NCBI GenBank assembly: GCA_021324465.1
Contig: JAJPJB010000024.1
Location: 45,176-109,175 of the forward strand
DNA: 64,000 nucleotides
From: Hyphomicrobiaceae bacterium
GTDB lineage: Bacteria; Pseudomonadota; Alphaproteobacteria; Rhizobiales; Xanthobacteraceae
Reading direction: 5' to 3'
In this document: positions 1 through 64,000 of the stretch, one piece after another
Layout of the letters: each line of letters starts with the position of its first letter
How positions within the stretch are numbered: position 1 is the first letter of the stretch
Program-made: the position numbers and the translations under genes
Notes under the pieces: model-generated
Databases searched by the model: none
Told to the model about the DNA's origin: nothing
Seen by the model: the letters and a program-made list of their open reading frames with translations, nothing else

Positions 1-2
1 CC

Positions 3-491
3 ATGCCGCCACAGGCGGTGATCGCAGCCTGCTATGCCGGCGGCAGCATCGCGCCGGCGGTCACCGACGCGCTCGCCGGCTCGGGCTGGGGCTGGCATAT
101 CGAGACCGCCGTTCACATTCTCCGCCTCATTCTCGGCGGCGTGTTCGACGCCTTTCCGAAGCTGCAGTTCGTGATCGGCCATCTCGGCGAGACGCTGCCG
201 TTCATGATCCAGCGCTTTGATCATGCGCTTTCGCCCGGGGTTACCAAGCTCAAGCAGCCGGTCAGCTTCTATCTGCGCAACAACGTCCACTACACCATTT
301 CCGGTTTCAATTTTCCGGCGGCGTTCCTCGATCTGCTTCTTGAAGTCGGCGTCGATCGCATCATGTTCTCGGCAGATTACCCCTATCAGTCGATGACCGA
401 TGCGCGCGCCTTCCTCGCCCAGCTTCCGGTCAGCGCCGCCGATCGCGAGCGCATCGCGCACGGTAATGCGGAGAAGCTGTTTAAGCTGTGA
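3..491 (+). CDS. Amidohydrolase family (ACMSD-like, amidohydrolase 2), probably 5'-truncated by the window edge
   Basis: Translation has GGVFDAFPKLQFVIGHLGETLPFMIQRFD and DRIMFSADYPYQS, typical of the C-terminal half of amidohydrolase-2 proteins. Confidence 0.85.
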   Translation: MPPQAVIAACYAGGSIAPAVTDALAGSGWGWHIETAVHILRLILGGVFDAFPKLQFVIGHLGETLPFMIQRFDHALSPGVTKLKQPVSFYLRNNVHYTISGFNFPAAFLDLLLEVGVDRIMFSADYPYQSMTDARAFLAQLPVSAADRERIAHGNAEKLFKL

Positions 492-504
492 TGCCGCATA
501 AAGC

Positions 505-690
505 AGTACGGTTCCCGGGCGCAGCGCAGCAAGCGCGTTCACGCGCGTCTGCGACGCGCTATGGCGAAGCGGAATGGTGCGCTGCCGACCCGGGATCGTT
601 ACGAGATCGGAGTTTGAGACGATCCTGGAACAGCGGCGCACCACTTCGTGCTGCGCCGCATCCGGGATACACAGTCTCTCTGGTTTCAGA
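505..690. repeat. REP-like dispersed palindromic repeat relic
   Basis: Reverse complement contains gtgtatcccggatgcggcgcagc, close to gtgtcccggacgcggggcagc near 3258; next to a 'GLVPTIHVF' pseudo-ORF signature common in alphaproteobacterial intergenic repeats. Confidence 0.5.
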
Positions 691-887
691 GCCGTTAAAC
701 CTCCCTTCGTCCTGACCGGACTCGTTCCGACCATCCACGTCTTTCGCCTCCAAGGCGCTGATAAAGACATAGATGCCCGCGACAAGCGCGCACATGACGA
801 CGTTTGGTAAGTTGCCGGGACCCATTTCGATAAAATTCTAACGATCTCTGGAACCCGCGCTTAGGCCGCCTCGCGTATCGAGCGCGC

Positions 888-1298
888 ATGGAGCCGATCC
901 TGTCGATTGCCACATCGGGAATGCTCGCCGCCGCCACCCGCCTGCAGGTCTCGGCGGAGAATGTCGCCAATGCGCAATCCGACGGCCCGTTGCCGTCGGC
1001 CGACCCGCCGACCGCGGCACAATATCCGTCCGCTTATGGGCCCAAACAGGTCAATCAGATCGCCACGGCCGGCGGCGGCACCAAGGCCGTCGTGACCAAC
1101 GCGCGGCCGGCGACCGTGCCGGCCTATGCTCCGACCGCGCCCTATGCCGACGCCAACGGCGAAGTGGCGGCGCCAAACGTCGACTACGTCCACGAAGCCC
1201 TGCAGCAGGCTACGGCGAGCTATACCTTCGCCATGAACGCCGCGGTGGCGCGCGCCTATGCGCGGATGATGAAGTCGCTGCTCGATATCAAGACGTAA
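888..1298 (+). CDS. FlgC-like flagellar basal-body rod family protein (orphan)
   Basis: N-term MEPILSIATSGMLAAATRLQVSAENVANAQSDG (rod-protein N-terminal motif); C-term rod-like helix EALQQATASYTFAMNAAVARAYARMMKSLLDIKT. Confidence 0.75.
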   Translation: MEPILSIATSGMLAAATRLQVSAENVANAQSDGPLPSADPPTAAQYPSAYGPKQVNQIATAGGGTKAVVTNARPATVPAYAPTAPYADANGEVAAPNVDYVHEALQQATASYTFAMNAAVARAYARMMKSLLDIKT

Positions 1299-1467
1299 TG
1301 GCGTAGCTTCGATTTGTTCCGCCTTTTCTCGGCTGCAAAACGATGGTGAGCTGCAATTGCCGGCCGCGGCAATCTCGGCAAAATGGGCCTACCGCGGAGC
1401 CGTGCTGCGATTACGCATGGATACGGCAGCATGCGCAGTGGCCAGGCACGTGGTCAGCTGAAAATTG

Positions 1468-1495
1468 GTGTATAGAGTGCTCCGCACCTATACAC
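1468..1495. promoter_or_regulatory. Strong inverted repeat upstream of the fumarase start (operator or 5'UTR hairpin)
   Basis: GTGTATAG-a-GTGC-tcc-GCAC-CTATACAC, ending 16 nt before ATG 1512. Confidence 0.6.
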
Positions 1496-1511
1496 GGCCT
1501 GGAATGATCTT

Positions 1512-3188
1512 ATGAACGCCCCGCTCTCCGCCCATCCGACCCCGTCCTATAGGCACACGCCGCTGTTTCCCCTCGGCAAGGATACGACGCCTTACCGAAA
1601 GATCGACCTTGGTACTGCTGGCGGCGCCTTGGGCGTGCGGATCGAGCGCGTGCTAGGCGAGGAGGTGCTGGTGGTGCCGCGCGAGGCGCTGCGCGCGCTG
1701 GCCGAAGCGGCTTTCACCGACATCAATCATCTTTTGCGGCCGTCGCATCTTGCTTCGCTCAAGGCCATCGTCGAGGATCCGGAAGCCTCCGACAACGACA
1801 AGTTCGTCGCCTACGATTTTCTCAAGAACGCCAATATCGCGGCGGGGGGCGTGCTGCCGATGTGCCAGGACACCGGCACCGCGATCATCATGGGCAGGAA
1901 GGGCCGGCTGATCTGGACCGACGGCGACGACGAGGCGGCGCTCGCGGAAGGCGCGCGCGACGCGTATCTCAAGCGCAATCTGCGCTATTCGCAGCTCGCG
2001 CCGCTGTCGATGTTCGAGGAGAAGAACACGCGCTCCAACATGCCGGCGCAGGTCGAGTTGTACGCGGAAGGCGCTGGCGAGGGCGAGGGCGCCTACAAAT
2101 TTCTGTTCATCGCCAAAGGCGGCGGCTCGGCCAACAAGTCGTTTCTGTTCCAGGCGACGCCGTCCATCCTGACGCGTGAGCGCATGCTCGCTTTCCTCAA
2201 AGAGAAAGTGCTCACGCTCGGCACCGCGGCGTGCCCGCCCTACCATCTCGCGATTGTCATCGGCGGCACGTCGGCGGAAATGACCATGAAGACGGTAAAG
2301 CTTGCGTCCTGCAAATATTATGATTCGCTGCCCGACAAAGGCTCCGAGGACGGCCACGCCTTCCGTGATCGCGACATGGAGCAGGAAATCCACAAGATGA
2401 CGCAGTCGCTTGGCGTCGGCGCGCAATTCGGCGGAAAATATTTCTGCCACGACGTGCGCGTCATCCGTCTGCCGCGCCATGGCGCGTCGCTGCCGATCGG
2501 GCTTGGCGTGTCCTGCTCGGCCGATCGCCAGGCTTTGGGCAAGATCACGCGCGACGGCGTGTTTCTGGAGGAGCTCGAGCACAATCCGGCGAAATATCTG
2601 CCGGAAGTCGATACCAGGAAGCTGGGCGGCGAGGTGGTCAGAATCGATCTCACCAAGCCGATGCAGGCCATATTGGCGCAGCTGTCACAGTACCCGATCA
2701 AGACGCGGCTGTCGCTCAACGGCCCGATGATCGTCGCACGCGACTTGGCGCATGCCAAATTGCGCGAGCGGCTGGAGAAGGGGCAGGGACTGCCGGACTA
2801 TTTCAAGAATCATCCTGTCTATTACGCTGGCCCGGCAAAGACGCCGGAGGGCTATGCCTCGGGCGCCTTCGGTCCGACGACCGCGGGTCGCATGGATTCC
2901 TTTGTTGCCGATTTTCAGGCCGCCGGCGGCTCGATGGTGATGCTGGCCAAGGGCAATCGCGCGCCGGTCGTGCGGGAAGCGTGCAAAAAATACGGCGGCT
3001 TCTACCTCGCTTCGATCGGCGGCGCGGCCGCCAATCTCGCCGAGCACTGTATCAAGAAGGTCGAGTGTATCGAATATCCCGAGCTCGGCATGGAAGCGAT
3101 CTGGCGCATCGAAGTCGTCGATTTCCCAGCTTTCATTGTCATCGACGACAAGGGCAACGACTTTTTCAAGGAATTGAATCTGGGGTGA
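1512..3188 (+). CDS. fumA: Class I (4Fe-4S) fumarate hydratase
   Basis: 558 aa; [46 protein letters not shown] motifs of class I fumarases. Confidence 0.95.
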
Positions 3189-3194
3189 TTTGGC

Positions 3195-3325
3195 GCCGGG
3201 TCATTGCCGGACTCGTTCTGGCAATCTCTATTCGATAAGCGCGCCGCAGTGGCATCGTGTCCCGGACGCGGGGCAGCGTGCGGCGAAGCAAAGCGGTGCA
3301 CCGCAGATCCGGCGCGTGCTAACGG
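3195..3325. repeat. REP-like dispersed repeat, second copy
   Basis: gtgtcccggacgcggggcagcgtgcggcgaagcaaagcggtgc resembles the reverse complement of the element near 505-690. Confidence 0.5.
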
Positions 3326-3485
3326 TAATGCGACTGAGACGTTGGTGCGGTTCGACCTCGCTGAACAGAACGGGGTCACCACGGTTTGCGTCACGCATTC
3401 CAGCTTTGCCACCCAGGGCTCGCACAACGCCCATCACGGCTGGCCGCAGATTCCGGGCTGGCCCAAGGCCTTCGCCGAAGCTTGA
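3326..3485 (+). pseudogene. C-terminal remnant of an SRPBCC/AHSA1-family protein
   Basis: ORF tail TETLVRFDLAEQNGVTTVCVTHSSFATQGSHNAHHGWPQIPGWPKAFAEA resembles the C-terminus of Activator-of-Hsp90-like SRPBCC proteins; the upstream part of the ORF is repeat-like. Confidence 0.5.
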
Positions 3486-3672
3486 GCCGTTCCCGGCGGT
3501 TTGATCCCGTCCCGTTTCGTGGCTATGCATTTTGGGCTCGCGTCTGTCGCGCGAGCCCGAACTCGGCCAACCGAATCGGCCAACACCGCCAGGAAGACGC
3601 CGCTTGCCGCCACTTTGGCCATTTCGGTCGGTTCGACCGCTTGCGCCGTGCCGTATTCGCCTCGCCTTTGCC

Positions 3673-4704
3673 ATGCTGGCGATGGCGGCACCGATAGCGG
3701 TGCTTTGGCCGGCCGCCGCGCAGCAGCCTCAGGCGCCCTCGCACAGTTCGCCGGCGCCTGCCGTCTCTCCGCCAAGCGCGCCGGTCGAATTCAAGGTCGG
3801 CATTGCCGACCCGGCAAACACGGTGCTGCCCCTGTACATGGCCCGCGCAATCGGCGCCGATGCCGCACAAGGTCTCGCCCTCGCCATCATCAATATGGAG
3901 GGCGGCAGCCGCGGCGCCGAGCAATTGCAGGCGGGACGTATCGACGTGATGGATGTCGGGCTGTCCTCCGTGGTCAAGGTCAATCAATCCGGCGGCAATC
4001 TGCGGCTCATCGCCTCGCTCTCCAACGTCATCCGCTTCACAATCTTTTCTGCACGCGGGGTCAACAGCGCGGCCGACCTCAAGGGCGGCACGGTCGGCAT
4101 CAGCACCGTGGGTTCCGAAAGCGATTCGACCGCCACCCTGGCGCTGCAGAAACTCGGCCTCTCCCGCAACGACGTCATCATCAAGGAGTATGGCTCGAGT
4201 GCTCGCCGGCTCGCTGCCTTGAAGTCCGGTGAGATCAAGGCGGCGCCGCTCGGCGAGCCGGCCGCTTCGCGTGCGCGTCAGGCCGGTCTCAACGTGCTGG
4301 TCGATCTCGCGCCGATGCGCATTCCGTGGCTGTTCGCCGGCATTGCCGTGCGCCACGACGACATCGCCGCACGCCGCGATCTGCTGACGCGATTTCTTAA
4401 AGCCAACATCGAAGGCAATTACGCCGCGCTCAACGACGAGGCGCGCGCCAAGCAGGTGCTGAAGAAGGACCTCAAGATCACCGGTGCCAAGAGCATTGAC
4501 ATCGCCTATCGCGACTTCGTTGACCAAGCGGTCCAAAACCTTGAGCCGTCGCTGCAAGGCGCGGAGAAAATTCTCAAGCTCTTTCCCAGTGCCAGCCAGA
4601 GTGTCGGCGACTATGTCGACATGAGCCTCCTCGACGCACTTAAGGATCAGAAATTTTTTTCTGCGATGGAAGAGAAATACGGTCAGCGCGGGCAAAAGCC
4701 GTGA
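3673..4704 (+). CDS. ABC transporter substrate-binding protein (NMT1/SsuA-like)
   Basis: Signal-peptide-like start MLAMAAPIAVLWPAAAQ, then VGIADPANTVLPLYMARAIG...DLKGGTVGIS..GSESDSTATLALQKLGL; longest ORF starts at 3532. Confidence 0.8.
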   Translation: MLAMAAPIAVLWPAAAQQPQAPSHSSPAPAVSPPSAPVEFKVGIADPANTVLPLYMARAIGADAAQGLALAIINMEGGSRGAEQLQAGRIDVMDVGLSSVVKVNQSGGNLRLIASLSNVIRFTIFSARGVNSAADLKGGTVGISTVGSESDSTATLALQKLGLSRNDVIIKEYGSSARRLAALKSGEIKAAPLGEPAASRARQAGLNVLVDLAPMRIPWLFAGIAVRHDDIAARRDLLTRFLKANIEGNYAALNDEARAKQVLKKDLKITGAKSIDIAYRDFVDQAVQNLEPSLQGAEKILKLFPSASQSVGDYVDMSLLDALKDQKFFSAMEEKYGQRGQKP

Positions 4705-4834
4705 CGCTGGCTTTGCATCTGCCTTGGCTTCGCACGAGGTATGACGCCCGGGCTTTCGTGCCTATCTTGCGACCGATAGCGAAGTTTGCCATAGGCGGCT
4801 TTGCCGAGCTCAATGACGAATGGAAAGATTGAGA

Positions 4835-5767
4835 ATGAGCACAATGAGCACAACGAGCACGATGACTACGGCGAATGCGCGCGTGAAAGGCCCGATCGTC
4901 TGGCTCGATATGGATCAGAAGGAGCTTGATGACGCCTACGATCAGCTGGTCTATGCGCCGAACCGCGATCAAGTCGCCAAGCGTCGGCTTGCCAATAGCG
5001 CGGCAGCGCGAGAGCGGCTAGGCCTGCCGCAGCGCCTGGCCTATGGATCGGCGCCAAACGAGGGGCTCGATCTCTACCGCAGTCCCATCGTTCTCTCGGC
5101 TGCCCCGATCGCGATCTTCGTTCATGGCGGCGCCTGGCGCGCGGGCACAGCTTCCGAGCATGCGTTTTTGGCCGAGCCGTTCGTGCATGCCGGCGCGCAT
5201 GTCGCGATCCTGGACTTCATGAATGTGGACGAAGCCGGCGGCAGTCTGTTCCCGCTCGTGGAGCAGGTGCGACGCGCGGTCGGGTTTGTCTACCGCAACG
5301 CCGAACGTCTTGGTGGCGATCGCAATCGGCTCTTTTTGATGTCGCACTCGTCAGGCTCGCATTTGGCAGGGTGCGTTCTCACCAGCGACTGGAGGAAGGA
5401 AGATCTGCCGGCTGACATCGTCAAAGGCGCGCTGTTGTCGAGCGGCATGTACGACCTCAAACCGGTACGGCTCTCCAAGCGCTCGCAATACGTGAAATTC
5501 ACCGATGCGATGGAGCAGGAGCTCTCCGCGATCCGACATATCGATCGGCTTCGCGCGCCGCTGGTGCTGACCTACGGCACCTGCGAGACGCCGGAATTTC
5601 AGCGCCAGTCGCGCGATTTTGCGGCGGCGGTGAAAGCGGCCGGCAAGCCGGCCGAGCTCCTCGTCGGCGAGGGCTACAACCATTTCGAAATGCTGGAGAC
5701 GCTCGCCAATCCCTACGGGCTGCTCGGCCACGCCATGCTCAAGCTGATGGGACTGTCGAGGCGTTAG
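4835..5767 (+). CDS. Alpha/beta hydrolase (kynurenine formamidase/esterase-like)
   Basis: IAIFVHGGAWRAG oxyanion motif, FLMSHSSGSHLA nucleophile elbow, GYNHFEM catalytic His. Confidence 0.85.
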   Translation: MSTMSTTSTMTTANARVKGPIVWLDMDQKELDDAYDQLVYAPNRDQVAKRRLANSAAARERLGLPQRLAYGSAPNEGLDLYRSPIVLSAAPIAIFVHGGAWRAGTASEHAFLAEPFVHAGAHVAILDFMNVDEAGGSLFPLVEQVRRAVGFVYRNAERLGGDRNRLFLMSHSSGSHLAGCVLTSDWRKEDLPADIVKGALLSSGMYDLKPVRLSKRSQYVKFTDAMEQELSAIRHIDRLRAPLVLTYGTCETPEFQRQSRDFAAAVKAAGKPAELLVGEGYNHFEMLETLANPYGLLGHAMLKLMGLSRR

Positions 5768-5970
5768 GCCGCTTCGGGCTCCGGCCTCGCGGTCGCACGG
5801 ATCGATGTGCGGACAAGCTCGGCCCCGCAGCGCCGGCAGGCATAGACAGTGTCCTCGACCTCGGTGGAGACCGGGCGGCGGCCGTTATAAGCCATGCGGC
5901 CCGCGCAGACCGGACAAGGCATCATCAGCGATGGCAGACTTGACGCGGGTGCGGCCGCTTGATGGCGCAT
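5764..5970 (-). CDS. Small zinc-ribbon-like hypothetical protein
   Basis: MPCPVCAGRM...YACRRCGAEL paired CxxC motifs; stop adjoins the converging hydrolase. Confidence 0.6.
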   Translation of the reverse strand: MRHQAAAPASSLPSLMMPCPVCAGRMAYNGRRPVSTEVEDTVYACRRCGAELVRTSIRATARPEPEAA

Positions 5971-6053
5971 AGGAAGACCCCTGGCTCGGCCGGGTGGGGA
6001 AAATGACCGATTTATGAATTACCTGCCTCTTTTGCCGCGGAGTCAAGAAAAAT

Positions 6054-6089
6054 TGTGCATTGCACACTTGCCGATTGCAATGCGGCAAG
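6054..6089. other. Back-to-back palindromes in the pncA 3'/zinc-ribbon 5' intergenic region
   Basis: TGTGCA-T-TGCACA (6054-6066) followed directly by CTTGCCG-attgcaatg-CGGCAAG (6067-6089). Confidence 0.55.
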
Positions 6090-6194
6090 CGGCTCACGAA
6101 CAAGCCGTTCCCGAGATTAAGCCGTTCCAGGACAGTCGCAGATTGAAGAAAAAAGGTGGCCCCGTTTGCGCAGGACCGTCTCTTGCTCCCTGCT

Positions 6195-6842
6195 TTATCC
6201 TGTTGCCGGTGCGAATTCCGCGGCGGAAATGCAGGGAACTCTGATATCGGCAAGGCTGCGCCGGGTCGCGTCAATCGAGCCGGCGACGTCGATCCCGCGG
6301 CAGGCGTCCTCGATGACAAAGGCAGAAAAATTCTCGCGCCGGGCATCCTCCGCCGAATAGCGCACACAAAAATCAAAGGCGAGCCCGGCTAGGAACGTCC
6401 GGTGCACGCCGCGCTCACGCAGATAACCGGCAAGCCCGGTCGGCGTCTTGCGATCGTTCTCATAGAAGGCCGAATAGGAATCAATGGTCGGGTCGAGGCC
6501 TTTGCGCACGACCAGCGACGCGTGGGGAATATGGAGCTCTTTGTGGAAAGCGGCGCCGGGCGTGTCCTGCACGCAGTGGTCGGGCCACAGCACCTGATCG
6601 CCGTAGGGCGCCGCGATGGTGTCATAGGGCCGTTTGCCGGCATGCATCGAGGCAAAGGAGAAGTGCCCGCGCGGATGCCAGTCTTGCGTCAGCACGACAT
6701 TGCGGAATTTTGCAGCGAGCTGATTGATGATCGGAACGACCTCATCGCCCCGCGGCACCGGCAATGCGCCGCCGGGACAAAAGTCGTTCTGCACGTCAAC
6801 GACAATGAGCACGTCGTGATTATCGGGCGTGATCGCTTCCGC
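6195..6842 (-). CDS. pncA: Nicotinamidase
   Basis: VLIVVDVQNDFCPGGALPVPRGDEVVP...QDWHPRGHFSFAS...FLAGLAFDFCVRYSAEDA; longest ORF to 6896. Confidence 0.93.
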   Translation of the reverse strand, partial: AEAITPDNHDVLIVVDVQNDFCPGGALPVPRGDEVVPIINQLAAKFRNVVLTQDWHPRGHFSFASMHAGKRPYDTIAAPYGDQVLWPDHCVQDTPGAAFHKELHIPHASLVVRKGLDPTIDSYSAFYENDRKTPTGLAGYLRERGVHRTFLAGLAFDFCVRYSAEDARRENFSAFVIEDACRGIDVAGSIDATRRSLADIRVPCISAAEFAPATG

Positions 6843-8211
6843 CATGGCTGTCATAATCGCTGTCTTGCACGCGGCTCTGCATACGGCGATCCACATCTGC
6901 AGCGAGCCTGATGAGATCGTCGCCGACTTCTACCGGATAGGTGGCGCCGGGAGTAAGCTCGCGCAATGGTCCCGGCAGGCATTCAAGCTCGCGTTTGGCG
7001 CGCCGCCGGATGTCATCGAGCGACGGCACCGGTTGCAGGCGTCGCCCGCCGAGCATGACGGGATGGATCAGCGGTTCCCCTGATTTTTGGTGATCGGCGA
7101 GCGAGAGCAGATCGCCGGCCATCCGGCCGTCGGCGTCGTATTGCCGCCAGACCTGCTTGCGTCCCGGCCAAGTCGCTTTTTTCTCCGAGCGCTTGCGCCG
7201 TGGCATGCCGGCATAGTCCTGCAGCTTATAGACACAGTCGATCGACGGAACGTCGCTCGACGTCGTCATATCGGTTCCAATCCCAAGCCCATCGATCGGC
7301 GCACCTGCTTTGGCGAATTCGCGCAGTTGATCTTCATCAAGCCCGCCGCTCGCAAAGATCGTCGTGCCTTCAAGTCCGCCTTGGTCGAGAATGGCGCGCA
7401 CGCTTTTGGACAATGCAACCAGATCGCCAGAGTCGAGACGTACGCCGCGGATGGCAATTCCCGCCGCTTTCAAGCGCGGCGCCAGGGCGACGACTTTGCG
7501 CGCCGCGGCTTCAGTGTCGTAGGTATCGAGCAGCAGCACGACATTGTCCGGCCGCAGGCGGGCGAAAGTCTCGAAAGCTTGCGTTTCATCGTCGAAGGCC
7601 TCGATGAAGGAATGCGCCATGGTGCCGAAGAGCGGAATGCCGAATTGCCGCCCAGCCAAGACCGTCGCGGTGCCGGCGAAGCCGGCAATGTAGCTTGCGC
7701 GCGCCGCCATGAGGCCGGCCTCGGCGCCATGCGCGCGGCGGAAGCCAAAATCGACCAGCAATTTGTTCGGCGCGGCCAGCACCGAGCGTGCCGCTTTCGA
7801 GGCGATCAGGGTTTGAAAGTGCAGAATATTGATCAGACGCGACTCGACCAGTTGCGCCTGCGGCAGCGGCGCGGTCAGCCGCAGGATCGGCTCGTTGGCA
7901 AAAAAGGCGGTGCCCTCGGGCATCGCATGCACGTCGCCGGTGAAGCGGAGGTCGGCGAGATAATCGATGAGGTTTGCGCGGAATCGCCCGGTGCCCTGCA
8001 GCCAGGCGATCTCAGCGGCCGAAAAGCGGAGATTCTCCAGATAGTCGAGTGCCTGTTCGAGACCGGCGGCGAGCAAGAAACCGCGGCGGGGCGGCAGCGT
8101 ACGGACAAACATCTCGAAGACGGCCGTCTCGGTGTCGGCATGGTCCAGATAAACCTGGATCATGTTGAGCTGGTAAAGGTCCGTCAGCAGCGGGCTAGCG
8201 AATTCCATCGT
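6820..8211 (-). CDS. pncB: Nicotinate phosphoribosyltransferase
   Basis: MEFASPLLTDLYQLNMIQVYL...FGFRRAHGAEAG...AHSFIEAF...IRGVRLDSGDL; ORF extends to 8358 but conserved start is near 8211. Confidence 0.93.
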   Translation of the reverse strand, partial: TMEFASPLLTDLYQLNMIQVYLDHADTETAVFEMFVRTLPPRRGFLLAAGLEQALDYLENLRFSAAEIAWLQGTGRFRANLIDYLADLRFTGDVHAMPEGTAFFANEPILRLTAPLPQAQLVESRLINILHFQTLIASKAARSVLAAPNKLLVDFGFRRAHGAEAGLMAARASYIAGFAGTATVLAGRQFGIPLFGTMAHSFIEAFDDETQAFETFARLRPDNVVLLLDTYDTEAAARKVVALAPRLKAAGIAIRGVRLDSGDLVALSKSVRAILDQGGLEGTTIFASGGLDEDQLREFAKAGAPIDGLGIGTDMTTSSDVPSIDCVYKLQDYAGMPRRKRSEKKATWPGRKQVWRQYDADGRMAGDLLSLADHQKSGEPLIHPVMLGGRRLQPVPSLDDIRRRAKRELECLPGPLRELTPGATYPVEVGDDLIRLAADVDRRMQSRVQDSDYDSHGGSDHAR

Positions 8212-8549
8212 GGTGTCCCATCCCGATGCACAATATGGGGTATCGGGATAGGGATTGCCGCCCGACAGCGCACTTTTGCCTCCGATTAATCTCGGCAACC
8301 AATCGGGAAGGGGGCAACTGTCGTCGCCAGCAAGGACAAAATTCCGACCAAGCGTCACAGCGAGCCTACCGGAGTACCGGCCACTGCGCTGTGACCCTGG
8401 TCACCGTGTCGCACGGTTAATTTCACCTTAATCCCTAATAAGTTCTTGCCCAGATGCGACGACTTGTAACAATGTACATCGACAATCTGGCTTTGCGCAG
8501 CGGTCCAGGGGATGGGCGAGGGGCGGCTGCGATCCACCCGGCGAGCTAG

Positions 8550-8592
8550 GGGGAGGTTGACGACGACGCTCTGATTGGGGGGCGGTCTGATG
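8550..8592 (+). promoter_or_regulatory. 5' leader segment shared with the second giant gene
   Basis: gacgctctgattggggggcggtctgatga resembles cacgctctttgaggggcggggaaatgatgg upstream of the gene at 17415. Confidence 0.4.
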
Positions 8593-11500
8593 ACTTATGG
8601 CTTGAGGAATGATGGAGGATTGGGCGCGGCGGCGCCGTCAATACATTTCAATTCCCTCCGATCGGACTCCTCGCACACGGACAGCATCGTCGTCCCCGAC
8701 GCGCAATTACTGTTCACCGCACAGTTTCACCGCGCCGGACCCGATCTCGTGCTGATCGGGCATGACGGCCGTCATTTCATCGTTCCCGGCTATTTCGCGA
8801 GCGAACATCGCCCGGCGCTCGTGGCGCCGAACGGCGCGGGACTTTTGCCGAATCTGATCGATCTGTTGGCCGGTTCGCCGGCACCGAACGAATACGCGCA
8901 AGCGCAAACCCAGACCGCCGCGCCACCTGATTCGATCGGCAAGGTGCAGAAGGTGATCGGCACCGCTACCGTCGTACGCAACGGCGTATCGGTCGCGCTC
9001 AATGTGGGCGATGTCGTCTACAAGAGCGACGTGATTGTGACCGGCGCCGATTCGAAATGTGGTCTGACTTTTCCCGACGGCACAGCGCTCGAGCTGCTCG
9101 CCAATACTCGGATGGCGCTCAATGAGTATTCCTACGACCCGCACGGAGACTCGAACTCGGCGCTCTTTACATATGTCAGCGGCACGTTCGGCTTCTTCGC
9201 AGGCAAGGTTGCACATAGCGGCAACATGAAAATTGACACGCCGGTCGCGACTATGGGGATTCGCGGCACCACCGGCGTCATGGGCCAGGGCAAGGACGCC
9301 GACGGCAACGACATCTTTTGGCAGGTCATCTACGACGATCCCGGCACCACGCGCTCCGGTGCGTGGGACGACTTCCTGCGCAATCCGGACGGCACGGTCT
9401 TTGTGGGCGTCACGGTTTCGCAAACCGATTTCATGACCATCTTCACCTTGCGGCCGGGGCAGCCGCCGGACATCAAGACCATCCCGCTTCCGGATTCTTA
9501 CAACGCGATCGGCAAGGAGATTATTCAAGAACTCACCGATCTCCTCGGCACGATGCCGCGTACGCTGCCGGGCGCGTCGGGAAGCCCGGAAGATCCGCTA
9601 CTGAAGTTCGAGCTGAATTTTCTGCCCGGAGTGCCGGGCGGCGGAGAACCGTTTACATACAATTACGGTCTGCCCGGCCTGCCTAATCTTCCGCTGCCGC
9701 CGATTCCGCCGTTCCAGCCGCCGCCCTCGAACCCGTCGAATCCGTCCAACGTGTTCATCTGGCCGACCGGCAGCGGCACTTGGCCCACGGGTTCGCAATG
9801 GAACCAAGGGGTCGCGCCGACGCCGAATGCGATTGTCATTATCGAATCCGGCGATGTTCAATACGATCTGCCGCAGCCTCTAACAATCTTCAGTTTGACC
9901 GTCGACGGGCCGGGCGAGCTCGACATGATTGGGGGCGGCCTCACCGTTACCGATGGTCTTGATGTCGCAGGCATCCTTCGGCTCGACGGCGACCCGCCGA
10001 TCTTTACGAGTTACGGCCCGAGCACCATAGAGAGCGGCGGTCGGGTGATCGCGAGCGGCGCCGGCGCCTTCATTGATTTCATGCCGGATCCGTCCAATCC
10101 TGGCGCAAAACCCGTCATCGTCGACAATTTCGGCACGATTGCCGCAAAGCATGGCGGCGAGATCGACTTCATCCAGGCCGCGGTCAGTAACGAAGCGGCG
10201 AATGCGGGCAATACCAACTCTGAGATCGCCACGCCGGCCGGCCGGATCATCTCGATCGGCGGCGACTCGGTGGTCGATTTCACGAATTCCACTCTGGACA
10301 ATGCCGGACGGCTCGCCGCCAGGTGGTATGGCGAGATCGCTCTCGTCGATTCGTCGGTCACCAACCTGGCCGGCGGCCGCATCGTCGCGGCACATTGGGG
10401 GCTGATCAAATTCGCGGGCGGCAGCGTCGAGAATCAGTCGGGTGTTGGCATCACCGCGCGAGAGCACGGTGTTATTACTTTCGACCGCAAAAATAATTCG
10501 ATCGCGGTCGCCAACGATGCCGGCGGCAACATCACCGCTAAGGACTGCGGCATCATCGCCTTCAAGAACGCCACGCTGTCCAATGATGCCGGCGCCAAGA
10601 TAACGGCGAAGGATTACGGCATCGTCACGTTTGTCGAAACCGCCGATTCGACCGCCGGCATCACCAACCTGGGCACGATGGCGGCGCGCCATCACGGCAT
10701 TCTTGCCTTCGTCGATGTCGGCGGCGGCGACAATAACGGTGTCAGCAATACCGGCGGCACAATTGAAGCCATCGGCTGCGGCGCCGAGGTCAAGCTTGCC
10801 GATACGGTCATCATCGGCGGCACGCTGCGCACGCGCGAGGGCGGCGTCATCGAGAGCGTCTGCGGCTACAATACGCTGATCAACGTTACCTTGGACGGCG
10901 CGGTGGTCCGCGTCGATTGCGATACGACGCTCGCGCTGGTGGACGGCGCGCCGCTGGGTAGCGCTGCCGTGATCAACGGGACGGTCAGATTCGAGGGCGG
11001 CGGCACGGTACTGTTGGCGTATGAGAGTTACAAGCTTGTCGCCGGACAGAGCGGCTCCACGCTGATCAATGACGCGACGATCTTCGGCCTCGGCCAGATC
11101 GGCACCGGCGATGACGCGCTCACCTTCTTCAACGAAGGCCTGCTCGAAGCGCGTCTCATCGACCCCAAGGTAGGCGATCACGGCGACACTTTCACGATCG
11201 CCACCGGTAAAAACACCGTCACCAATGACGGCGTGATGCAGGCGGATCGCGGAACCCTGCTCGACATCGACAGCAAGCTCGACAATTCTGGCCGTATAAT
11301 CGCGCAGAGCGGCACCGTTGCCTTCGATCATAATGTCGTCAACGAGGCAGGCGGCCTGATTGAAGCCAAGTCTGGCGGCACCGTCACCTTCGACGAGGTC
11401 AAAATCACCAACGAGGGCTGCGACGAAGAAGACGCTCCGGCGGCCCGCATCGTGGCCAAAGGCGAAGACTCGTTGGTTTCCATCGTCGACAGCACGGTCG

Positions 11501-14500
11501 ACAATCATGGCGACATAGCCGCAAGGAAGGGCGGCCATGTCGATATCGAAGACAGCATAGTCCACAACCGCGGCGGGGTGATCAAAGCGACCGGGTCAGA
11601 ATCGGTTGTCGAGCTGTCAGATTCGACGGTCGATCACGGCGCGATTTCGGTCACCCATGACGGCCTCATCCAGATCGAAGGCGATTCCGGCGCCACATTC
11701 GACGATGTCGCCGTCGATCTCGACAGCCACGGCAAGGTCGAGATCGCGTCAGGGTCGATTCTGACGCTCGAAGACGGCTCGACGGTCTCGGGCGGCACAC
11801 TGGTTATCGACACCGACAGCACGCTCGATCTCGAGAACGGGCTTACGGTGCTGGCCGGCGTCGACGTGAAAAATTTGGGCGGCGTGGAAATCGATAGCTC
11901 AGACGTCACGGCAGCCTTGCAGCTCAGCGGCGGGACCACGCTTGACGGCAACATCACCGTCGGCCCCACGGGCGAGCTCGACGTCAATGGCGCGACGCTT
12001 GACGGCGCGAGCATCAACGACCAGGGCTTCGTCAATTTCGGCGGACCGGTGACGCTTGCCGGCGACAACACAATCAATATGGACGGCGGCCATTTCGCTG
12101 ACACCGCGAGCGGGGCCATCATCTATATTGCGGACGATACCAGCGCATCGCTCGGCTTCACAGGCGCGAGCGGCGCCCTTGGCAGAGTTGATATCGAGAG
12201 CCATGCGACCTTTGCCGTCAACAATGCCAAGGCGACAGACGTCGATTTCGTCGCCACCGATGGCACGTTCCAGATCGACTCCGTCAACGATATCCCCGGC
12301 ACTATCGCCGATTTCGCCAAGGGCGACGTGATCGACCTCGCCAATCTCGCCTTCTCGCCCATCCAATACGATATTTGGACGCAGGGCATCGGCGGCGGCA
12401 CGCTCGCGATCTATCAGGGATCGACGTTGGAGGAGACGCTCAATCTCTCCGGCACCTACAGCCAAAATCAGTTCGAGCTGAAGCAAGACGGCGCCGGCAC
12501 CGACGTGCTCTTGGTCGAGCCGGTTCTAAAGGGGTCAACGGCCGAGACGGTGATCGAAGGTACCACGCAAGTAAGCCTCGGCGTAACGGATCACGCCGAC
12601 GGGACGGTGACGATCACCGGCCTGCCGACCGATCTCAGCAACGTCAACAAAGGCACCTACACCGCTGCCACAGGGATCTGGACCGGCACCAAGGCGCAGT
12701 TCAACGACCTCAACTTCACGGCCGGCGATGAGGGCACGTTCGACCTGGTGATCACCGAGGCCAGTCCGAAGACCGATCCGAACACGACCACGAGCGAGAC
12801 TTATAAGCTCACCGTGACAGACGCGGCGCTGACCGCTGGAACTGTGACGGCGACCGGGGGCGTTGAGGGCGTTACGCCGACATCGCTGACGGCGTCGTTC
12901 ACTGATGCCAATCCGGGCGACCACCATGGCGACTTCACAGCGAGCATCGACTGGGGCGACGGCTTGCAGGCTTCGTCGGGCACCGTCACCTACGACAGCA
13001 CCACCAAGATCTACTCAGTCGCCGGCAGCCACACCTATGCGGAAGATGGCAGCTACGATGTCACCGTGACAGTCAACGATGACGGCGGGAGCGCGACGAC
13101 CATCACCGGCACAGCGACGGTCAGCTCGACCGCGGAGAATCCGACGTTGAGCGAAGCCGCATCGACCATTTCGCTGATGGCACAAGTGGCGACGGCGCTC
13201 GGCCTCACGCTAACGCCGGCCGACAGCGACGATTCGCTGACGGTGACGATCACCGGCGTACCGAACGGTGCGACCTTCAACGCCGGTACGCTGAATGGCA
13301 GCACTCTGACGATCACTCAAGCGCAGCTTGATGCGCTCGGTGGCCTTGGCAATCTCACCATGACCGCCGGCGGCGCCGGCGGCACCTTGCACGTGACCGC
13401 GACCAACGCGGAAGGCGGCTCGGCGAGCGAAGACCTCACCGTCAACGTGAGCGGCACGACAACGATCACGTCCGCCAATGCGCTGGGTGTCGTCACGGAC
13501 GATGATTCCTATCTCGGGAATCTGATCCTCAACGGCGGTTTCGAGACCTGGAGCTACAATTATCAAACCCGGGTCTACACCGTCCCGGATTGGACGTTTG
13601 GAGGGAATTTTTATTATCCGCCCGGTGTCGGCACTCCCGCCCACTCGGGAGGTGCCGCGCTGGATGTTTATAACTACAACCTCGGCACCGGCACGGCGAG
13701 CGAGACCTTCGCGACCGACGTCGGTCAGTCCTACCAAGTCACTTTCTACGTGTACAAGGGGCAGGGATCGACGAACTCCTTTAGCGCGCAGTGGAACGGT
13801 ACGACCGAGGTGTCGCTCATCAATTATGCGAACTTCGGCAGTTATCAGGAATATCAGTTCAGCGCCGTTGCCACGTCGAGCACGTCGACGCTGCAGTTCG
13901 ATTTCAATAGCGGCGTGGTCGGCTACTGGTTCCTGGACGACGTCTCGGTGGTGCCGGCCGGCAGCAGCCCCGGGACTGAGACACGTACCGGCACGATCAC
14001 TTTCACTGATACCGATACGGCCGACAGCCATACCGTCGGTGTGACGCCGCAGGGCAGCGGCTATCTCGGCACCTTCACCGCGAATCTCACGCAAGATTCG
14101 ACCGGCGGGAAGACCGGTAACGTCGTGTGGAACTACACCGTTGGCGATTCCGCCCTGGCATCGCTTTCCCCCGGCCAGGAGGTCACTCAGACCTACGAGG
14201 TCACCGTCAACGGCGCCGACAGCGCGCCGGTGCAACAGGCTGTCACCATCCAACTTGTCGGCATCCAACAGCCGACGGGTTTCGTGTTCACGCCCTACAC
14301 GGCAGGCTTGAGTTCATTGGAGCAGGGCGACCATCTCAACAGCGGCGGTGGCGGAGAGATCGGCACGTTCACTCAGAGCGGGGGACTGAGCGGCGACAAC
14401 TACGCGTTCTCGATCGGCGGCACAGGCCTCTCCTACTTCTCTCCGGATGGCCTGATTGCCAACGAGGAAATCCTCTATACGGCGAATACCCAGACCGTTC

Positions 14501-17145
14501 CGGGTGGCAATCCGGCAAAGGTCTACGCGCTGACCGTGACGGTCACCGACACCACCAATGGTGGGCGCACCAGCGCCCTGCCGTTCGACGTCGTAGTCGA
14601 TAATGCGACTGGCAACACCATCAAGCTCGAATCCGGCATCGGCAATCTCGGCATCAGCGCAGCGACGCCGACCATCGTCTATGGATTGAACGGCAACGAC
14701 ACTATCGATGCCACCAGCATGACGGCGAACGTCTGGTTCGTCGGCGGCCAAGGCGCCGATACGATAACCGGCGGAACGGGCGTCAACAGATTTCTGTACG
14801 GGTCGGCCGGCGAGTCGAACCCTAGCGGTAAGGATACGATCACCAATTTCCATACGACGTCTGCAACTGGCGCCGACAATGACGGCAAGAACGACATCGT
14901 CGACTTGTCGGGGATCACTTTTGCCGGTTCAGTCACCATCGGAGCGAACACCATCTCGTCCGGCAAAATCAGCGCCGACAGCATTGGCTGGATCCAGAAC
15001 GGGTCTGAGACGGATATTTATGTCAACACAACAACCAACCAGAAATCGCTTACCAGCGCGAGCATGGAGATCGTGCTGCAGAACTTTACCGCGTCGTGGC
15101 TCAGCGCCAGTAACTTCAGCTATACCGGGCATGTCATTCCGGCAGGCGTAGCCGGCGCGCCGATCAATCTGGCGCTGACCAATCCGGCCGCGGATCAGAA
15201 CGCGGACATCACAGTCACGATCACCGACATGCCCGCCGCCTGGGTTCTCGATGGCGGCAAGCAGAACGCCGACGGCAGTTGGACGGTGCAGACGAGCGAT
15301 CTTTCCTCGCTGGCGGTCACCGCGCCACTCGATTTTGCCGGCGCCACCGTGCTCAATGTCATGGAAACTTGGGCAAACCGGGATGGCAGCACCAGCCTTG
15401 TCCATGTAGCCGACAATGTCGAGGCCTATGCGCCCGGCAACCCGATCTTCGCGCTCCCGGGTGAGGACAATCTGACCGGGAGCGCCGGCGACGACCTGTT
15501 CGTGGTCGGAGCCGACCTCGGCAACGACACGATTTACGATTTCAACGCCACGACCGACAAGATCGATCTGGTCGGGCTTAAGCTGACAAGTTTCGGGGAC
15601 TTGCACATCGCCGACGATGGCAATGGCGACGCGCTGATTGCTGTCGGCCCCGGCGAGACCATCGCCCTGCACGGCGTCGCTACAGCATTGCTGCATCCCA
15701 GCGATTTTCTGTTCGACCAGGCACCGACCGTCGACAACACCGGCACGATGTCGATCGGCGCAGGCGCAGTGCTGCCGCTTGGCGGCATGATCGACAACAC
15801 CGGCACGATTGCGCTGAATTCGACCGGCCAGCAGGCAGAGTTGGAGCTTGTCGGGAATAGCGTCGTTCTGGCGGGTGGCGGCCAAGTCACCCTCGCCAGC
15901 GATGCGCTTGTGGCCGGGACCGGTGCCACCAGCACGCTGACCAACGTTGATAATACCATTTCCGGTGCTGGACAGATCGGCATTGGCGACGGCACGCTGT
16001 CTCTGGTGAATGCGGCGCATGGCACTGTCGACGCCAATATCGCCGGCGCATTGTTGGCGCTCGACACCGGGACCACCATCGAAAATTTGGGTCTCTTGGA
16101 AGCCAGCAACGGTGGTTCGCTGGTGGTCGCCGACGAGGTGAGCAACTCCGGCACTCTGGCGGCGCATGGCGGCACGCTTCATTTCGAAAATGCCGTCGTC
16201 AATTCTGCCGCGGGCAATGCCGTGATCGCCGGCGGTGTGCTGGAATTCGATACCGGGGCGAATGTCAATGTCTGCTTCGACAACGGTCAGAATGGCACAA
16301 GCTACGGCGAACTGGTGCTCAGCGACGCCGCGCAGTTCACCGGCGACATCTCGGGCTTTGCCGGCGCCGCGCCGGACCAGGCGCATTCCGATGTGATCGA
16401 TCTTGCCGAGATAGACTTCAACTCGGCGCAGTTCGCCGCGACCTACCACGCGGCGACCGGCGTGCTGTCAGTCACCGACGGCGCACACAGCGCCGATCTC
16501 ACATTCGACAATTTCCAGGGCGCGCTCAACTTCGTCTCCGACGGCCATGGCGGCACCGCGATCACCGACGCGCCCGCCAATGCCTCGGCCGATCTGTTGA
16601 GCGCCGACACCGTGCAAGGCATGCTGTTGTTTGCCGACAATGATGCGAGCACCGATCTCGGCGCGGCTGTCACGCCCGAGGGCCAGAACTATGTCGGCAG
16701 CCTCACCGCCGGCACCGTGAGCGAGAGCAACGGCATTGCCGCGGTCGATTACGGCTTCGTGCTCGGCAATGATCGGATCGATCTTGCGTCAGGCCGAACT
16801 GTGACGCAGTCATATCAGGTTAGCCTAACCGACACGCAAAACCCTGTCGCGAACGCGAGCCAGACCGTGGCTGTCACGATCGGCGGCAGCGGATCAGACA
16901 ATTTCGTGTTCGCGCCCGGCATCGGCGCCGACACGGTGCTGAATTTCGACGCGCCGCACGACACGATCGAGCTGGACCACTTTGTCAATGTACAGACCGT
17001 GCAGGAATTGCAGGATCTGATTACGACAAACGCACCTGGCGATGCCTTCATCGATCTCGGCAATCACGATTCGATTACGGTCGCCGGCGTGACCGCGGCA
17101 CAACTGCAGCAGGTCGTCCAGTCCGGCCACGTGCTGCTGCATTGA
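8590..17145 (+). CDS. Giant FecR-domain repeat protein 1 (beta-strand repeats, PKD, CBM-like and RTX-like modules; predicted secreted adhesin)
   Basis: Intact about 2850-aa ORF; FecR-like IGKVQKVIGTATVVRNGVSVALNVGDVVYKSDV...MKIDTPVATMGIRGTTG; PKD ASFTDANPGDHHGDFTASIDWGDG; NLILNGGFETW...FLDDVSV; RTX-like GLNGNDTIDATS/GGQGADTITGGTG; C-terminal NFVFAPGIGADTVLNFD...GHVLLH. Confidence 0.9.
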   Translation: MTYGLRNDGGLGAAAPSIHFNSLRSDSSHTDSIVVPDAQLLFTAQFHRAGPDLVLIGHDGRHFIVPGYFASEHRPALVAPNGAGLLPNLIDLLAGSPAPNEYAQAQTQTAAPPDSIGKVQKVIGTATVVRNGVSVALNVGDVVYKSDVIVTGADSKCGLTFPDGTALELLANTRMALNEYSYDPHGDSNSALFTYVSGTFGFFAGKVAHSGNMKIDTPVATMGIRGTTGVMGQGKDADGNDIFWQVIYDDPGTTRSGAWDDFLRNPDGTVFVGVTVSQTDFMTIFTLRPGQPPDIKTIPLPDSYNAIGKEIIQELTDLLGTMPRTLPGASGSPEDPLLKFELNFLPGVPGGGEPFTYNYGLPGLPNLPLPPIPPFQPPPSNPSNPSNVFIWPTGSGTWPTGSQWNQGVAPTPNAIVIIESGDVQYDLPQPLTIFSLTVDGPGELDMIGGGLTVTDGLDVAGILRLDGDPPIFTSYGPSTIESGGRVIASGAGAFIDFMPDPSNPGAKPVIVDNFGTIAAKHGGEIDFIQAAVSNEAANAGNTNSEIATPAGRIISIGGDSVVDFTNSTLDNAGRLAARWYGEIALVDSSVTNLAGGRIVAAHWGLIKFAGGSVENQSGVGITAREHGVITFDRKNNSIAVANDAGGNITAKDCGIIAFKNATLSNDAGAKITAKDYGIVTFVETADSTAGITNLGTMAARHHGILAFVDVGGGDNNGVSNTGGTIEAIGCGAEVKLADTVIIGGTLRTREGGVIESVCGYNTLINVTLDGAVVRVDCDTTLALVDGAPLGSAAVINGTVRFEGGGTVLLAYESYKLVAGQSGSTLINDATIFGLGQIGTGDDALTFFNEGLLEARLIDPKVGDHGDTFTIATGKNTVTNDGVMQADRGTLLDIDSKLDNSGRIIAQSGTVAFDHNVVNEAGGLIEAKSGGTVTFDEVKITNEGCDEEDAPAARIVAKGEDSLVSIVDSTVDNHGDIAARKGGHVDIEDSIVHNRGGVIKATGSESVVELSDSTVDHGAISVTHDGLIQIEGDSGATFDDVAVDLDSHGKVEIASGSILTLEDGSTVSGGTLVIDTDSTLDLENGLTVLAGVDVKNLGGVEIDSSDVTAALQLSGGTTLDGNITVGPTGELDVNGATLDGASINDQGFVNFGGPVTLAGDNTINMDGGHFADTASGAIIYIADDTSASLGFTGASGALGRVDIESHATFAVNNAKATDVDFVATDGTFQIDSVNDIPGTIADFAKGDVIDLANLAFSPIQYDIWTQGIGGGTLAIYQGSTLEETLNLSGTYSQNQFELKQDGAGTDVLLVEPVLKGSTAETVIEGTTQVSLGVTDHADGTVTITGLPTDLSNVNKGTYTAATGIWTGTKAQFNDLNFTAGDEGTFDLVITEASPKTDPNTTTSETYKLTVTDAALTAGTVTATGGVEGVTPTSLTASFTDANPGDHHGDFTASIDWGDGLQASSGTVTYDSTTKIYSVAGSHTYAEDGSYDVTVTVNDDGGSATTITGTATVSSTAENPTLSEAASTISLMAQVATALGLTLTPADSDDSLTVTITGVPNGATFNAGTLNGSTLTITQAQLDALGGLGNLTMTAGGAGGTLHVTATNAEGGSASEDLTVNVSGTTTITSANALGVVTDDDSYLGNLILNGGFETWSYNYQTRVYTVPDWTFGGNFYYPPGVGTPAHSGGAALDVYNYNLGTGTASETFATDVGQSYQVTFYVYKGQGSTNSFSAQWNGTTEVSLINYANFGSYQEYQFSAVATSSTSTLQFDFNSGVVGYWFLDDVSVVPAGSSPGTETRTGTITFTDTDTADSHTVGVTPQGSGYLGTFTANLTQDSTGGKTGNVVWNYTVGDSALASLSPGQEVTQTYEVTVNGADSAPVQQAVTIQLVGIQQPTGFVFTPYTAGLSSLEQGDHLNSGGGGEIGTFTQSGGLSGDNYAFSIGGTGLSYFSPDGLIANEEILYTANTQTVPGGNPAKVYALTVTVTDTTNGGRTSALPFDVVVDNATGNTIKLESGIGNLGISAATPTIVYGLNGNDTIDATSMTANVWFVGGQGADTITGGTGVNRFLYGSAGESNPSGKDTITNFHTTSATGADNDGKNDIVDLSGITFAGSVTIGANTISSGKISADSIGWIQNGSETDIYVNTTTNQKSLTSASMEIVLQNFTASWLSASNFSYTGHVIPAGVAGAPINLALTNPAADQNADITVTITDMPAAWVLDGGKQNADGSWTVQTSDLSSLAVTAPLDFAGATVLNVMETWANRDGSTSLVHVADNVEAYAPGNPIFALPGEDNLTGSAGDDLFVVGADLGNDTIYDFNATTDKIDLVGLKLTSFGDLHIADDGNGDALIAVGPGETIALHGVATALLHPSDFLFDQAPTVDNTGTMSIGAGAVLPLGGMIDNTGTIALNSTGQQAELELVGNSVVLAGGGQVTLASDALVAGTGATSTLTNVDNTISGAGQIGIGDGTLSLVNAAHGTVDANIAGALLALDTGTTIENLGLLEASNGGSLVVADEVSNSGTLAAHGGTLHFENAVVNSAAGNAVIAGGVLEFDTGANVNVCFDNGQNGTSYGELVLSDAAQFTGDISGFAGAAPDQAHSDVIDLAEIDFNSAQFAATYHAATGVLSVTDGAHSADLTFDNFQGALNFVSDGHGGTAITDAPANASADLLSADTVQGMLLFADNDASTDLGAAVTPEGQNYVGSLTAGTVSESNGIAAVDYGFVLGNDRIDLASGRTVTQSYQVSLTDTQNPVANASQTVAVTIGGSGSDNFVFAPGIGADTVLNFDAPHDTIELDHFVNVQTVQELQDLITTNAPGDAFIDLGNHDSITVAGVTAAQLQQVVQSGHVLLH

Positions 17146-17193
17146 TGGTGTACTGATACCATCAACCAAGACGGCTCCGCGCGCACTGCGCGG
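17142..17193 (+). terminator. Two consecutive hairpins after giant gene 1
   Basis: TTGATGGT-n8-ACCATCAA (17142-17165, overlaps stop codon) and CCGCGC-gcact-GCGCGG (17177-17193); no clear T-run. Confidence 0.4.
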
Positions 17194-17414
17194 GCTCCCA
17201 GCTGCGACATCACGCAGAATCTCCGTGGATCTACGTGATTTCACATATTTAGCTCGCTACCGCCGTTCACCGTTTATTTACATTACTGTTGCCCGCCGGT
17301 GAAAAATCGCGCATTTTAAGCTCGGTCGGTCGCCGCTGGGGATGCGGTGAAGGGTGGCGGCCGCGCTGCTGGCAAGGTGGGGACTGACTGTCACGCTCTT
17401 TGAGGGGCGGGGAA

Positions 17415-20400
17415 ATGATGGCTGCGTTCGCGCGGGAAGGTGGGTACGGGGCGCCGAGCTCCGTGATCCACGTTGATTCCTCGCATCCTGACACCATCGT
17501 CGTTCCTGATGCTCAGCTGCTGTTCACTGCGCATTTTCACCGCGCAGGTCCCGATCTCATTCTCACCGGCCATGATGGCCGCAATCACATCATTCCGGGC
17601 TACTTCACGGGCGCGCACCGGCCGGCTTTGGTCGCGCCGAACGGCGCCGCGCTGTCGCCAGATCTGGTCGAGCTGTTGGCGGGATCGCCGACGCCAAACG
17701 AATACGCGCAAGCCGGGCAGGGCACCGCGGCACCCGAACCGATCGGGCGCGTCGAGAAGGTGGTCGGCACCGTCACGGTGATCCGCAACGGCGTCGCGGT
17801 CGCGCTCAATGTCGGCGATACCGTCTACAAGAGCGACGTGGTGCAGACCGCGGCCGGCTCTTCGGTCGGCATCGGCTTTCCGGACGGCAGCGCGCTCAAC
17901 CTCGTCGCCAACACGCGGATGGCGCTGAACGACTATTCCTACGATCCGAACTCGACGTCGAATTCCGCGCTGTTCAGTCTGGTCGAAGGCGGCCTGTCCT
18001 TCGTCGCCGGCAAGGTGGCGCATACCGGCGACATGAAGATCGGCACGCCGATCGCCACCATGGGCATCCGCGGCACCGCCGGCTGGCTCTACGAGGATCA
18101 GGTCGCCACGGTGACGGCGAATGCGGGCAACGTCACGCTGCACTTCGCCGCGGTCTACGACACGGTCACCAACACGGAGAGCACGTATACGCTCTACGCC
18201 GTCGATGCCAACGGCCAGCTGATGCACGACGCCAACGGCAATCTCATTTCGCTGGCGACGGTATCCTCGACCCAGAACGGCCTGGTGACGACGCTGACCG
18301 GCAACGGCATCGGCGCGCTGCCGAACGTGTCGACCGCGCCGGCCGACTTCACACAGCAACAGTTCCAGCAGGAGGTCATGCCGCAAGTCATCAATTTCGC
18401 GGTGCAGGCCATCCAGCAATTTCAGCAGCAGAACCAGCAGACTAATCCGCAGTCGACGCCCAACAGCACCGGCAGCCCGGAAACGCCGCCGAGCAACAAC
18501 AGCAACGAACATACGCAGCAGCTGAACTTCAATCTCAACAACGGCCAGACCGTAACGATTACCGTCACGGAAAATCAGCCGAGCAACCCGCCGCCGCAGA
18601 ACAACAATCCGCCGCCGCAACAGACGCAGACGCAAAGCGGACCCCAGACTTTCAATTTTGATCCTCCCGCCAATAGCGGGCCGCAGACTTTCCCGACGCC
18701 GCCGGACTACTCTCCGGGCGGCGTTCCGGGTCCGACGGACAATCTCACGGATAATTCGTCAGTTCCGCTGGTCGTCAACGATTCCCGCACCATCAACAAT
18801 CTGACAGTCGGCAGCGGCGCCTTCGTTCATGTCGTTGGCAGCAGTGCACCGGGTTCGCTAACGGTTATCGGTAACACCGATACCAGCGGAATGATCCAGG
18901 CCGATTCCACGCAGAACGACCCGACAATCACATTCAACAATGCGGTCACCGTTCACGCCGGCGGCGAGATACAGGCGCTCGCGCAAGGCATCGCTTCGTC
19001 CATTGTCTTCGCGCAAGACGTGACGCTCGAGGCCGCGGCGGGTGAGACGCCCGGTGGCAAGATCGATGCGAACGGCAGTGGCGCCTCGTTGACCTTGACG
19101 AACGGGGCGACGATCGGGGCCGGCGCCGAGATCGAAGCGAATGGCGCCGGCGCATCGGTTTTCATCACCGGCGCCGCCGGCGTCGATAATGCCGGCACGA
19201 TGATCGCCGACAAGGGCGGCGCCGTTACGCTCTTCAACGTTCAGGTCAGGGACAGTGCGGCTGGCGTGGTCGAGGCCGTCGATTCGGGCTCGCTGGTTTC
19301 GTTGTCCGGATCCGACATCGTCGGCGGCACGCTTGAGACTGGAGATCCCGCCAACGCGGGCAACGGCTTTATCGAGGTCGGCGCGGGACTTGAAGCGACT
19401 TTCTTCGACGGCTCGACGAGCAACGGTCCTGTGACGGTTGACGCCTTCGTTCAGGTGGATGACGGCTCGAACCTTGAACTGCTGGGTGCGATCAACGGGG
19501 ACGGCGCAGTCTCCGTGATGAGCGGCGCGACACTGTCGCTCTCTAACACGACCGTCAATGGCCTGAACGTCGACAATTTCGGTACCGTGAGCGTAAGGGG
19601 CGCGGCTGTCGCAACGTTCGAGAACGGCAGCTTCATCAACGAGAATGGCGGCGAGGTTATCGCGACCGGCGCTGGCTCGGAGATCATCATCGACGGCGCC
19701 GACAATTTCGGCACTGTCGACGCGACCTCCGGCGGCATCGTTTCGCTGAACGGCGATCTGATCAATGAGAGCGACGCCATCGTCAAGGCGCTAAATGATG
19801 GCACCGTCAATATCGATCCTACGAGCGGCGAGAATGACGGCACCATAGCGGCCGATGGCTTGAACGCATCGGCCACACTCAACCTCGCCGACAGCGCGCA
19901 GGACAACAACAGCCACGGCAACGTCGGCGCCATGCAGGCGCTCGACGGCGGCACCTTCACAATAACCGGCAGCGAGGGGCAGACTTTCGACAATCCCGGC
20001 ACGCTAGATGCCGAAAGCGGCGGCAAGATTTCAGTCGAGGTCGCAACCGACAACACCGGCGACGGGGTCAGCGACGGCGGCCAGATCGCGGTGTCCGGTG
20101 CCGGCAGCTTTATCGATTTTTACCTCGGCGTTACCGGCGGCACTGCTATCATCAGCGACGGCGGCAAGCTGGAATACGGCTGGTCGTCCGATGTCGCCAC
20201 GACTTTCGACGGCGCCGGCACGCTGGTGCTGGATCATCAAAATCGATCGGGCTCCGATTTTGTTCTGTCATCGCCCTATTATATTGGGAACACGTCATTC
20301 GATACGGCGTCCTATATCGGCACGATCGGCGGCTTCGGTCCGCACGACACGATCGATTTGACCGACGTCACCTACAGCTCGGGCGAGTATGCCGTCTGGA

Positions 20401-23400
20401 ATCAAACGAGTACACAGAACGGCGGCAGCGGCGTCCTGCGGATCTTCAGCGCCGCCGGCGCGTTTGAAGCGTCGCTCAATCTGAACGGTATCTACACGTC
20501 GGGCGAATTCGCGCTGGCGCACGACAGCGGCACCGGCACCGACGTCAATTTCAACTACATCTCGTTCGCCGACGGCCAAATCAATACGAACGGCAATGTC
20601 ACGCCGGTCATCAGCCCGGATGGCAGCGCGCTGCAATTGACCAACGGCGGCGGGTCCGAGGCCGCGAGTTGGTTCGCCGCCAATCCGGTCTCGGTTGCTT
20701 CGAGCTTCACCGCATCGTTCGACTACCAGGCGACGCCACAAGGGGGCGGCCTTGCGGACGGCGTCGCCTTCATATTGCAGGATTCCAGCGCGGGCCTTAA
20801 CGCTTTGGGGGGCAATGGCTCCTCGCTTGGTTATGGTCCCGCCCAAGATTATACCGGCGGTACTGCGATTTCGCCCAGCGCAGCCGTCGAGCTGAATCTC
20901 TACGATTCCGGCGGCTCCCATATCCCGGGCACGAACTTCGCGACTGGTGGCGACTACGGAAGCTACAGTCCAACCGGCAATGTTGATTTCTGGGACACCG
21001 GGGACACAGTTCAGGTCGTTCTTTCCTACAACGGCAGTTCGCTAACCGAGACGCTGACCGACCTCGTCAACGGCAACACTTATTCGGCAACCTACAACAA
21101 TGTCGATCTTGCCCAGATTTTGGGCGCGGACACGGCCTATATCGGCTTCTCGGCTGCCACTGGAGGCGCCGTATCGACACAGACCGTAAGCGATTTCACC
21201 TTCACGTCGGGACAACTCATTGATACCTGGAATGGTACCGGCGACTGGGTCAACGATCCTGAGAACTGGACTCTGGGTGCACCGCCAAATCCCGGCGACA
21301 CGGCGGCCGTTGGCCGCGGCGCCGCCCAAATCAACTCTGATCTCGCCTTCGACGGTCTCACGATTCAAAACAGCGCCGAGATTGATGTCGCCGTAACGTC
21401 GGGGGCAATCCTGACGCTTGCCGACGGCACCGTGATCGACGGCGGCACGCTGATGATCAGCGATGGCAGCGACGGTGAAGTTCACGTAGAGGCCGACAAC
21501 GGCAATGCGTCCGGGGCGACGTTTGACCACGTGCAGGTCGATGACCTCGGTAATCTTCAGGTCGATGTCGTCCAATCTGCAGTGACCTTGACGCTCAGCG
21601 ACGGCACCGTGGTCGATGGTGGCGATGCACAAGGCACGCTGACAGTAGGACCCACCGGGAATGTAGAGGTTGCAAGCGGCCCCGATGGTTTGGGAGCCGC
21701 TCTCAACAATCTCACTGTCAATTTTAACGGCGATCGGGGGACCATCACTGTTCAAGGCGCTCTGGATCTCAGCCGGGACACGATCAGCGGCGGCACAATC
21801 GACGCTGTCCTGGGAGCGGGCGTCACGCACCCGATTGAAATTTCGGTGCCGGGTTTCGATGCGATCGGCCCGGAGGTGAGCGCCAGCGGCCGGTTCATGG
21901 CCTATATCGCCGCGACGAGCCTGCCGGGGCAGGGCAACGATACGAGTGGCGACATCTACCTTTACAATGTGGCGACGGGCACGAGCATCAAGATTACCGA
22001 TACGAGCGTCTCGGGCAGGTTTGCTCAGGGCGTCTTGCAGCCGAACGAGAAGTTCAGCGGCGTGCCCTCGATCAGCGACAGCGGCCGCTTTGTTGTTTTT
22101 GATGGCAAATATGCGGTCACCTCGGAGTCGGAAAACGGCCCGCAGTCCCAGCAATCGGATGTCCTTCTTTATGACCAGCAAACGCAGCAGATAGCGCTTG
22201 TTCAATCCGACGCGAACGAGGGCGCGATCAGCGGTGACGGTCAGACCATTGCCTTCGACGAACAGGTCACCGTTTCCGTCAATTCAGACGAACAAACCAT
22301 CACTGAAACCGGACCGGCGATCGGCGTCGAAGGTCCTTCTGGCAACATCACGATCGTGGGTGACAATTTCACCCAATGGGACTCCATCGGCGATCCGGCG
22401 CTGAGCGATGACGGCCGCTTTGTCACATTCTGGAGCACCGCAAGCCAGATCACCGTCACGCAGGGCGAAACGAGCAACACATTCAATACCGGCAATGCCG
22501 GCGAAACGAACGCGCAGGTCTATGTCTACGACTCGCTGAAGCACACGCTGGAGGCGGTCTCGGTCAACGGCGGGCAGCTCGGCGACGGCAACAGCGGGAC
22601 GCTCGACACGGGCGAGAACAGCAACGGCGGCTGGCGCGCCAGCATCAGCGGCAATGGCCGTTTCGTCGTGTTCCAGAGCAATGCCGCCAACCTGGTCGCG
22701 GGCGTCGGCGATGCCAACCACGATGTCTCCAATATCTTCCTTTACGACCGGCAGACCGGCGGCATCGTCGCGCTGACCGACGCCAATAGCTCCGATGTAA
22801 CGGGCAGCAGCATCCGTCCAGCGATCAGTGCCGACGGCAAATATGTCACCTTCACCAGCGACGAGAGCGATTTGCCCGGCGCCAATGGTGGCTGGCAGAC
22901 CTATATGGTCGCCATCGATCCGACTACGGGCGCGCCTTCGGGCATGCCCGAACTGCTGTCGACGGGCTTCGCCGGCTTCGACAACGGTCAGAACAATCTC
23001 GGCAACAGCGTCAGCGACGGCGGTGGGGTGGCCGCGTTCGGCGGCGCCGTGCTGGCGATCGATGTCGACAACGGCAAAGCGACGCCGGGCGACGGCACGA
23101 TCACATTCTCGGGCGCCTCGGTTGTCGATTTCAATGGTGCAAGCGACAACCTGACGTTCACCATGAGCGTTCAGCACGGCACGCTTGCGCCTAAACAGCT
23201 GTCCGGGCTGAGCATCGTCGGCAGCAATGACGGCAGCCACGGCGTCCTCGAATTCATGGGCTCGCTTGCCGCGATCAATGCCGCCCTGCAGAGCGGCGTG
23301 ACTTACACGCCCAGCTCGTCCGGCAATGACTCGCTGTCGATGACCGTTCAGGACAACGTCACCGGCCAAACCGCAAACCTGACGGCGCAATTCAACCCCG

Positions 23401-26300
23401 GCGCCGACGACCCGAGCCAAGTCTTCCAGAGCATAACGGTCGATACCGGCCAATACGATATTTTCCTCACGCAGCAGCAGAGCATCAACGTCAACGGCGA
23501 TACGACGATCAACGGCACGACGATTGACGGCGGCCTGATCACGGTGGCGAGCGGGGTGACGCTCGCGCTCGACGACGTCACCGACAACGGCAGCACGTTC
23601 CACAATTTCGGCGGCACCGTCGACTTCACCGGATCGAGCGTGCTGACCAATGCCGACATCTTCGGCCGCTCAGCACTCGGCTTCTCCGTCGGCGGCGCGC
23701 AAGCGACGCAGGGTTCGTCGCCCGGCACCGTCAGGTTCCTGGGCGCGTCAATCATCGGCTTTGCGGCCGCCGACCAGATGGTGACCATTACGCTTAGCGT
23801 TGCGCATGGGACGCTTACGCCGATCCACAACGAAAACGTCACGGGACTGACCATCGTCGGCAACAACGACGGCACGCACGGCGTTCTCGAGTTCACCGGC
23901 AAGGTCTCGGACGTCAACAGGGCGCTGCAAACTGCCGGCGTGCTTTACACTGACAACGCCAATGCGCCTGCCACCGACACTCTCAGCATGACGGTGACCG
24001 ACGCGGCGGGCCACAGCGGAAACGAAGCGCTGCAATTCAACTGGGAGGCGGACGGAAACATCATCACCGCCGTCAACGGCGCTTCGGACAGCAATATCAC
24101 GCTTGCGGCGGGGACAACCCTGACGCTCGACGACGTTGTGCTCAAGAACGTCGCGGTCACGGCCTACAGCGACGGTCAGACGCCAAGTTTTCAGATCAAT
24201 GAAGGCCGTACGCTGGTCTGGGCGGGCCACAGCACCTTCGGTGGCCCGAGTTCGGTCATCGTCGACAACAACGGCCACATTATTCATAGCGGCGCGCTGG
24301 ACGTGGAGTTTTCGCAGACAACGCTCGAAGGCTCCGGCTTCGACACCTTCAACGGCGGCAATAGCAGCAGCATTGCACACACGCTGGTCAACGACGGCAA
24401 TACGATCGATGGCTACCAGACGTTCGGAAGCCTGGTGACCATCGACAACGAAGCCGGCAGCTTCGATGCCGATGTCGCCGGCCAGGCGCTGGTGCTCGAC
24501 ACCGGCAAGACGGTCACCAACGACGGCACCTTCATCGCCGACGGCGGCATCCTGAAGGTGTTCGATCCAGTCGTCGGCGCCGGCTCGGCGATCATCGAGC
24601 ACAACGGCACGCTCGAGCTCGGCAATTCCGATGCCCAAACGGTCACCTTCAACGATCAGCACAAGGTCAACGATCCATACACGACCTCGACGGCGCTCTA
24701 TGGCATTGGCGATGACGGCCTTATTGCCGGTTATGCGACCGACGGCTCCGCCATTTTCACGCTGAGCGGGAGCACCTTTACCAATTACAGCAGCAGCTCG
24801 TTCGGCGTGATCGCAGTCGGCGCGCGTGATGTCAACGATTCGGCTGACGTCGTTGGTGGGTATTACAGCGGTGGCGCGTACGGACACGCCTTTGTAATGA
24901 CGTCGCCCGGCGACCTGACGACGATCGATCCGACATCGCTAGGCGCCGTTGGCGCACAGGGCTACGGCATCAACGATGCCGGAACTGTGGTCGGCACCTA
25001 CACAACAAGCGCCGGCTATAACGGCTCGTTCGAGTACAATCTCAACACCGGTCAATACACCGATATCCGGGAGACGGGTGCGACTTCGATCGCAGCACTT
25101 GCGATCAGCAATAATGGCGATGTCGTCGGCAACTACGTATCCAGTGCCGACCATCAAACTCACGGTTTCCTGCTCACCGCCGCGCAGCAGTTCGAGACGC
25201 TCAGCCTGCGGTCGGATGCGACCGTTCAGGGCATCAACAACTCCGACGATATAGTCGGTTACATCGGTCAGCCGGGATACGGCAGCCACGGCTTCCTCTA
25301 CATCGACGGTGCGATGCACACGTTCGATTTCGCGGGCGCGCGCGACACGCTGCTCGAAGGCATCAACGATTCGGGTCAGATCGTCGGCTACTATTACGAC
25401 AACAGCGGCATAGCCCACGGCTTCACCACCACGGCGTCCGCCGTGCTGGGCGACACTCTGATCCTCGACAATCCGGCGTCATTCACCGGCAAAATAGCAG
25501 GGATTTCGGGGTCCAATGATGTGCTCGACCTCAAAGGATTCCACGCGACGACCACGTCGGCCGCGACCGATGCCGGCAGCTATGATGCAGAGACGGGCAT
25601 TACGACGCTGACGGTAACGGATTCGTCGGATCACCAGACCGTGCAGCTTGAGCTTTTGGGCGATTACTCGAACGCTCACTGGACAGTTACCGACGACCTT
25701 AATGGCGGCGCCAACGTATTCGATCCGCCAGCGACGGATTCAGCGACCACTTCCGGGATCGACACCGCCAAGGGCAGCCTCGCCTTTGCCGACCAAAATT
25801 CCGCCGACACGGTGAGCGCAAGCGCCACGCCCGAAGGCTCGAACTATCTCGGCACCTTCTCGGTCGATCAGCCGAGCACCAGCGACGGCAACGCGACGGT
25901 GAGCTGGGAGTTCGACTTCACCAACGACCAGGCCTCGCTGTCAGCGGGTCAGACCGTGACACAGTCTTACAACGTCACGCTTGCCGACGCGCTGAATCCA
26001 AGCGCTAATCAATCGCAGATCGTCTCGGTGACCATCGGCGGTCCCGGCAACGATAACTTTGTCTTCGCGCCCGGCATCGGCGCCGATACGGTGCTGAACT
26101 TCAATCCGCAGCAGGACACGGTCGAGCTCGACCACTTTGCCAACGCGCAAACGGTGCAGGAGCTGCAATCGCTTGTTGTAACCGACATTCATGGCGATGC
26201 CGTGCTCGATCTCGGCCAACACGACAGCATCACATTCGCGAACGTAACGACGCCGCAATTGCAGCAGGCGATCCAGGCCGGCCACGTGCTGCTGCATTGA
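17415..26300 (+). CDS. Giant FecR-domain repeat protein 2 (Q/N/P-rich linker, L-type-lectin-like domain, PD40-like propeller, cadherin-like and HAF repeats)
   Basis: Intact about 2960-aa ORF; N-terminus paralogous to giant 1 (IVVPDAQLLFTAHFHRAGPDL, FecR IGRVEKVVGTVTVIRNG...MGIRGTAG); lectin-like ISFADGQINTNGN...ADGVAFILQDSS; repeated SxSGRFVxF motifs; repeated GINDAGTVVGTY-type HAF motifs; C-terminal NFVFAPGIGADTVLNFN...GHVLLH. Confidence 0.9.
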   Translation: MMAAFAREGGYGAPSSVIHVDSSHPDTIVVPDAQLLFTAHFHRAGPDLILTGHDGRNHIIPGYFTGAHRPALVAPNGAALSPDLVELLAGSPTPNEYAQAGQGTAAPEPIGRVEKVVGTVTVIRNGVAVALNVGDTVYKSDVVQTAAGSSVGIGFPDGSALNLVANTRMALNDYSYDPNSTSNSALFSLVEGGLSFVAGKVAHTGDMKIGTPIATMGIRGTAGWLYEDQVATVTANAGNVTLHFAAVYDTVTNTESTYTLYAVDANGQLMHDANGNLISLATVSSTQNGLVTTLTGNGIGALPNVSTAPADFTQQQFQQEVMPQVINFAVQAIQQFQQQNQQTNPQSTPNSTGSPETPPSNNSNEHTQQLNFNLNNGQTVTITVTENQPSNPPPQNNNPPPQQTQTQSGPQTFNFDPPANSGPQTFPTPPDYSPGGVPGPTDNLTDNSSVPLVVNDSRTINNLTVGSGAFVHVVGSSAPGSLTVIGNTDTSGMIQADSTQNDPTITFNNAVTVHAGGEIQALAQGIASSIVFAQDVTLEAAAGETPGGKIDANGSGASLTLTNGATIGAGAEIEANGAGASVFITGAAGVDNAGTMIADKGGAVTLFNVQVRDSAAGVVEAVDSGSLVSLSGSDIVGGTLETGDPANAGNGFIEVGAGLEATFFDGSTSNGPVTVDAFVQVDDGSNLELLGAINGDGAVSVMSGATLSLSNTTVNGLNVDNFGTVSVRGAAVATFENGSFINENGGEVIATGAGSEIIIDGADNFGTVDATSGGIVSLNGDLINESDAIVKALNDGTVNIDPTSGENDGTIAADGLNASATLNLADSAQDNNSHGNVGAMQALDGGTFTITGSEGQTFDNPGTLDAESGGKISVEVATDNTGDGVSDGGQIAVSGAGSFIDFYLGVTGGTAIISDGGKLEYGWSSDVATTFDGAGTLVLDHQNRSGSDFVLSSPYYIGNTSFDTASYIGTIGGFGPHDTIDLTDVTYSSGEYAVWNQTSTQNGGSGVLRIFSAAGAFEASLNLNGIYTSGEFALAHDSGTGTDVNFNYISFADGQINTNGNVTPVISPDGSALQLTNGGGSEAASWFAANPVSVASSFTASFDYQATPQGGGLADGVAFILQDSSAGLNALGGNGSSLGYGPAQDYTGGTAISPSAAVELNLYDSGGSHIPGTNFATGGDYGSYSPTGNVDFWDTGDTVQVVLSYNGSSLTETLTDLVNGNTYSATYNNVDLAQILGADTAYIGFSAATGGAVSTQTVSDFTFTSGQLIDTWNGTGDWVNDPENWTLGAPPNPGDTAAVGRGAAQINSDLAFDGLTIQNSAEIDVAVTSGAILTLADGTVIDGGTLMISDGSDGEVHVEADNGNASGATFDHVQVDDLGNLQVDVVQSAVTLTLSDGTVVDGGDAQGTLTVGPTGNVEVASGPDGLGAALNNLTVNFNGDRGTITVQGALDLSRDTISGGTIDAVLGAGVTHPIEISVPGFDAIGPEVSASGRFMAYIAATSLPGQGNDTSGDIYLYNVATGTSIKITDTSVSGRFAQGVLQPNEKFSGVPSISDSGRFVVFDGKYAVTSESENGPQSQQSDVLLYDQQTQQIALVQSDANEGAISGDGQTIAFDEQVTVSVNSDEQTITETGPAIGVEGPSGNITIVGDNFTQWDSIGDPALSDDGRFVTFWSTASQITVTQGETSNTFNTGNAGETNAQVYVYDSLKHTLEAVSVNGGQLGDGNSGTLDTGENSNGGWRASISGNGRFVVFQSNAANLVAGVGDANHDVSNIFLYDRQTGGIVALTDANSSDVTGSSIRPAISADGKYVTFTSDESDLPGANGGWQTYMVAIDPTTGAPSGMPELLSTGFAGFDNGQNNLGNSVSDGGGVAAFGGAVLAIDVDNGKATPGDGTITFSGASVVDFNGASDNLTFTMSVQHGTLAPKQLSGLSIVGSNDGSHGVLEFMGSLAAINAALQSGVTYTPSSSGNDSLSMTVQDNVTGQTANLTAQFNPGADDPSQVFQSITVDTGQYDIFLTQQQSINVNGDTTINGTTIDGGLITVASGVTLALDDVTDNGSTFHNFGGTVDFTGSSVLTNADIFGRSALGFSVGGAQATQGSSPGTVRFLGASIIGFAAADQMVTITLSVAHGTLTPIHNENVTGLTIVGNNDGTHGVLEFTGKVSDVNRALQTAGVLYTDNANAPATDTLSMTVTDAAGHSGNEALQFNWEADGNIITAVNGASDSNITLAAGTTLTLDDVVLKNVAVTAYSDGQTPSFQINEGRTLVWAGHSTFGGPSSVIVDNNGHIIHSGALDVEFSQTTLEGSGFDTFNGGNSSSIAHTLVNDGNTIDGYQTFGSLVTIDNEAGSFDADVAGQALVLDTGKTVTNDGTFIADGGILKVFDPVVGAGSAIIEHNGTLELGNSDAQTVTFNDQHKVNDPYTTSTALYGIGDDGLIAGYATDGSAIFTLSGSTFTNYSSSSFGVIAVGARDVNDSADVVGGYYSGGAYGHAFVMTSPGDLTTIDPTSLGAVGAQGYGINDAGTVVGTYTTSAGYNGSFEYNLNTGQYTDIRETGATSIAALAISNNGDVVGNYVSSADHQTHGFLLTAAQQFETLSLRSDATVQGINNSDDIVGYIGQPGYGSHGFLYIDGAMHTFDFAGARDTLLEGINDSGQIVGYYYDNSGIAHGFTTTASAVLGDTLILDNPASFTGKIAGISGSNDVLDLKGFHATTTSAATDAGSYDAETGITTLTVTDSSDHQTVQLELLGDYSNAHWTVTDDLNGGANVFDPPATDSATTSGIDTAKGSLAFADQNSADTVSASATPEGSNYLGTFSVDQPSTSDGNATVSWEFDFTNDQASLSAGQTVTQSYNVTLADALNPSANQSQIVSVTIGGPGNDNFVFAPGIGADTVLNFNPQQDTVELDHFANAQTVQELQSLVVTDIHGDAVLDLGQHDSITFANVTTPQLQQAIQAGHVLLH

Positions 26301-26429
26301 GGCTGGCTTTTTAACGCTCCAGCACCACCACTCCGTCGCCTTGAGTTGCGCGCCCATAGCAGGCGCAGCCCGCGTAAACTGGCGGCGATGGCGCGCCTCG
26401 AAGGGTGCCGGGCGAAAGCGTCGAAGCTG

Positions 26430-26466
26430 CATCCTTCGAGAGCTGCTTCGCGGCCGCCGTAGGATG
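26430..26466. repeat. Degenerate REP/RPE-like palindromic element
   Basis: CATCCTtcgagagctgcttcgcggccgccgtAGGATG; resembles the catccttcgag...caggatg intergenic palindromes common in Bradyrhizobium/Rhodopseudomonas-type genomes. Confidence 0.45.
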
Positions 26467-26471
26467 TCGAG

Positions 26472-27644
26472 TCATAAGATGCGCGGAATCTCCAGCCTGT
26501 CGGCCTCGGCGAGCACTGAGGGCAAATGCTGGTATCCGGCGCCGAAACGGCTATTCGGGTCGGTCAGCGGCACCGTGTGCACGCCGTCCAGGCGATAATG
26601 CTTGTCGTGGACGAGGCAGCGGCTGCGGATGAGCGGCCACAGCATCAGGCCGAGCATGCGCTGGTCGTGGCCGTATTTGGCGGTCGGCCCGAATTTGAAA
26701 TAGCGTCGCATCAGCGCAACGATATCGATGCCGCAATCGGTGCGTCCACCCCAGAGGCAGCCGATCATCAGTTCATTGTGCAGGACGTGGTCGCGCACGA
26801 CGTGAAACGGATAACCGCTCTCGATCCATTGCCGTACCAGATCGGCTTCGGCTGCCGAAAGCCTGGCGTCGCAGTCGCGTACCAGAAAGCGGCCAACCGT
26901 CGGATCATTCATGACCAGAAACCGCTGGAACAGGCCGATCCCGGGATACTCATCCTCAATGTTGCGGATATCGGCGCCATTGTCGCGCAGATAGGCGATG
27001 CAGGTGCGCGGCACATCGGCATCGACATAGAATCGGCACTGCCAATCCGGATAAAACTTGCGGGCCAGCACCAGATTGATCATCGCGCCGTAGGCATAGC
27101 AAGGCACCGGGCCCCACAATGAAAACGACAGGACATTCTGTCCTGCCGGCTGCCCGCTCGGCTCGACGACCGTGACGGGCGGCGGCGCACGGCATGCTTC
27201 ACTGTCGCGCAGCTCGATGGCGCGACGGCCGTATTGGATCGCTTGCGCCGTCTTGCCGCTATAGAAATGCGCTACCTTAAGCGCATCCAAGACGGTGAGA
27301 TCTTCGCCATGCCGGACGATGTAGCGAAAGGCCTGTGCGATCGCTTCGTCGTATCGCTTCATATTCGATAAGGTCGCGATCAGCGCTTTCTCCAGCCGCG
27401 GCACGTTGGGCTGCCGCCGCGCCAGCTCCTCGGCGAGCTTAAGCGCGGGTGCCCATTCGCGCTTTTGAAAGAAGGCGTCGAACAAAAGCTCCTTGGCGAT
27501 CAGATCGTCGGGCCGGACAACCACAATGGCGCAGGTCTTGACGATCGCCTCGTCGTTTCTCCCGGCGCGCAGCAGCGCGCGAATGACGTCGTAGAGCTGC
27601 GGCGATTCTGTTGGCGACGCCGCCTCGCTTGCGCCGTTGCTCAT
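26472..27644 (-). CDS. TPR-containing protein with a C-terminal glycosyltransferase-like region
   Basis: N-terminal TPR-like helices (ALKLAEELARRQPNVPRLEKALIATLSNMKRYDEAIAQAFRY), then WGPVPCYAYGAMINLVLARKFYPDWQCRFYVDADVP...FLVRDCDARLS resembling nucleotide-sugar transferase DxD regions. Confidence 0.6.
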   Translation of the reverse strand: MSNGASEAASPTESPQLYDVIRALLRAGRNDEAIVKTCAIVVVRPDDLIAKELLFDAFFQKREWAPALKLAEELARRQPNVPRLEKALIATLSNMKRYDEAIAQAFRYIVRHGEDLTVLDALKVAHFYSGKTAQAIQYGRRAIELRDSEACRAPPPVTVVEPSGQPAGQNVLSFSLWGPVPCYAYGAMINLVLARKFYPDWQCRFYVDADVPRTCIAYLRDNGADIRNIEDEYPGIGLFQRFLVMNDPTVGRFLVRDCDARLSAAEADLVRQWIESGYPFHVVRDHVLHNELMIGCLWGGRTDCGIDIVALMRRYFKFGPTAKYGHDQRMLGLMLWPLIRSRCLVHDKHYRLDGVHTVPLTDPNSRFGAGYQHLPSVLAEADRLEIPRIL

Positions 27645-27829
27645 CGCCACACTCCGCCCCCTCCGACAACCTCGGGCTGTCGGCGCCGATCTCCCGGGAT
27701 AAGCCGAAAGTGTAACGCCAGCGCGCAATGGCGCGAAGCCCGCGCCCGCCCCGGCGTCCGCCGTCTGCCCTCGCAGTGACAAAGTCTCTCTCGGTGGCTG
27801 AGGTAGTGGGCCAAAGCCCGCTAAAGTGC

Positions 27830-28519
27830 CTATTTGCCCCAGCCGAAGTGATAATTCAGTCCGGCGCGGACCACATCTTCGTGCATCGACACATTGTCGG
27901 TGGGTGCAATGCCGCAATTGCCGCCGCAATTATTGTGGCCGAGATCGACGTGCAGATATTCCGCCTTGGCGCTCCAGTTGCCCGGCAGCGCGAACTCAAG
28001 CCCGCCGCCGACGGTCCAGCCGGCATTGGTTGAAGTGGCGCCGGGAAAACCCGGTGTTGCGGCGTGGATGTCGCCGACGGCAAGGCCGCCGGTCACATAG
28101 GGCATGACGCTGCCGAAAGCGTAGCCGGCGCGACCGCGCACCGTGGAAAGCCAGCTGCCGGAGGTCGTGCAGCCGCTCGGGCACAATGTCGACGTCGACG
28201 TCCCCTTCAGGTTTGACCAGTCGATATCGCCTTCGAGGCCGAGCACGGCATTGCCGAACTGCCAATTGTAACCCGCGGTGCCGCCGACTTGGCCGCCGGA
28301 AAGATTGATGCCGGTGGCATTGGCATCCCAGCGCGAATGGCCCCACCCGCCGCCGCCGTTGATGCCGAGGTAAAAGCCGCTCCAATTGTAAGCGGGGTTC
28401 GTCGGCGCCGGCGGCGGCGCCTTATAGAGCGGTGCTACCGACAAATCGGCCGCACCGGCTGATTGCGCCACGATCAGCGCGGCCAAAGCAAAGCAGCCCG
28501 CAAGGATCTTTTTCATCAT
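27830..28519 (-). CDS. Outer-membrane beta-barrel protein (Omp25/Omp31-like porin family)
   Basis: MMKKILAGCFALAALIVAQSAGAADL signal peptide; YNWSGFYLGINGGGGWG; C-terminal AGLNYHFGWGK. Confidence 0.9.
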   Translation of the reverse strand: MMKKILAGCFALAALIVAQSAGAADLSVAPLYKAPPPAPTNPAYNWSGFYLGINGGGGWGHSRWDANATGINLSGGQVGGTAGYNWQFGNAVLGLEGDIDWSNLKGTSTSTLCPSGCTTSGSWLSTVRGRAGYAFGSVMPYVTGGLAVGDIHAATPGFPGATSTNAGWTVGGGLEFALPGNWSAKAEYLHVDLGHNNCGGNCGIAPTDNVSMHEDVVRAGLNYHFGWGK

Positions 28520-28844
28520 TCGGCAGGTCCTGGCCTCACGCATTGCAGTCCGCAAACCCCTTCGCAAAATCGGCAGCCGTCCACAGCTGGACATTACGCA
28601 GAATAATTATTACCCCCGGCTTACCCTTATGGTTAACCGGCTTCGGATCTCGGTGCTGGTTGCTACTTTATTGACCAGGAAGGCAAAATTGTGCCGATGC
28701 GGGGGCGGGAGGGCGGTGCTCCCGCGACGATTGGAACCATCGTGCGCCGACAAGTCGCTGATTCCCAACGAGGGAATCTCCATGCAAGCAACGACGTCAT
28801 GCGCACAAGATTGCGGTACGCAGGAGATTGCGGAGGAGGCGCAA

Positions 28845-29438
28845 GTGTCCCGTGTCGTCTTTGCCTTCCCGGCCCGGGGCTGGGAGCCGTTTCCGTCCAT
28901 GTGGACAAGTACCTGGCGGAGCGATTCTGCAAGCAGAGCAACGTCGCGGTGATGGTGCCGTTTACCGCCTTTGTTGGCCTGCTGCTGTTGCCGGCGATCC
29001 GGCCCTATCGCCCATCGGCGACTGCGCCGGGCGCGGCAAGCATCGCGCTCATCATTCTGGACCACCACATTCTGGATGTTCTGGATGTTCGCCGGCGAGG
29101 CGATCTTCGGCTGCGGTCTGTTACTGGTCCCGACTTTTCGCAGGCAGCTTGCTGCGATGCTGCGGCTGAACACTGTGGCGCTGTTGGCAATCAGCGGCTC
29201 CAGCACGCTTATCGATCTTGGCGGCGGATTGGGTAATCGGTATGCGCTGATGTTTGCGCCGCTGTCGGTCGTCCAAGCCATCGGCTCGACCACGATGCTA
29301 TTTGTGTTTGCCATAGGCGTCGTGCTCAGCCTGTTTTGGCCGAAATTCGGACGCCAAAATCCGGCCGCTCGTGAATTCGCGCAAAACGGCATCGCTGCCG
29401 CCCTTGTAACCGCCGGCGTGACGCTGGTGACACTTTGA
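28845..29438 (+). pseudogene. Frameshifted, internally deleted EamA/DMT transporter
   Basis: VSRVVFAFPARG (frame 0), then LGAVSVHVDKYLAERFCKQSNVAVMVPFTAFVGLLLLP (frame 2), then FWMFAGEAIFGCGLLLVPTFRRQ...GGGLGNRYALMFAPLSVVQAIGSTTMLFVF (frame 0). Confidence 0.65.
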
Positions 29439-29462
29439 AGAGGGTAAGTTTCAGGACATTGC

Positions 29463-30041
29463 ATGACACAAAGCAACAACGATAGCGTCGAAATCGTCGA
29501 GGCCCGTGAGATTTACGCCGGCTGGACCGAGCTCTTGATCGCGACCATAAGGCTGCCCGACGGGCGCACCATCAAGCGCGAGATCGAGGATCACGGCGAA
29601 GCCGTTTGTGTCCTGCCGTACCATCCCCTGCGCAAGACGGCGGTCCTGGTGCGGCAATCGCGGGTACCTGTGCTCTACGCGGCAAAACGGCAGCACATGC
29701 TCGAAGCCATTGCCGGCGTGGTCGAGGACAAGGACGCTGCGACCTGCGTCCATCGTGAAGCGATGGAAGAGGCGCGGCTAAGCCTTGACGCGCTCGAGCA
29801 TGTCTTCACGGCTTGGACGATGCCCGGACTGTCCACCGAGCTGATGCATTTCTATCTGGCGACATATTCGGGGGAGCCGCGGCCGGATACGCCTGCCGGC
29901 GTCGACGAGGATGAAGCAACTTTGGCCATCGAATTCAAGCTTGCCGATTTGGCGCAAATGGCGGACAAGAACGCCTTGCCCGATGCGAAAACGCTCGTGC
30001 TATTGCAGACATTGCGTTTGCGCCGTCCCGATTTGTTTTAA
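29463..30041 (+). CDS. NUDIX hydrolase (ADP-ribose/GDP-mannose pyrophosphatase-like)
   Basis: AIAGVVEDKDAATCVHREAMEEARLSL Nudix-box-like segment. Confidence 0.85.
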   Translation: MTQSNNDSVEIVEAREIYAGWTELLIATIRLPDGRTIKREIEDHGEAVCVLPYHPLRKTAVLVRQSRVPVLYAAKRQHMLEAIAGVVEDKDAATCVHREAMEEARLSLDALEHVFTAWTMPGLSTELMHFYLATYSGEPRPDTPAGVDEDEATLAIEFKLADLAQMADKNALPDAKTLVLLQTLRLRRPDLF

Positions 30042-30207
30042 TCGTCGGCGTCGAGGCCTGGATTTCGAGCAGTGTGCGTCGCAAATGTGCCTCCGCAACG
30101 GCTGCGATCGGCGCGGGTTGTTGCAGCAGCGATTCGTGTGTGCTTTCGGGCGTGCTATAGTGACCGCTCGTAAGATCGCGCGGGTCCAAGAATAGGTCAG
30201 GCCTCAG

Positions 30208-31097
<890 letters not shown>

Positions 31098-31101
<4 letters not shown>

Positions 31102-32432
31102 GCGCCGTGCACGGCAATGCGCCGCCGATCGACGCGATGCTGGCGCGGCTCTTGGCGCTCCATCCCAAGCGGATCGATCTTTCGCTCGACCGTATCAAGC
31201 GCATCTGCGCCGCGCTGGGCCACCCGGAGCGGCATTTGCCGCCGGTGATCCATGTCGCCGGTACAAATGGCAAAGGCTCGAGCATTGCGTTCATGCGCGC
31301 GATCCTCGAAGCCGCCGGCAAGCGTGTGCACGTTTATACTTCGCCAAATCTTGTGCGCCTCAACGAGCGGTTTCGCATCGGCAAAACAGGCGGCGGAACA
31401 TTCGTCAGCGATGCCGAGCTCGCCGAGGCGCTGGCCGAATGCGAGGCGAAAAACGGCGAAGCGCCGATCACCGTCTTCGAGATCGAGACCGCCGCGGCAT
31501 TCCTTCTGTTCTCGCACAATCCGGCCGACGTGCTGCTGCTCGAAGTGGGCCTTGGCGGCCGCCTCGACGCCACCAACGTGATCGAGCGCCCGATCGCGAG
31601 CGTCATCACCAAACTGTCGCTCGATCATCGCGACTTTTTGGGCGATACGATCGTTCAGATCGCCGCCGAGAAGGCGGGAATCCTCAAGCGTGACGTGCCT
31701 GCGGTCACAGTCGCTCAGCCGCGCGAGGCGCTGGCGGTCATCGAACGGCAGGCGGCGCGGATGCGCTCACCGCTGTCGATTGCCGGCGAAGATTGGACGG
31801 CGACCGAAGAACGCGGCCGGCTCGTCTATCAGGACGGCGCCGGGCTTCTGGATTTGCCGGCCCCAAAGCTTTACGGGCGGCACCAATACGAGAATGCCGG
31901 TGCGGCGATCGCCGCGCTCCGCGTCAGCGGCTTGAAGCTTCCGGCCGCCGCCTTCGAGGCTGGCATGACGCGCGTCGAGTGGCCGGCGCGCATGCAGCGG
32001 CTGTCGTATGGCAAGCTGGTTGATCTTGCGCCGCCGGAAAGTGAGCTCTGGCTCGATGGCGGGCATAACGTTGATGGCGGCCAGGCCATCGCTGCCGCCT
32101 TGGCCGATCTGGAGGAGCGCGTGTCGCGGCCGCTCGTGCTGATTGTCGGCATGCTGTCGACCAAAGACTCGTCTGGATTTTTGAAGAATTTTTCCGGCCT
32201 CACGCGACGCGTTATCGCCGTGCCGATTCATCAGGATAAGGCTATTCCGGCGGGAGAACTCGCCGACATTGCCGCAAATGTCGGCATTCCCTCACTGGCC
32301 CGCGATAGCCTTGAAGGCGCGCTCACCGCGGCCGGCAGGCTCGGCCTCGAGCCTGCACCGCGCATCCTCATTACCGGCTCGCTTTATCTCGCCGGCGAAG
32401 TCTTGGCGGCCAATGGCACGCCGCCGCAGTGA
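31098..32432 (+). CDS. folC: Bifunctional folylpolyglutamate/dihydrofolate synthase
   Basis: [41 protein letters not shown] start overlaps the accD stop. Confidence 0.95.
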
Positions 32433-32489
32433 GTGTTCTCCACCTTTTCTTCCCCGCGCAGGCGCCGCCGTCCACCCGTCAGGATAAGT

Positions 32490-33486
32490 TTACTCCACCT
32501 TGATATTCGCCTCCTGGATCACCTTCGCCCATTTGGCGCGTTCGGCCTTGATGTAAGCAGCGAACTGCTCCGGCGAATCGGCCATCGATTCAAACATTTG
32601 CGGATCGAGGAAGCGGGCGCGGAATTCCGCAGTGCTGAAAATCCGCCTCACTTCCTTATCGATCTTCATGACGACGTCGCGTGGCATGCCGGCCGGGCCG
32701 AACAGACCGAACCAGGCGGTCGCCTGATAGCCGGGCAAGCCGCTCTCCGAGACCGTCGGCACATCGGGCACGAGCGGCATGCGTTGCGGGCTACCGACGC
32801 CAAGCATCTTGATTTGGCCGGCGCGAAACGCCGGCAGGCCCGACGCGATGCTGACAATCATGCTGTCGATGGAGCCGCCGATCAGATCGTTGAGCGCGGG
32901 GGTCGCGCCGCGATAATGCACAGGCACGAGTCTTATGCCGGCCATGTTGGCAAATAATTCCGCATTCATATGCAGCGCAGAGCCGATGCCGGCCGTGCCA
33001 AAGGTGATCCGCCGCGGTTTCTGTTTTGCAAGCGCAATCAGGTCGGCGGCGTTGCTCACCGGCAGCGCCTTCGCCGCAAGCAGCGCTTGATAGATGCGCA
33101 CAAGACCCGTGATCGGCGTGAAATCTTTGTCGGCGTCGTAGGGAAGTTGCTCCTTGGGCAAGAGGGTCGGATTGACGGTAAAAGTGCCGGATTCGCCAAC
33201 GAGCAGCGTGTAACCATCGGCGGCAGCTTTAGCCACCGTGCCGGCGCCGATCGCATGCGCCGCACCGCCTTTGTTCTCGACCACTACCGGCTGACCCCAG
33301 GCTTTGGTCAATTCCTGCGCCAATGCGCGGGCGGTAACGTCGGTGACCCCGCCGGGCACCGAGGTGACAATGAGTGTGATCGGGCGCGCCGGATAGGGTG
33401 GTGTCTGCGCCGCGCCGATGCCGCAAACAGCGAACAGCGCAAGCGGAACCAAGAGCAGGGCGGCGATCGGTTGGCGCATGGGCATT
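32490..33486 (-). CDS. Bug/TctC-family tripartite tricarboxylate transporter substrate-binding protein
   Basis: YPARPITLIVTSVPGGVTDVTARALAQELTKAWGQPVVVENKGGAAHAIGAGTVAKAAADGYTLLVG. Confidence 0.93.
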
Positions 33487-33535
33487 ATGTTCAAGCTGGT
33501 CCTCAGCGCTGGCGCGGCGGACGGCAGCAACGATG

Positions 33536-34372
33536 TTATATCCTGATCTCGCCGAGATTGATGCTGACCCCAAGATGGGCTTCGACCATTTTCGAACGGC
33601 CGCCGGCGTAAATCTGCACCGTATACGCACCGGAATCCTCGTCGAGCTTGTCGAATTTGAAGTCGCCGTAATTGTCGGTCGTTGTCACCGCGATCGACGC
33701 GCCGTCTTTGACCAGTTGGACGCTCGCACCTTCGACGCAGTCGACGACGCCGTCCTTTTCCTCGGCCACCGAGCCGCCGATGAAGCACTTCGAGTAGCGC
33801 CACAGGTTGCGGTAGTAGACCCGGGGCCTAGTGCCAAGCTCCGGCTTCAGCACTTCAAGCTGTTGCTCGTTCGCGATTCGCGCCATCTCGTCGTCCTCAA
33901 GCTTGATCGCGCGCATCGCTCCGGTCGGACAGGATTGCTGGCCGCGGGTCTGCTGCCAGCCCTGGTCGAGCAAATGGGCGTCGAACGTCCAGGCCTGCGG
34001 CAGCTGCAATTCCTCGTTCCACCAGATATGCCCGTACGGACATGCGTCGACGAGCTGCTTTTGTCCCTTGGCCTTCACCGGGTGGATCAGCACGATGCCG
34101 TCCCGGCGCTTCTTGATGGCGCCTTTCGGCGCCGCCTTGATGCAAGGCGCGTCGTCGCAGTGATTGCACATGGTCGGAACATAGGCGATGTCGATCATCG
34201 GCATCTGCCCGCGCTCCTTCTGCAGGATATTGATCCACTTGTGACCGTGTTTCGGCATCGGCGCCGAATAGCCGGGCCATTCATTGCCGACATATTCGTC
34301 CATGGCGGCGAGCGTGCACAAATTGCAATTTGTGCACTCGGCCACGTCGATGATCAGGTTCCATTTTTTCAT
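33536..34372 (-). CDS. 4Fe-4S electron-transfer (small) subunit of a transhydroxylase/resorcinol-hydroxylase-like Mo enzyme, with a C-terminal transthyretin/Cna-B-like domain
   Basis: ECTNCNLC...[19 protein letters not shown]...ACPYG...SCPTGAM, then [46 protein letters not shown]. Confidence 0.85.
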
Positions 34373-37300
34373 TTGGCTGGCACCAGTTCCGCTTGTTTCA
34401 ATGTGCGTTTTATGCCCGTGTCCTTCTCCATTGCAGCAAAGCTAGCGGAGAGATGATCTGTACCGCCATCCCACAGCTCGATCTGCACCAGCGCGTTCGA
34501 GCCGGCGAGCGAATGGGTGGACTTGGTCTGCGTGCGCTCCGGCGTCAGCAGGTTGAGACAGCCGCCGCGATCGACTGACTTGCCGGGCTCACCCATTGGA
34601 TCGTAGATCGCCGATGACTCGTAGCCGTGGGCGACACCGCGCGGCAAGCGCTGGGTCGGCAATGCCGCGCAGATCACCGCGCCGCGATCGTTGAAGACCT
34701 TGACCAGATCATGCGTGCCGATGCCGCGCTCCTTGGCGTCATCGGCGTTCATCCGCACGATCCAATAATAGTAGCCGTCGATGTAGACGCGGTGGTCTTC
34801 GATGTTGAGCAGGAACGAGTCCTTGCCGTCGCCCTGCGTGTGGAACGAATATTTGGAATGCGGTGTCAGAAGCTGCAGCGGATAGCGCTGAAACAGGTCT
34901 CCAGAATGCGGCCCTTCCCACGAAGGCGTGTATTTGACGATCGGCGGCCGTTCCGGATCATTGAAGCGTTTCAATGAGTTACATTCGAATTCAAGCTTGC
35001 CGGACTGGGTCTGTAGGCCGCGCAGATATTCCTCCGTGTAGTCGGACGGCAGCGGCTGCGCTTCCGGCACGTCCTTTTTGCGGTTTTCGAAGAACCAGCG
35101 GAACGAAACCGGCGCGCGCAACTTCTCCTTCTCCGCCGGCACGACGAAATAGCCGCGCCTTAAAAATTTCTTCCACGAGATGTGCCTTGGCAGGTCGGAA
35201 GCTAGAAATGCGCGCTTGACCCAGTCGATTTCGTTGATGCCTTCCGAAAAGTAGTTGGCGAGCCCCAGCGGCTTGCACAGCTCGTTGAAGATCCAGAAGT
35301 CCGACTTTGATTCTCCCAGCGGCTTGATCGCCGGCGCCTGAAATACGATCACGCGATGATTGAGCTGCTGCTGGCCGTGATGGCCATAGCCACCAAGGCC
35401 CGCCCATTCGCTGATATCGGTACGCTCGAAATTGGTGCAGGCCGGCAGAATCACGTCGGCGAATTTCGCCTCGCCCTCGAACCAGATCGACTGGTTGACG
35501 ACGAATTCGAGATTGGGCGCTTGATACATCCGCACCCAGCGGTTGGTGTTGTTCATGGTCGAGAGAATCGAGCCGCCGTATTTGTAGAGCATATGCACCG
35601 GCGAATGGCCTGCGGCCGGGTAGGAGAAGCGGGCGAATTGGTGCTCGATCGATTTGCCGACCCATGGATAGCCGTCGGCCTTGCCCTCGATGATCGCTTC
35701 CGGCGTGAAAATGCGCGGGATGCGCTGCCCGTTTGAATTCATGCTCGGCAGCTGCGGCATGCGCTGATAGAGCTCGACCGGCATCGCGGTGTTTTCCAGA
35801 TCGCCCGACATGCCGCCATCGGCATAGCCGGGAAAATAGAAATTGAAGTCGATCGGCGTGCCCCATTGCAGATTGCCCATATTCACGCCTGGCTTGCCCA
35901 GGCCCTGCATGGCGATGAGGCACACCATGACGCGCGCCCAAGGAATGCCGGTCTGATTGCGGCAGGCGCCGCCATGGCCGTTGCCCCAGCCGCCGGGCGC
36001 AAGATAGACACGCTTTCGTCCCCATTCGCGCGCCAGCGCGCGCACGTCCTTGGCGGGGACGCCGGTCTCTTTTTCTTGCCATTCCGGCGTTTTTTGAACG
36101 CCGTCTTCGTCGCCGAGCAGATAGGCTTTCCACCTGTCGAAGCCAACCGTGCGGGTTGCGACGTAATCCTTGTCGTAGAGATCTTCCTTGATCCACACGT
36201 AAGCGATCGCCATGGCCATGGCGACCGACGTGGTCGGCCTTGGCGCGAACCATTTGCCGGGCAGAAATTGCGCCGAGGCGTTGTAATAAGGATCGACGTG
36301 GACGACCTTGATGCCGAGCTTTTGGTTCTTCAGCCACTGCCGGCGCGTGGTGCCTTCCTGCGCGCCATAGGAGCCTGACGTCGATTCCGGGTCGGCCGCC
36401 CAGAACACGATCATGTCGCAGTTCTGCAGACAGTCCTCGACCGTGCCGTAAGTCTCGGATTGGCCGACGCGCAGCGTGTGGCCCCAGTGATGGACCGCCC
36501 CCCAGTACCAGCCCTCCCAGGAGTCCGGATTGTGATGGATGCGCGTCATGCCCACCGCATTGGCGAAGCGGAACAGGGCGGAGAGATAATAGCCGATATT
36601 GCCCCAGGTATGATGCGAGCCGTGCGAGAAGGCGATTGAGCCCGGACCGTACTCGCGCTTTTGCCGCTTGATCTCGTCGGTGACGATCTTGATCGCTTCG
36701 TGCCACGAGATGCGCACATAGCCGGACTTGCCACGGTTCTGCGGATTGCGCTCGCCATCGGGATCGAAGTCGACCCGCTTCATCGGATAGAGCAGGCGAT
36801 CGGGCGAATAGACGATGGACTTTGCGTTCTGCCCATGCGGGGCGAGCGTCGTTTTGCGCGGCGGCGCGAGTTTTAGGCCCTTCGCCTCGATCGTCCATGA
36901 CGCGCCGTCATCCTCAGCGAGATCGATCGGCGTCATGCGCAGGATCTTGCCGTCCTTGACGTAAACAAACACCGGCCCGCCATTGGTCATGTTGCAATAG
37001 CGTGTTACGCCACGGCCAACTTTTGTGCCGTATTTGAGCCCGGCAGTCTGACTCATCATCAATGTTTGTGCGAACCAATTGGTGAGATGCTCCGGCCCCT
37101 CCAGCGTGAGCGTGAAATCCTTCTGAGCATTGATCTGTTCAAGCCAATCGATCGGCGGCGTCAGCAATGCGGCGCCGACCGCAGCGTTCTTGAACATCAA
37201 TTTGATGTCAGGCTTGTCATGCAGACCGGCGGCCGAGGTGACGTCTCCGTCCTTAAATTCGATCCAGCGGCCGATTCCTTCATCGCGCGTCATGATCTGC

Positions 37301-37431
37301 GCGATGAGATTGTGCTCCTTAAGCCGCGCTTTGAATTCCGCATGCCGCCGCGCCGCGTGTTTGAGCAACTGCGCCGCGCCGAACAGGATGACCGGCAATC
37401 TGACGCCAGCGAATGCCACCTTCCTCGACAT
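34369..37431 (-). CDS. Large subunit, Mo-bisPGD oxidoreductase of the DMSO-reductase superfamily (transhydroxylase/resorcinol-hydroxylase-like), with N-terminal SCP2-like extension
   Basis: [64 protein letters not shown]-terminal [74 protein letters not shown] overlap with the small subunit. Confidence 0.85.
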
Positions 37432-37548
37432 TGGCTTCCTCCTTCGCCCCCCTTTGGCGCGGTCTGTCCTTGGCGCCGCGGCTATGGTTCTGTTGGCTTG
37501 CGGCGGCCACCGCGGGAAGCGGCAATTCTGCAATATTTTTCGAGCCTT

Positions 37549-37594
37549 GGACACTCCACTTGGACGCTCCACTTGGACGCTCCACTCGGACACT
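37549..37594. repeat. 13-bp direct tandem repeat, about 3.5 copies
   Basis: ggacactccactt ggacgctccactt ggacgctccactc ggacact, between the divergent Mo-enzyme operon and the TetR gene. Confidence 0.8.
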
Positions 37595-37720
37595 GAATGA
37601 CCTTGAAGATGTTCGCACAGTGGACAGCCCGCCGTCAGCACTGCGGCTTATATTGCCGGTCGCGGCAAAATCGATCAGGGTGCGGCTCGATCTTAGTATC
37701 GGTGATTTAGAGACTTTGCG

Positions 37721-38530
37721 ATGAGGACACCGGCGCAGTCCAAGTCATTGGCGTCGACGACTTGGCATTCGATCGCGCCGAAGTCGCGACCTGCGAAGGC
37801 CCGGGATCTTCCGGGCGGCGGGCGCGCAAAAGGATCGCCGCGCCGCGCCGACCCCTCGCGCACGCGCCCGCGCCGCAACGCTGCCGCGACACGTGCGCGA
37901 ATCCTGCAAGCGGCCATGCGGGAATTCGCCGCCAAAGGCCTTGATGCGGCGCGCGTCGAGGACATCGCCGAGATGGCCGGGGCCAATCGCCGCATGGCCT
38001 ATTATTACTTCGGCAGCAAAGAGGGGCTGTATCTCGCCGCGCTGGAAGCCGCTTACTTCGAACTGGTCGAAGTGGAGAAGGCGATCGATGTCGACGCGCT
38101 CGGTCCTATCGACGCCATCGCGGCGATGATCTCCGCAAAGTTCGAGCATTACGTCAAATATCCGCACTACGTTGAATTCGTGAAGATGGAGAACCTCTAT
38201 CGCGCGCGGCATTTGAAGCGTTCACGCCGGATCGCCGAAATGCGCGCGCCTCTGATCAGCATCATCAGGCGCGTACTGGAGCGGGGCGCGGCGACCGGCG
38301 TTTTGCGCAGCGGCGTCGATCCGCTCGATCTTTACTTGTCGATCTGCGCGCTCGGATTTTTTGTGTTCTCCAATCGGCACACATTGGGCGCAATCTTCAA
38401 TACCGACGTCACCAGCGCGACGGCCTTGCGCCGCCGCCGCGCGCTGGTGATCGATATGATCATGGCCTATCTCGCGCCGAAAAGGCCGGGCGGCAAACAA
38501 GACGGAGCGTTCGACAGCCGGCCAACTTGA
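37721..38530 (+). CDS. TetR-family transcriptional regulator
   Basis: RARILQAAMREFAAKGLDAARVEDIAEMAGANRRMAYYYFGSKEGLYLAALEAAY. Confidence 0.93.
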   Translation: MRTPAQSKSLASTTWHSIAPKSRPAKARDLPGGGRAKGSPRRADPSRTRPRRNAAATRARILQAAMREFAAKGLDAARVEDIAEMAGANRRMAYYYFGSKEGLYLAALEAAYFELVEVEKAIDVDALGPIDAIAAMISAKFEHYVKYPHYVEFVKMENLYRARHLKRSRRIAEMRAPLISIIRRVLERGAATGVLRSGVDPLDLYLSICALGFFVFSNRHTLGAIFNTDVTSATALRRRRALVIDMIMAYLAPKRPGGKQDGAFDSRPT

Positions 38531-38548
38531 CAGTATCGGCCCGCAAAT

Positions 38549-38568
38549 TTAACTCACCCGAGAGTTAA
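38549..38568. promoter_or_regulatory. Perfect inverted repeat TTAACTC-n6-GAGTTAA upstream of the epimerase operon
   Basis: ttaactc acccga gagttaa; arms exactly complementary. Confidence 0.55.
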
Positions 38569-38593
38569 TTAGGCGGTCGAGGGATGGGGACGC

Positions 38594-39565
38594 ATGAAGG
38601 TCTTGATTACCGGCGGGGTGGGGGTGATCGGCGCCGAGACCAGCCGCAAATTCGTGCGTGAGGGCCACCGCCCGGTCGTTTTTGCCCGCCACCGGGACGA
38701 CAGCCTGATCGGCGACATTGTCGACAGGATCGATTTCGAGCCCGGCGACATTCTCGACATGCCGCGGCTTCTCGACGTCATCAAGCGGCATCGCGTAACG
38801 CATATTGTTCATGCCGCCGCCTTCGTCGGCGCGGTCTCCGCCGCCAATCCGCCGCTGAGCATTCAGGTCAATGTCATGGGCACTGTGAACGTGCTCGAGG
38901 GCGCGCGGCTGTTCGACATCCGCCGCCTCGTATTCACCAGCGCCAAGGGCATCTATGGGCCGATCCGCGGCGAATACGGCCCGCCGCTCTACCGGCCGAT
39001 GCCCGAGGACATGCCAAAGAATCCGCAGCGCATCTACGACAGCGCCAAGCTGATGGCCGAGCAGGCCTCGCTCTACTACGCGGCCAATTTCGATGTCGAC
39101 GTTGCGATCCTGCGCTTTGCCACGACCTATGGCCCCGGCAAGACGGCGCGTCATGGCAAGATGGGTGTCACCAGCCAGATCGTCGAAAATCCGTTTAATG
39201 GTCTGCCTTTTCATCACCCCTATGGCAGCGAAGCCAAGGACGACTTCATCTACAACAAGGACTCGGCTCTTGCTGTCTATCTCGCCGCCGTCGCCGACAA
39301 AGTGCCGAGTCGTGTCTATAATATCGGTAGCGGCGAGGGTCTGACGTTGAATGACTTCGCCGCGGTGATCCGCAAGCAGATTCCTGGTGCCGATATTGAG
39401 ATCGGGCCGGGTGACAATTTTCTCGGCATGCCATACCCGCCGCACGGCATCTACGATGTCAGCCGCGCGCGCAGCGAGCTCGGCTTCAAGCCGGAATATG
39501 ACATCGAGCGGGCCATCGCCGATTATATCGAGAGCCTCAAGCGCATGAGGGCGCAAAGCCATTGA
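38594..39565 (+). CDS. NAD-dependent epimerase/dehydratase
   Basis: MKVLITGGVGVIGAETSRKFV, VHAAAFVGAVSA, YDSAKLMAEQ (YxxxK). Confidence 0.9.
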   Translation: MKVLITGGVGVIGAETSRKFVREGHRPVVFARHRDDSLIGDIVDRIDFEPGDILDMPRLLDVIKRHRVTHIVHAAAFVGAVSAANPPLSIQVNVMGTVNVLEGARLFDIRRLVFTSAKGIYGPIRGEYGPPLYRPMPEDMPKNPQRIYDSAKLMAEQASLYYAANFDVDVAILRFATTYGPGKTARHGKMGVTSQIVENPFNGLPFHHPYGSEAKDDFIYNKDSALAVYLAAVADKVPSRVYNIGSGEGLTLNDFAAVIRKQIPGADIEIGPGDNFLGMPYPPHGIYDVSRARSELGFKPEYDIERAIADYIESLKRMRAQSH

Positions 39566-39592
39566 TGGCCGCTGACCAGAACGGAGCGCGCA

Positions 39593-40816
39593 ATGCGTGA
39601 AAAACTCGAGCTGCCGCGGCTGTCAATGAAAGAGCGCGATCGCCGCTGGGCCCTGACGCGCAAAGACATGGAAACGCGCGGCCTTGATTGCCTCGTGCTC
39701 TGGGGTTGGCCCGCAGTGTGGGACTTCTGTACTGCGAATGCGCGCTACTTGGCGCCGATCGGCGGCAATGCCGAATTCAACGTGCTGGTGTTTCCGCTGC
39801 ACGGCGAACCGACGTCCTATGTGATGATGCCGACCTTTGTCGACGGCTGGCGCGCAGCACAAGACTGGGTCGCCGATGTGCGGCCGCGGCGGCGGACCTG
39901 GGCCGATTCTGTCGTCGAGCGGATCAACGAGCTCGGGCTGACCAAAGGACGCATCGGCATCGACGGCCTGGCTGGTCCGCTCGATCCGGACGGCTGGCTG
40001 CCGCACAGCGTCTATGTGCGGCTGCAGGAACTCCTGCCGCAAGCCGAATTCATCAATCTCGACGACATGATGGAAATGCTGCGCACCGTCAAAAGCGACG
40101 AGGAGCTGCAAATCCTCGCGCGTGCGGCTCGGCTCGGCGATCTGATGCTGACCAACTGCCGCGATACGGCGCGGCCCGGGGTCAAAGAATCGAAAGTCTA
40201 TGGCAGCATGATGGAGACCATGCTCGCCAATGGCGGCGAAGAGCCGACGTTGTTTCTGTGGGCCTGTGACGCGCTGCCTTATCCGCATCCGTTCCGCATG
40301 CCGACCACGCGCGAAATCGCGCGCGGCGACCTGATCATCTGCGAGATTCATCCCAAGATCGGCGGCTATTACACTCATGTCGAGCGCACTTTCTGCATCG
40401 GCGAGCCAAGGCCGGAGCAGAGGCGCATCTATGAGGGATGCCTCGACGCCTACGACGAAGGCATGAGAAATTTCGGCCCCGGCCGGCCGATTTCAGTCGC
40501 CATGGACAAAGTGCGCGATGTCATTCACGCGCGCGGGCTCGGCATGTGCGAGACCGGTATACACGGCCACGGGCTCGCCTCGCTCGAATATCCGCGCTAT
40601 CGGCATCATGCAATCGCCGCGGATCAGGCCGCACTGAAGAAGCTCGGCGATGCCTTCCGGTCCGGCATGGTGTTCGCGTTCAACATTGATCTGGTCGATC
40701 CGAACTTCTACGACGGCAAGACCGGCTGCGTTTTTGCCGAAACCGTGCTGATCACTGAGACCGGCGCCAAGCGGCTCCACGATTATCCGATGAGTTTCCA
40801 AACAATCGCAGTATGA
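39593..40816 (+). CDS. M24-fold (Xaa-Pro aminopeptidase/creatinase-like) protein with non-canonical metal ligands
   Basis: LVLWGWPAVWDFCTANARYLAPIGG; GDLIICEIHPKIGGYYTHVERTFCIGEP; GIHGHGLASLEYPRY; GCVFAETVLITETGAKRL. Confidence 0.85.
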   Translation: MREKLELPRLSMKERDRRWALTRKDMETRGLDCLVLWGWPAVWDFCTANARYLAPIGGNAEFNVLVFPLHGEPTSYVMMPTFVDGWRAAQDWVADVRPRRRTWADSVVERINELGLTKGRIGIDGLAGPLDPDGWLPHSVYVRLQELLPQAEFINLDDMMEMLRTVKSDEELQILARAARLGDLMLTNCRDTARPGVKESKVYGSMMETMLANGGEEPTLFLWACDALPYPHPFRMPTTREIARGDLIICEIHPKIGGYYTHVERTFCIGEPRPEQRRIYEGCLDAYDEGMRNFGPGRPISVAMDKVRDVIHARGLGMCETGIHGHGLASLEYPRYRHHAIAADQAALKKLGDAFRSGMVFAFNIDLVDPNFYDGKTGCVFAETVLITETGAKRLHDYPMSFQTIAV

Positions 40817-40834
40817 GTAGGGAGGGGCACGCGC

Positions 40835-41344
40835 GTGACCGACACTAAGCCAAGCTATCCGCCGATCCGCCGTGTGGTCACCGGACATGATGGCGCGGTC
40901 GCCAAGGTGCTGTTCGACGGGCCGGCGACCAATGCCAAATATCCCTCGGCCGGCACCGTCTCGACGCTGATCTGGAGCACGGACAAAACGCCGGCGGCGA
41001 TCCCCATCGGCACCAATATCGAAGATATGGGCGCCCGCATCCTGGGCACGGCGCCGCCCGCCAATGGCACACGTTTTGCGGTCATTGACTTCCCGCCCGG
41101 CAATAAGCCGCATATGCACCGGACCGAAACTATCGATTATGTGCTGGTGCTCGAGGGCGAGATCGAAATGGACATGGACGATTCGACGGTGAAGCTGAAG
41201 GCCGGTGACGTGATGGTGCAGCGCGGCACCAATCACGCCTGGGCCAATCGCAGCTCGTCGCGCGCCCGCGTCGCCTTTGTGCTGATCGATGCCGAGCCGC
41301 TCGGTATCGGCAGGCCGGTGGTCGGCACGGCGAACGCGCGCTAG
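40835..41344 (+). CDS. Cupin-domain protein
   Basis: PPGNKPHMHRTETIDYVLVLEGEIEMDMDDSTVKLKAGDVMVQRGTNHAWANRS. Confidence 0.9.
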   Translation: MTDTKPSYPPIRRVVTGHDGAVAKVLFDGPATNAKYPSAGTVSTLIWSTDKTPAAIPIGTNIEDMGARILGTAPPANGTRFAVIDFPPGNKPHMHRTETIDYVLVLEGEIEMDMDDSTVKLKAGDVMVQRGTNHAWANRSSSRARVAFVLIDAEPLGIGRPVVGTANAR

Positions 41345-41356
41345 TAGATCATCGCG

Positions 41357-42136
41357 ATGCTCGAATTCCGCAACATCAGCTTTTCCTTTCCGGGACGCCG
41401 CGGCCCGGTCGAGGTCCTGCGCGACGTCTCCTTTACCTGTGCGGAGGACGAGATTGTTGCGGTCATCGGGCCGAGCGGTTGCGGCAAGTCAACGCTGCTC
41501 AGCCTCGCTATCGGCCTGCGCAAACCGACCGCCGGCGAGGTGCTCCTGGACGGCCGGCCCGTCAAAGGCGCCGACCGCCGGCTCGGCATGCTGTTTCAGC
41601 AAACGACGCTGCTGCCTTGGCGATCGGTGCTCGAGAATATCGAGCTGGGACTTGAAATCCGCGGCGAGCTCAAGGCGCAGCGGCGCAAACGCGCGCTCGC
41701 ACTGATGCAGCAATACGGCCTGGCCGGTTTCGAGCGCAAGTATCCGCACGCTCTGTCCGGCGGGATGCAGAAGCGCGCAGCGCTCGCGCAAACGCTGGCG
41801 ATAGAGCCGACCGTGCTGTTGCTCGACGAACCGTTCGCCGCGCTCGACGCGCAGACCCGCGTCGTCATCGAAAACGATGTCGTGAAAATCTGCCGCGCCG
41901 GCAAGCGCACCATGGTGATCGTCACGCATGATATCGCGGAAGCGATCTCGATGGCCGATCGCGTCGTCGTGCTCAGCCGCCGGCCCGCGACAGTAAAGCA
42001 GATCTATCAAATCCCGCTCAGCCGCAAAGCGGCAAACGTCGCCGACGTGCCGAGCATGCAGGAATTCACTTACTTCTTCAAAAGCATCTGGGATGCTCTC
42101 GACATCAGCGTCACTGGCATGAGCGCAGCCGCATGA
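41357..42136 (+). CDS. ABC transporter ATP-binding protein (SsuB/TauB-like)
   Basis: IGPSGCGKSTLL Walker A; ALSGGMQKRAALAQTLAIEPTVLLLDEPFAALDA. Confidence 0.95.
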   Translation: MLEFRNISFSFPGRRGPVEVLRDVSFTCAEDEIVAVIGPSGCGKSTLLSLAIGLRKPTAGEVLLDGRPVKGADRRLGMLFQQTTLLPWRSVLENIELGLEIRGELKAQRRKRALALMQQYGLAGFERKYPHALSGGMQKRAALAQTLAIEPTVLLLDEPFAALDAQTRVVIENDVVKICRAGKRTMVIVTHDIAEAISMADRVVVLSRRPATVKQIYQIPLSRKAANVADVPSMQEFTYFFKSIWDALDISVTGMSAAA

Positions 42137-42909
42137 CGAGGCTCTCCCACCGGCCGCTTGTCATCCTGGGACGCCTGGCGGTACTGGCGATCATCTTGAT
42201 CGGTGCGGAGCTTGGCGTCCGTTATGGCATGCTGAGCCAACTCTTCTTCTCGAGCCCAAGCCAGATCTTCGAGGCGTTGCTCACGCAATGGTCGAATGGG
42301 AGCTTCCTGCAGGACGCCGGCATCACGATCCTGGAGACCATGCTCGGCCTCGCGGCCGGCTCGCTTTTGGGGATGGGCATCGGATTACTGCTGCCGCAGT
42401 TGCGCCTGCTTTCAAGCGTCTTCGAGCCGTTTCTCATGGTGCTCAACGGCATTCCCGTCATCGTGATCGCACCATTGTTTATTCTCTGGCTTGGTCTGGG
42501 CGTACCGTCGAAGATCGGGATCAGCGTTTACATCGTGTTTTTTGCCATGTTCATTCCGGTCTATACCGCCTCGCTGCGACTTGATACGACGCTGGTCGAC
42601 GCGCTGCGGGTAATGGGAGCGAGCCGCAGCCAGATCTTTTGGAAAGTCATCGTGCCCTCATCGCTGCCGAGCGTCTATACCGGCTTGAAGATCGGCTCGG
42701 GATTGGCGCTGATCGGCGCGGTCATCGGCGAGTTCGTCGCCTCCCGCGCCGGGCTCGGACACATGATTCTATACGCATCCGGCACGCTCGATACGCCGAC
42801 GCTCTATCTCGGCATTCTCACGCTCGCGATCTTCGCGGCGGCTTTGAGTCTCACTATCGACGCCCTGGGTCCCGTGCTCGTGCACTGGCGATTTTCGGAC
42901 GAGAAATAA
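42133..42909 (+). CDS. ABC transporter permease (SsuC/TauC-like)
   Basis: Membrane protein; RVMGASRSQIFWKVIVPSSLPSVYTGLKIGSGLALIGAVIGEF. Confidence 0.93.
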   Translation: MTRLSHRPLVILGRLAVLAIILIGAELGVRYGMLSQLFFSSPSQIFEALLTQWSNGSFLQDAGITILETMLGLAAGSLLGMGIGLLLPQLRLLSSVFEPFLMVLNGIPVIVIAPLFILWLGLGVPSKIGISVYIVFFAMFIPVYTASLRLDTTLVDALRVMGASRSQIFWKVIVPSSLPSVYTGLKIGSGLALIGAVIGEFVASRAGLGHMILYASGTLDTPTLYLGILTLAIFAAALSLTIDALGPVLVHWRFSDEK

Positions 42910-42913
42910 CGAA

Positions 42914-42929
42914 GCCGCCTGAAGGCGGC
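42914..42929 (+). other. Intercistronic hairpin between permease and binding-protein genes
   Basis: GCCGCC-tgaa-GGCGGC, about 17 nt before ATG 42947. Confidence 0.55.
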
Positions 42930-42946
42930 AACAGAGGGAGAGAACC

Positions 42947-43900
42947 ATGCGATATCTCGCACCGATTACGGCGGCCGCGCTGGCGCTCGCATTTGCGCGG
43001 CCCGCGCAAGCCGAGACTGTGAAACTCGCGCTGCCCGTCGCCTCGCTCGAATCGCTGCCGATCTACATCGCGCAAGCGAACGGCTTGTTCAAGAAGCGCG
43101 ATGTCGATGTCGACGTCATCACGAGCCGCGGCGGCGGTGAAGCGATGAAGGCCTATATCGCCGGCGACGTGCAGATCGTGGCCACCGGGTTTCCGGAAGT
43201 CGGCCTCATGCGCGCGCGCAATGTCGATGTCGAACTGTTCTTCGCACAGATGTCCCGCGCGCCGTTCGCACTGATCGGACGTAAAGACGAAAACTTGAAA
43301 TCGGTTGCCGACCTCAAGGGCAAGACCATTGCGGTGACCAGTCCTGGCTCGCTGACGGCGAACTTGACCCGCTATTTCGTCAAGGATGCCGGGCTCGATC
43401 CTGACAAGGACGTCAGCCTGATCTCGGTCGGTGGCGGCGGCGAGATTTTGGGCGCGCTCAAGAGCAGCCGCGCCGACGCGGCGATGCTGTTCGAGCCGTT
43501 CGTGACCATCGCCCTTCAGCAGGGCATCGCGACCATGCTGGTTGATGTGCCGGAAAAGCTCGACGCATTCTCGTCGTCACCGCTCTCCACGAGCAAGACG
43601 TTCATCGAAAAATCGTCAAAGGACGCACGCGGGGTCTTTGACGGGCTCGCCGAGGCTTTGACCTTTATTCACAATAATCCCTCCGGCGCATTCGATATCG
43701 CCAAGCGGAACTTTCCCAGTGCCGATAATCAGGTGCTGCAGGCGGCGCTGGGGCGCTTGCAGAAATGGTATTCCAGAGATGGAAAATTCGGTCGCGAACA
43801 CGTCGAGCGAACGGAAAAGATTTCGGTTGATTTGAAGATCATGCCGCAGGCCTATCCTTATGACGATGTGGTTGCACCCATGGCCCGGGAGGGCGGCTAA
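42947..43900 (+). CDS. ABC transporter substrate-binding protein (NMT1/SsuA-like)
   Basis: Signal peptide MRYLAPITAAALALAFARPAQA; VASLESLPIYIAQANGLFKKRDVDVDVITSRGGGEAMKAYIAGDVQ. Confidence 0.9.
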   Translation: MRYLAPITAAALALAFARPAQAETVKLALPVASLESLPIYIAQANGLFKKRDVDVDVITSRGGGEAMKAYIAGDVQIVATGFPEVGLMRARNVDVELFFAQMSRAPFALIGRKDENLKSVADLKGKTIAVTSPGSLTANLTRYFVKDAGLDPDKDVSLISVGGGGEILGALKSSRADAAMLFEPFVTIALQQGIATMLVDVPEKLDAFSSSPLSTSKTFIEKSSKDARGVFDGLAEALTFIHNNPSGAFDIAKRNFPSADNQVLQAALGRLQKWYSRDGKFGREHVERTEKISVDLKIMPQAYPYDDVVAPMAREGG

Positions 43901-44040
43901 TGGCCCCGTTGCCCACCCGACAACGGCTGAGCGCACCCGGCTAGGCGCGGTGACCGCCGCCGACCTGAACTTTGGTTGCACGGCCGTGCTAACTCATCTG
44001 GTCGACATCAGCGCGTGTTTTGCCCCGGGCCGAGCTCTCG

Positions 44041-44070
44041 CGCAAGCCGCCATCAGCGGCCTTGCGGCTT
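44041..44070. terminator. Candidate bidirectional terminator between convergent genes
   Basis: CGCAAG-CCGC-catca-GCGG-c-CTTGCG between the SBP end (43900) and dehydrogenase end (44083). Confidence 0.4.
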
Positions 44071-44082
44071 GGAAATAACCGC

Positions 44083-45027
44083 TCAATGCGGCACGATATT
44101 CCGCATTTCGTCAGTGCGGCCGGCCAAAAACAGCCGCATGTTGTCAATGATCAGCGGCATGACGAGCTCCTCGTACTCGACGATATAGCCGCCGATATGC
44201 GGCGTTATGAAAACATTGGGCAAGTGCCAGAAAGGGCTCTCCGGCGGCAACGGCTCGGTCTGGAAAACATCCAAGCCGGCTCCGGCAATGCGGCGCTCGC
44301 GCAAAGCTGCAATCAGGGCAGCCTCGTCGACAGTCTGGCCGCGCCCGGCGCTGATGTAATAGGCCGAAGGCTTCATCGCATCGAAGATCGTTGCGTCGAA
44401 CAGACCAATGTTTTCCGGGCTCGCCGGCAATACATTGATCAGATAATCGGCTTTTGCCGCAGCTTTGATGAGGCGATCAGCCGGCATGATCTCGTCAAAT
44501 CCCTCGACCCGTCGCGGCGTGCGGGTGACGCCGATCACGTGCATGCCGAAAGCCTTGAGCAAAACGCCGATTGCCGCCCCGACGATCCCGGTACCGGCGA
44601 CAACCGCGGTCTTGCCGTACAAAGTGCTCCATAGCCGCCGTTGCCAGATCCGGTGCTGATAATCCTCGACCTGGCGCGTGGCGTCGCGACTCACGGCCAT
44701 CATCAAATAGACGACCTGCTCGCGCATCGGCGGCCCGTGAATGCCGCGGCCGCTGGTGATCACCACGTTCGACGTGAGTGAAGGGCAGCGCAGAAAATGG
44801 TCGACGCCGGTCGCCAGCGACTGAATCCACTTCAGCTTCGGCGCGCCGGCCAAAAACGCGTCCCGCACTTCGATGCCGAACATGATCATCACGTCGACAT
44901 CGGAAAGTTCGCCGCTCACCGCGGCCGCCTCGTGGAACAGCAGGAATTGCAGGGCTGGAAATTCCGCCTGCAAGTGGTCGCGATACGTCTCGGCGTGGAT
45001 GTCGACGATGAGAACTTTTGCAGTCAT
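44083..45027 (-). CDS. D-2-hydroxyacid dehydrogenase (NAD-binding)
   Basis: TAVVAGTGIVGAAIGVLLKAFGMHVIGVTRT; GAGLDVFQTEPLPPESPFWHLPNVFITPHIGG. Confidence 0.92.
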   Translation of the reverse strand: MTAKVLIVDIHAETYRDHLQAEFPALQFLLFHEAAAVSGELSDVDVMIMFGIEVRDAFLAGAPKLKWIQSLATGVDHFLRCPSLTSNVVITSGRGIHGPPMREQVVYLMMAVSRDATRQVEDYQHRIWQRRLWSTLYGKTAVVAGTGIVGAAIGVLLKAFGMHVIGVTRTPRRVEGFDEIMPADRLIKAAAKADYLINVLPASPENIGLFDATIFDAMKPSAYYISAGRGQTVDEAALIAALRERRIAGAGLDVFQTEPLPPESPFWHLPNVFITPHIGGYIVEYEELVMPLIIDNMRLFLAGRTDEMRNIVPH

Positions 45028-45056
45028 GCAGGGGGAAATGCGAGGCGGAGGAGCGG

Positions 45057-46013
45057 TTACTTCGCCAAGCCAAGATGCCTGACCGCATTGTTATAAGCAA
45101 TGTCCTCGCGCACGCGCGCGGTGAGCGGGACGTGATCGAGAAACCCGCCGGCCTCCTCTGTTGACTCGAACGGATAATCGGCGGCAAACATCACGTGCTC
45201 GTGACCAAGCGCCGAAATCGTGCAATTGAGCGGATCAGCCGAGCACATGCCGGACGTCGTTACCATGATGTTTTGCCTGATATAGGCCGAGGGCTCTTGG
45301 GCGAGCTTGACGCTGTAGAGCTTGGCGCGGCTGTCGAACCGCCAGAGCAGGAATGGCAGTGTTTCACCGAGATGACCGAGCAGGACCTTGACACGCGGAA
45401 AGCGGTCGAACAGCCCGCCGAAGACCAGGCGCAACGCATGCGAACCGGTCTCAAAGCCCCATTCCCAGGTGGCGCGGCGCAGGCCGTTATAGCCTTCGAG
45501 CGCCGGCGACGGCGTAACCGGGTCAGTCGGATGAATGTAGATCGGGGCGCCGAGCGCCTCGGCTCGTTCCCAGAACGGATAGAGTGCCGGATGATCGAGA
45601 TATTGGCCATTGGTATGGCCGTTGATCATGGCGCCGCAAAATTTCAGGTCGCGCATGCAGCGCTCAAGTTCGGCGGCGGCGGCACGCGCGTCCTGCATGG
45701 CAAGATGCGCAAAGCCTGAATAACGATCCGGACGCCTGGCGATCTCGTCCGCGAGGAAATCGTTGGCGGCCTTGGCGTTGCGGATTGCAGTCGTGGTGTC
45801 GCGTTCGATCTGCACACCGGGACCGGCCAGGCCGAGGACGGCGCGCGTAATTCCGGCCTGATCCATCGCGGCCAGGCGCATCTCGCCGAAATCGGTCAGC
45901 GCGGCAAGCAACTTGGCGGCATGCTTGGGATCGACATTGCCGACTGTCGATCGCCAATAGCCCGCAAAGCCGGGTGGCAGAAAATGCTCTTCGAGCGCGA
46001 TCTTTTGCACCAT
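45057..46013 (-). CDS. Amidohydrolase family (ACMSD/gamma-resorcylate decarboxylase-like)
   Basis: MVQKIALEEHFLPPGF; GGLFDRFPRVKVLLGHLGETLPFLLWRFDSRA; HVMFAADYPFES. Confidence 0.9.
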   Translation of the reverse strand: MVQKIALEEHFLPPGFAGYWRSTVGNVDPKHAAKLLAALTDFGEMRLAAMDQAGITRAVLGLAGPGVQIERDTTTAIRNAKAANDFLADEIARRPDRYSGFAHLAMQDARAAAAELERCMRDLKFCGAMINGHTNGQYLDHPALYPFWERAEALGAPIYIHPTDPVTPSPALEGYNGLRRATWEWGFETGSHALRLVFGGLFDRFPRVKVLLGHLGETLPFLLWRFDSRAKLYSVKLAQEPSAYIRQNIMVTTSGMCSADPLNCTISALGHEHVMFAADYPFESTEEAGGFLDHVPLTARVREDIAYNNAVRHLGLAK

Positions 46014-46134
46014 CTCGCCCCGGGGCCTTGCCGCGCCGGTTCTGGTGCCGGCTCCGTCCTCTGTACCGTATGGCGGTGATCCTGTATCAAAGTACGAACC
46101 GGGCAGCAAGATTGAGCAAAGAACGGGGCAACCC

Positions 46135-46938
46135 ATGCAGGCAACCGGCACGCGCGCTTTGAGCGTCAGGAGCAGTGCGAAAGGCAGCGATAAGAGTCAG
46201 GTGCAGGTGATTTCGCGTGCGGCCGCAATCCTGCGCGTTCTTGAGGACGAGGTCGACGGCTTGAGCCTCGGCCAGATCGCACACCGCGTCGGTCTGGCGC
46301 GCTCGACGGTACAGCGCATCGTTGGTGCGCTTGCCGCCGAGAAATTTCTGATTGCGGCCTCCCCGAATGGCCGTGTGCGGCTCGGCCCGACGATCTTGCG
46401 GCTTGCCGCATCAGCGCGCACCGATTTCGTCGCGGCGGCGCGCCCGTTCCTAATGCGGCTGTCGAACGAGCTGAAAGAGACCGCCGATCTCGCCGTAATC
46501 AAGGGTGATCATCTGGTGTTCGTCGATCAGGTGGTGGGCTCACACCGCCTGCGGGCCGTCTCGGCGGTCGGCGAAAGCTTTCCACTCTATTGCACGGCCA
46601 ACGGCAAGGCCTATCTCGCCGAGCTGGACGCTGCCGCAATCGAACGGCTGATCGGCACGACTTACGAGCGTCGCACGCCAAACACGCTGACACGGCTCGA
46701 GGACCTCACCCGAGACCTCAAATCCGTGCGCAAGGCGGGCGTTGCCATTGACCGCGAGGAACACACGCAGGGCATCTGCGCTGCCGGCGTCGTCACCCGC
46801 GATCCGATGGGCAACGTGCTGGCGATCTCGGTGCCGGTCCCGGCGCACCGCTTTTATACGCATCAAAAACACATTGTGGAGCGGCTGCGCGCAACCAAGG
46901 AGTCGCTCGAGCGGCATCTTTTGGCAGCTGCAGCATAG
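46135..46938 (+). CDS. IclR-family transcriptional regulator
   Basis: ILRVLEDEVDGLSLGQIAHRVGLARSTVQRIVGALAAEKFL; AAGVVTRDPMGNVLAISVPVPAHRF. Confidence 0.93.
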   Translation: MQATGTRALSVRSSAKGSDKSQVQVISRAAAILRVLEDEVDGLSLGQIAHRVGLARSTVQRIVGALAAEKFLIAASPNGRVRLGPTILRLAASARTDFVAAARPFLMRLSNELKETADLAVIKGDHLVFVDQVVGSHRLRAVSAVGESFPLYCTANGKAYLAELDAAAIERLIGTTYERRTPNTLTRLEDLTRDLKSVRKAGVAIDREEHTQGICAAGVVTRDPMGNVLAISVPVPAHRFYTHQKHIVERLRATKESLERHLLAAAA

Positions 46939-46968
46939 CCCTGTGGACGGCTTGTCCGGCCAACCACG

Positions 46969-46990
46969 ATTCGATACAAATGTATCGAAT
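46969..46990. promoter_or_regulatory. Perfect 22-bp palindrome, candidate IclR operator
   Basis: ATTCGATACA-AA-TGTATCGAAT, between iclR and the cyclase gene. Confidence 0.75.
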
Positions 46991-47048
46991 TGCAGTACAT
47001 GCCCGCCGACGCGACGGCGGGCGCGCAGGTGACCGGGAGGAGGACGCC

Positions 47049-47894
47049 GTGACCCAAAAAATTCGCGGAGTGACGTTTGAGGAAAACCTCAACAATGCGA
47101 TGGGGCTCGAGTTCTACAATCTGTCGCATCGCTTCGGCTATCAGTCACCCAACTGGCCCTATTTCGAAGACGTCAAGATCGAGCGCATCCATTACATGGC
47201 CAAGTCGGGCGTGCTGTCGCAGCGCATTACGACGTCGATGCACAACACCACCCATATTGATGCGCCCGCCCATGTCGTGCAGGGCACGCCGTTCATCGAC
47301 GAAGTGCCGCTGCCGCACTTCTTCGGCTCCGGCATCGTGGTCTCGATCCCCAAGAAGAAATGGGAATCGATCACCTATGAGGACCTCGAGAAGGCGGCCG
47401 GCAAGTTTGTCCGCCCGCGCGATGTCGTGATCGTCAATACCGGCTGGCACAAGCTTTACGAGGACAGCGAGGATTACTTCTGCTATGCGCCGGGCTTCGT
47501 GCCGTCGGCCGGCCAATGGTTCGTCGAAAAGCAAGTGAAGGTGGTCGGTCACGACACTCAGGCGAACGATCATCCGCTGGCGACCGCAATCGGTCCGCAG
47601 CGCAACGGTCCGCTGCATCCGCACCTTGCCGCCGAGTACAAGGAGTGGTCCGGAGGCCGCGACTGGAAGGACGATTTCCCCGAATGGGAGCCGGTGCACC
47701 GCATTCTGTTCAAGAACGGCATCCTGGGCATCGAGAATGTTGGCGGCGACATCGACAAAGTCACTGGCAAACGCTGCACTTTCGCATTCTTCCCGTGGAA
47801 CTGGGATCGCGGCGACGGCTGCATCATCCGCCTTGTCGCCATTGTCGACCCGAAGGGCACTTATCGCATCGAGAAAGGGGAGGCACTGGCATGA
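47049..47894 (+). CDS. Cyclase-family (kynurenine-formamidase-like) metal-dependent hydrolase
   Basis: TSMHNTTHIDAPAHVVQGTPFIDEVPL (HxxTHxDAPxH); GTG start. Confidence 0.9.
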   Translation: MTQKIRGVTFEENLNNAMGLEFYNLSHRFGYQSPNWPYFEDVKIERIHYMAKSGVLSQRITTSMHNTTHIDAPAHVVQGTPFIDEVPLPHFFGSGIVVSIPKKKWESITYEDLEKAAGKFVRPRDVVIVNTGWHKLYEDSEDYFCYAPGFVPSAGQWFVEKQVKVVGHDTQANDHPLATAIGPQRNGPLHPHLAAEYKEWSGGRDWKDDFPEWEPVHRILFKNGILGIENVGGDIDKVTGKRCTFAFFPWNWDRGDGCIIRLVAIVDPKGTYRIEKGEALA

Positions 47895-48229
47895 TCGTGC
47901 GCAAGTTTTCCGACGCCAAGCCGTACGAAGCGCCGAACCATCGTGACTACAAGTCCTTTCGCGTATTCGGCGCCGAGATGGGCGGGTCGCAGACACTTGT
48001 CTTCGGCATTTCGCATTTTCTGCCGGGCGGCGGTGCCGGTCCGGACGCGTCCCCGCCGGAAAAGATTTACTACGTGCTCGCCGGGGAGTTGACCGTGATC
48101 GCCGGCGGCAAGGAGGCGGTCATCAAAGCAGGCGACAGCTGCTACATCGGTCCGAACGAAAGCCGCGAGATCGTCAATCGCGGCCACGATGTTTGCACCA
48201 TCGCGGTGGCTGTCGCGCCGGTGCGGTGA
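47891..48229 (+). CDS. Cupin-domain protein
   Basis: KIYYVLAGELTVIAGGKEAVIKAGDSCYIGPNESREIVNRG; ATGA overlap with the cyclase. Confidence 0.88.
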   Translation: MIVRKFSDAKPYEAPNHRDYKSFRVFGAEMGGSQTLVFGISHFLPGGGAGPDASPPEKIYYVLAGELTVIAGGKEAVIKAGDSCYIGPNESREIVNRGHDVCTIAVAVAPVR

Positions 48230-48351
48230 CGCTCTGCAAGCGTCATGATCACGCCTGACGCGGCGGTCCGCGTTTTTGCGTTTAACGAGGCGGGTGCCCG
48301 GCACAGGCGGGACATGGCAAAGCGCTTTCTTCCAAATATGAGGCGTGCTCA

Positions 48352-49155
48352 ATGGCGGAAGACTTTTTGAAAAACCCACTCTCTCTCTTCGATGTCCGCG
48401 GCAGGACCGCCGTCATCACCGGAGCGACTGGCGCCTTCGGCGCGATCGCGGCAAAGACGCTGGCTGCGGCGGGTGCGGGCGTCGTGATTGCCGCCAACAA
48501 CGCGGAGGGGCTCAAAAAGCTCGCCGCGCAATGCGCCGGGCTCGGCGGCAGGGCCGAAGTCATCGCCAAGCGTCCGAGCTCGGAAGCAAATTGCGACGCC
48601 ATTGTCGCAACCGCGGTCGAAAAATTTGGCGGCCTCGACATACTGGTCGTGGCTTCGGGTCAGAACAAAGTTTCGAAGATCGTCGAGCAGAAGCCTGAAG
48701 ACTTTCTCGATGTGATGGATGCCAATGTCACGCAGTCCTGGCTGATGGCGCGCGCCGCGGCGCGACAGATGATGAAACAGGGTCGCGGCGGCAAGATCAT
48801 TCTGATGTCCTCGGCGCGCGGCCTGCTTGGGCATCCGGCGGGTTATACGGCCTATTGCGCGTCGAAATCGGCCGTGGACGGCATCACCAAGGCGCTCGGC
48901 TGCGAGCTCGGCGCAACCGGGATCACCGTCAACGCGCTCGGACCGACGGTTTTCCGCTCGCCGCTCACCGAATGGATGTTTGCCGACGACGAGCGCGGCA
49001 AAGCGGTGCGCGCCGGCTTTCTCACGCGCGTGCCCAAGGGCCGCCTCGGCGAGCCCGAGGATCTCGCCGGCCCGCTCTTGTTCCTCGCCTCCAAGGCCTC
49101 GGATTTCTATACCGGCCATATCCTGTATGCCGACGGCGGCTATACGGCGGGCTGA
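48352..49155 (+). CDS. SDR-family oxidoreductase
   Basis: TAVITGATGAFGAIAAKTLAAAGAG; YTAYCASKSAVDGITKALGCEL. Confidence 0.95.
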   Translation: MAEDFLKNPLSLFDVRGRTAVITGATGAFGAIAAKTLAAAGAGVVIAANNAEGLKKLAAQCAGLGGRAEVIAKRPSSEANCDAIVATAVEKFGGLDILVVASGQNKVSKIVEQKPEDFLDVMDANVTQSWLMARAAARQMMKQGRGGKIILMSSARGLLGHPAGYTAYCASKSAVDGITKALGCELGATGITVNALGPTVFRSPLTEWMFADDERGKAVRAGFLTRVPKGRLGEPEDLAGPLLFLASKASDFYTGHILYADGGYTAG

Positions 49156-49157
49156 AC

Positions 49158-50072
49158 ATGGCGCATGAGGTGACCAACGCGCGCATTGCAGTCATCGGTG
49201 CCGGATTGATGGGTCACGGCATCGCGCAGGTTTTTGCGCTTGCCGGCCTCGACGTTACCATCACTGATACCGTTGCCAAGAGCCTCGACACAGTGAAGGC
49301 ACGGATATCCGCCAATCTGCGCGACTTGGGTGACGATGCGGCGGCGGTGGAACGTGTTTCGCCCCGCGCCGAACTCGCCGACGCGGTGCGCGATGCCGAT
49401 TATGTGGTCGAGGCGGTGTCCGAGGATCTGCCGCTTAAGCAAAAATTGTTTGCCGAGATCGAGCGTCACGTACGTCCCGACACGATCCTCGCCAGCAACA
49501 CGTCGGTCATTCCGATCACGGCAATCATGCAAGGCCTCCACAGGCGCGAGCGCGCGCTTGGCACGCATTGGTGGAATCCGCCGTTCCTGGTGCCGCTGGT
49601 CGAAGTGATCGAGACGCAATGGACGTCGCCCGAGGTGATCGCCTGGACCATGCAATTGCATCGCGCCGCAGGCAAGAAGCCGGCGCATGTCAAAAAGGAC
49701 GTGCCGGGCTTCATCGGCAATCGGCTGCAGCACGCGCTGTGGCGTGAAGCAATTTCCCTGGTCGAGAATGACATCTGTGATGCGCAAACCGTCGACGACG
49801 TGATCAAGGCCTTGTCCGGTCGCCGCATTGCGGTGCTCGGTCCGCTCGAGAACGCCGATCTGGTCGGTACCGATCTTACGCTCGCCATTCATGAGACGGT
49901 TCTGCCGGCGATCGACAGCCGGCCCGGACCCTCACCCTATCTGAAAAAGCTTGTGGCCGATGGCAAGCTCGGTTTCAAATCAGGCGAGGGATTTCGCAAA
50001 TGGAGCGCCGAGGAACAGGCGGCGCTGCGCGCCAAGGTCGTAGCGCATCTCAAAGCATTACGCGATCGCTGA
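49158..50072 (+). CDS. 3-hydroxyacyl-CoA dehydrogenase family protein
   Basis: IAVIGAGLMGHGIAQVFALAGLDVTITD; LASNTSVIPITAI; GTHWWNPPFLVPLVEVI. Confidence 0.93.
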   Translation: MAHEVTNARIAVIGAGLMGHGIAQVFALAGLDVTITDTVAKSLDTVKARISANLRDLGDDAAAVERVSPRAELADAVRDADYVVEAVSEDLPLKQKLFAEIERHVRPDTILASNTSVIPITAIMQGLHRRERALGTHWWNPPFLVPLVEVIETQWTSPEVIAWTMQLHRAAGKKPAHVKKDVPGFIGNRLQHALWREAISLVENDICDAQTVDDVIKALSGRRIAVLGPLENADLVGTDLTLAIHETVLPAIDSRPGPSPYLKKLVADGKLGFKSGEGFRKWSAEEQAALRAKVVAHLKALRDR

Positions 50073-50084
50073 TGGGAGGATTCC

Positions 50085-51362
50085 ATGATCGACAAAGGCA
50101 AGCTCAATCGTCGCGCTATTGTCGCCGGCGGCCTTGGGGCGTTGGTGGCGCCCGCAATGCTGCGGATCATTCCGGCTAACGCGCAATCCAAAACCATCAA
50201 GATCGGACATGTCAGTCCGAAGACCGGGCCACTGGCCGGCTTCGGTGAATCCGATGCTTTTATCCTCGATCAAGTGAAAGGCGTGCTTGCCAAAGGCCTG
50301 CGGACGAGCAGTGGCAAGAGCTATCCGGTCGAGATCATTTCAAAAGATAGCCAGTCGACCAGCACGCGCGCTTCCGAGGTCGCCTCCGAACTCATTGTGC
50401 ACGATAGAGTCGATCTCATTGTCGCCTCGGCGGCGCCTGACACGACCAATCCGGTCGCCGATCAGGCCGAAGTCAACGAGGTGCCCTGCGTGACGACCAA
50501 TTGCCCGTGGCAGCCTTATTTCTTCGGTCGCAACGGTGATCCGAAAAAGGGCTTCACCTGGACCTACCACTTCTTCTGGGGCCTCGAAGACGTCATCGCG
50601 TCGTATCTGCCGATGTGGGATTCGGCACCGACCAACAAGATCATGGGCGGACTGTTTCCGAACGACGCCGACGGCAATGCCTGGGGGGATCCGCAGCGGG
50701 GCCTGCCGCCCGCGCTGATCAAGGCCGGCTACAAGCTCGTCGATCCCGGCCGCTATCAGGTGATGAACAACGATTTCACCTCGCAGATCACGCAGTTCAA
50801 ACAGGCGGGCGCGGAGATCGTGGTCGGCAACATGATCCCGCCGGATTTCGCGACATTCTGGTCGCAAGCAGCGCAGCAGGGCTTTCATCCCAAGGTCGTC
50901 ACCATCGGCAAGGCGCTGCTGTTTCCATCTGTGGTCAATTCGCTCGGACCCCGCGGCAACGGGCTGAGCACGGAAATCTGGTGGACGCCGACGTTCCCGT
51001 TCAAGTCCGGGCTGACCGGGCAGAGCGCGCGCCAGCTGACCGATGCCTATATCGACGCGACGAAGCGGCCATGGACGCAGCCGATCGGCTATCAGCACGC
51101 GTTGTTCGAGGTTGCGCTCGATGTGCTAAAGCGCGCCAAGAGTATCGAGCCGAAGGCGATTCTCGATGCGGTCGTTGCCACCGACTATCAGTCGATCGTC
51201 GGCCCGGTGAAGTGGACCGGTCAGCCCGTCAAGAACGTGACCAAGACACCGCTCGTGGCCGGTCAATGGCAGCGCTCAGGCAACGGCTTTGATCTGGTGA
51301 TCACCGAGAACAAATCGGCGCCCGAAATCCCGGTCGGCGGCAAGTTACAGCTACTATCGTAA
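50085..51362 (+). CDS. ABC transporter substrate-binding protein (LivJ/Peripla_BP_6-like)
   Basis: Tat-like N-terminus LNRRAIVAGG; IKIGHVSPKTGPLAGFGESD. Confidence 0.9.
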   Translation: MIDKGKLNRRAIVAGGLGALVAPAMLRIIPANAQSKTIKIGHVSPKTGPLAGFGESDAFILDQVKGVLAKGLRTSSGKSYPVEIISKDSQSTSTRASEVASELIVHDRVDLIVASAAPDTTNPVADQAEVNEVPCVTTNCPWQPYFFGRNGDPKKGFTWTYHFFWGLEDVIASYLPMWDSAPTNKIMGGLFPNDADGNAWGDPQRGLPPALIKAGYKLVDPGRYQVMNNDFTSQITQFKQAGAEIVVGNMIPPDFATFWSQAAQQGFHPKVVTIGKALLFPSVVNSLGPRGNGLSTEIWWTPTFPFKSGLTGQSARQLTDAYIDATKRPWTQPIGYQHALFEVALDVLKRAKSIEPKAILDAVVATDYQSIVGPVKWTGQPVKNVTKTPLVAGQWQRSGNGFDLVITENKSAPEIPVGGKLQLLS

Positions 51363-51378
51363 CCCGGCGGGCTGTCGC

Positions 51379-52443
51379 TCACCGTCCGCGGGATTGCGAT
51401 CCCAGGCTGTCCCACCAGGGACAGACTCCGGACATAACTTCGTAGTTGCCTTCCATCACCTGGACTGGACGGCGAAAGCCATTCTCGGCATTCTTTAGCC
51501 GCAGCGCGCGTGCCTTGGCCCGATCTTCGGGCGAGAGCCAGGACCGGTCATGGCCCCACATGCTCGGGCCTTCCTTGCGCTCGAGGGCTTGCCAATGGTC
51601 GACATCGATCGAACGCGCGCCCCAGCCATATTCCACCATGAAGGCCGAGGGCGTCCAGGTATAGAACGAAGTGATGAAATCGCTGGTATGGCGGCCAAGC
51701 GTCACGGCAACGCGGCCTGCTTCGCCGAGCGCCAGATCGTAGCCCTGCCCGACGTCGTCGAAACTGAACAGCTCCATCATCAAGTGATGAACCGCATTCT
51801 TGCCGGTCTGGATGAAGGCAAGACTGTGATGGCGCGGATTGACATGGAGGAAGCGCGCCACAAAAGGATGCGAGTAATAGTCGGTCAGTCGAAAACCGAG
51901 CGTATCGCGGTAAAATGCCATGAGACGATCGATGGTCTGCGCCGTATCGACATTGAGCACGACATGGCCAAGGCCGAGCGGGCCGGTGCGAAAGCCCGAA
52001 ATAGAGCGGCCGGGCTTGAACGGATCGCTCGATATCTGGGCGCCGTAAAAAATCTCGAGCCGGTTGGCCACCGGATCGTCGAACACGATCAGATCCTTGA
52101 CATGGCGTTGGTCGGCCAGCGCCCGCGATCCGCGCTCGATCCTGATGTCGTTGTGCTCAAGATGCGCGGCGAAGGCGTCGAGTGTCGCGGCGTCGGCGAC
52201 TTCCCAGCCGAAAAAGCCGATGCCCTGCCCGCCATCGGCGTCGACGACCAGCCGCTGCTTGCGGTCGTCCATGCGAAAAGCCAGCGTCGTGCGCGACTTG
52301 TCGATGCGCTGCAGCCCGAGCAAGTTCGTGCCATAGCTCGCCCAATCGCTCAAATCCTTGGTGCGAATACCGACATAGCCCAGAGCTTGAAGCACGGGCC
52401 GCTGTGGCGCGAAATGTTGTAGATCGGTGCTGCTCATGGACAA
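51379..52443 (-). CDS. VOC-family ring-cleavage (extradiol, BphC-like) dioxygenase
   Basis: LGYVGIRTKDLSDWASYGTNLLGLQ; LGLGHVVLNVDTAQTIDRLMAFYRDTLGFRLTDYY; NPRHHSLAFIQTGKNAVHHLMMEL. Confidence 0.9.
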   Translation of the reverse strand: MSMSSTDLQHFAPQRPVLQALGYVGIRTKDLSDWASYGTNLLGLQRIDKSRTTLAFRMDDRKQRLVVDADGGQGIGFFGWEVADAATLDAFAAHLEHNDIRIERGSRALADQRHVKDLIVFDDPVANRLEIFYGAQISSDPFKPGRSISGFRTGPLGLGHVVLNVDTAQTIDRLMAFYRDTLGFRLTDYYSHPFVARFLHVNPRHHSLAFIQTGKNAVHHLMMELFSFDDVGQGYDLALGEAGRVAVTLGRHTSDFITSFYTWTPSAFMVEYGWGARSIDVDHWQALERKEGPSMWGHDRSWLSPEDRAKARALRLKNAENGFRRPVQVMEGNYEVMSGVCPWWDSLGSQSRGR

Positions 52444-52667
52444 TTAGCGTGATACTCCCGGGGCTCCTTTTGGCGCTCCTTTTATTACACCCGCGGCGCT
52501 GCGGCTAAAACGGCCTCCAGACTGGCCGCAAGCTCATGTCGGCAAGCCATCGAAACCAAAAGGCCTGCTCTTGCTTGCCTGGTATCGCGCGAATAGCATG
52601 TTCCGGGAGGGTGCGTTTTTGTCTGGAGAGGCGCTGGTCCCGGGCTAGCCAGCGTCGGGGTATCGCC

Positions 52668-54221
52668 ATGCGACTGCTCTTCGTTCATCCTGGCCCTTTG
52701 CTCTATACCAACGTTTTTCTGCGGCTTGAGCCTTTGGGGCTCGAACTGGTGGCGGCGGCGGCGCGGCGCGCCGGTCATCAAGCGCAACTTATCGATCTTC
52801 AGGTCGAGAGCCATGCCGATTATCGCCGCATGGTCTCCGGCTGGCAGCCGGAATTTATAGCTTTTTCCTGCAATTATCTCGCCAACGTCCCAGAGATCGT
52901 GGACTTGGCCAAGCTCACAAAATCCGTCCTGCCGGGCGCCTTCATTTGCGTCGGCGGGCACAGCGCGTCGTTTACGGCAGGTGCCATTGTCGAGCACGGT
53001 GCCGGCGCGGTTGATTGCGTTCTCAAGGGCGAAGGCGAGGCGGGCATTGTCAAACTGCTGGAAGCGGTGGCCGGCGACCGCAACAGCCTCACCAAAGTAC
53101 CTGGCGTCGTCACTGCGGATGGCGAAGGACCGCGCCCGACCTTTGTCGAAAGCCTGGAAGACATCAGGCCCGCACGCGACCTGGTACGCAAGCGCCGCAA
53201 ATATTTCATCGGCGTGATGGACCCCTGTGCGTCGATCGAATTTTCGCGCGGCTGTCCGTGGGATTGCTCGTTTTGCAGTGCCTGGACGTTCTATGGCCGC
53301 AGCTATCGGCGGCTGAGTCCGCAGCGGGTTATTGAGGATCTGTCGTCGATCCGCGAGCCGGGCGCTTTCATTGTCGATGACGTCGCCTTCATTCAGGACA
53401 AATACGGTTTGGAGATCGGCGAGGCGATCGCGCGCAAGGGCATCCGCAAGAGATATTACCTGGAGACGCGCGGCGACGTTCTGTTGCGCAACAAGGAAGT
53501 ATTTCAGCTCTGGAAGAAGCTTGGCCTCACGCAGATTTTCCTCGGCATCGAAGCGATCGACGAGGCGGGCCTGAAGAAGTTTCGCAAGCGTATCCCGCTC
53601 GGCCGTAATTTCGAGGCGCTGGAGTTCTCACGCTCACTGGGCATCGGCGTGGCCATCAACATCATTGCGGAGCCGGATTGGGACGAAGAACGCTTCCGGA
53701 TCGTGCGTGACTGGTGCATGGAAGTGCCGGAAGTCGTCAACATCAGCATCAATACGCCGTATCCCGGCACCGAGACCTGGATCACCGGTCAGCACAAATT
53801 GGCGACCCGCGACTATCGGCTATTCGACATCCAGCACGTCGTGCTGCCGACCAAGATGCCGCTTGAGAAATTCTATTCTGAGCTCTTGCACACCCAGCGT
53901 GTGCTCTACAGCAAGCACCTCAACTGGCGAAGCACCAAGGGGCTCGCCTATGAGCTCGGCAAGGCCTTGATCCACGGGCAGACCAATTTCATGCGTGGCA
54001 TCATGAACTACAAAAAGGTCTATAATGTCGAAAAGATGCTGGCCGATCACGCGCGGCCGGTCCATTACGAATTGCCCGTAGCGCCGCCGCCGAAGACGCC
54101 CGCTGCGGTTCCGAAAGGGCCTGATCTCTATATTCATGTCAATCGCGGCCGCGCCAGCCGCAATATCGATGACTCGACCGAACGGTTTGTTGATGCGACG
54201 CGCATGGGCGCCGCCGGCTGA
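52668..54221 (+). CDS. hpnR: B12-binding radical SAM protein, probable hopanoid C-3 methylase
   Basis: FLRLEPLGLELVAAAARRAGHQAQLIDLQVESHADYRRM; SRGCPWDCSFCSAWTFYGRSYR (CxxxCxxC); hopanoid gene context. Confidence 0.75.
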   Translation: MRLLFVHPGPLLYTNVFLRLEPLGLELVAAAARRAGHQAQLIDLQVESHADYRRMVSGWQPEFIAFSCNYLANVPEIVDLAKLTKSVLPGAFICVGGHSASFTAGAIVEHGAGAVDCVLKGEGEAGIVKLLEAVAGDRNSLTKVPGVVTADGEGPRPTFVESLEDIRPARDLVRKRRKYFIGVMDPCASIEFSRGCPWDCSFCSAWTFYGRSYRRLSPQRVIEDLSSIREPGAFIVDDVAFIQDKYGLEIGEAIARKGIRKRYYLETRGDVLLRNKEVFQLWKKLGLTQIFLGIEAIDEAGLKKFRKRIPLGRNFEALEFSRSLGIGVAINIIAEPDWDEERFRIVRDWCMEVPEVVNISINTPYPGTETWITGQHKLATRDYRLFDIQHVVLPTKMPLEKFYSELLHTQRVLYSKHLNWRSTKGLAYELGKALIHGQTNFMRGIMNYKKVYNVEKMLADHARPVHYELPVAPPPKTPAAVPKGPDLYIHVNRGRASRNIDDSTERFVDATRMGAAG

Positions 54222-54438
54222 GCGGGCTCGCTGCCCATGTCGTCAATCATCGACACACTCTGCAGGCCGAGGCGGGCAACAGACGACAACGATCGGCAAA
54301 GTTGAATAGCCATTCACCGGGCGAAAGAACGGCCTCAGCCGAGTCGTAACGAGGCTCGCTTCCTGGCGCGGGCGCGAGCGAAAACGCGCAGCCCAAGCGC
54401 TTGCCGATGCCGGACCAACTGATTTTGGGAATCCGCGA

Positions 54439-54633
54439 TCAGGATTTCGCCGGCACAGGTGGCGCCGCACCATAACCGAAATCGAAGTTCTGCTCGGCCT
54501 CGCGCTCGGCTTGCATAAAGAGCAGCTCCCAATGCTGCAGGGTCCGGCGCTGTTCGCTGTTGCGCGCGCTCTGCGCCCAGCTGCGACACCGCTCAGCCCA
54601 TTCGCCGAATTCTTCCGCAGCAGACTTGAACAT
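54439..54633 (-). CDS. Small conserved-looking hypothetical protein
   Basis: MFKSAAEEFGEWAERCRSWAQSARNSEQRRTLQHWELLFMQAEREAEQNF: amphipathic helical protein resembling small rhizobial DUFs. Confidence 0.55.
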   Translation of the reverse strand: MFKSAAEEFGEWAERCRSWAQSARNSEQRRTLQHWELLFMQAEREAEQNFDFGYGAAPPVPAKS

Positions 54634-54644
54634 GGCGATGCCTC

Positions 54645-55322
54645 TCAACTCGTGGTCGGCAGCGTAAATGCAGGACCGAGCAGATGTCGTCCACGCACCA
54701 ATGTGGCACGCGCGGCGCGGGCGTCGAGCGCGGTTTGTAACAGAGCCGGCAATTCCTTGGGACGTCGCAGCACTGAACGGAGCATGGCGCCGATATTGGT
54801 CGTACCGTTGGGCCGCATTGCCGCGACCGCTGAGGCTGGCAGAGCGCGCTTGGCCGGATCTGTAATGACCCTGATCGCCGCCACCGGCAAATCATGCGCC
54901 AAGCCAACGGCAGCCACGATGTGCGATTCCATGTCGACCGCAATTGCGCCGGTCTTCATGAAAAGCGCGCGCTTGTCATTTGGATGGGCAATTGGCGTCG
55001 GCACTCCGAGAAGCACACCGGAAATCGCGTCCGGTATGGTTCGCAACAGCTTCTGCGACCATTCGGGGCTGATCGGCATCCGGTTTGCTCCGGAAATCAC
55101 CGCGGAGCCGACGACGCAGGTACCAGGCCGCAGGTCCGGCGCCAGCCCTCCGGCGACGCCGAAGCTGATAATGCCGGGGCAGCCTTGCACGTGCTGCCGG
55201 GCATCGGCGATTGCTGCCGTAAGCTTGGCGGCCAAATCGCGCCCATCGCCACTGCAGATGACGCGCACGCCGGGCCCTGCGGCTATCCGTGCCTCAAATG
55301 CCAGTCCGACGACGATAATCAC
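54645..55322 (-). CDS. hpnG: Hopanoid-associated nucleoside phosphorylase
   Basis: GIISFGVAGGLAPDLRPGTCVVGSAV; AVDMESHIVAAVGLAHDLPVAAIRVITD; cluster context. Confidence 0.85.
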   Translation of the reverse strand: MIIVVGLAFEARIAAGPGVRVICSGDGRDLAAKLTAAIADARQHVQGCPGIISFGVAGGLAPDLRPGTCVVGSAVISGANRMPISPEWSQKLLRTIPDAISGVLLGVPTPIAHPNDKRALFMKTGAIAVDMESHIVAAVGLAHDLPVAAIRVITDPAKRALPASAVAAMRPNGTTNIGAMLRSVLRRPKELPALLQTALDARAARATLVRGRHLLGPAFTLPTTS

Positions 55323-55463
55323 GTGGCCCCCACCGCTAGGTCAAAGACTCTGCGCACCCATGCCGCACTCTATCGCACCGCTGCAATTGACCGCGGAATC
55401 CTTCCTAAGGATCGCCTGCAGGAGCGGCCGACACTGCCCGGCACATGCCGACCGTCGTTGCGG

Positions 55464-55574
55464 CTAGCCTTTGGTGACGACGGGCGGAGGCGCCTTGCCC
55501 TTGCCGACCTGGGCGCACCCAGCCATGCTGAGAAGCGCAAGCACAACCGCCGTGCCGAACGCGAGCTTTTTCAT
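55464..55574 (-). CDS. 36-aa putative lipoprotein
   Basis: MKKLAFGTAVVLALLSMAGCAQVGKGKAPPPVVTKG with lipobox SMAGC. Confidence 0.6.
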   Translation of the reverse strand: MKKLAFGTAVVLALLSMAGCAQVGKGKAPPPVVTKG

Positions 55575-55739
55575 TTTCGCCCCCCATGATGAGACTACAG
55601 AAGCGCAAGATAGAAGGGGCTCCCAGGGCCCACTAGTGCAGAAAAGACACACATCACATCTGAATCGGTGCGTGTACACCTTCGAGTCGATTTGTCTGCC
55701 GGGAATTTGCCTATATGGCGGTGTGATGATGGCGCTCAA

Positions 55740-56717
55740 ATGAGGATTTTCGCCCCTGCCGCCGGGATTCTCGGCCTCGCGCTGCTGACCGGCCTTGTCG
55801 CCTATTTTGGCTTCGCATCCGTCATGCAGGCGGTGGTCAGCTCGCAATGGGGCACCGTCCTCGTTGTGGCTGCCAGGGCCGTTGCACTCGCCGGCTGTGG
55901 CCTCGGCTGGTGGCTCCTGCTGGAGCCGAAGGGGATCGGGCCGCATCGGTTCATCGTCCTGCGGTACATTCGCGAGGCAATCAATGCCTTATTTCCGTTT
56001 GCGGTGGTCGGCGGCGACATCATAGGTGCGCGGCTGCTCGCCCAATTTGGCGTGGCGATCAATTTGGCCATCGCCAGCGTGCTGATTGATATTTTCGTTC
56101 AGGTCGTATGCCTGCTGATCTATGTCGGCGCTGGAATTGGCATTGCTTTTGATGTGCCCGGACCGCACCGCCTTGGGACGGTCACATTCGTGATGCTTGC
56201 CATCGCATTGCCGGCGGTAAGCGGATTTTTCCTGGCGTTGAATTTCGGTGCATTTGACCCGGTCGTGCGGTGGCTCGTGGCCTTCGGTGAGACACGCCGA
56301 TGGTCCCTTTTTAATCATGTCGCCGATCTCGGCGGACGGCTGCAGCAGATCTGGCGCAATCATCGCGGCCTGTCGGGATCGTTTTTTGTTCACCTGGCCA
56401 CCGTCTTTTTTGGCGCCGTGGAAGTCTGGATCGCCTTCAAGTTCATGGATCATCCGGTGACGCTCGCCGCCGCAATTGCTATCGAAAGCTTAGGCCAAGG
56501 CGGCAAGGCCGCTGCCTTCATGCTGCCCGGCGGCATCGGCGTGCAGGATGGGGCTTTGATCGCCGCCTCGGCGATTTTCGGCGTCCCGGCCGAGGTGGCA
56601 CTCGCCATGGCGTTGATCAAGCGTGTTCCCGATCTGGTGCTGGGAGTGCCTTCGCTGCTGATTTGGCAAGCGCTTGAGGGACGGCGCCTGTTGTCGCACA
56701 GGTCTGTGAGCGGGTGA
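55740..56717 (+). CDS. hpnL: Hopanoid-associated membrane protein HpnL (lysylphosphatidylglycerol synthase-like fold)
   Basis: Multi-TM; REAINALFPFAVVGGDIIGARLLAQFGV; ALIKRVPDLVLGVPSLLIWQ; precedes hpnI. Confidence 0.88.
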   Translation: MRIFAPAAGILGLALLTGLVAYFGFASVMQAVVSSQWGTVLVVAARAVALAGCGLGWWLLLEPKGIGPHRFIVLRYIREAINALFPFAVVGGDIIGARLLAQFGVAINLAIASVLIDIFVQVVCLLIYVGAGIGIAFDVPGPHRLGTVTFVMLAIALPAVSGFFLALNFGAFDPVVRWLVAFGETRRWSLFNHVADLGGRLQQIWRNHRGLSGSFFVHLATVFFGAVEVWIAFKFMDHPVTLAAAIAIESLGQGGKAAAFMLPGGIGVQDGALIAASAIFGVPAEVALAMALIKRVPDLVLGVPSLLIWQALEGRRLLSHRSVSG

Positions 56718-56884
56718 GCCTTTCTTGCCACATTTGCGGGGCTGCATCGCCGCACCCTCTTGGCGCCGCTGGTTTCGCGTGCATCAGGGGGCGCAGGCCA
56801 ATATAGTTTCAGGTGATCACGGTTTTGGGTGTTACAATCTAGATAGTCTTCGGCCGAACAAGGCCGCGTGCGCGGAGCGGGGGC

Positions 56885-58054
56885 GTGGACGATTTTTTCG
56901 CCGAGGGCGCCTTTGTGGCGTCGGTTGCGTGTTATGCATTGGCGGCCCTCGGCTGTTTCTACGCCTTGGCGGCCATTTGGGCGGCGAACCGTTTTGTTCG
57001 CTCGGTACCTCATCGCGATCTGACAAGCTGTCCGCCGGTCACGATCCTTAAACCGCTGCATGGCATCGAGCCCAATCTCTACGACAATTTGGTCTGCTTC
57101 TGTCGCCAGGATTATCCAAGCCCGGTGCAGATTGTTTTCGGAGTCAGCGACCTGGCCGACCCAGCGATCAACATTGTGCGTAAAATTGTCGCGGAATTTC
57201 CCGATCGCGACATCAAGTTGGTGATCAATTCGCGCCGCCACGGCTCGAACCGCAAAGTGTCCAATCTCATCAACATGATGAGCGAAGCGCGCCACGATGT
57301 GCTGATCATATCGGACAGCGACATCAGCGTTGATCCGGATTATGTGCAGGGCATCGCCGCAACGCTGGCTGGTTCCGATGTTGGCCTTGTGACTTGTCTC
57401 TATCGGGGCGTCGCGCAAACCGGCCTTTGGGCAAAATTCGCGGGCGCCGCAATCGACTATCACTTTCTGCCCAGCGTGCTTGTCGGGCTCATGCTCGGCC
57501 TCGCGGAGCCTTGTTTCGGCTCGACCATTGCGATCCGCAGGCAGACGCTCGCGGCGATCGGCGGGCTGCAGACGGTTGCTGATCAATTGGCGGACGATTA
57601 TGCGCTCGGCGCCGCCGTGCGCCGCGCCGGATTACGGGTCGCGATTCCGGCTCGCGTGGTCGGTCACGACTGCACCCAAGCTTCCGCGCTGGATCTGTTT
57701 CGCCACGAATTGCGCTGGGCACGCACGATCCGTTCGATCGATGCGATCGGGTTCGTGGGAACCGCGGTTACGCATGCGCTGCCCCTGGCCTTGCTCGGCC
57801 TATTGCTCGGAGGTATGAACATTTTCGCGCTCCTCGTGCCTGCGGCTTTCCTGTGCCGGAGCGCGCTGCAGATGGAGTTTGATCGCGCTTTCCAGCTGCG
57901 CCGTCGTTTCTACTGGTTGGGTCCGGTTCGCGACATATTGTCATTCTTGATTTTCGTCGCGAGCTTTTTCGGCCGTGATGTCGAGTGGCGCGGCCACCGC
58001 TATGGCGTGCAGCCCGATAATACACTCGCTTGTTACGGTGAGGTTGAAACGTGA
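56885..58054 (+). CDS. hpnI: Hopanoid-associated glycosyltransferase HpnI
   Basis: PPVTILKPLHGIEPNLYDNLVCFCRQDYP...ISDSDISVDPDYVQGIAATL...DYALGAAVRRAG; overlaps hpnJ. Confidence 0.92.
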   Translation: MDDFFAEGAFVASVACYALAALGCFYALAAIWAANRFVRSVPHRDLTSCPPVTILKPLHGIEPNLYDNLVCFCRQDYPSPVQIVFGVSDLADPAINIVRKIVAEFPDRDIKLVINSRRHGSNRKVSNLINMMSEARHDVLIISDSDISVDPDYVQGIAATLAGSDVGLVTCLYRGVAQTGLWAKFAGAAIDYHFLPSVLVGLMLGLAEPCFGSTIAIRRQTLAAIGGLQTVADQLADDYALGAAVRRAGLRVAIPARVVGHDCTQASALDLFRHELRWARTIRSIDAIGFVGTAVTHALPLALLGLLLGGMNIFALLVPAAFLCRSALQMEFDRAFQLRRRFYWLGPVRDILSFLIFVASFFGRDVEWRGHRYGVQPDNTLACYGEVET

Positions 58055-59475
58055 TGCGTTCGCTGTTTCTGCAGGCGCCTTCCTACGACGGCTTCGACGG
58101 CGGAGCGGGCGCGCGCTACCAGATGAAGCGCGAGGTGAGATCGTTCTGGTACCCGACATGGCTGGCGCAAGCCGCTGCCATGGTGCCAGGCTCGAAGCTC
58201 ATCGACGCGCCGCCGCATCGGCTGACATTCGAGGACATTGAACAGGATGTGAAGTCGCACGATTTCATCGTGATTCACACGTCGACGCCGAGCTTCAAGT
58301 CTGACGTGCAGACCGCAGCCAGGATTCGCGCGCTTAATCCGACGGCCAAAATCGGCTTCATCGGCGCCAAAGTCGCGGTCGAGCCGCACCAAAGCCTGGA
58401 AGCCGCGCCGGCGGTCGATTTCGTCTGCCGCCACGAATATGAATTCACCATCAAGGAGCTCGCCGAGGGCGCCGACTGGCCCGCCATCAAGGGCCTGTCC
58501 TATCGCACGGCCGACGGCAAGATCGTGCACAATCCCGAGCGCGACATCCTGATGGACATGGACAAGCTGCCGTCCGTGCTTCCGCTCTACAAGCAGCTCA
58601 AGATCGAGAATTATTTCGGCGGCTATCTCAAACATCCCTATATGAGCTGGTACACGGGCCGCGGCTGCAAATCACGCTGCACGTTCTGCCTGTGGCCGCA
58701 GACGATCGGCGGTCACAAATATCGCACCATGTCGGTCGAGCGCGTGATTGAGGACGTCAAATACGTGATGAAGGAATTTCCGCAGGTGAGGGAAATCTTC
58801 TTCGACGACGATACACTTACCGACGACCATGCGCGGGTCGAAGCAATCGCGCGCGGGCTGGGCCGGCTCGGCGTCACCTGGTCGTGCAATGCCAAGGCCA
58901 ATGTCCCGCGCAAGACGCTTGAAGTGATGAAGGATAACGGTCTGCGCCTGCTGCTGGTCGGTTACGAGTCCGGCAATCAGAAAATCCTGCACAATATCAA
59001 GAAAGGCATGCTGGTCGACGTCGCGCGCCGCTTCGCCAGGGATTGTCACGAACTCGGCATCATCGTGCACGGCACGTTCATTCTGGGCCTGCCGGGCGAG
59101 ACGCGCGAGACCATCCAGGAGACGCTTGAATTTGCCAAGCAGGTGAATCCGCGCACGCTGCAAGTGTCGCTGGCCGCGCCCTATCCGGGCACTTTCCTCT
59201 ACCAGCAGGCCAAGGAGAATGGCTGGTTTGCCGCCGATACCGATCTACTCGCCGACAACGGCACGCAGATCGCACCGCTTGATTATCCGCATCTCGGCCA
59301 CACCGAGATCTTCGAGTCGGTCGAGGAGTTCTACAAAAAATTCTACTTCCGTCCATCAAAGATTGCGGAGATCCTGGGCGAAATGCTGACCAGCCGCGAC
59401 ATGCTAATGCGGCGATTGCGCGAAGGCATCGAGTTCTTTCACTTCCTGCGCCAGCGCAAGCAGGCCGCGCACTGA
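58051..59475 (+). CDS. hpnJ: Hopanoid-associated radical SAM protein HpnJ
   Basis: MRSLFLQAPSYDGFDGGAGARYQMKREVRSFWYPTWLAQ; GRGCKSRCTFCLWPQTIGGHKYR. Confidence 0.95.
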   Translation: MMRSLFLQAPSYDGFDGGAGARYQMKREVRSFWYPTWLAQAAAMVPGSKLIDAPPHRLTFEDIEQDVKSHDFIVIHTSTPSFKSDVQTAARIRALNPTAKIGFIGAKVAVEPHQSLEAAPAVDFVCRHEYEFTIKELAEGADWPAIKGLSYRTADGKIVHNPERDILMDMDKLPSVLPLYKQLKIENYFGGYLKHPYMSWYTGRGCKSRCTFCLWPQTIGGHKYRTMSVERVIEDVKYVMKEFPQVREIFFDDDTLTDDHARVEAIARGLGRLGVTWSCNAKANVPRKTLEVMKDNGLRLLLVGYESGNQKILHNIKKGMLVDVARRFARDCHELGIIVHGTFILGLPGETRETIQETLEFAKQVNPRTLQVSLAAPYPGTFLYQQAKENGWFAADTDLLADNGTQIAPLDYPHLGHTEIFESVEEFYKKFYFRPSKIAEILGEMLTSRDMLMRRLREGIEFFHFLRQRKQAAH

Positions 59476-59484
59476 CGTATTGGT

Positions 59485-60474
59485 TCAGTTGCTCAGGTAG
59501 CCGTTCTCGCGGAACCAGGTGATCGCATCGGCGATCGCGCTCGCGTAGGGACGGGCGCGATAACCAAGTTCGCGCTCTGCCTTCGCGGACGAAAAGAACA
59601 TCCGATCCTTGGCGAGCCGCAAACCCGTCGTCGTCACGAACGGCTCTCTGCCGCTGAAATAGGCGATTGCTTCGGCGCCGTAGGCGATCGGAAAGATCAG
59701 CCGGCGGGGCAGCCGCAGCCTCGGCGCCGGACGACCGACCTGGCGTGAAATTTCGGCTAGCATTGTGCCGAACAGGACATTCTGACCGCCGAGGATATAA
59801 CGCTCGCCGATGCGGCCTTTTTGCCACGCTGCGATGTGGCCTGCGGCGACATCGTCGACATGAACCAGATTGAGGCCGGTATCGACATAACCGGGCATGC
59901 GGCCGGCGGCGGCCTCCACGATGATCCGCCCCGTCGGCGTCGGCCGGACGTCGCGCGGGCCGATTGGCGTGGACGGGTTAACGATGACAGCCGGCAGCTT
60001 CTGTTCAGCGGCCATCTGCTCGACCAGCCGCTCAGCCATGACCTTGCTGTATTTGTAGGCGCCGATTGCTGCCTTGGCATCAAGGGGGAACGTCTCGTCG
60101 CTCGGCGTTCCATCGGCCCGCGCTTTGAGCGTCGCAACGCTTGAAGTGTACACGATGCGCTCGACACCGGCACGCAATGCGGCATTCATCAGCGCACGCG
60201 TACCATCCACATTGGTCCGTACGATGTCTTTATCGTCACGCGCCCACAGCCGGTAATCGGCGGCAACATGAAAGAGCACGCGAACATCTGTCAGGGCGCG
60301 CTCGAGGGACGCGGCATCGCGCAGATCGCCTTGTGCAAATTCGAGCCGCGGATCGGTAAGATTCACGCGCGAACTGGTCGGACGCACCAGCGCGCGGACC
60401 TGATACCCGGCCTGCAGCAGCGCACGCGCGACCGCAGAGCCGACAAAACCGCTGGCGCCGGTCACCAGGATCAT
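59485..60474 (-). CDS. hpnA: Hopanoid-associated sugar epimerase HpnA
   Basis: MILVTGASGFVGSAVARALLQAGYQVRALVRPTSSR; IVNPSTPIGPRDVRPTPTGRIIVEAAAGRMPGYVDTGLNLVHVDDVAAGHIAAWQKGRIGERYILGG. Confidence 0.93.
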   Translation of the reverse strand: MILVTGASGFVGSAVARALLQAGYQVRALVRPTSSRVNLTDPRLEFAQGDLRDAASLERALTDVRVLFHVAADYRLWARDDKDIVRTNVDGTRALMNAALRAGVERIVYTSSVATLKARADGTPSDETFPLDAKAAIGAYKYSKVMAERLVEQMAAEQKLPAVIVNPSTPIGPRDVRPTPTGRIIVEAAAGRMPGYVDTGLNLVHVDDVAAGHIAAWQKGRIGERYILGGQNVLFGTMLAEISRQVGRPAPRLRLPRRLIFPIAYGAEAIAYFSGREPFVTTTGLRLAKDRMFFSSAKAERELGYRARPYASAIADAITWFRENGYLSN

Positions 60475-60558
60475 GTGCGCCTCCTTCTGGCACAGCGATA
60501 GCCGGTGTGGTTTGATCCCGATAGCAGCAACTGATGCAGGACCGCAAACGGAGAAGCA

Positions 60559-61338
60559 ATGAAACTGCCCAGCCGCCTCGTCGATCTGTCGTCGCCGCTC
60601 GAAAATGAAACGGTCTATGATCCGCCGTTCATGCGGCCAAAAATTCAATATGTCAGCAACACCGAGACCGCACCGCTCCTGACGCAGCTATTTCCGGGGC
60701 TGCGCATCGATGAGCTGCCGGAGGGCGAGGGCTGGGCGATCGAGCAGATCGAGCTGACGACGCATAATGGCACGCACATGGACGCGCCGATCCATTTCCA
60801 GTCCAGGACCATCGACGGCAAACCGATGATGACCATCGATCAAGTGCCGCTCGATTGGTTCTTCCGTCCCGGCGTCAAGCTCGACTTCCGTAAGATGCCA
60901 GACGGCCATGTTGTGACCGCAGCCGAGGTCGAAGCTGAGCTTAAACGCGTCGGCCACGAGCTCAAGCCATTCGACATCGTGCTGGTCAATACCCGCGCTT
61001 CAAGCTGCATCGGCAGCGATGAATATCTCACCGCCGGCTGTGGCATGGGTCGCGAGGCGACCCTCTATCTGACCTCGCGCGGCGTGCGCGTTACCGGCAT
61101 CGACGCCTGGGGTTGGGACGCACCATTCGTCCACATGCGTGAGCGCTGGCTCAAGACGCGGGATCCGTCGATCATCTGGGAAGGCCACAAGGCCGGCCGC
61201 GAGATTCCATATTGTCATATGGAGAAGCTTTGCAATCTCGAGCAGCTTCCCGATCACGGTTTCATCGTCGCGTGCTTTCCGCACAAGGTGAAATCAGGCT
61301 CGGCCGGATGGACACGCGCGGTGGCGCTTTTTGATTAG
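60559..61338 (+). CDS. Cyclase-family metal-dependent hydrolase (second copy)
   Basis: LTTHNGTHMDAPIHFQSRTIDGKP (HxGTHxDAPxH). Confidence 0.9.
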   Translation: MKLPSRLVDLSSPLENETVYDPPFMRPKIQYVSNTETAPLLTQLFPGLRIDELPEGEGWAIEQIELTTHNGTHMDAPIHFQSRTIDGKPMMTIDQVPLDWFFRPGVKLDFRKMPDGHVVTAAEVEAELKRVGHELKPFDIVLVNTRASSCIGSDEYLTAGCGMGREATLYLTSRGVRVTGIDAWGWDAPFVHMRERWLKTRDPSIIWEGHKAGREIPYCHMEKLCNLEQLPDHGFIVACFPHKVKSGSAGWTRAVALFD

Positions 61339-61476
61339 CGTGCTGCATCTTTGCGAGCAAGGCGACGCGAGCCGACCGACCTTGATCAGGTGGGTTCGGA
61401 TCACGGTGCTACGCTCCTGCAATGACGCAACGATCGCCCCATTGAACCGGCCTCGGCGTCGCCTACATGAAGGCGC

Positions 61477-61914
61477 ATGAGCTTCTTGTCGTTCGTTCTG
61501 AATATCCTTTGGATCATCTTCGGCGGGCTGTGGATGGCCGTCGCCTGGGTGATCGCGGCGATTGTCATGGCGATCACCATTATCGGCCTGCCTTGGGCCT
61601 GGGCGGCGTTCAACATTGCATCCTATACGCTCTTACCATTCGGTCGAAAGGCGGTGTCGCGCGCCGAATATTCGGGCCACGACATCGGCACTGGCCCGCT
61701 CGGGCTGCTCGGCAATATCATCTGGTTCGTGCTCGCCGGCTGGTGGCTCGCGCTCGGCCATCTCATTACCGCAGTCCTGCTCGCCATCACCATTATCGGC
61801 ATTCCGTTCGCCTGGGCGCATTTGAAACTCGCCGGCATCGCGCTGTGGCCGATCGGCAAGGAGATTGTGGCGAGCGATGCCATGCCGCAGCGCGTACCGG
61901 GTCGTGCGAACTGA
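61477..61914 (+). CDS. YccF-domain membrane protein
   Basis: FVLNILWIIFGGLWMAVAWVIAAIVMAITIIGLPWAWAAFNIASYTLLPFG and its duplicated half GNIIWFVLAGWWLALGHLITAVLLAITIIGIPFAWAHLKLAGIALWPIG. Confidence 0.93.
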   Translation: MSFLSFVLNILWIIFGGLWMAVAWVIAAIVMAITIIGLPWAWAAFNIASYTLLPFGRKAVSRAEYSGHDIGTGPLGLLGNIIWFVLAGWWLALGHLITAVLLAITIIGIPFAWAHLKLAGIALWPIGKEIVASDAMPQRVPGRAN

Positions 61915-62021
61915 TGGTTGTTTCGGCCCGCCTGAGCGGGCCTGAGGCGGCCGCTGCCGGGACCGCGGGAGGCGGTGTAGTCATTCAGCCTTTGGCGTCG
62001 TTCGCCGCCATTGCTGTCAGA

Positions 62022-64000
62022 TCAAGCCGCCCTACGCAGCCAAACCTTGTTGTCGTGGAACGCTGCGCCGCCAAACGGCGCCACCGCATCCGATCCGGTC
62101 AGCGTGTTGATGCCGCGGCCATCGGGATAGGCGGAATTGGGCCAGATCGATTCGGCAATCAGCACGCCGCGCCGCACGCCCTCGAACAGCCTTGCATGCA
62201 GTCGCACCTGGCCGCGCCGATTGCCGAGGGTGACCATGTCGCCGCCGCTGATGCCGAGCGGTGCCGCGTCGTCCGGGTGGATCATCACCTCGGGCCGCCG
62301 CTCATGGGCGAGCGAGGTTGACGTCTCGGTGAATGTTGAATTGAGAAAGCCGCGCGCCGGCGAGGTCGCCAGCCGAAACGGATGTTCGGAATCGGCCTCC
62401 TCAATCACCTCCCAGTGATCCGGCAAATTCGGCATTGCCGGTGCCGGCACGTTGCGATGCCAGCGCCGGAACGGCACGTTGGGCCAATCCGGCTTGAAAC
62501 GGAATTTGCCGTCCGGATAGGCGAAGCCTTTGAGGTAATGGGCGGTCGCAAAGTCGGGCTGGCAGTCAATCCAGCGATTGGCTTCGAGCTCCTGGAGCGT
62601 ACCCCAGCCGGATTTTCGCAGCGTCGCGTCGATCAGTTGGCGCGGCGTCATGGCAAAGCCCGGGTGCTCTGCGGCCAGCCGCTTTGCGAGACCGCAGATC
62701 ACTTCGTGGTTGTTGCGGCATTGGCCCGGCGGCTCGATCAGCTTCGGCCCAAGTAAAATATATTGGCTGCCGCCGGCGGTATAGATGTCGTCATGCTCGA
62801 CGAACATGGTCGCCGGCAGGACCACATCCGCCATGCGCGCGGTGTCGGTCATGACCTGCTCGTGCACGCAGACGAACAGATCATCGCGGGCAAAGCCGCG
62901 CTTGACGGTCTCCTGATCGGGCGCCACCGAGACCGGGTTGGTGTTCTGAATGAGCATTGCCGTAACCGGCGGCCCGCCGATGAGCGCCTCCTTGTCGCCG
63001 GTCAGAATAGGGCCGATGCGCGACTGATCGAGCATGCGTATCGCGGGATCGCGCAGATCGCTACCCTCGATCAGGCTGAGATCGAGATGAAAGATCGCCC
63101 CGTTATTGTGAAACGCGCCGCCGCCTTCATATTGCCAGGCGCCAACCACGGCCGCGATGCAGCTTGCGGCATGCATGTTGACGGCGCCGTTGCGCGAGCG
63201 CGAGAAGCCATAGCCGAGGCGGTAATAGGCGCGCGGACGCTCGCCGACCAGACGCGCGAAAGCCTCGATCGTTTGCACCGGACAGCCGGTGATCTTGGCG
63301 GCCCAGTCGGGCCCGCGCGTACGCACATGCGCGGCCAACTCGCGCGGCGCGTCGGTATAGCGGTCGAGATAGTCCCAGTCGGCTTTACCGTCGCGAAACA
63401 GGCAATGCATCACTGCGCAGGCCAGCGCGCCGTCGGTGCCGGGGCGAATCAGCACCGGCAGATCGGCCTGTTTCATCGTTGAATTCATGTAGACGTCGAT
63501 GACGACAATCTTGGCGCCGCGCTCTTTGCGGGCGCGCGTTGCATGCGTCATCACATTGACCTGGGTGTTGACTGCATTGGTGCCCCAGATCACGACCAGG
63601 TCGGATCTTGCCATTTCGCGCGGGTCGGTGCCGGCGAGCTTGCCGGTACCGGCGATAAAGCCGGTCCAGGCCGGATTGACGCAAATGGTCGAGAAGAAGC
63701 CGGAATATTTCTTGGCGTGACGCAGGCGATGAATGCCGTCGCGCATCACATAGCCCATGGTGCCGGCATAGAGATAAGGCCACACCGCTTCCGAGCCGTG
63801 CGCCTGTTCGGCGCGTACAAAATTCTCGGCAACGATGTCGAGCGCATCATCCCAGGAAATGGGCGCGAACTCCCCCGAGCCCTTCGGGCCGGTGCGGCGC
63901 AGCGGCTGCTTCAGCCGGGCGGGATTGTGCACGCGCTCGGCATAACGCGCGACCTTGGCGCAGACGACGCCGGCCGTGTACGCATTGTCGGCGGCGCCGC
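62022..64000 (-). CDS. Molybdopterin (bis-PGD) oxidoreductase, 5' end beyond the window
   Basis: Reading frame stays open to 64000 (GVVCAKVARYAERVHNPARLKQPLRRTGPKGSGEFAPISWDDALDIVAENF); VVIWGTNAVNTQVNVMTHATRARK; LPATMFVEHDDIYTAGGSQYI. Confidence 0.92.
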   Translation of the reverse strand, partial: GAADNAYTAGVVCAKVARYAERVHNPARLKQPLRRTGPKGSGEFAPISWDDALDIVAENFVRAEQAHGSEAVWPYLYAGTMGYVMRDGIHRLRHAKKYSGFFSTICVNPAWTGFIAGTGKLAGTDPREMARSDLVVIWGTNAVNTQVNVMTHATRARKERGAKIVVIDVYMNSTMKQADLPVLIRPGTDGALACAVMHCLFRDGKADWDYLDRYTDAPRELAAHVRTRGPDWAAKITGCPVQTIEAFARLVGERPRAYYRLGYGFSRSRNGAVNMHAASCIAAVVGAWQYEGGGAFHNNGAIFHLDLSLIEGSDLRDPAIRMLDQSRIGPILTGDKEALIGGPPVTAMLIQNTNPVSVAPDQETVKRGFARDDLFVCVHEQVMTDTARMADVVLPATMFVEHDDIYTAGGSQYILLGPKLIEPPGQCRNNHEVICGLAKRLAAEHPGFAMTPRQLIDATLRKSGWGTLQELEANRWIDCQPDFATAHYLKGFAYPDGKFRFKPDWPNVPFRRWHRNVPAPAMPNLPDHWEVIEEADSEHPFRLATSPARGFLNSTFTETSTSLAHERRPEVMIHPDDAAPLGISGGDMVTLGNRRGQVRLHARLFEGVRRGVLIAESIWPNSAYPDGRGINTLTGSDAVAPFGGAAFHDNKVWLRRAA

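Follow-up and report, generated by a model that had tools for sequence, protein, structure and literature searches.

The regulatory sites of the IclR family have been described in detail by Suvorova and Gelfand (2021, PMC8222616), who distinguished two site types built from the same boxes in different arrangements, with the layout GKTYCRY-W3-4-RYGRAMC in group 1 and TGRAACA-N1-2-TGTTYCA in group 2, the sites lying about two helical turns apart on one face. For 32 orthologous groups the same work predicted three-box sites, in which the boxes alternate in direction. Experimental precedents are provided by PcaU, PobR and HmgR, whose sites consist of a palindrome plus an external half-site (PMC8222616), and the third box was required for binding by PcaU (Popp et al. 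2002, cited there).

Here, we analysed a stretch of 64,000 nucleotides (the window) carrying a perfect palindrome between an iclR gene and an uncharacterised catabolic cluster. Our analysis indicated that the palindrome is, with high probability, the core of a predicted operator (operator B) for the protein encoded by the neighbouring iclR, which would also act at a mirrored operator A and probably at a third site, most likely by repression.

Results

The palindrome at 46969-46990 spans 22 bp and consists of two perfect 10-bp arms, ATTCGATACA-AA-TGTATCGAAT, located in the 110-bp gap that separates the iclR stop codon (46938) from the GTG start codon (47049) of a cyclase-family hydrolase gene, exactly as claimed in the initial annotation. 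The GTG codon is preceded by GGGAGGAGG; the longest mechanically called cyclase ORF starts at an ATG within the palindrome (46980), and homology to the relatives begins only at 47049. A scan of the genome for the sequence, which had been proposed together with the palindrome, was run on the whole 4.57-Mb genome (G000) and returned no second match at fewer than three mismatches. The annotation had also regarded the perfect repeat as a strong regulator-site candidate; the regulator site is backed by the comparisons reported below, but the palindrome alone is unremarkable, since a first-order Markov simulation with the dinucleotide make-up of the window produced perfect 10+10 palindromes, at spacers of up to 4, about once per 64 kb. 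The bare palindrome was therefore rejected as evidence of function, and its significance had to be drawn from comparison: what goes beyond chance is its place in the intergenic gap together with its conservation. A second perfect palindrome of the window, GTGCACAAATTGCAATTTGTGCAC, is found at 34314-34337 within the start of a ferredoxin-type subunit gene (minus strand, 33536-34372).

The element in front of the cyclase gene proved longer than the reported palindrome. It comprises 28 bp at 46972-46999 (plus strand), CGATACA-2-TGTATCG-5-CAGTACA, with the three boxes at 46972-46978, 46981-46987 and 46993-46999, so that the palindrome corresponds to boxes 1 and 2 plus flanking bases and accounts for two of the three boxes in a conserved putative IclR operator. 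The three TGTAYCR boxes point in alternating directions: a 2-bp spacer separates the halves of the palindrome formed by boxes 1 and 2, and a 5-bp spacer those of the palindrome formed by boxes 2 and 3. Box 1 and box 3, at a distance of 21 bp, share one face of the helix. The spacings of 2 and 5 bp between the 7-bp boxes were kept in the relatives, as in the counterparts CGATACA-2-TGTACCA-5-CGGTACA (locus L052) and TGGTACA-2-TGTATCG-5-CAATACA (L024), both taken from iclR-cyclase gaps of relatives. Operator B is followed, ahead of the ribosome-binding site of the cyclase gene, by a G+C-rich hairpin, GCCCGCCGACGCGACGGCGGGC, at 47001-47022, with no T-run after it.

A mirrored counterpart, TGTACCG-5-CGGTGAT-2-TGTATCA, was found at 46062-46089 (minus strand) in the divergent gap between the amidohydrolase gene and iclR, with boxes at 46062-46068, 46074-46080 and 46083-46089. 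The weaker related string noticed earlier at about 46084 is thus real (TGTATCA, 46083-46089), but it is the outer box of this full mirrored operator rather than a stray match. Across the 34 orthologous amidohydrolase/iclR gaps, that of the window included, the outer TGTAYCR boxes had their best spacing at 21 or 22 bp in 29, and the middle box was degenerate, as is CGGTGAT here. Because operator A mirrors operator B, both are oriented alike towards the catabolic genes.

When the whole genome was searched with the three-box pattern at up to three mismatches, the best two matches were operator B (0 mismatches) and operator A (2 mismatches), both flanking iclR; the remaining matches were an unrelated one at 3 mismatches and one overlapping operator B. 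The reversed control pattern gave 11 and 9 matches in the same search, placing the 3-mismatch matches at the level of chance. Operators B and A again ranked top in a profile search of the genome. A matrix built from other genomes only, with no sequence of the window, scored operator B at 30.4 bits and operator A at 20.9 bits, compared with maxima that averaged 10.8 bits and reached at most 19.3 bits in 60 simulated 64-kb sequences. A match of 16.1 bits at 39707, inside an M24 peptidase gene, was set aside as likely chance, because 14.2 bits was reached by 15% of the simulated sequences.

Conservation was assessed in the 350-bp upstream regions of 80 cyclase orthologues taken from the GTDB collection, with a threshold of 17 of the 21 box positions, a score reached by 0.06% of dinucleotide shuffles; the genomes are related, so that the locus counts are not independent. 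The site was present upstream of all 12 cyclases with a divergent iclR, 5 of the 10 with a tandem iclR at a gap of more than 100 bp, 6 of the 30 without an adjacent iclR, and 0 of the 28 with iclR directly upstream in tandem at a short gap. This last result would be understandable if iclR and the cyclase gene formed one transcript under operator A. The boxes were far more conserved than their flanks (71% versus 35% for operator B and 88% versus 33% for operator A), indicating that shared ancestry of the region alone is an insufficient explanation. At one locus (L006:2250-2741, G013) the operator is intact and the cyclase is cut to a short 5′ remnant fused to the end of the cupin gene, which could reflect misassembly or a true deletion of sequence behind the operator.

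Co-occurrence with the regulator was addressed at the 24 loci without an adjacent iclR, by seeking an orthologue anywhere in their genomes, whose completeness is not given, at E≤1e-30. All 6 loci with a forward-orientation site encoded an IclR orthologue elsewhere in the genome (61-68% identity); five of them (L081, L107, L109, L111 and L112) scored 18/21, and the sixth, L105 (Rhodoplanes elegans DSM 11907), which scores 16/21 and has TTGACC in the customary position, was recognised only after the fact, on closer reading. The other 18 loci had neither a forward site nor an IclR orthologue at this threshold. Matches in the reverse orientation occurred without an orthologous IclR at L055 (17), L045 and L059 (16). 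At L103, which also lacks this IclR, the sequence CGATACA...CGGGTCA has lost the middle box and looks like an operator relic. The relocated iclR genes bear an A-type site of their own, for example TGGTACA...CGGTACA, and the recognition helix RSTVQRIV is near-invariant among the operator-sharing orthologues; the more remote L032-L034 have a different helix. Cross-genome comparison thus showed a predicted site with conserved geometry that co-occurs with this IclR, and thereby supported the original reading, in which the cyclase operon is preceded by a predicted site of the neighbouring IclR.

Two further elements were observed in this set. A 32-bp perfect palindrome, TCATCAATCGATACATATGTATCGATTGATGA, with the same CGATACA/TGTATCG core, lies at L034:1350-1381 and precedes the gene of a less closely related IclR (38% identity). 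At L036-L039, L041, L045, L048 and L054, all without this IclR, another conserved, partly symmetric element, resembling GGTCTATATCCGATATCCGGTGCAATGGTATATGGCCCAATGCTATAAG, precedes the cyclase by about 100 bp, which suggests that the operon has come under a different regulator.

The profile search and a two-box pattern also identified a near-perfect two-box site, TGTACCGTATTGCGATACA, at 8981-8999 of contig C38 of G000 (= L128:8981-8999). It directly precedes a Vgb-lyase-family gene followed by genes for a dienelactone hydrolase and a TctC-type receptor. In genome G095, an orthologue of the Vgb-lyase gene and a gene for a TctC-type receptor are located between iclR and the cyclase gene, with a strong site (19/21) in front of them. 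Sites scoring 12-14 of a possible 14 preceded the Vgb-lyase gene in 4 of 8 IclR-bearing genomes, four lacking them, and in 0 of 10 genomes without the IclR, where the best score was 10. This independent linkage of the Vgb-lyase gene to the IclR supports a regulon reaching beyond the window, and the C38 site is probably a third predicted target of the same IclR.

The presumed regulator, iclR (46135-46938, plus strand), matched HTH_IclR (41.9 bits) and IclR_C (155.5 bits), both above the Pfam cut-offs. Its assignment to PcaR/PcaU/PobR (TIGR02431, 119.9 versus a cut-off of 284.75) or to BhcR (NF045644, 138.3 versus 350) was rejected. Behind operator B, the plus strand encodes the cyclase-family hydrolase (47049-47894, PF04199) and, by domain matches, a cupin (47894-48229), a short-chain dehydrogenase (48352-49155), a 3-hydroxyacyl-CoA-dehydrogenase-family protein (49152-50072) and a LivJ-type periplasmic binding protein (50085-51362). 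Beyond operator A, the minus strand encodes first an amidohydrolase (45057-46013) and then a protein of the D-2-hydroxyacid dehydrogenase family (44083-45027, domain match). The amidohydrolase is closest to gamma-resorcylate decarboxylases (5.5e-65), and decarboxylase activity on 2,6-dihydroxybenzoate is putative. Distant PDB relatives of the cyclase are kynurenine formamidase and isatin hydrolase; arylformamidase (TIGR03035) was rejected for it at 43.1 versus a cut-off of 223.05, as was naming a pathway from the cyclase or the cupin, the PDB relatives being weak. No characterised cluster matching this gene set was found in the literature. Convergent with the cyclase operon lies an extradiol-dioxygenase-type gene (51382-52443, minus strand), whose best NCBIfam relative, biphenyl-2,3-diol 1,2-dioxygenase, scored below its cut-off; its presence is a hint of aromatic catabolism in the vicinity. 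Genes of lactonase-like and dienelactone-hydrolase-like type join the candidate pathway through the probable third target, and as a guess the substrate of the pathway is perhaps a hydroxylated aromatic or lactone-type acid.

Discussion

In the mechanism that we infer, IclR bound to boxes 1 and 2 would cover the promoter in the absence of inducer and block RNA polymerase, and a metabolite of the pathway would release it from the operator; at the mirrored operator A, IclR would control the amidohydrolase and 2-hydroxyacid-dehydrogenase genes as well as its own gene. In 16 of 25 relatives, a −35 element with five or more of the six TTGACA bases was placed 4-6 bp (mostly 6 bp) before box 1, which at 17-bp spacing makes the −10 element fall mostly in box 2, and many relatives have a good TTGACY −35 at a fixed spacing from the boxes. 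This overlap of boxes and promoter in most relatives favours repression. Within the window itself promoter prediction gave no hit and the −35 before box 1 matches in only 3 of 6 positions, so that repression there is argued from the relatives. If the site is indeed real, the most probable mode, held with fair confidence, is repression relieved by a metabolite. A more speculative, rather doubtful extension is that the two overlapping palindromes (boxes 1-2 and 2-3) represent alternative dimer registers sharing box 2, the inducer shifting the occupied pair and thereby switching the promoter of an undescribed pathway.

The same IclR might instead use the same site to activate the catabolic genes in an inducer-dependent manner, perhaps repressing its own gene. 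This would agree with the family activators PcaU and PobR, which have three-box sites (cited in PMC8222616), with the common orientation of operators A and B towards the catabolic genes, and with the weak promoter of the window, a common property of activated promoters. However, the boxes of most relatives lie between and over the −35 and −10 elements, many with the good TTGACY −35, and we regard activation as unlikely, although it merits the most weight of the explanations set against IclR repression.

Much less probable is that the palindrome belongs to another regulator and the neighbouring iclR is incidental. The genome does hold further IclR-like candidates, and the pairing of IclR with the site is a prediction here; yet the site tracks this IclR even after relocation of the gene, both best genomic sites flank iclR, and the geometry is that of described IclR-family sites. 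We also considered an RNA hairpin, acting either as the iclR terminator or as an element of the cyclase mRNA leader. Folding of the leader is favourable (z = −3.4), and the structure has two stems, the palindrome and the G+C-rich sequence at 47001-47022. Against this, no pair of boxes 1-2 showed a compensatory change and 27% of the cells were unpaired, no terminator was predicted at the palindrome, no Rfam match was obtained, and operator A carries the same boxes in a non-hairpin arrangement, leaving the hairpin very improbable. A functionless chance palindrome, for which the expectation of about one per window would speak, is contradicted by conservation, position and co-occurrence and can practically be discounted.

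The analysis provides this catabolic cluster, which occurs in many Xanthobacteraceae and related families, with a precise predicted operator supported by comparison and with a small predicted regulon of two or three sites. Since individual boxes are naturally present in some related genomes and absent from others, and iclR has been relocated in some, the system lends itself to a test of the proposed dual mode of dimerisation in some IclR proteins.

In terms of the IclR family, the palindrome of operator B alone is a group 2 box pair. As in the three-box sites of PMC8222616, the boxes of the complete operator alternate, one pair having the group 2 and the other the group 1 layout; unlike the published box TGTTYCR, the boxes here read TGTAYCR, with A for T at one position each. 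The same geometry with one base changed per box places the element with the three-box IclR sites, a known kind of site, and this orthologous group may be new or already among those listed. The operators of PcaU, PobR and HmgR likewise combine a palindrome with an additional external box, with a box sequence different from the present one. PcaU and PobR are activators, whereas repression is more likely here, and TtgV controls an efflux pump, whereas the neighbours of the present IclR are catabolic genes. By sequence, TtgV is the closest solved IclR-family structure (PDB 2xrn and 2xro, 4e-39), and its recognition helix RSTVQRII is nearly the same as RSTVQRIV. TsdR of Rhodococcus, which serves gamma-resorcylate utilisation, is likewise an IclR-family protein beside a gamma-resorcylate-decarboxylase-like amidohydrolase; its published motif GTGTGRYTSSMRTCAYAC (PMC8222616, Table 1) differs from the present boxes, and the cyclase, cupin, short-chain dehydrogenase and 3-hydroxyacyl-CoA-dehydrogenase-family genes suggest a pathway other than that of TsdR.
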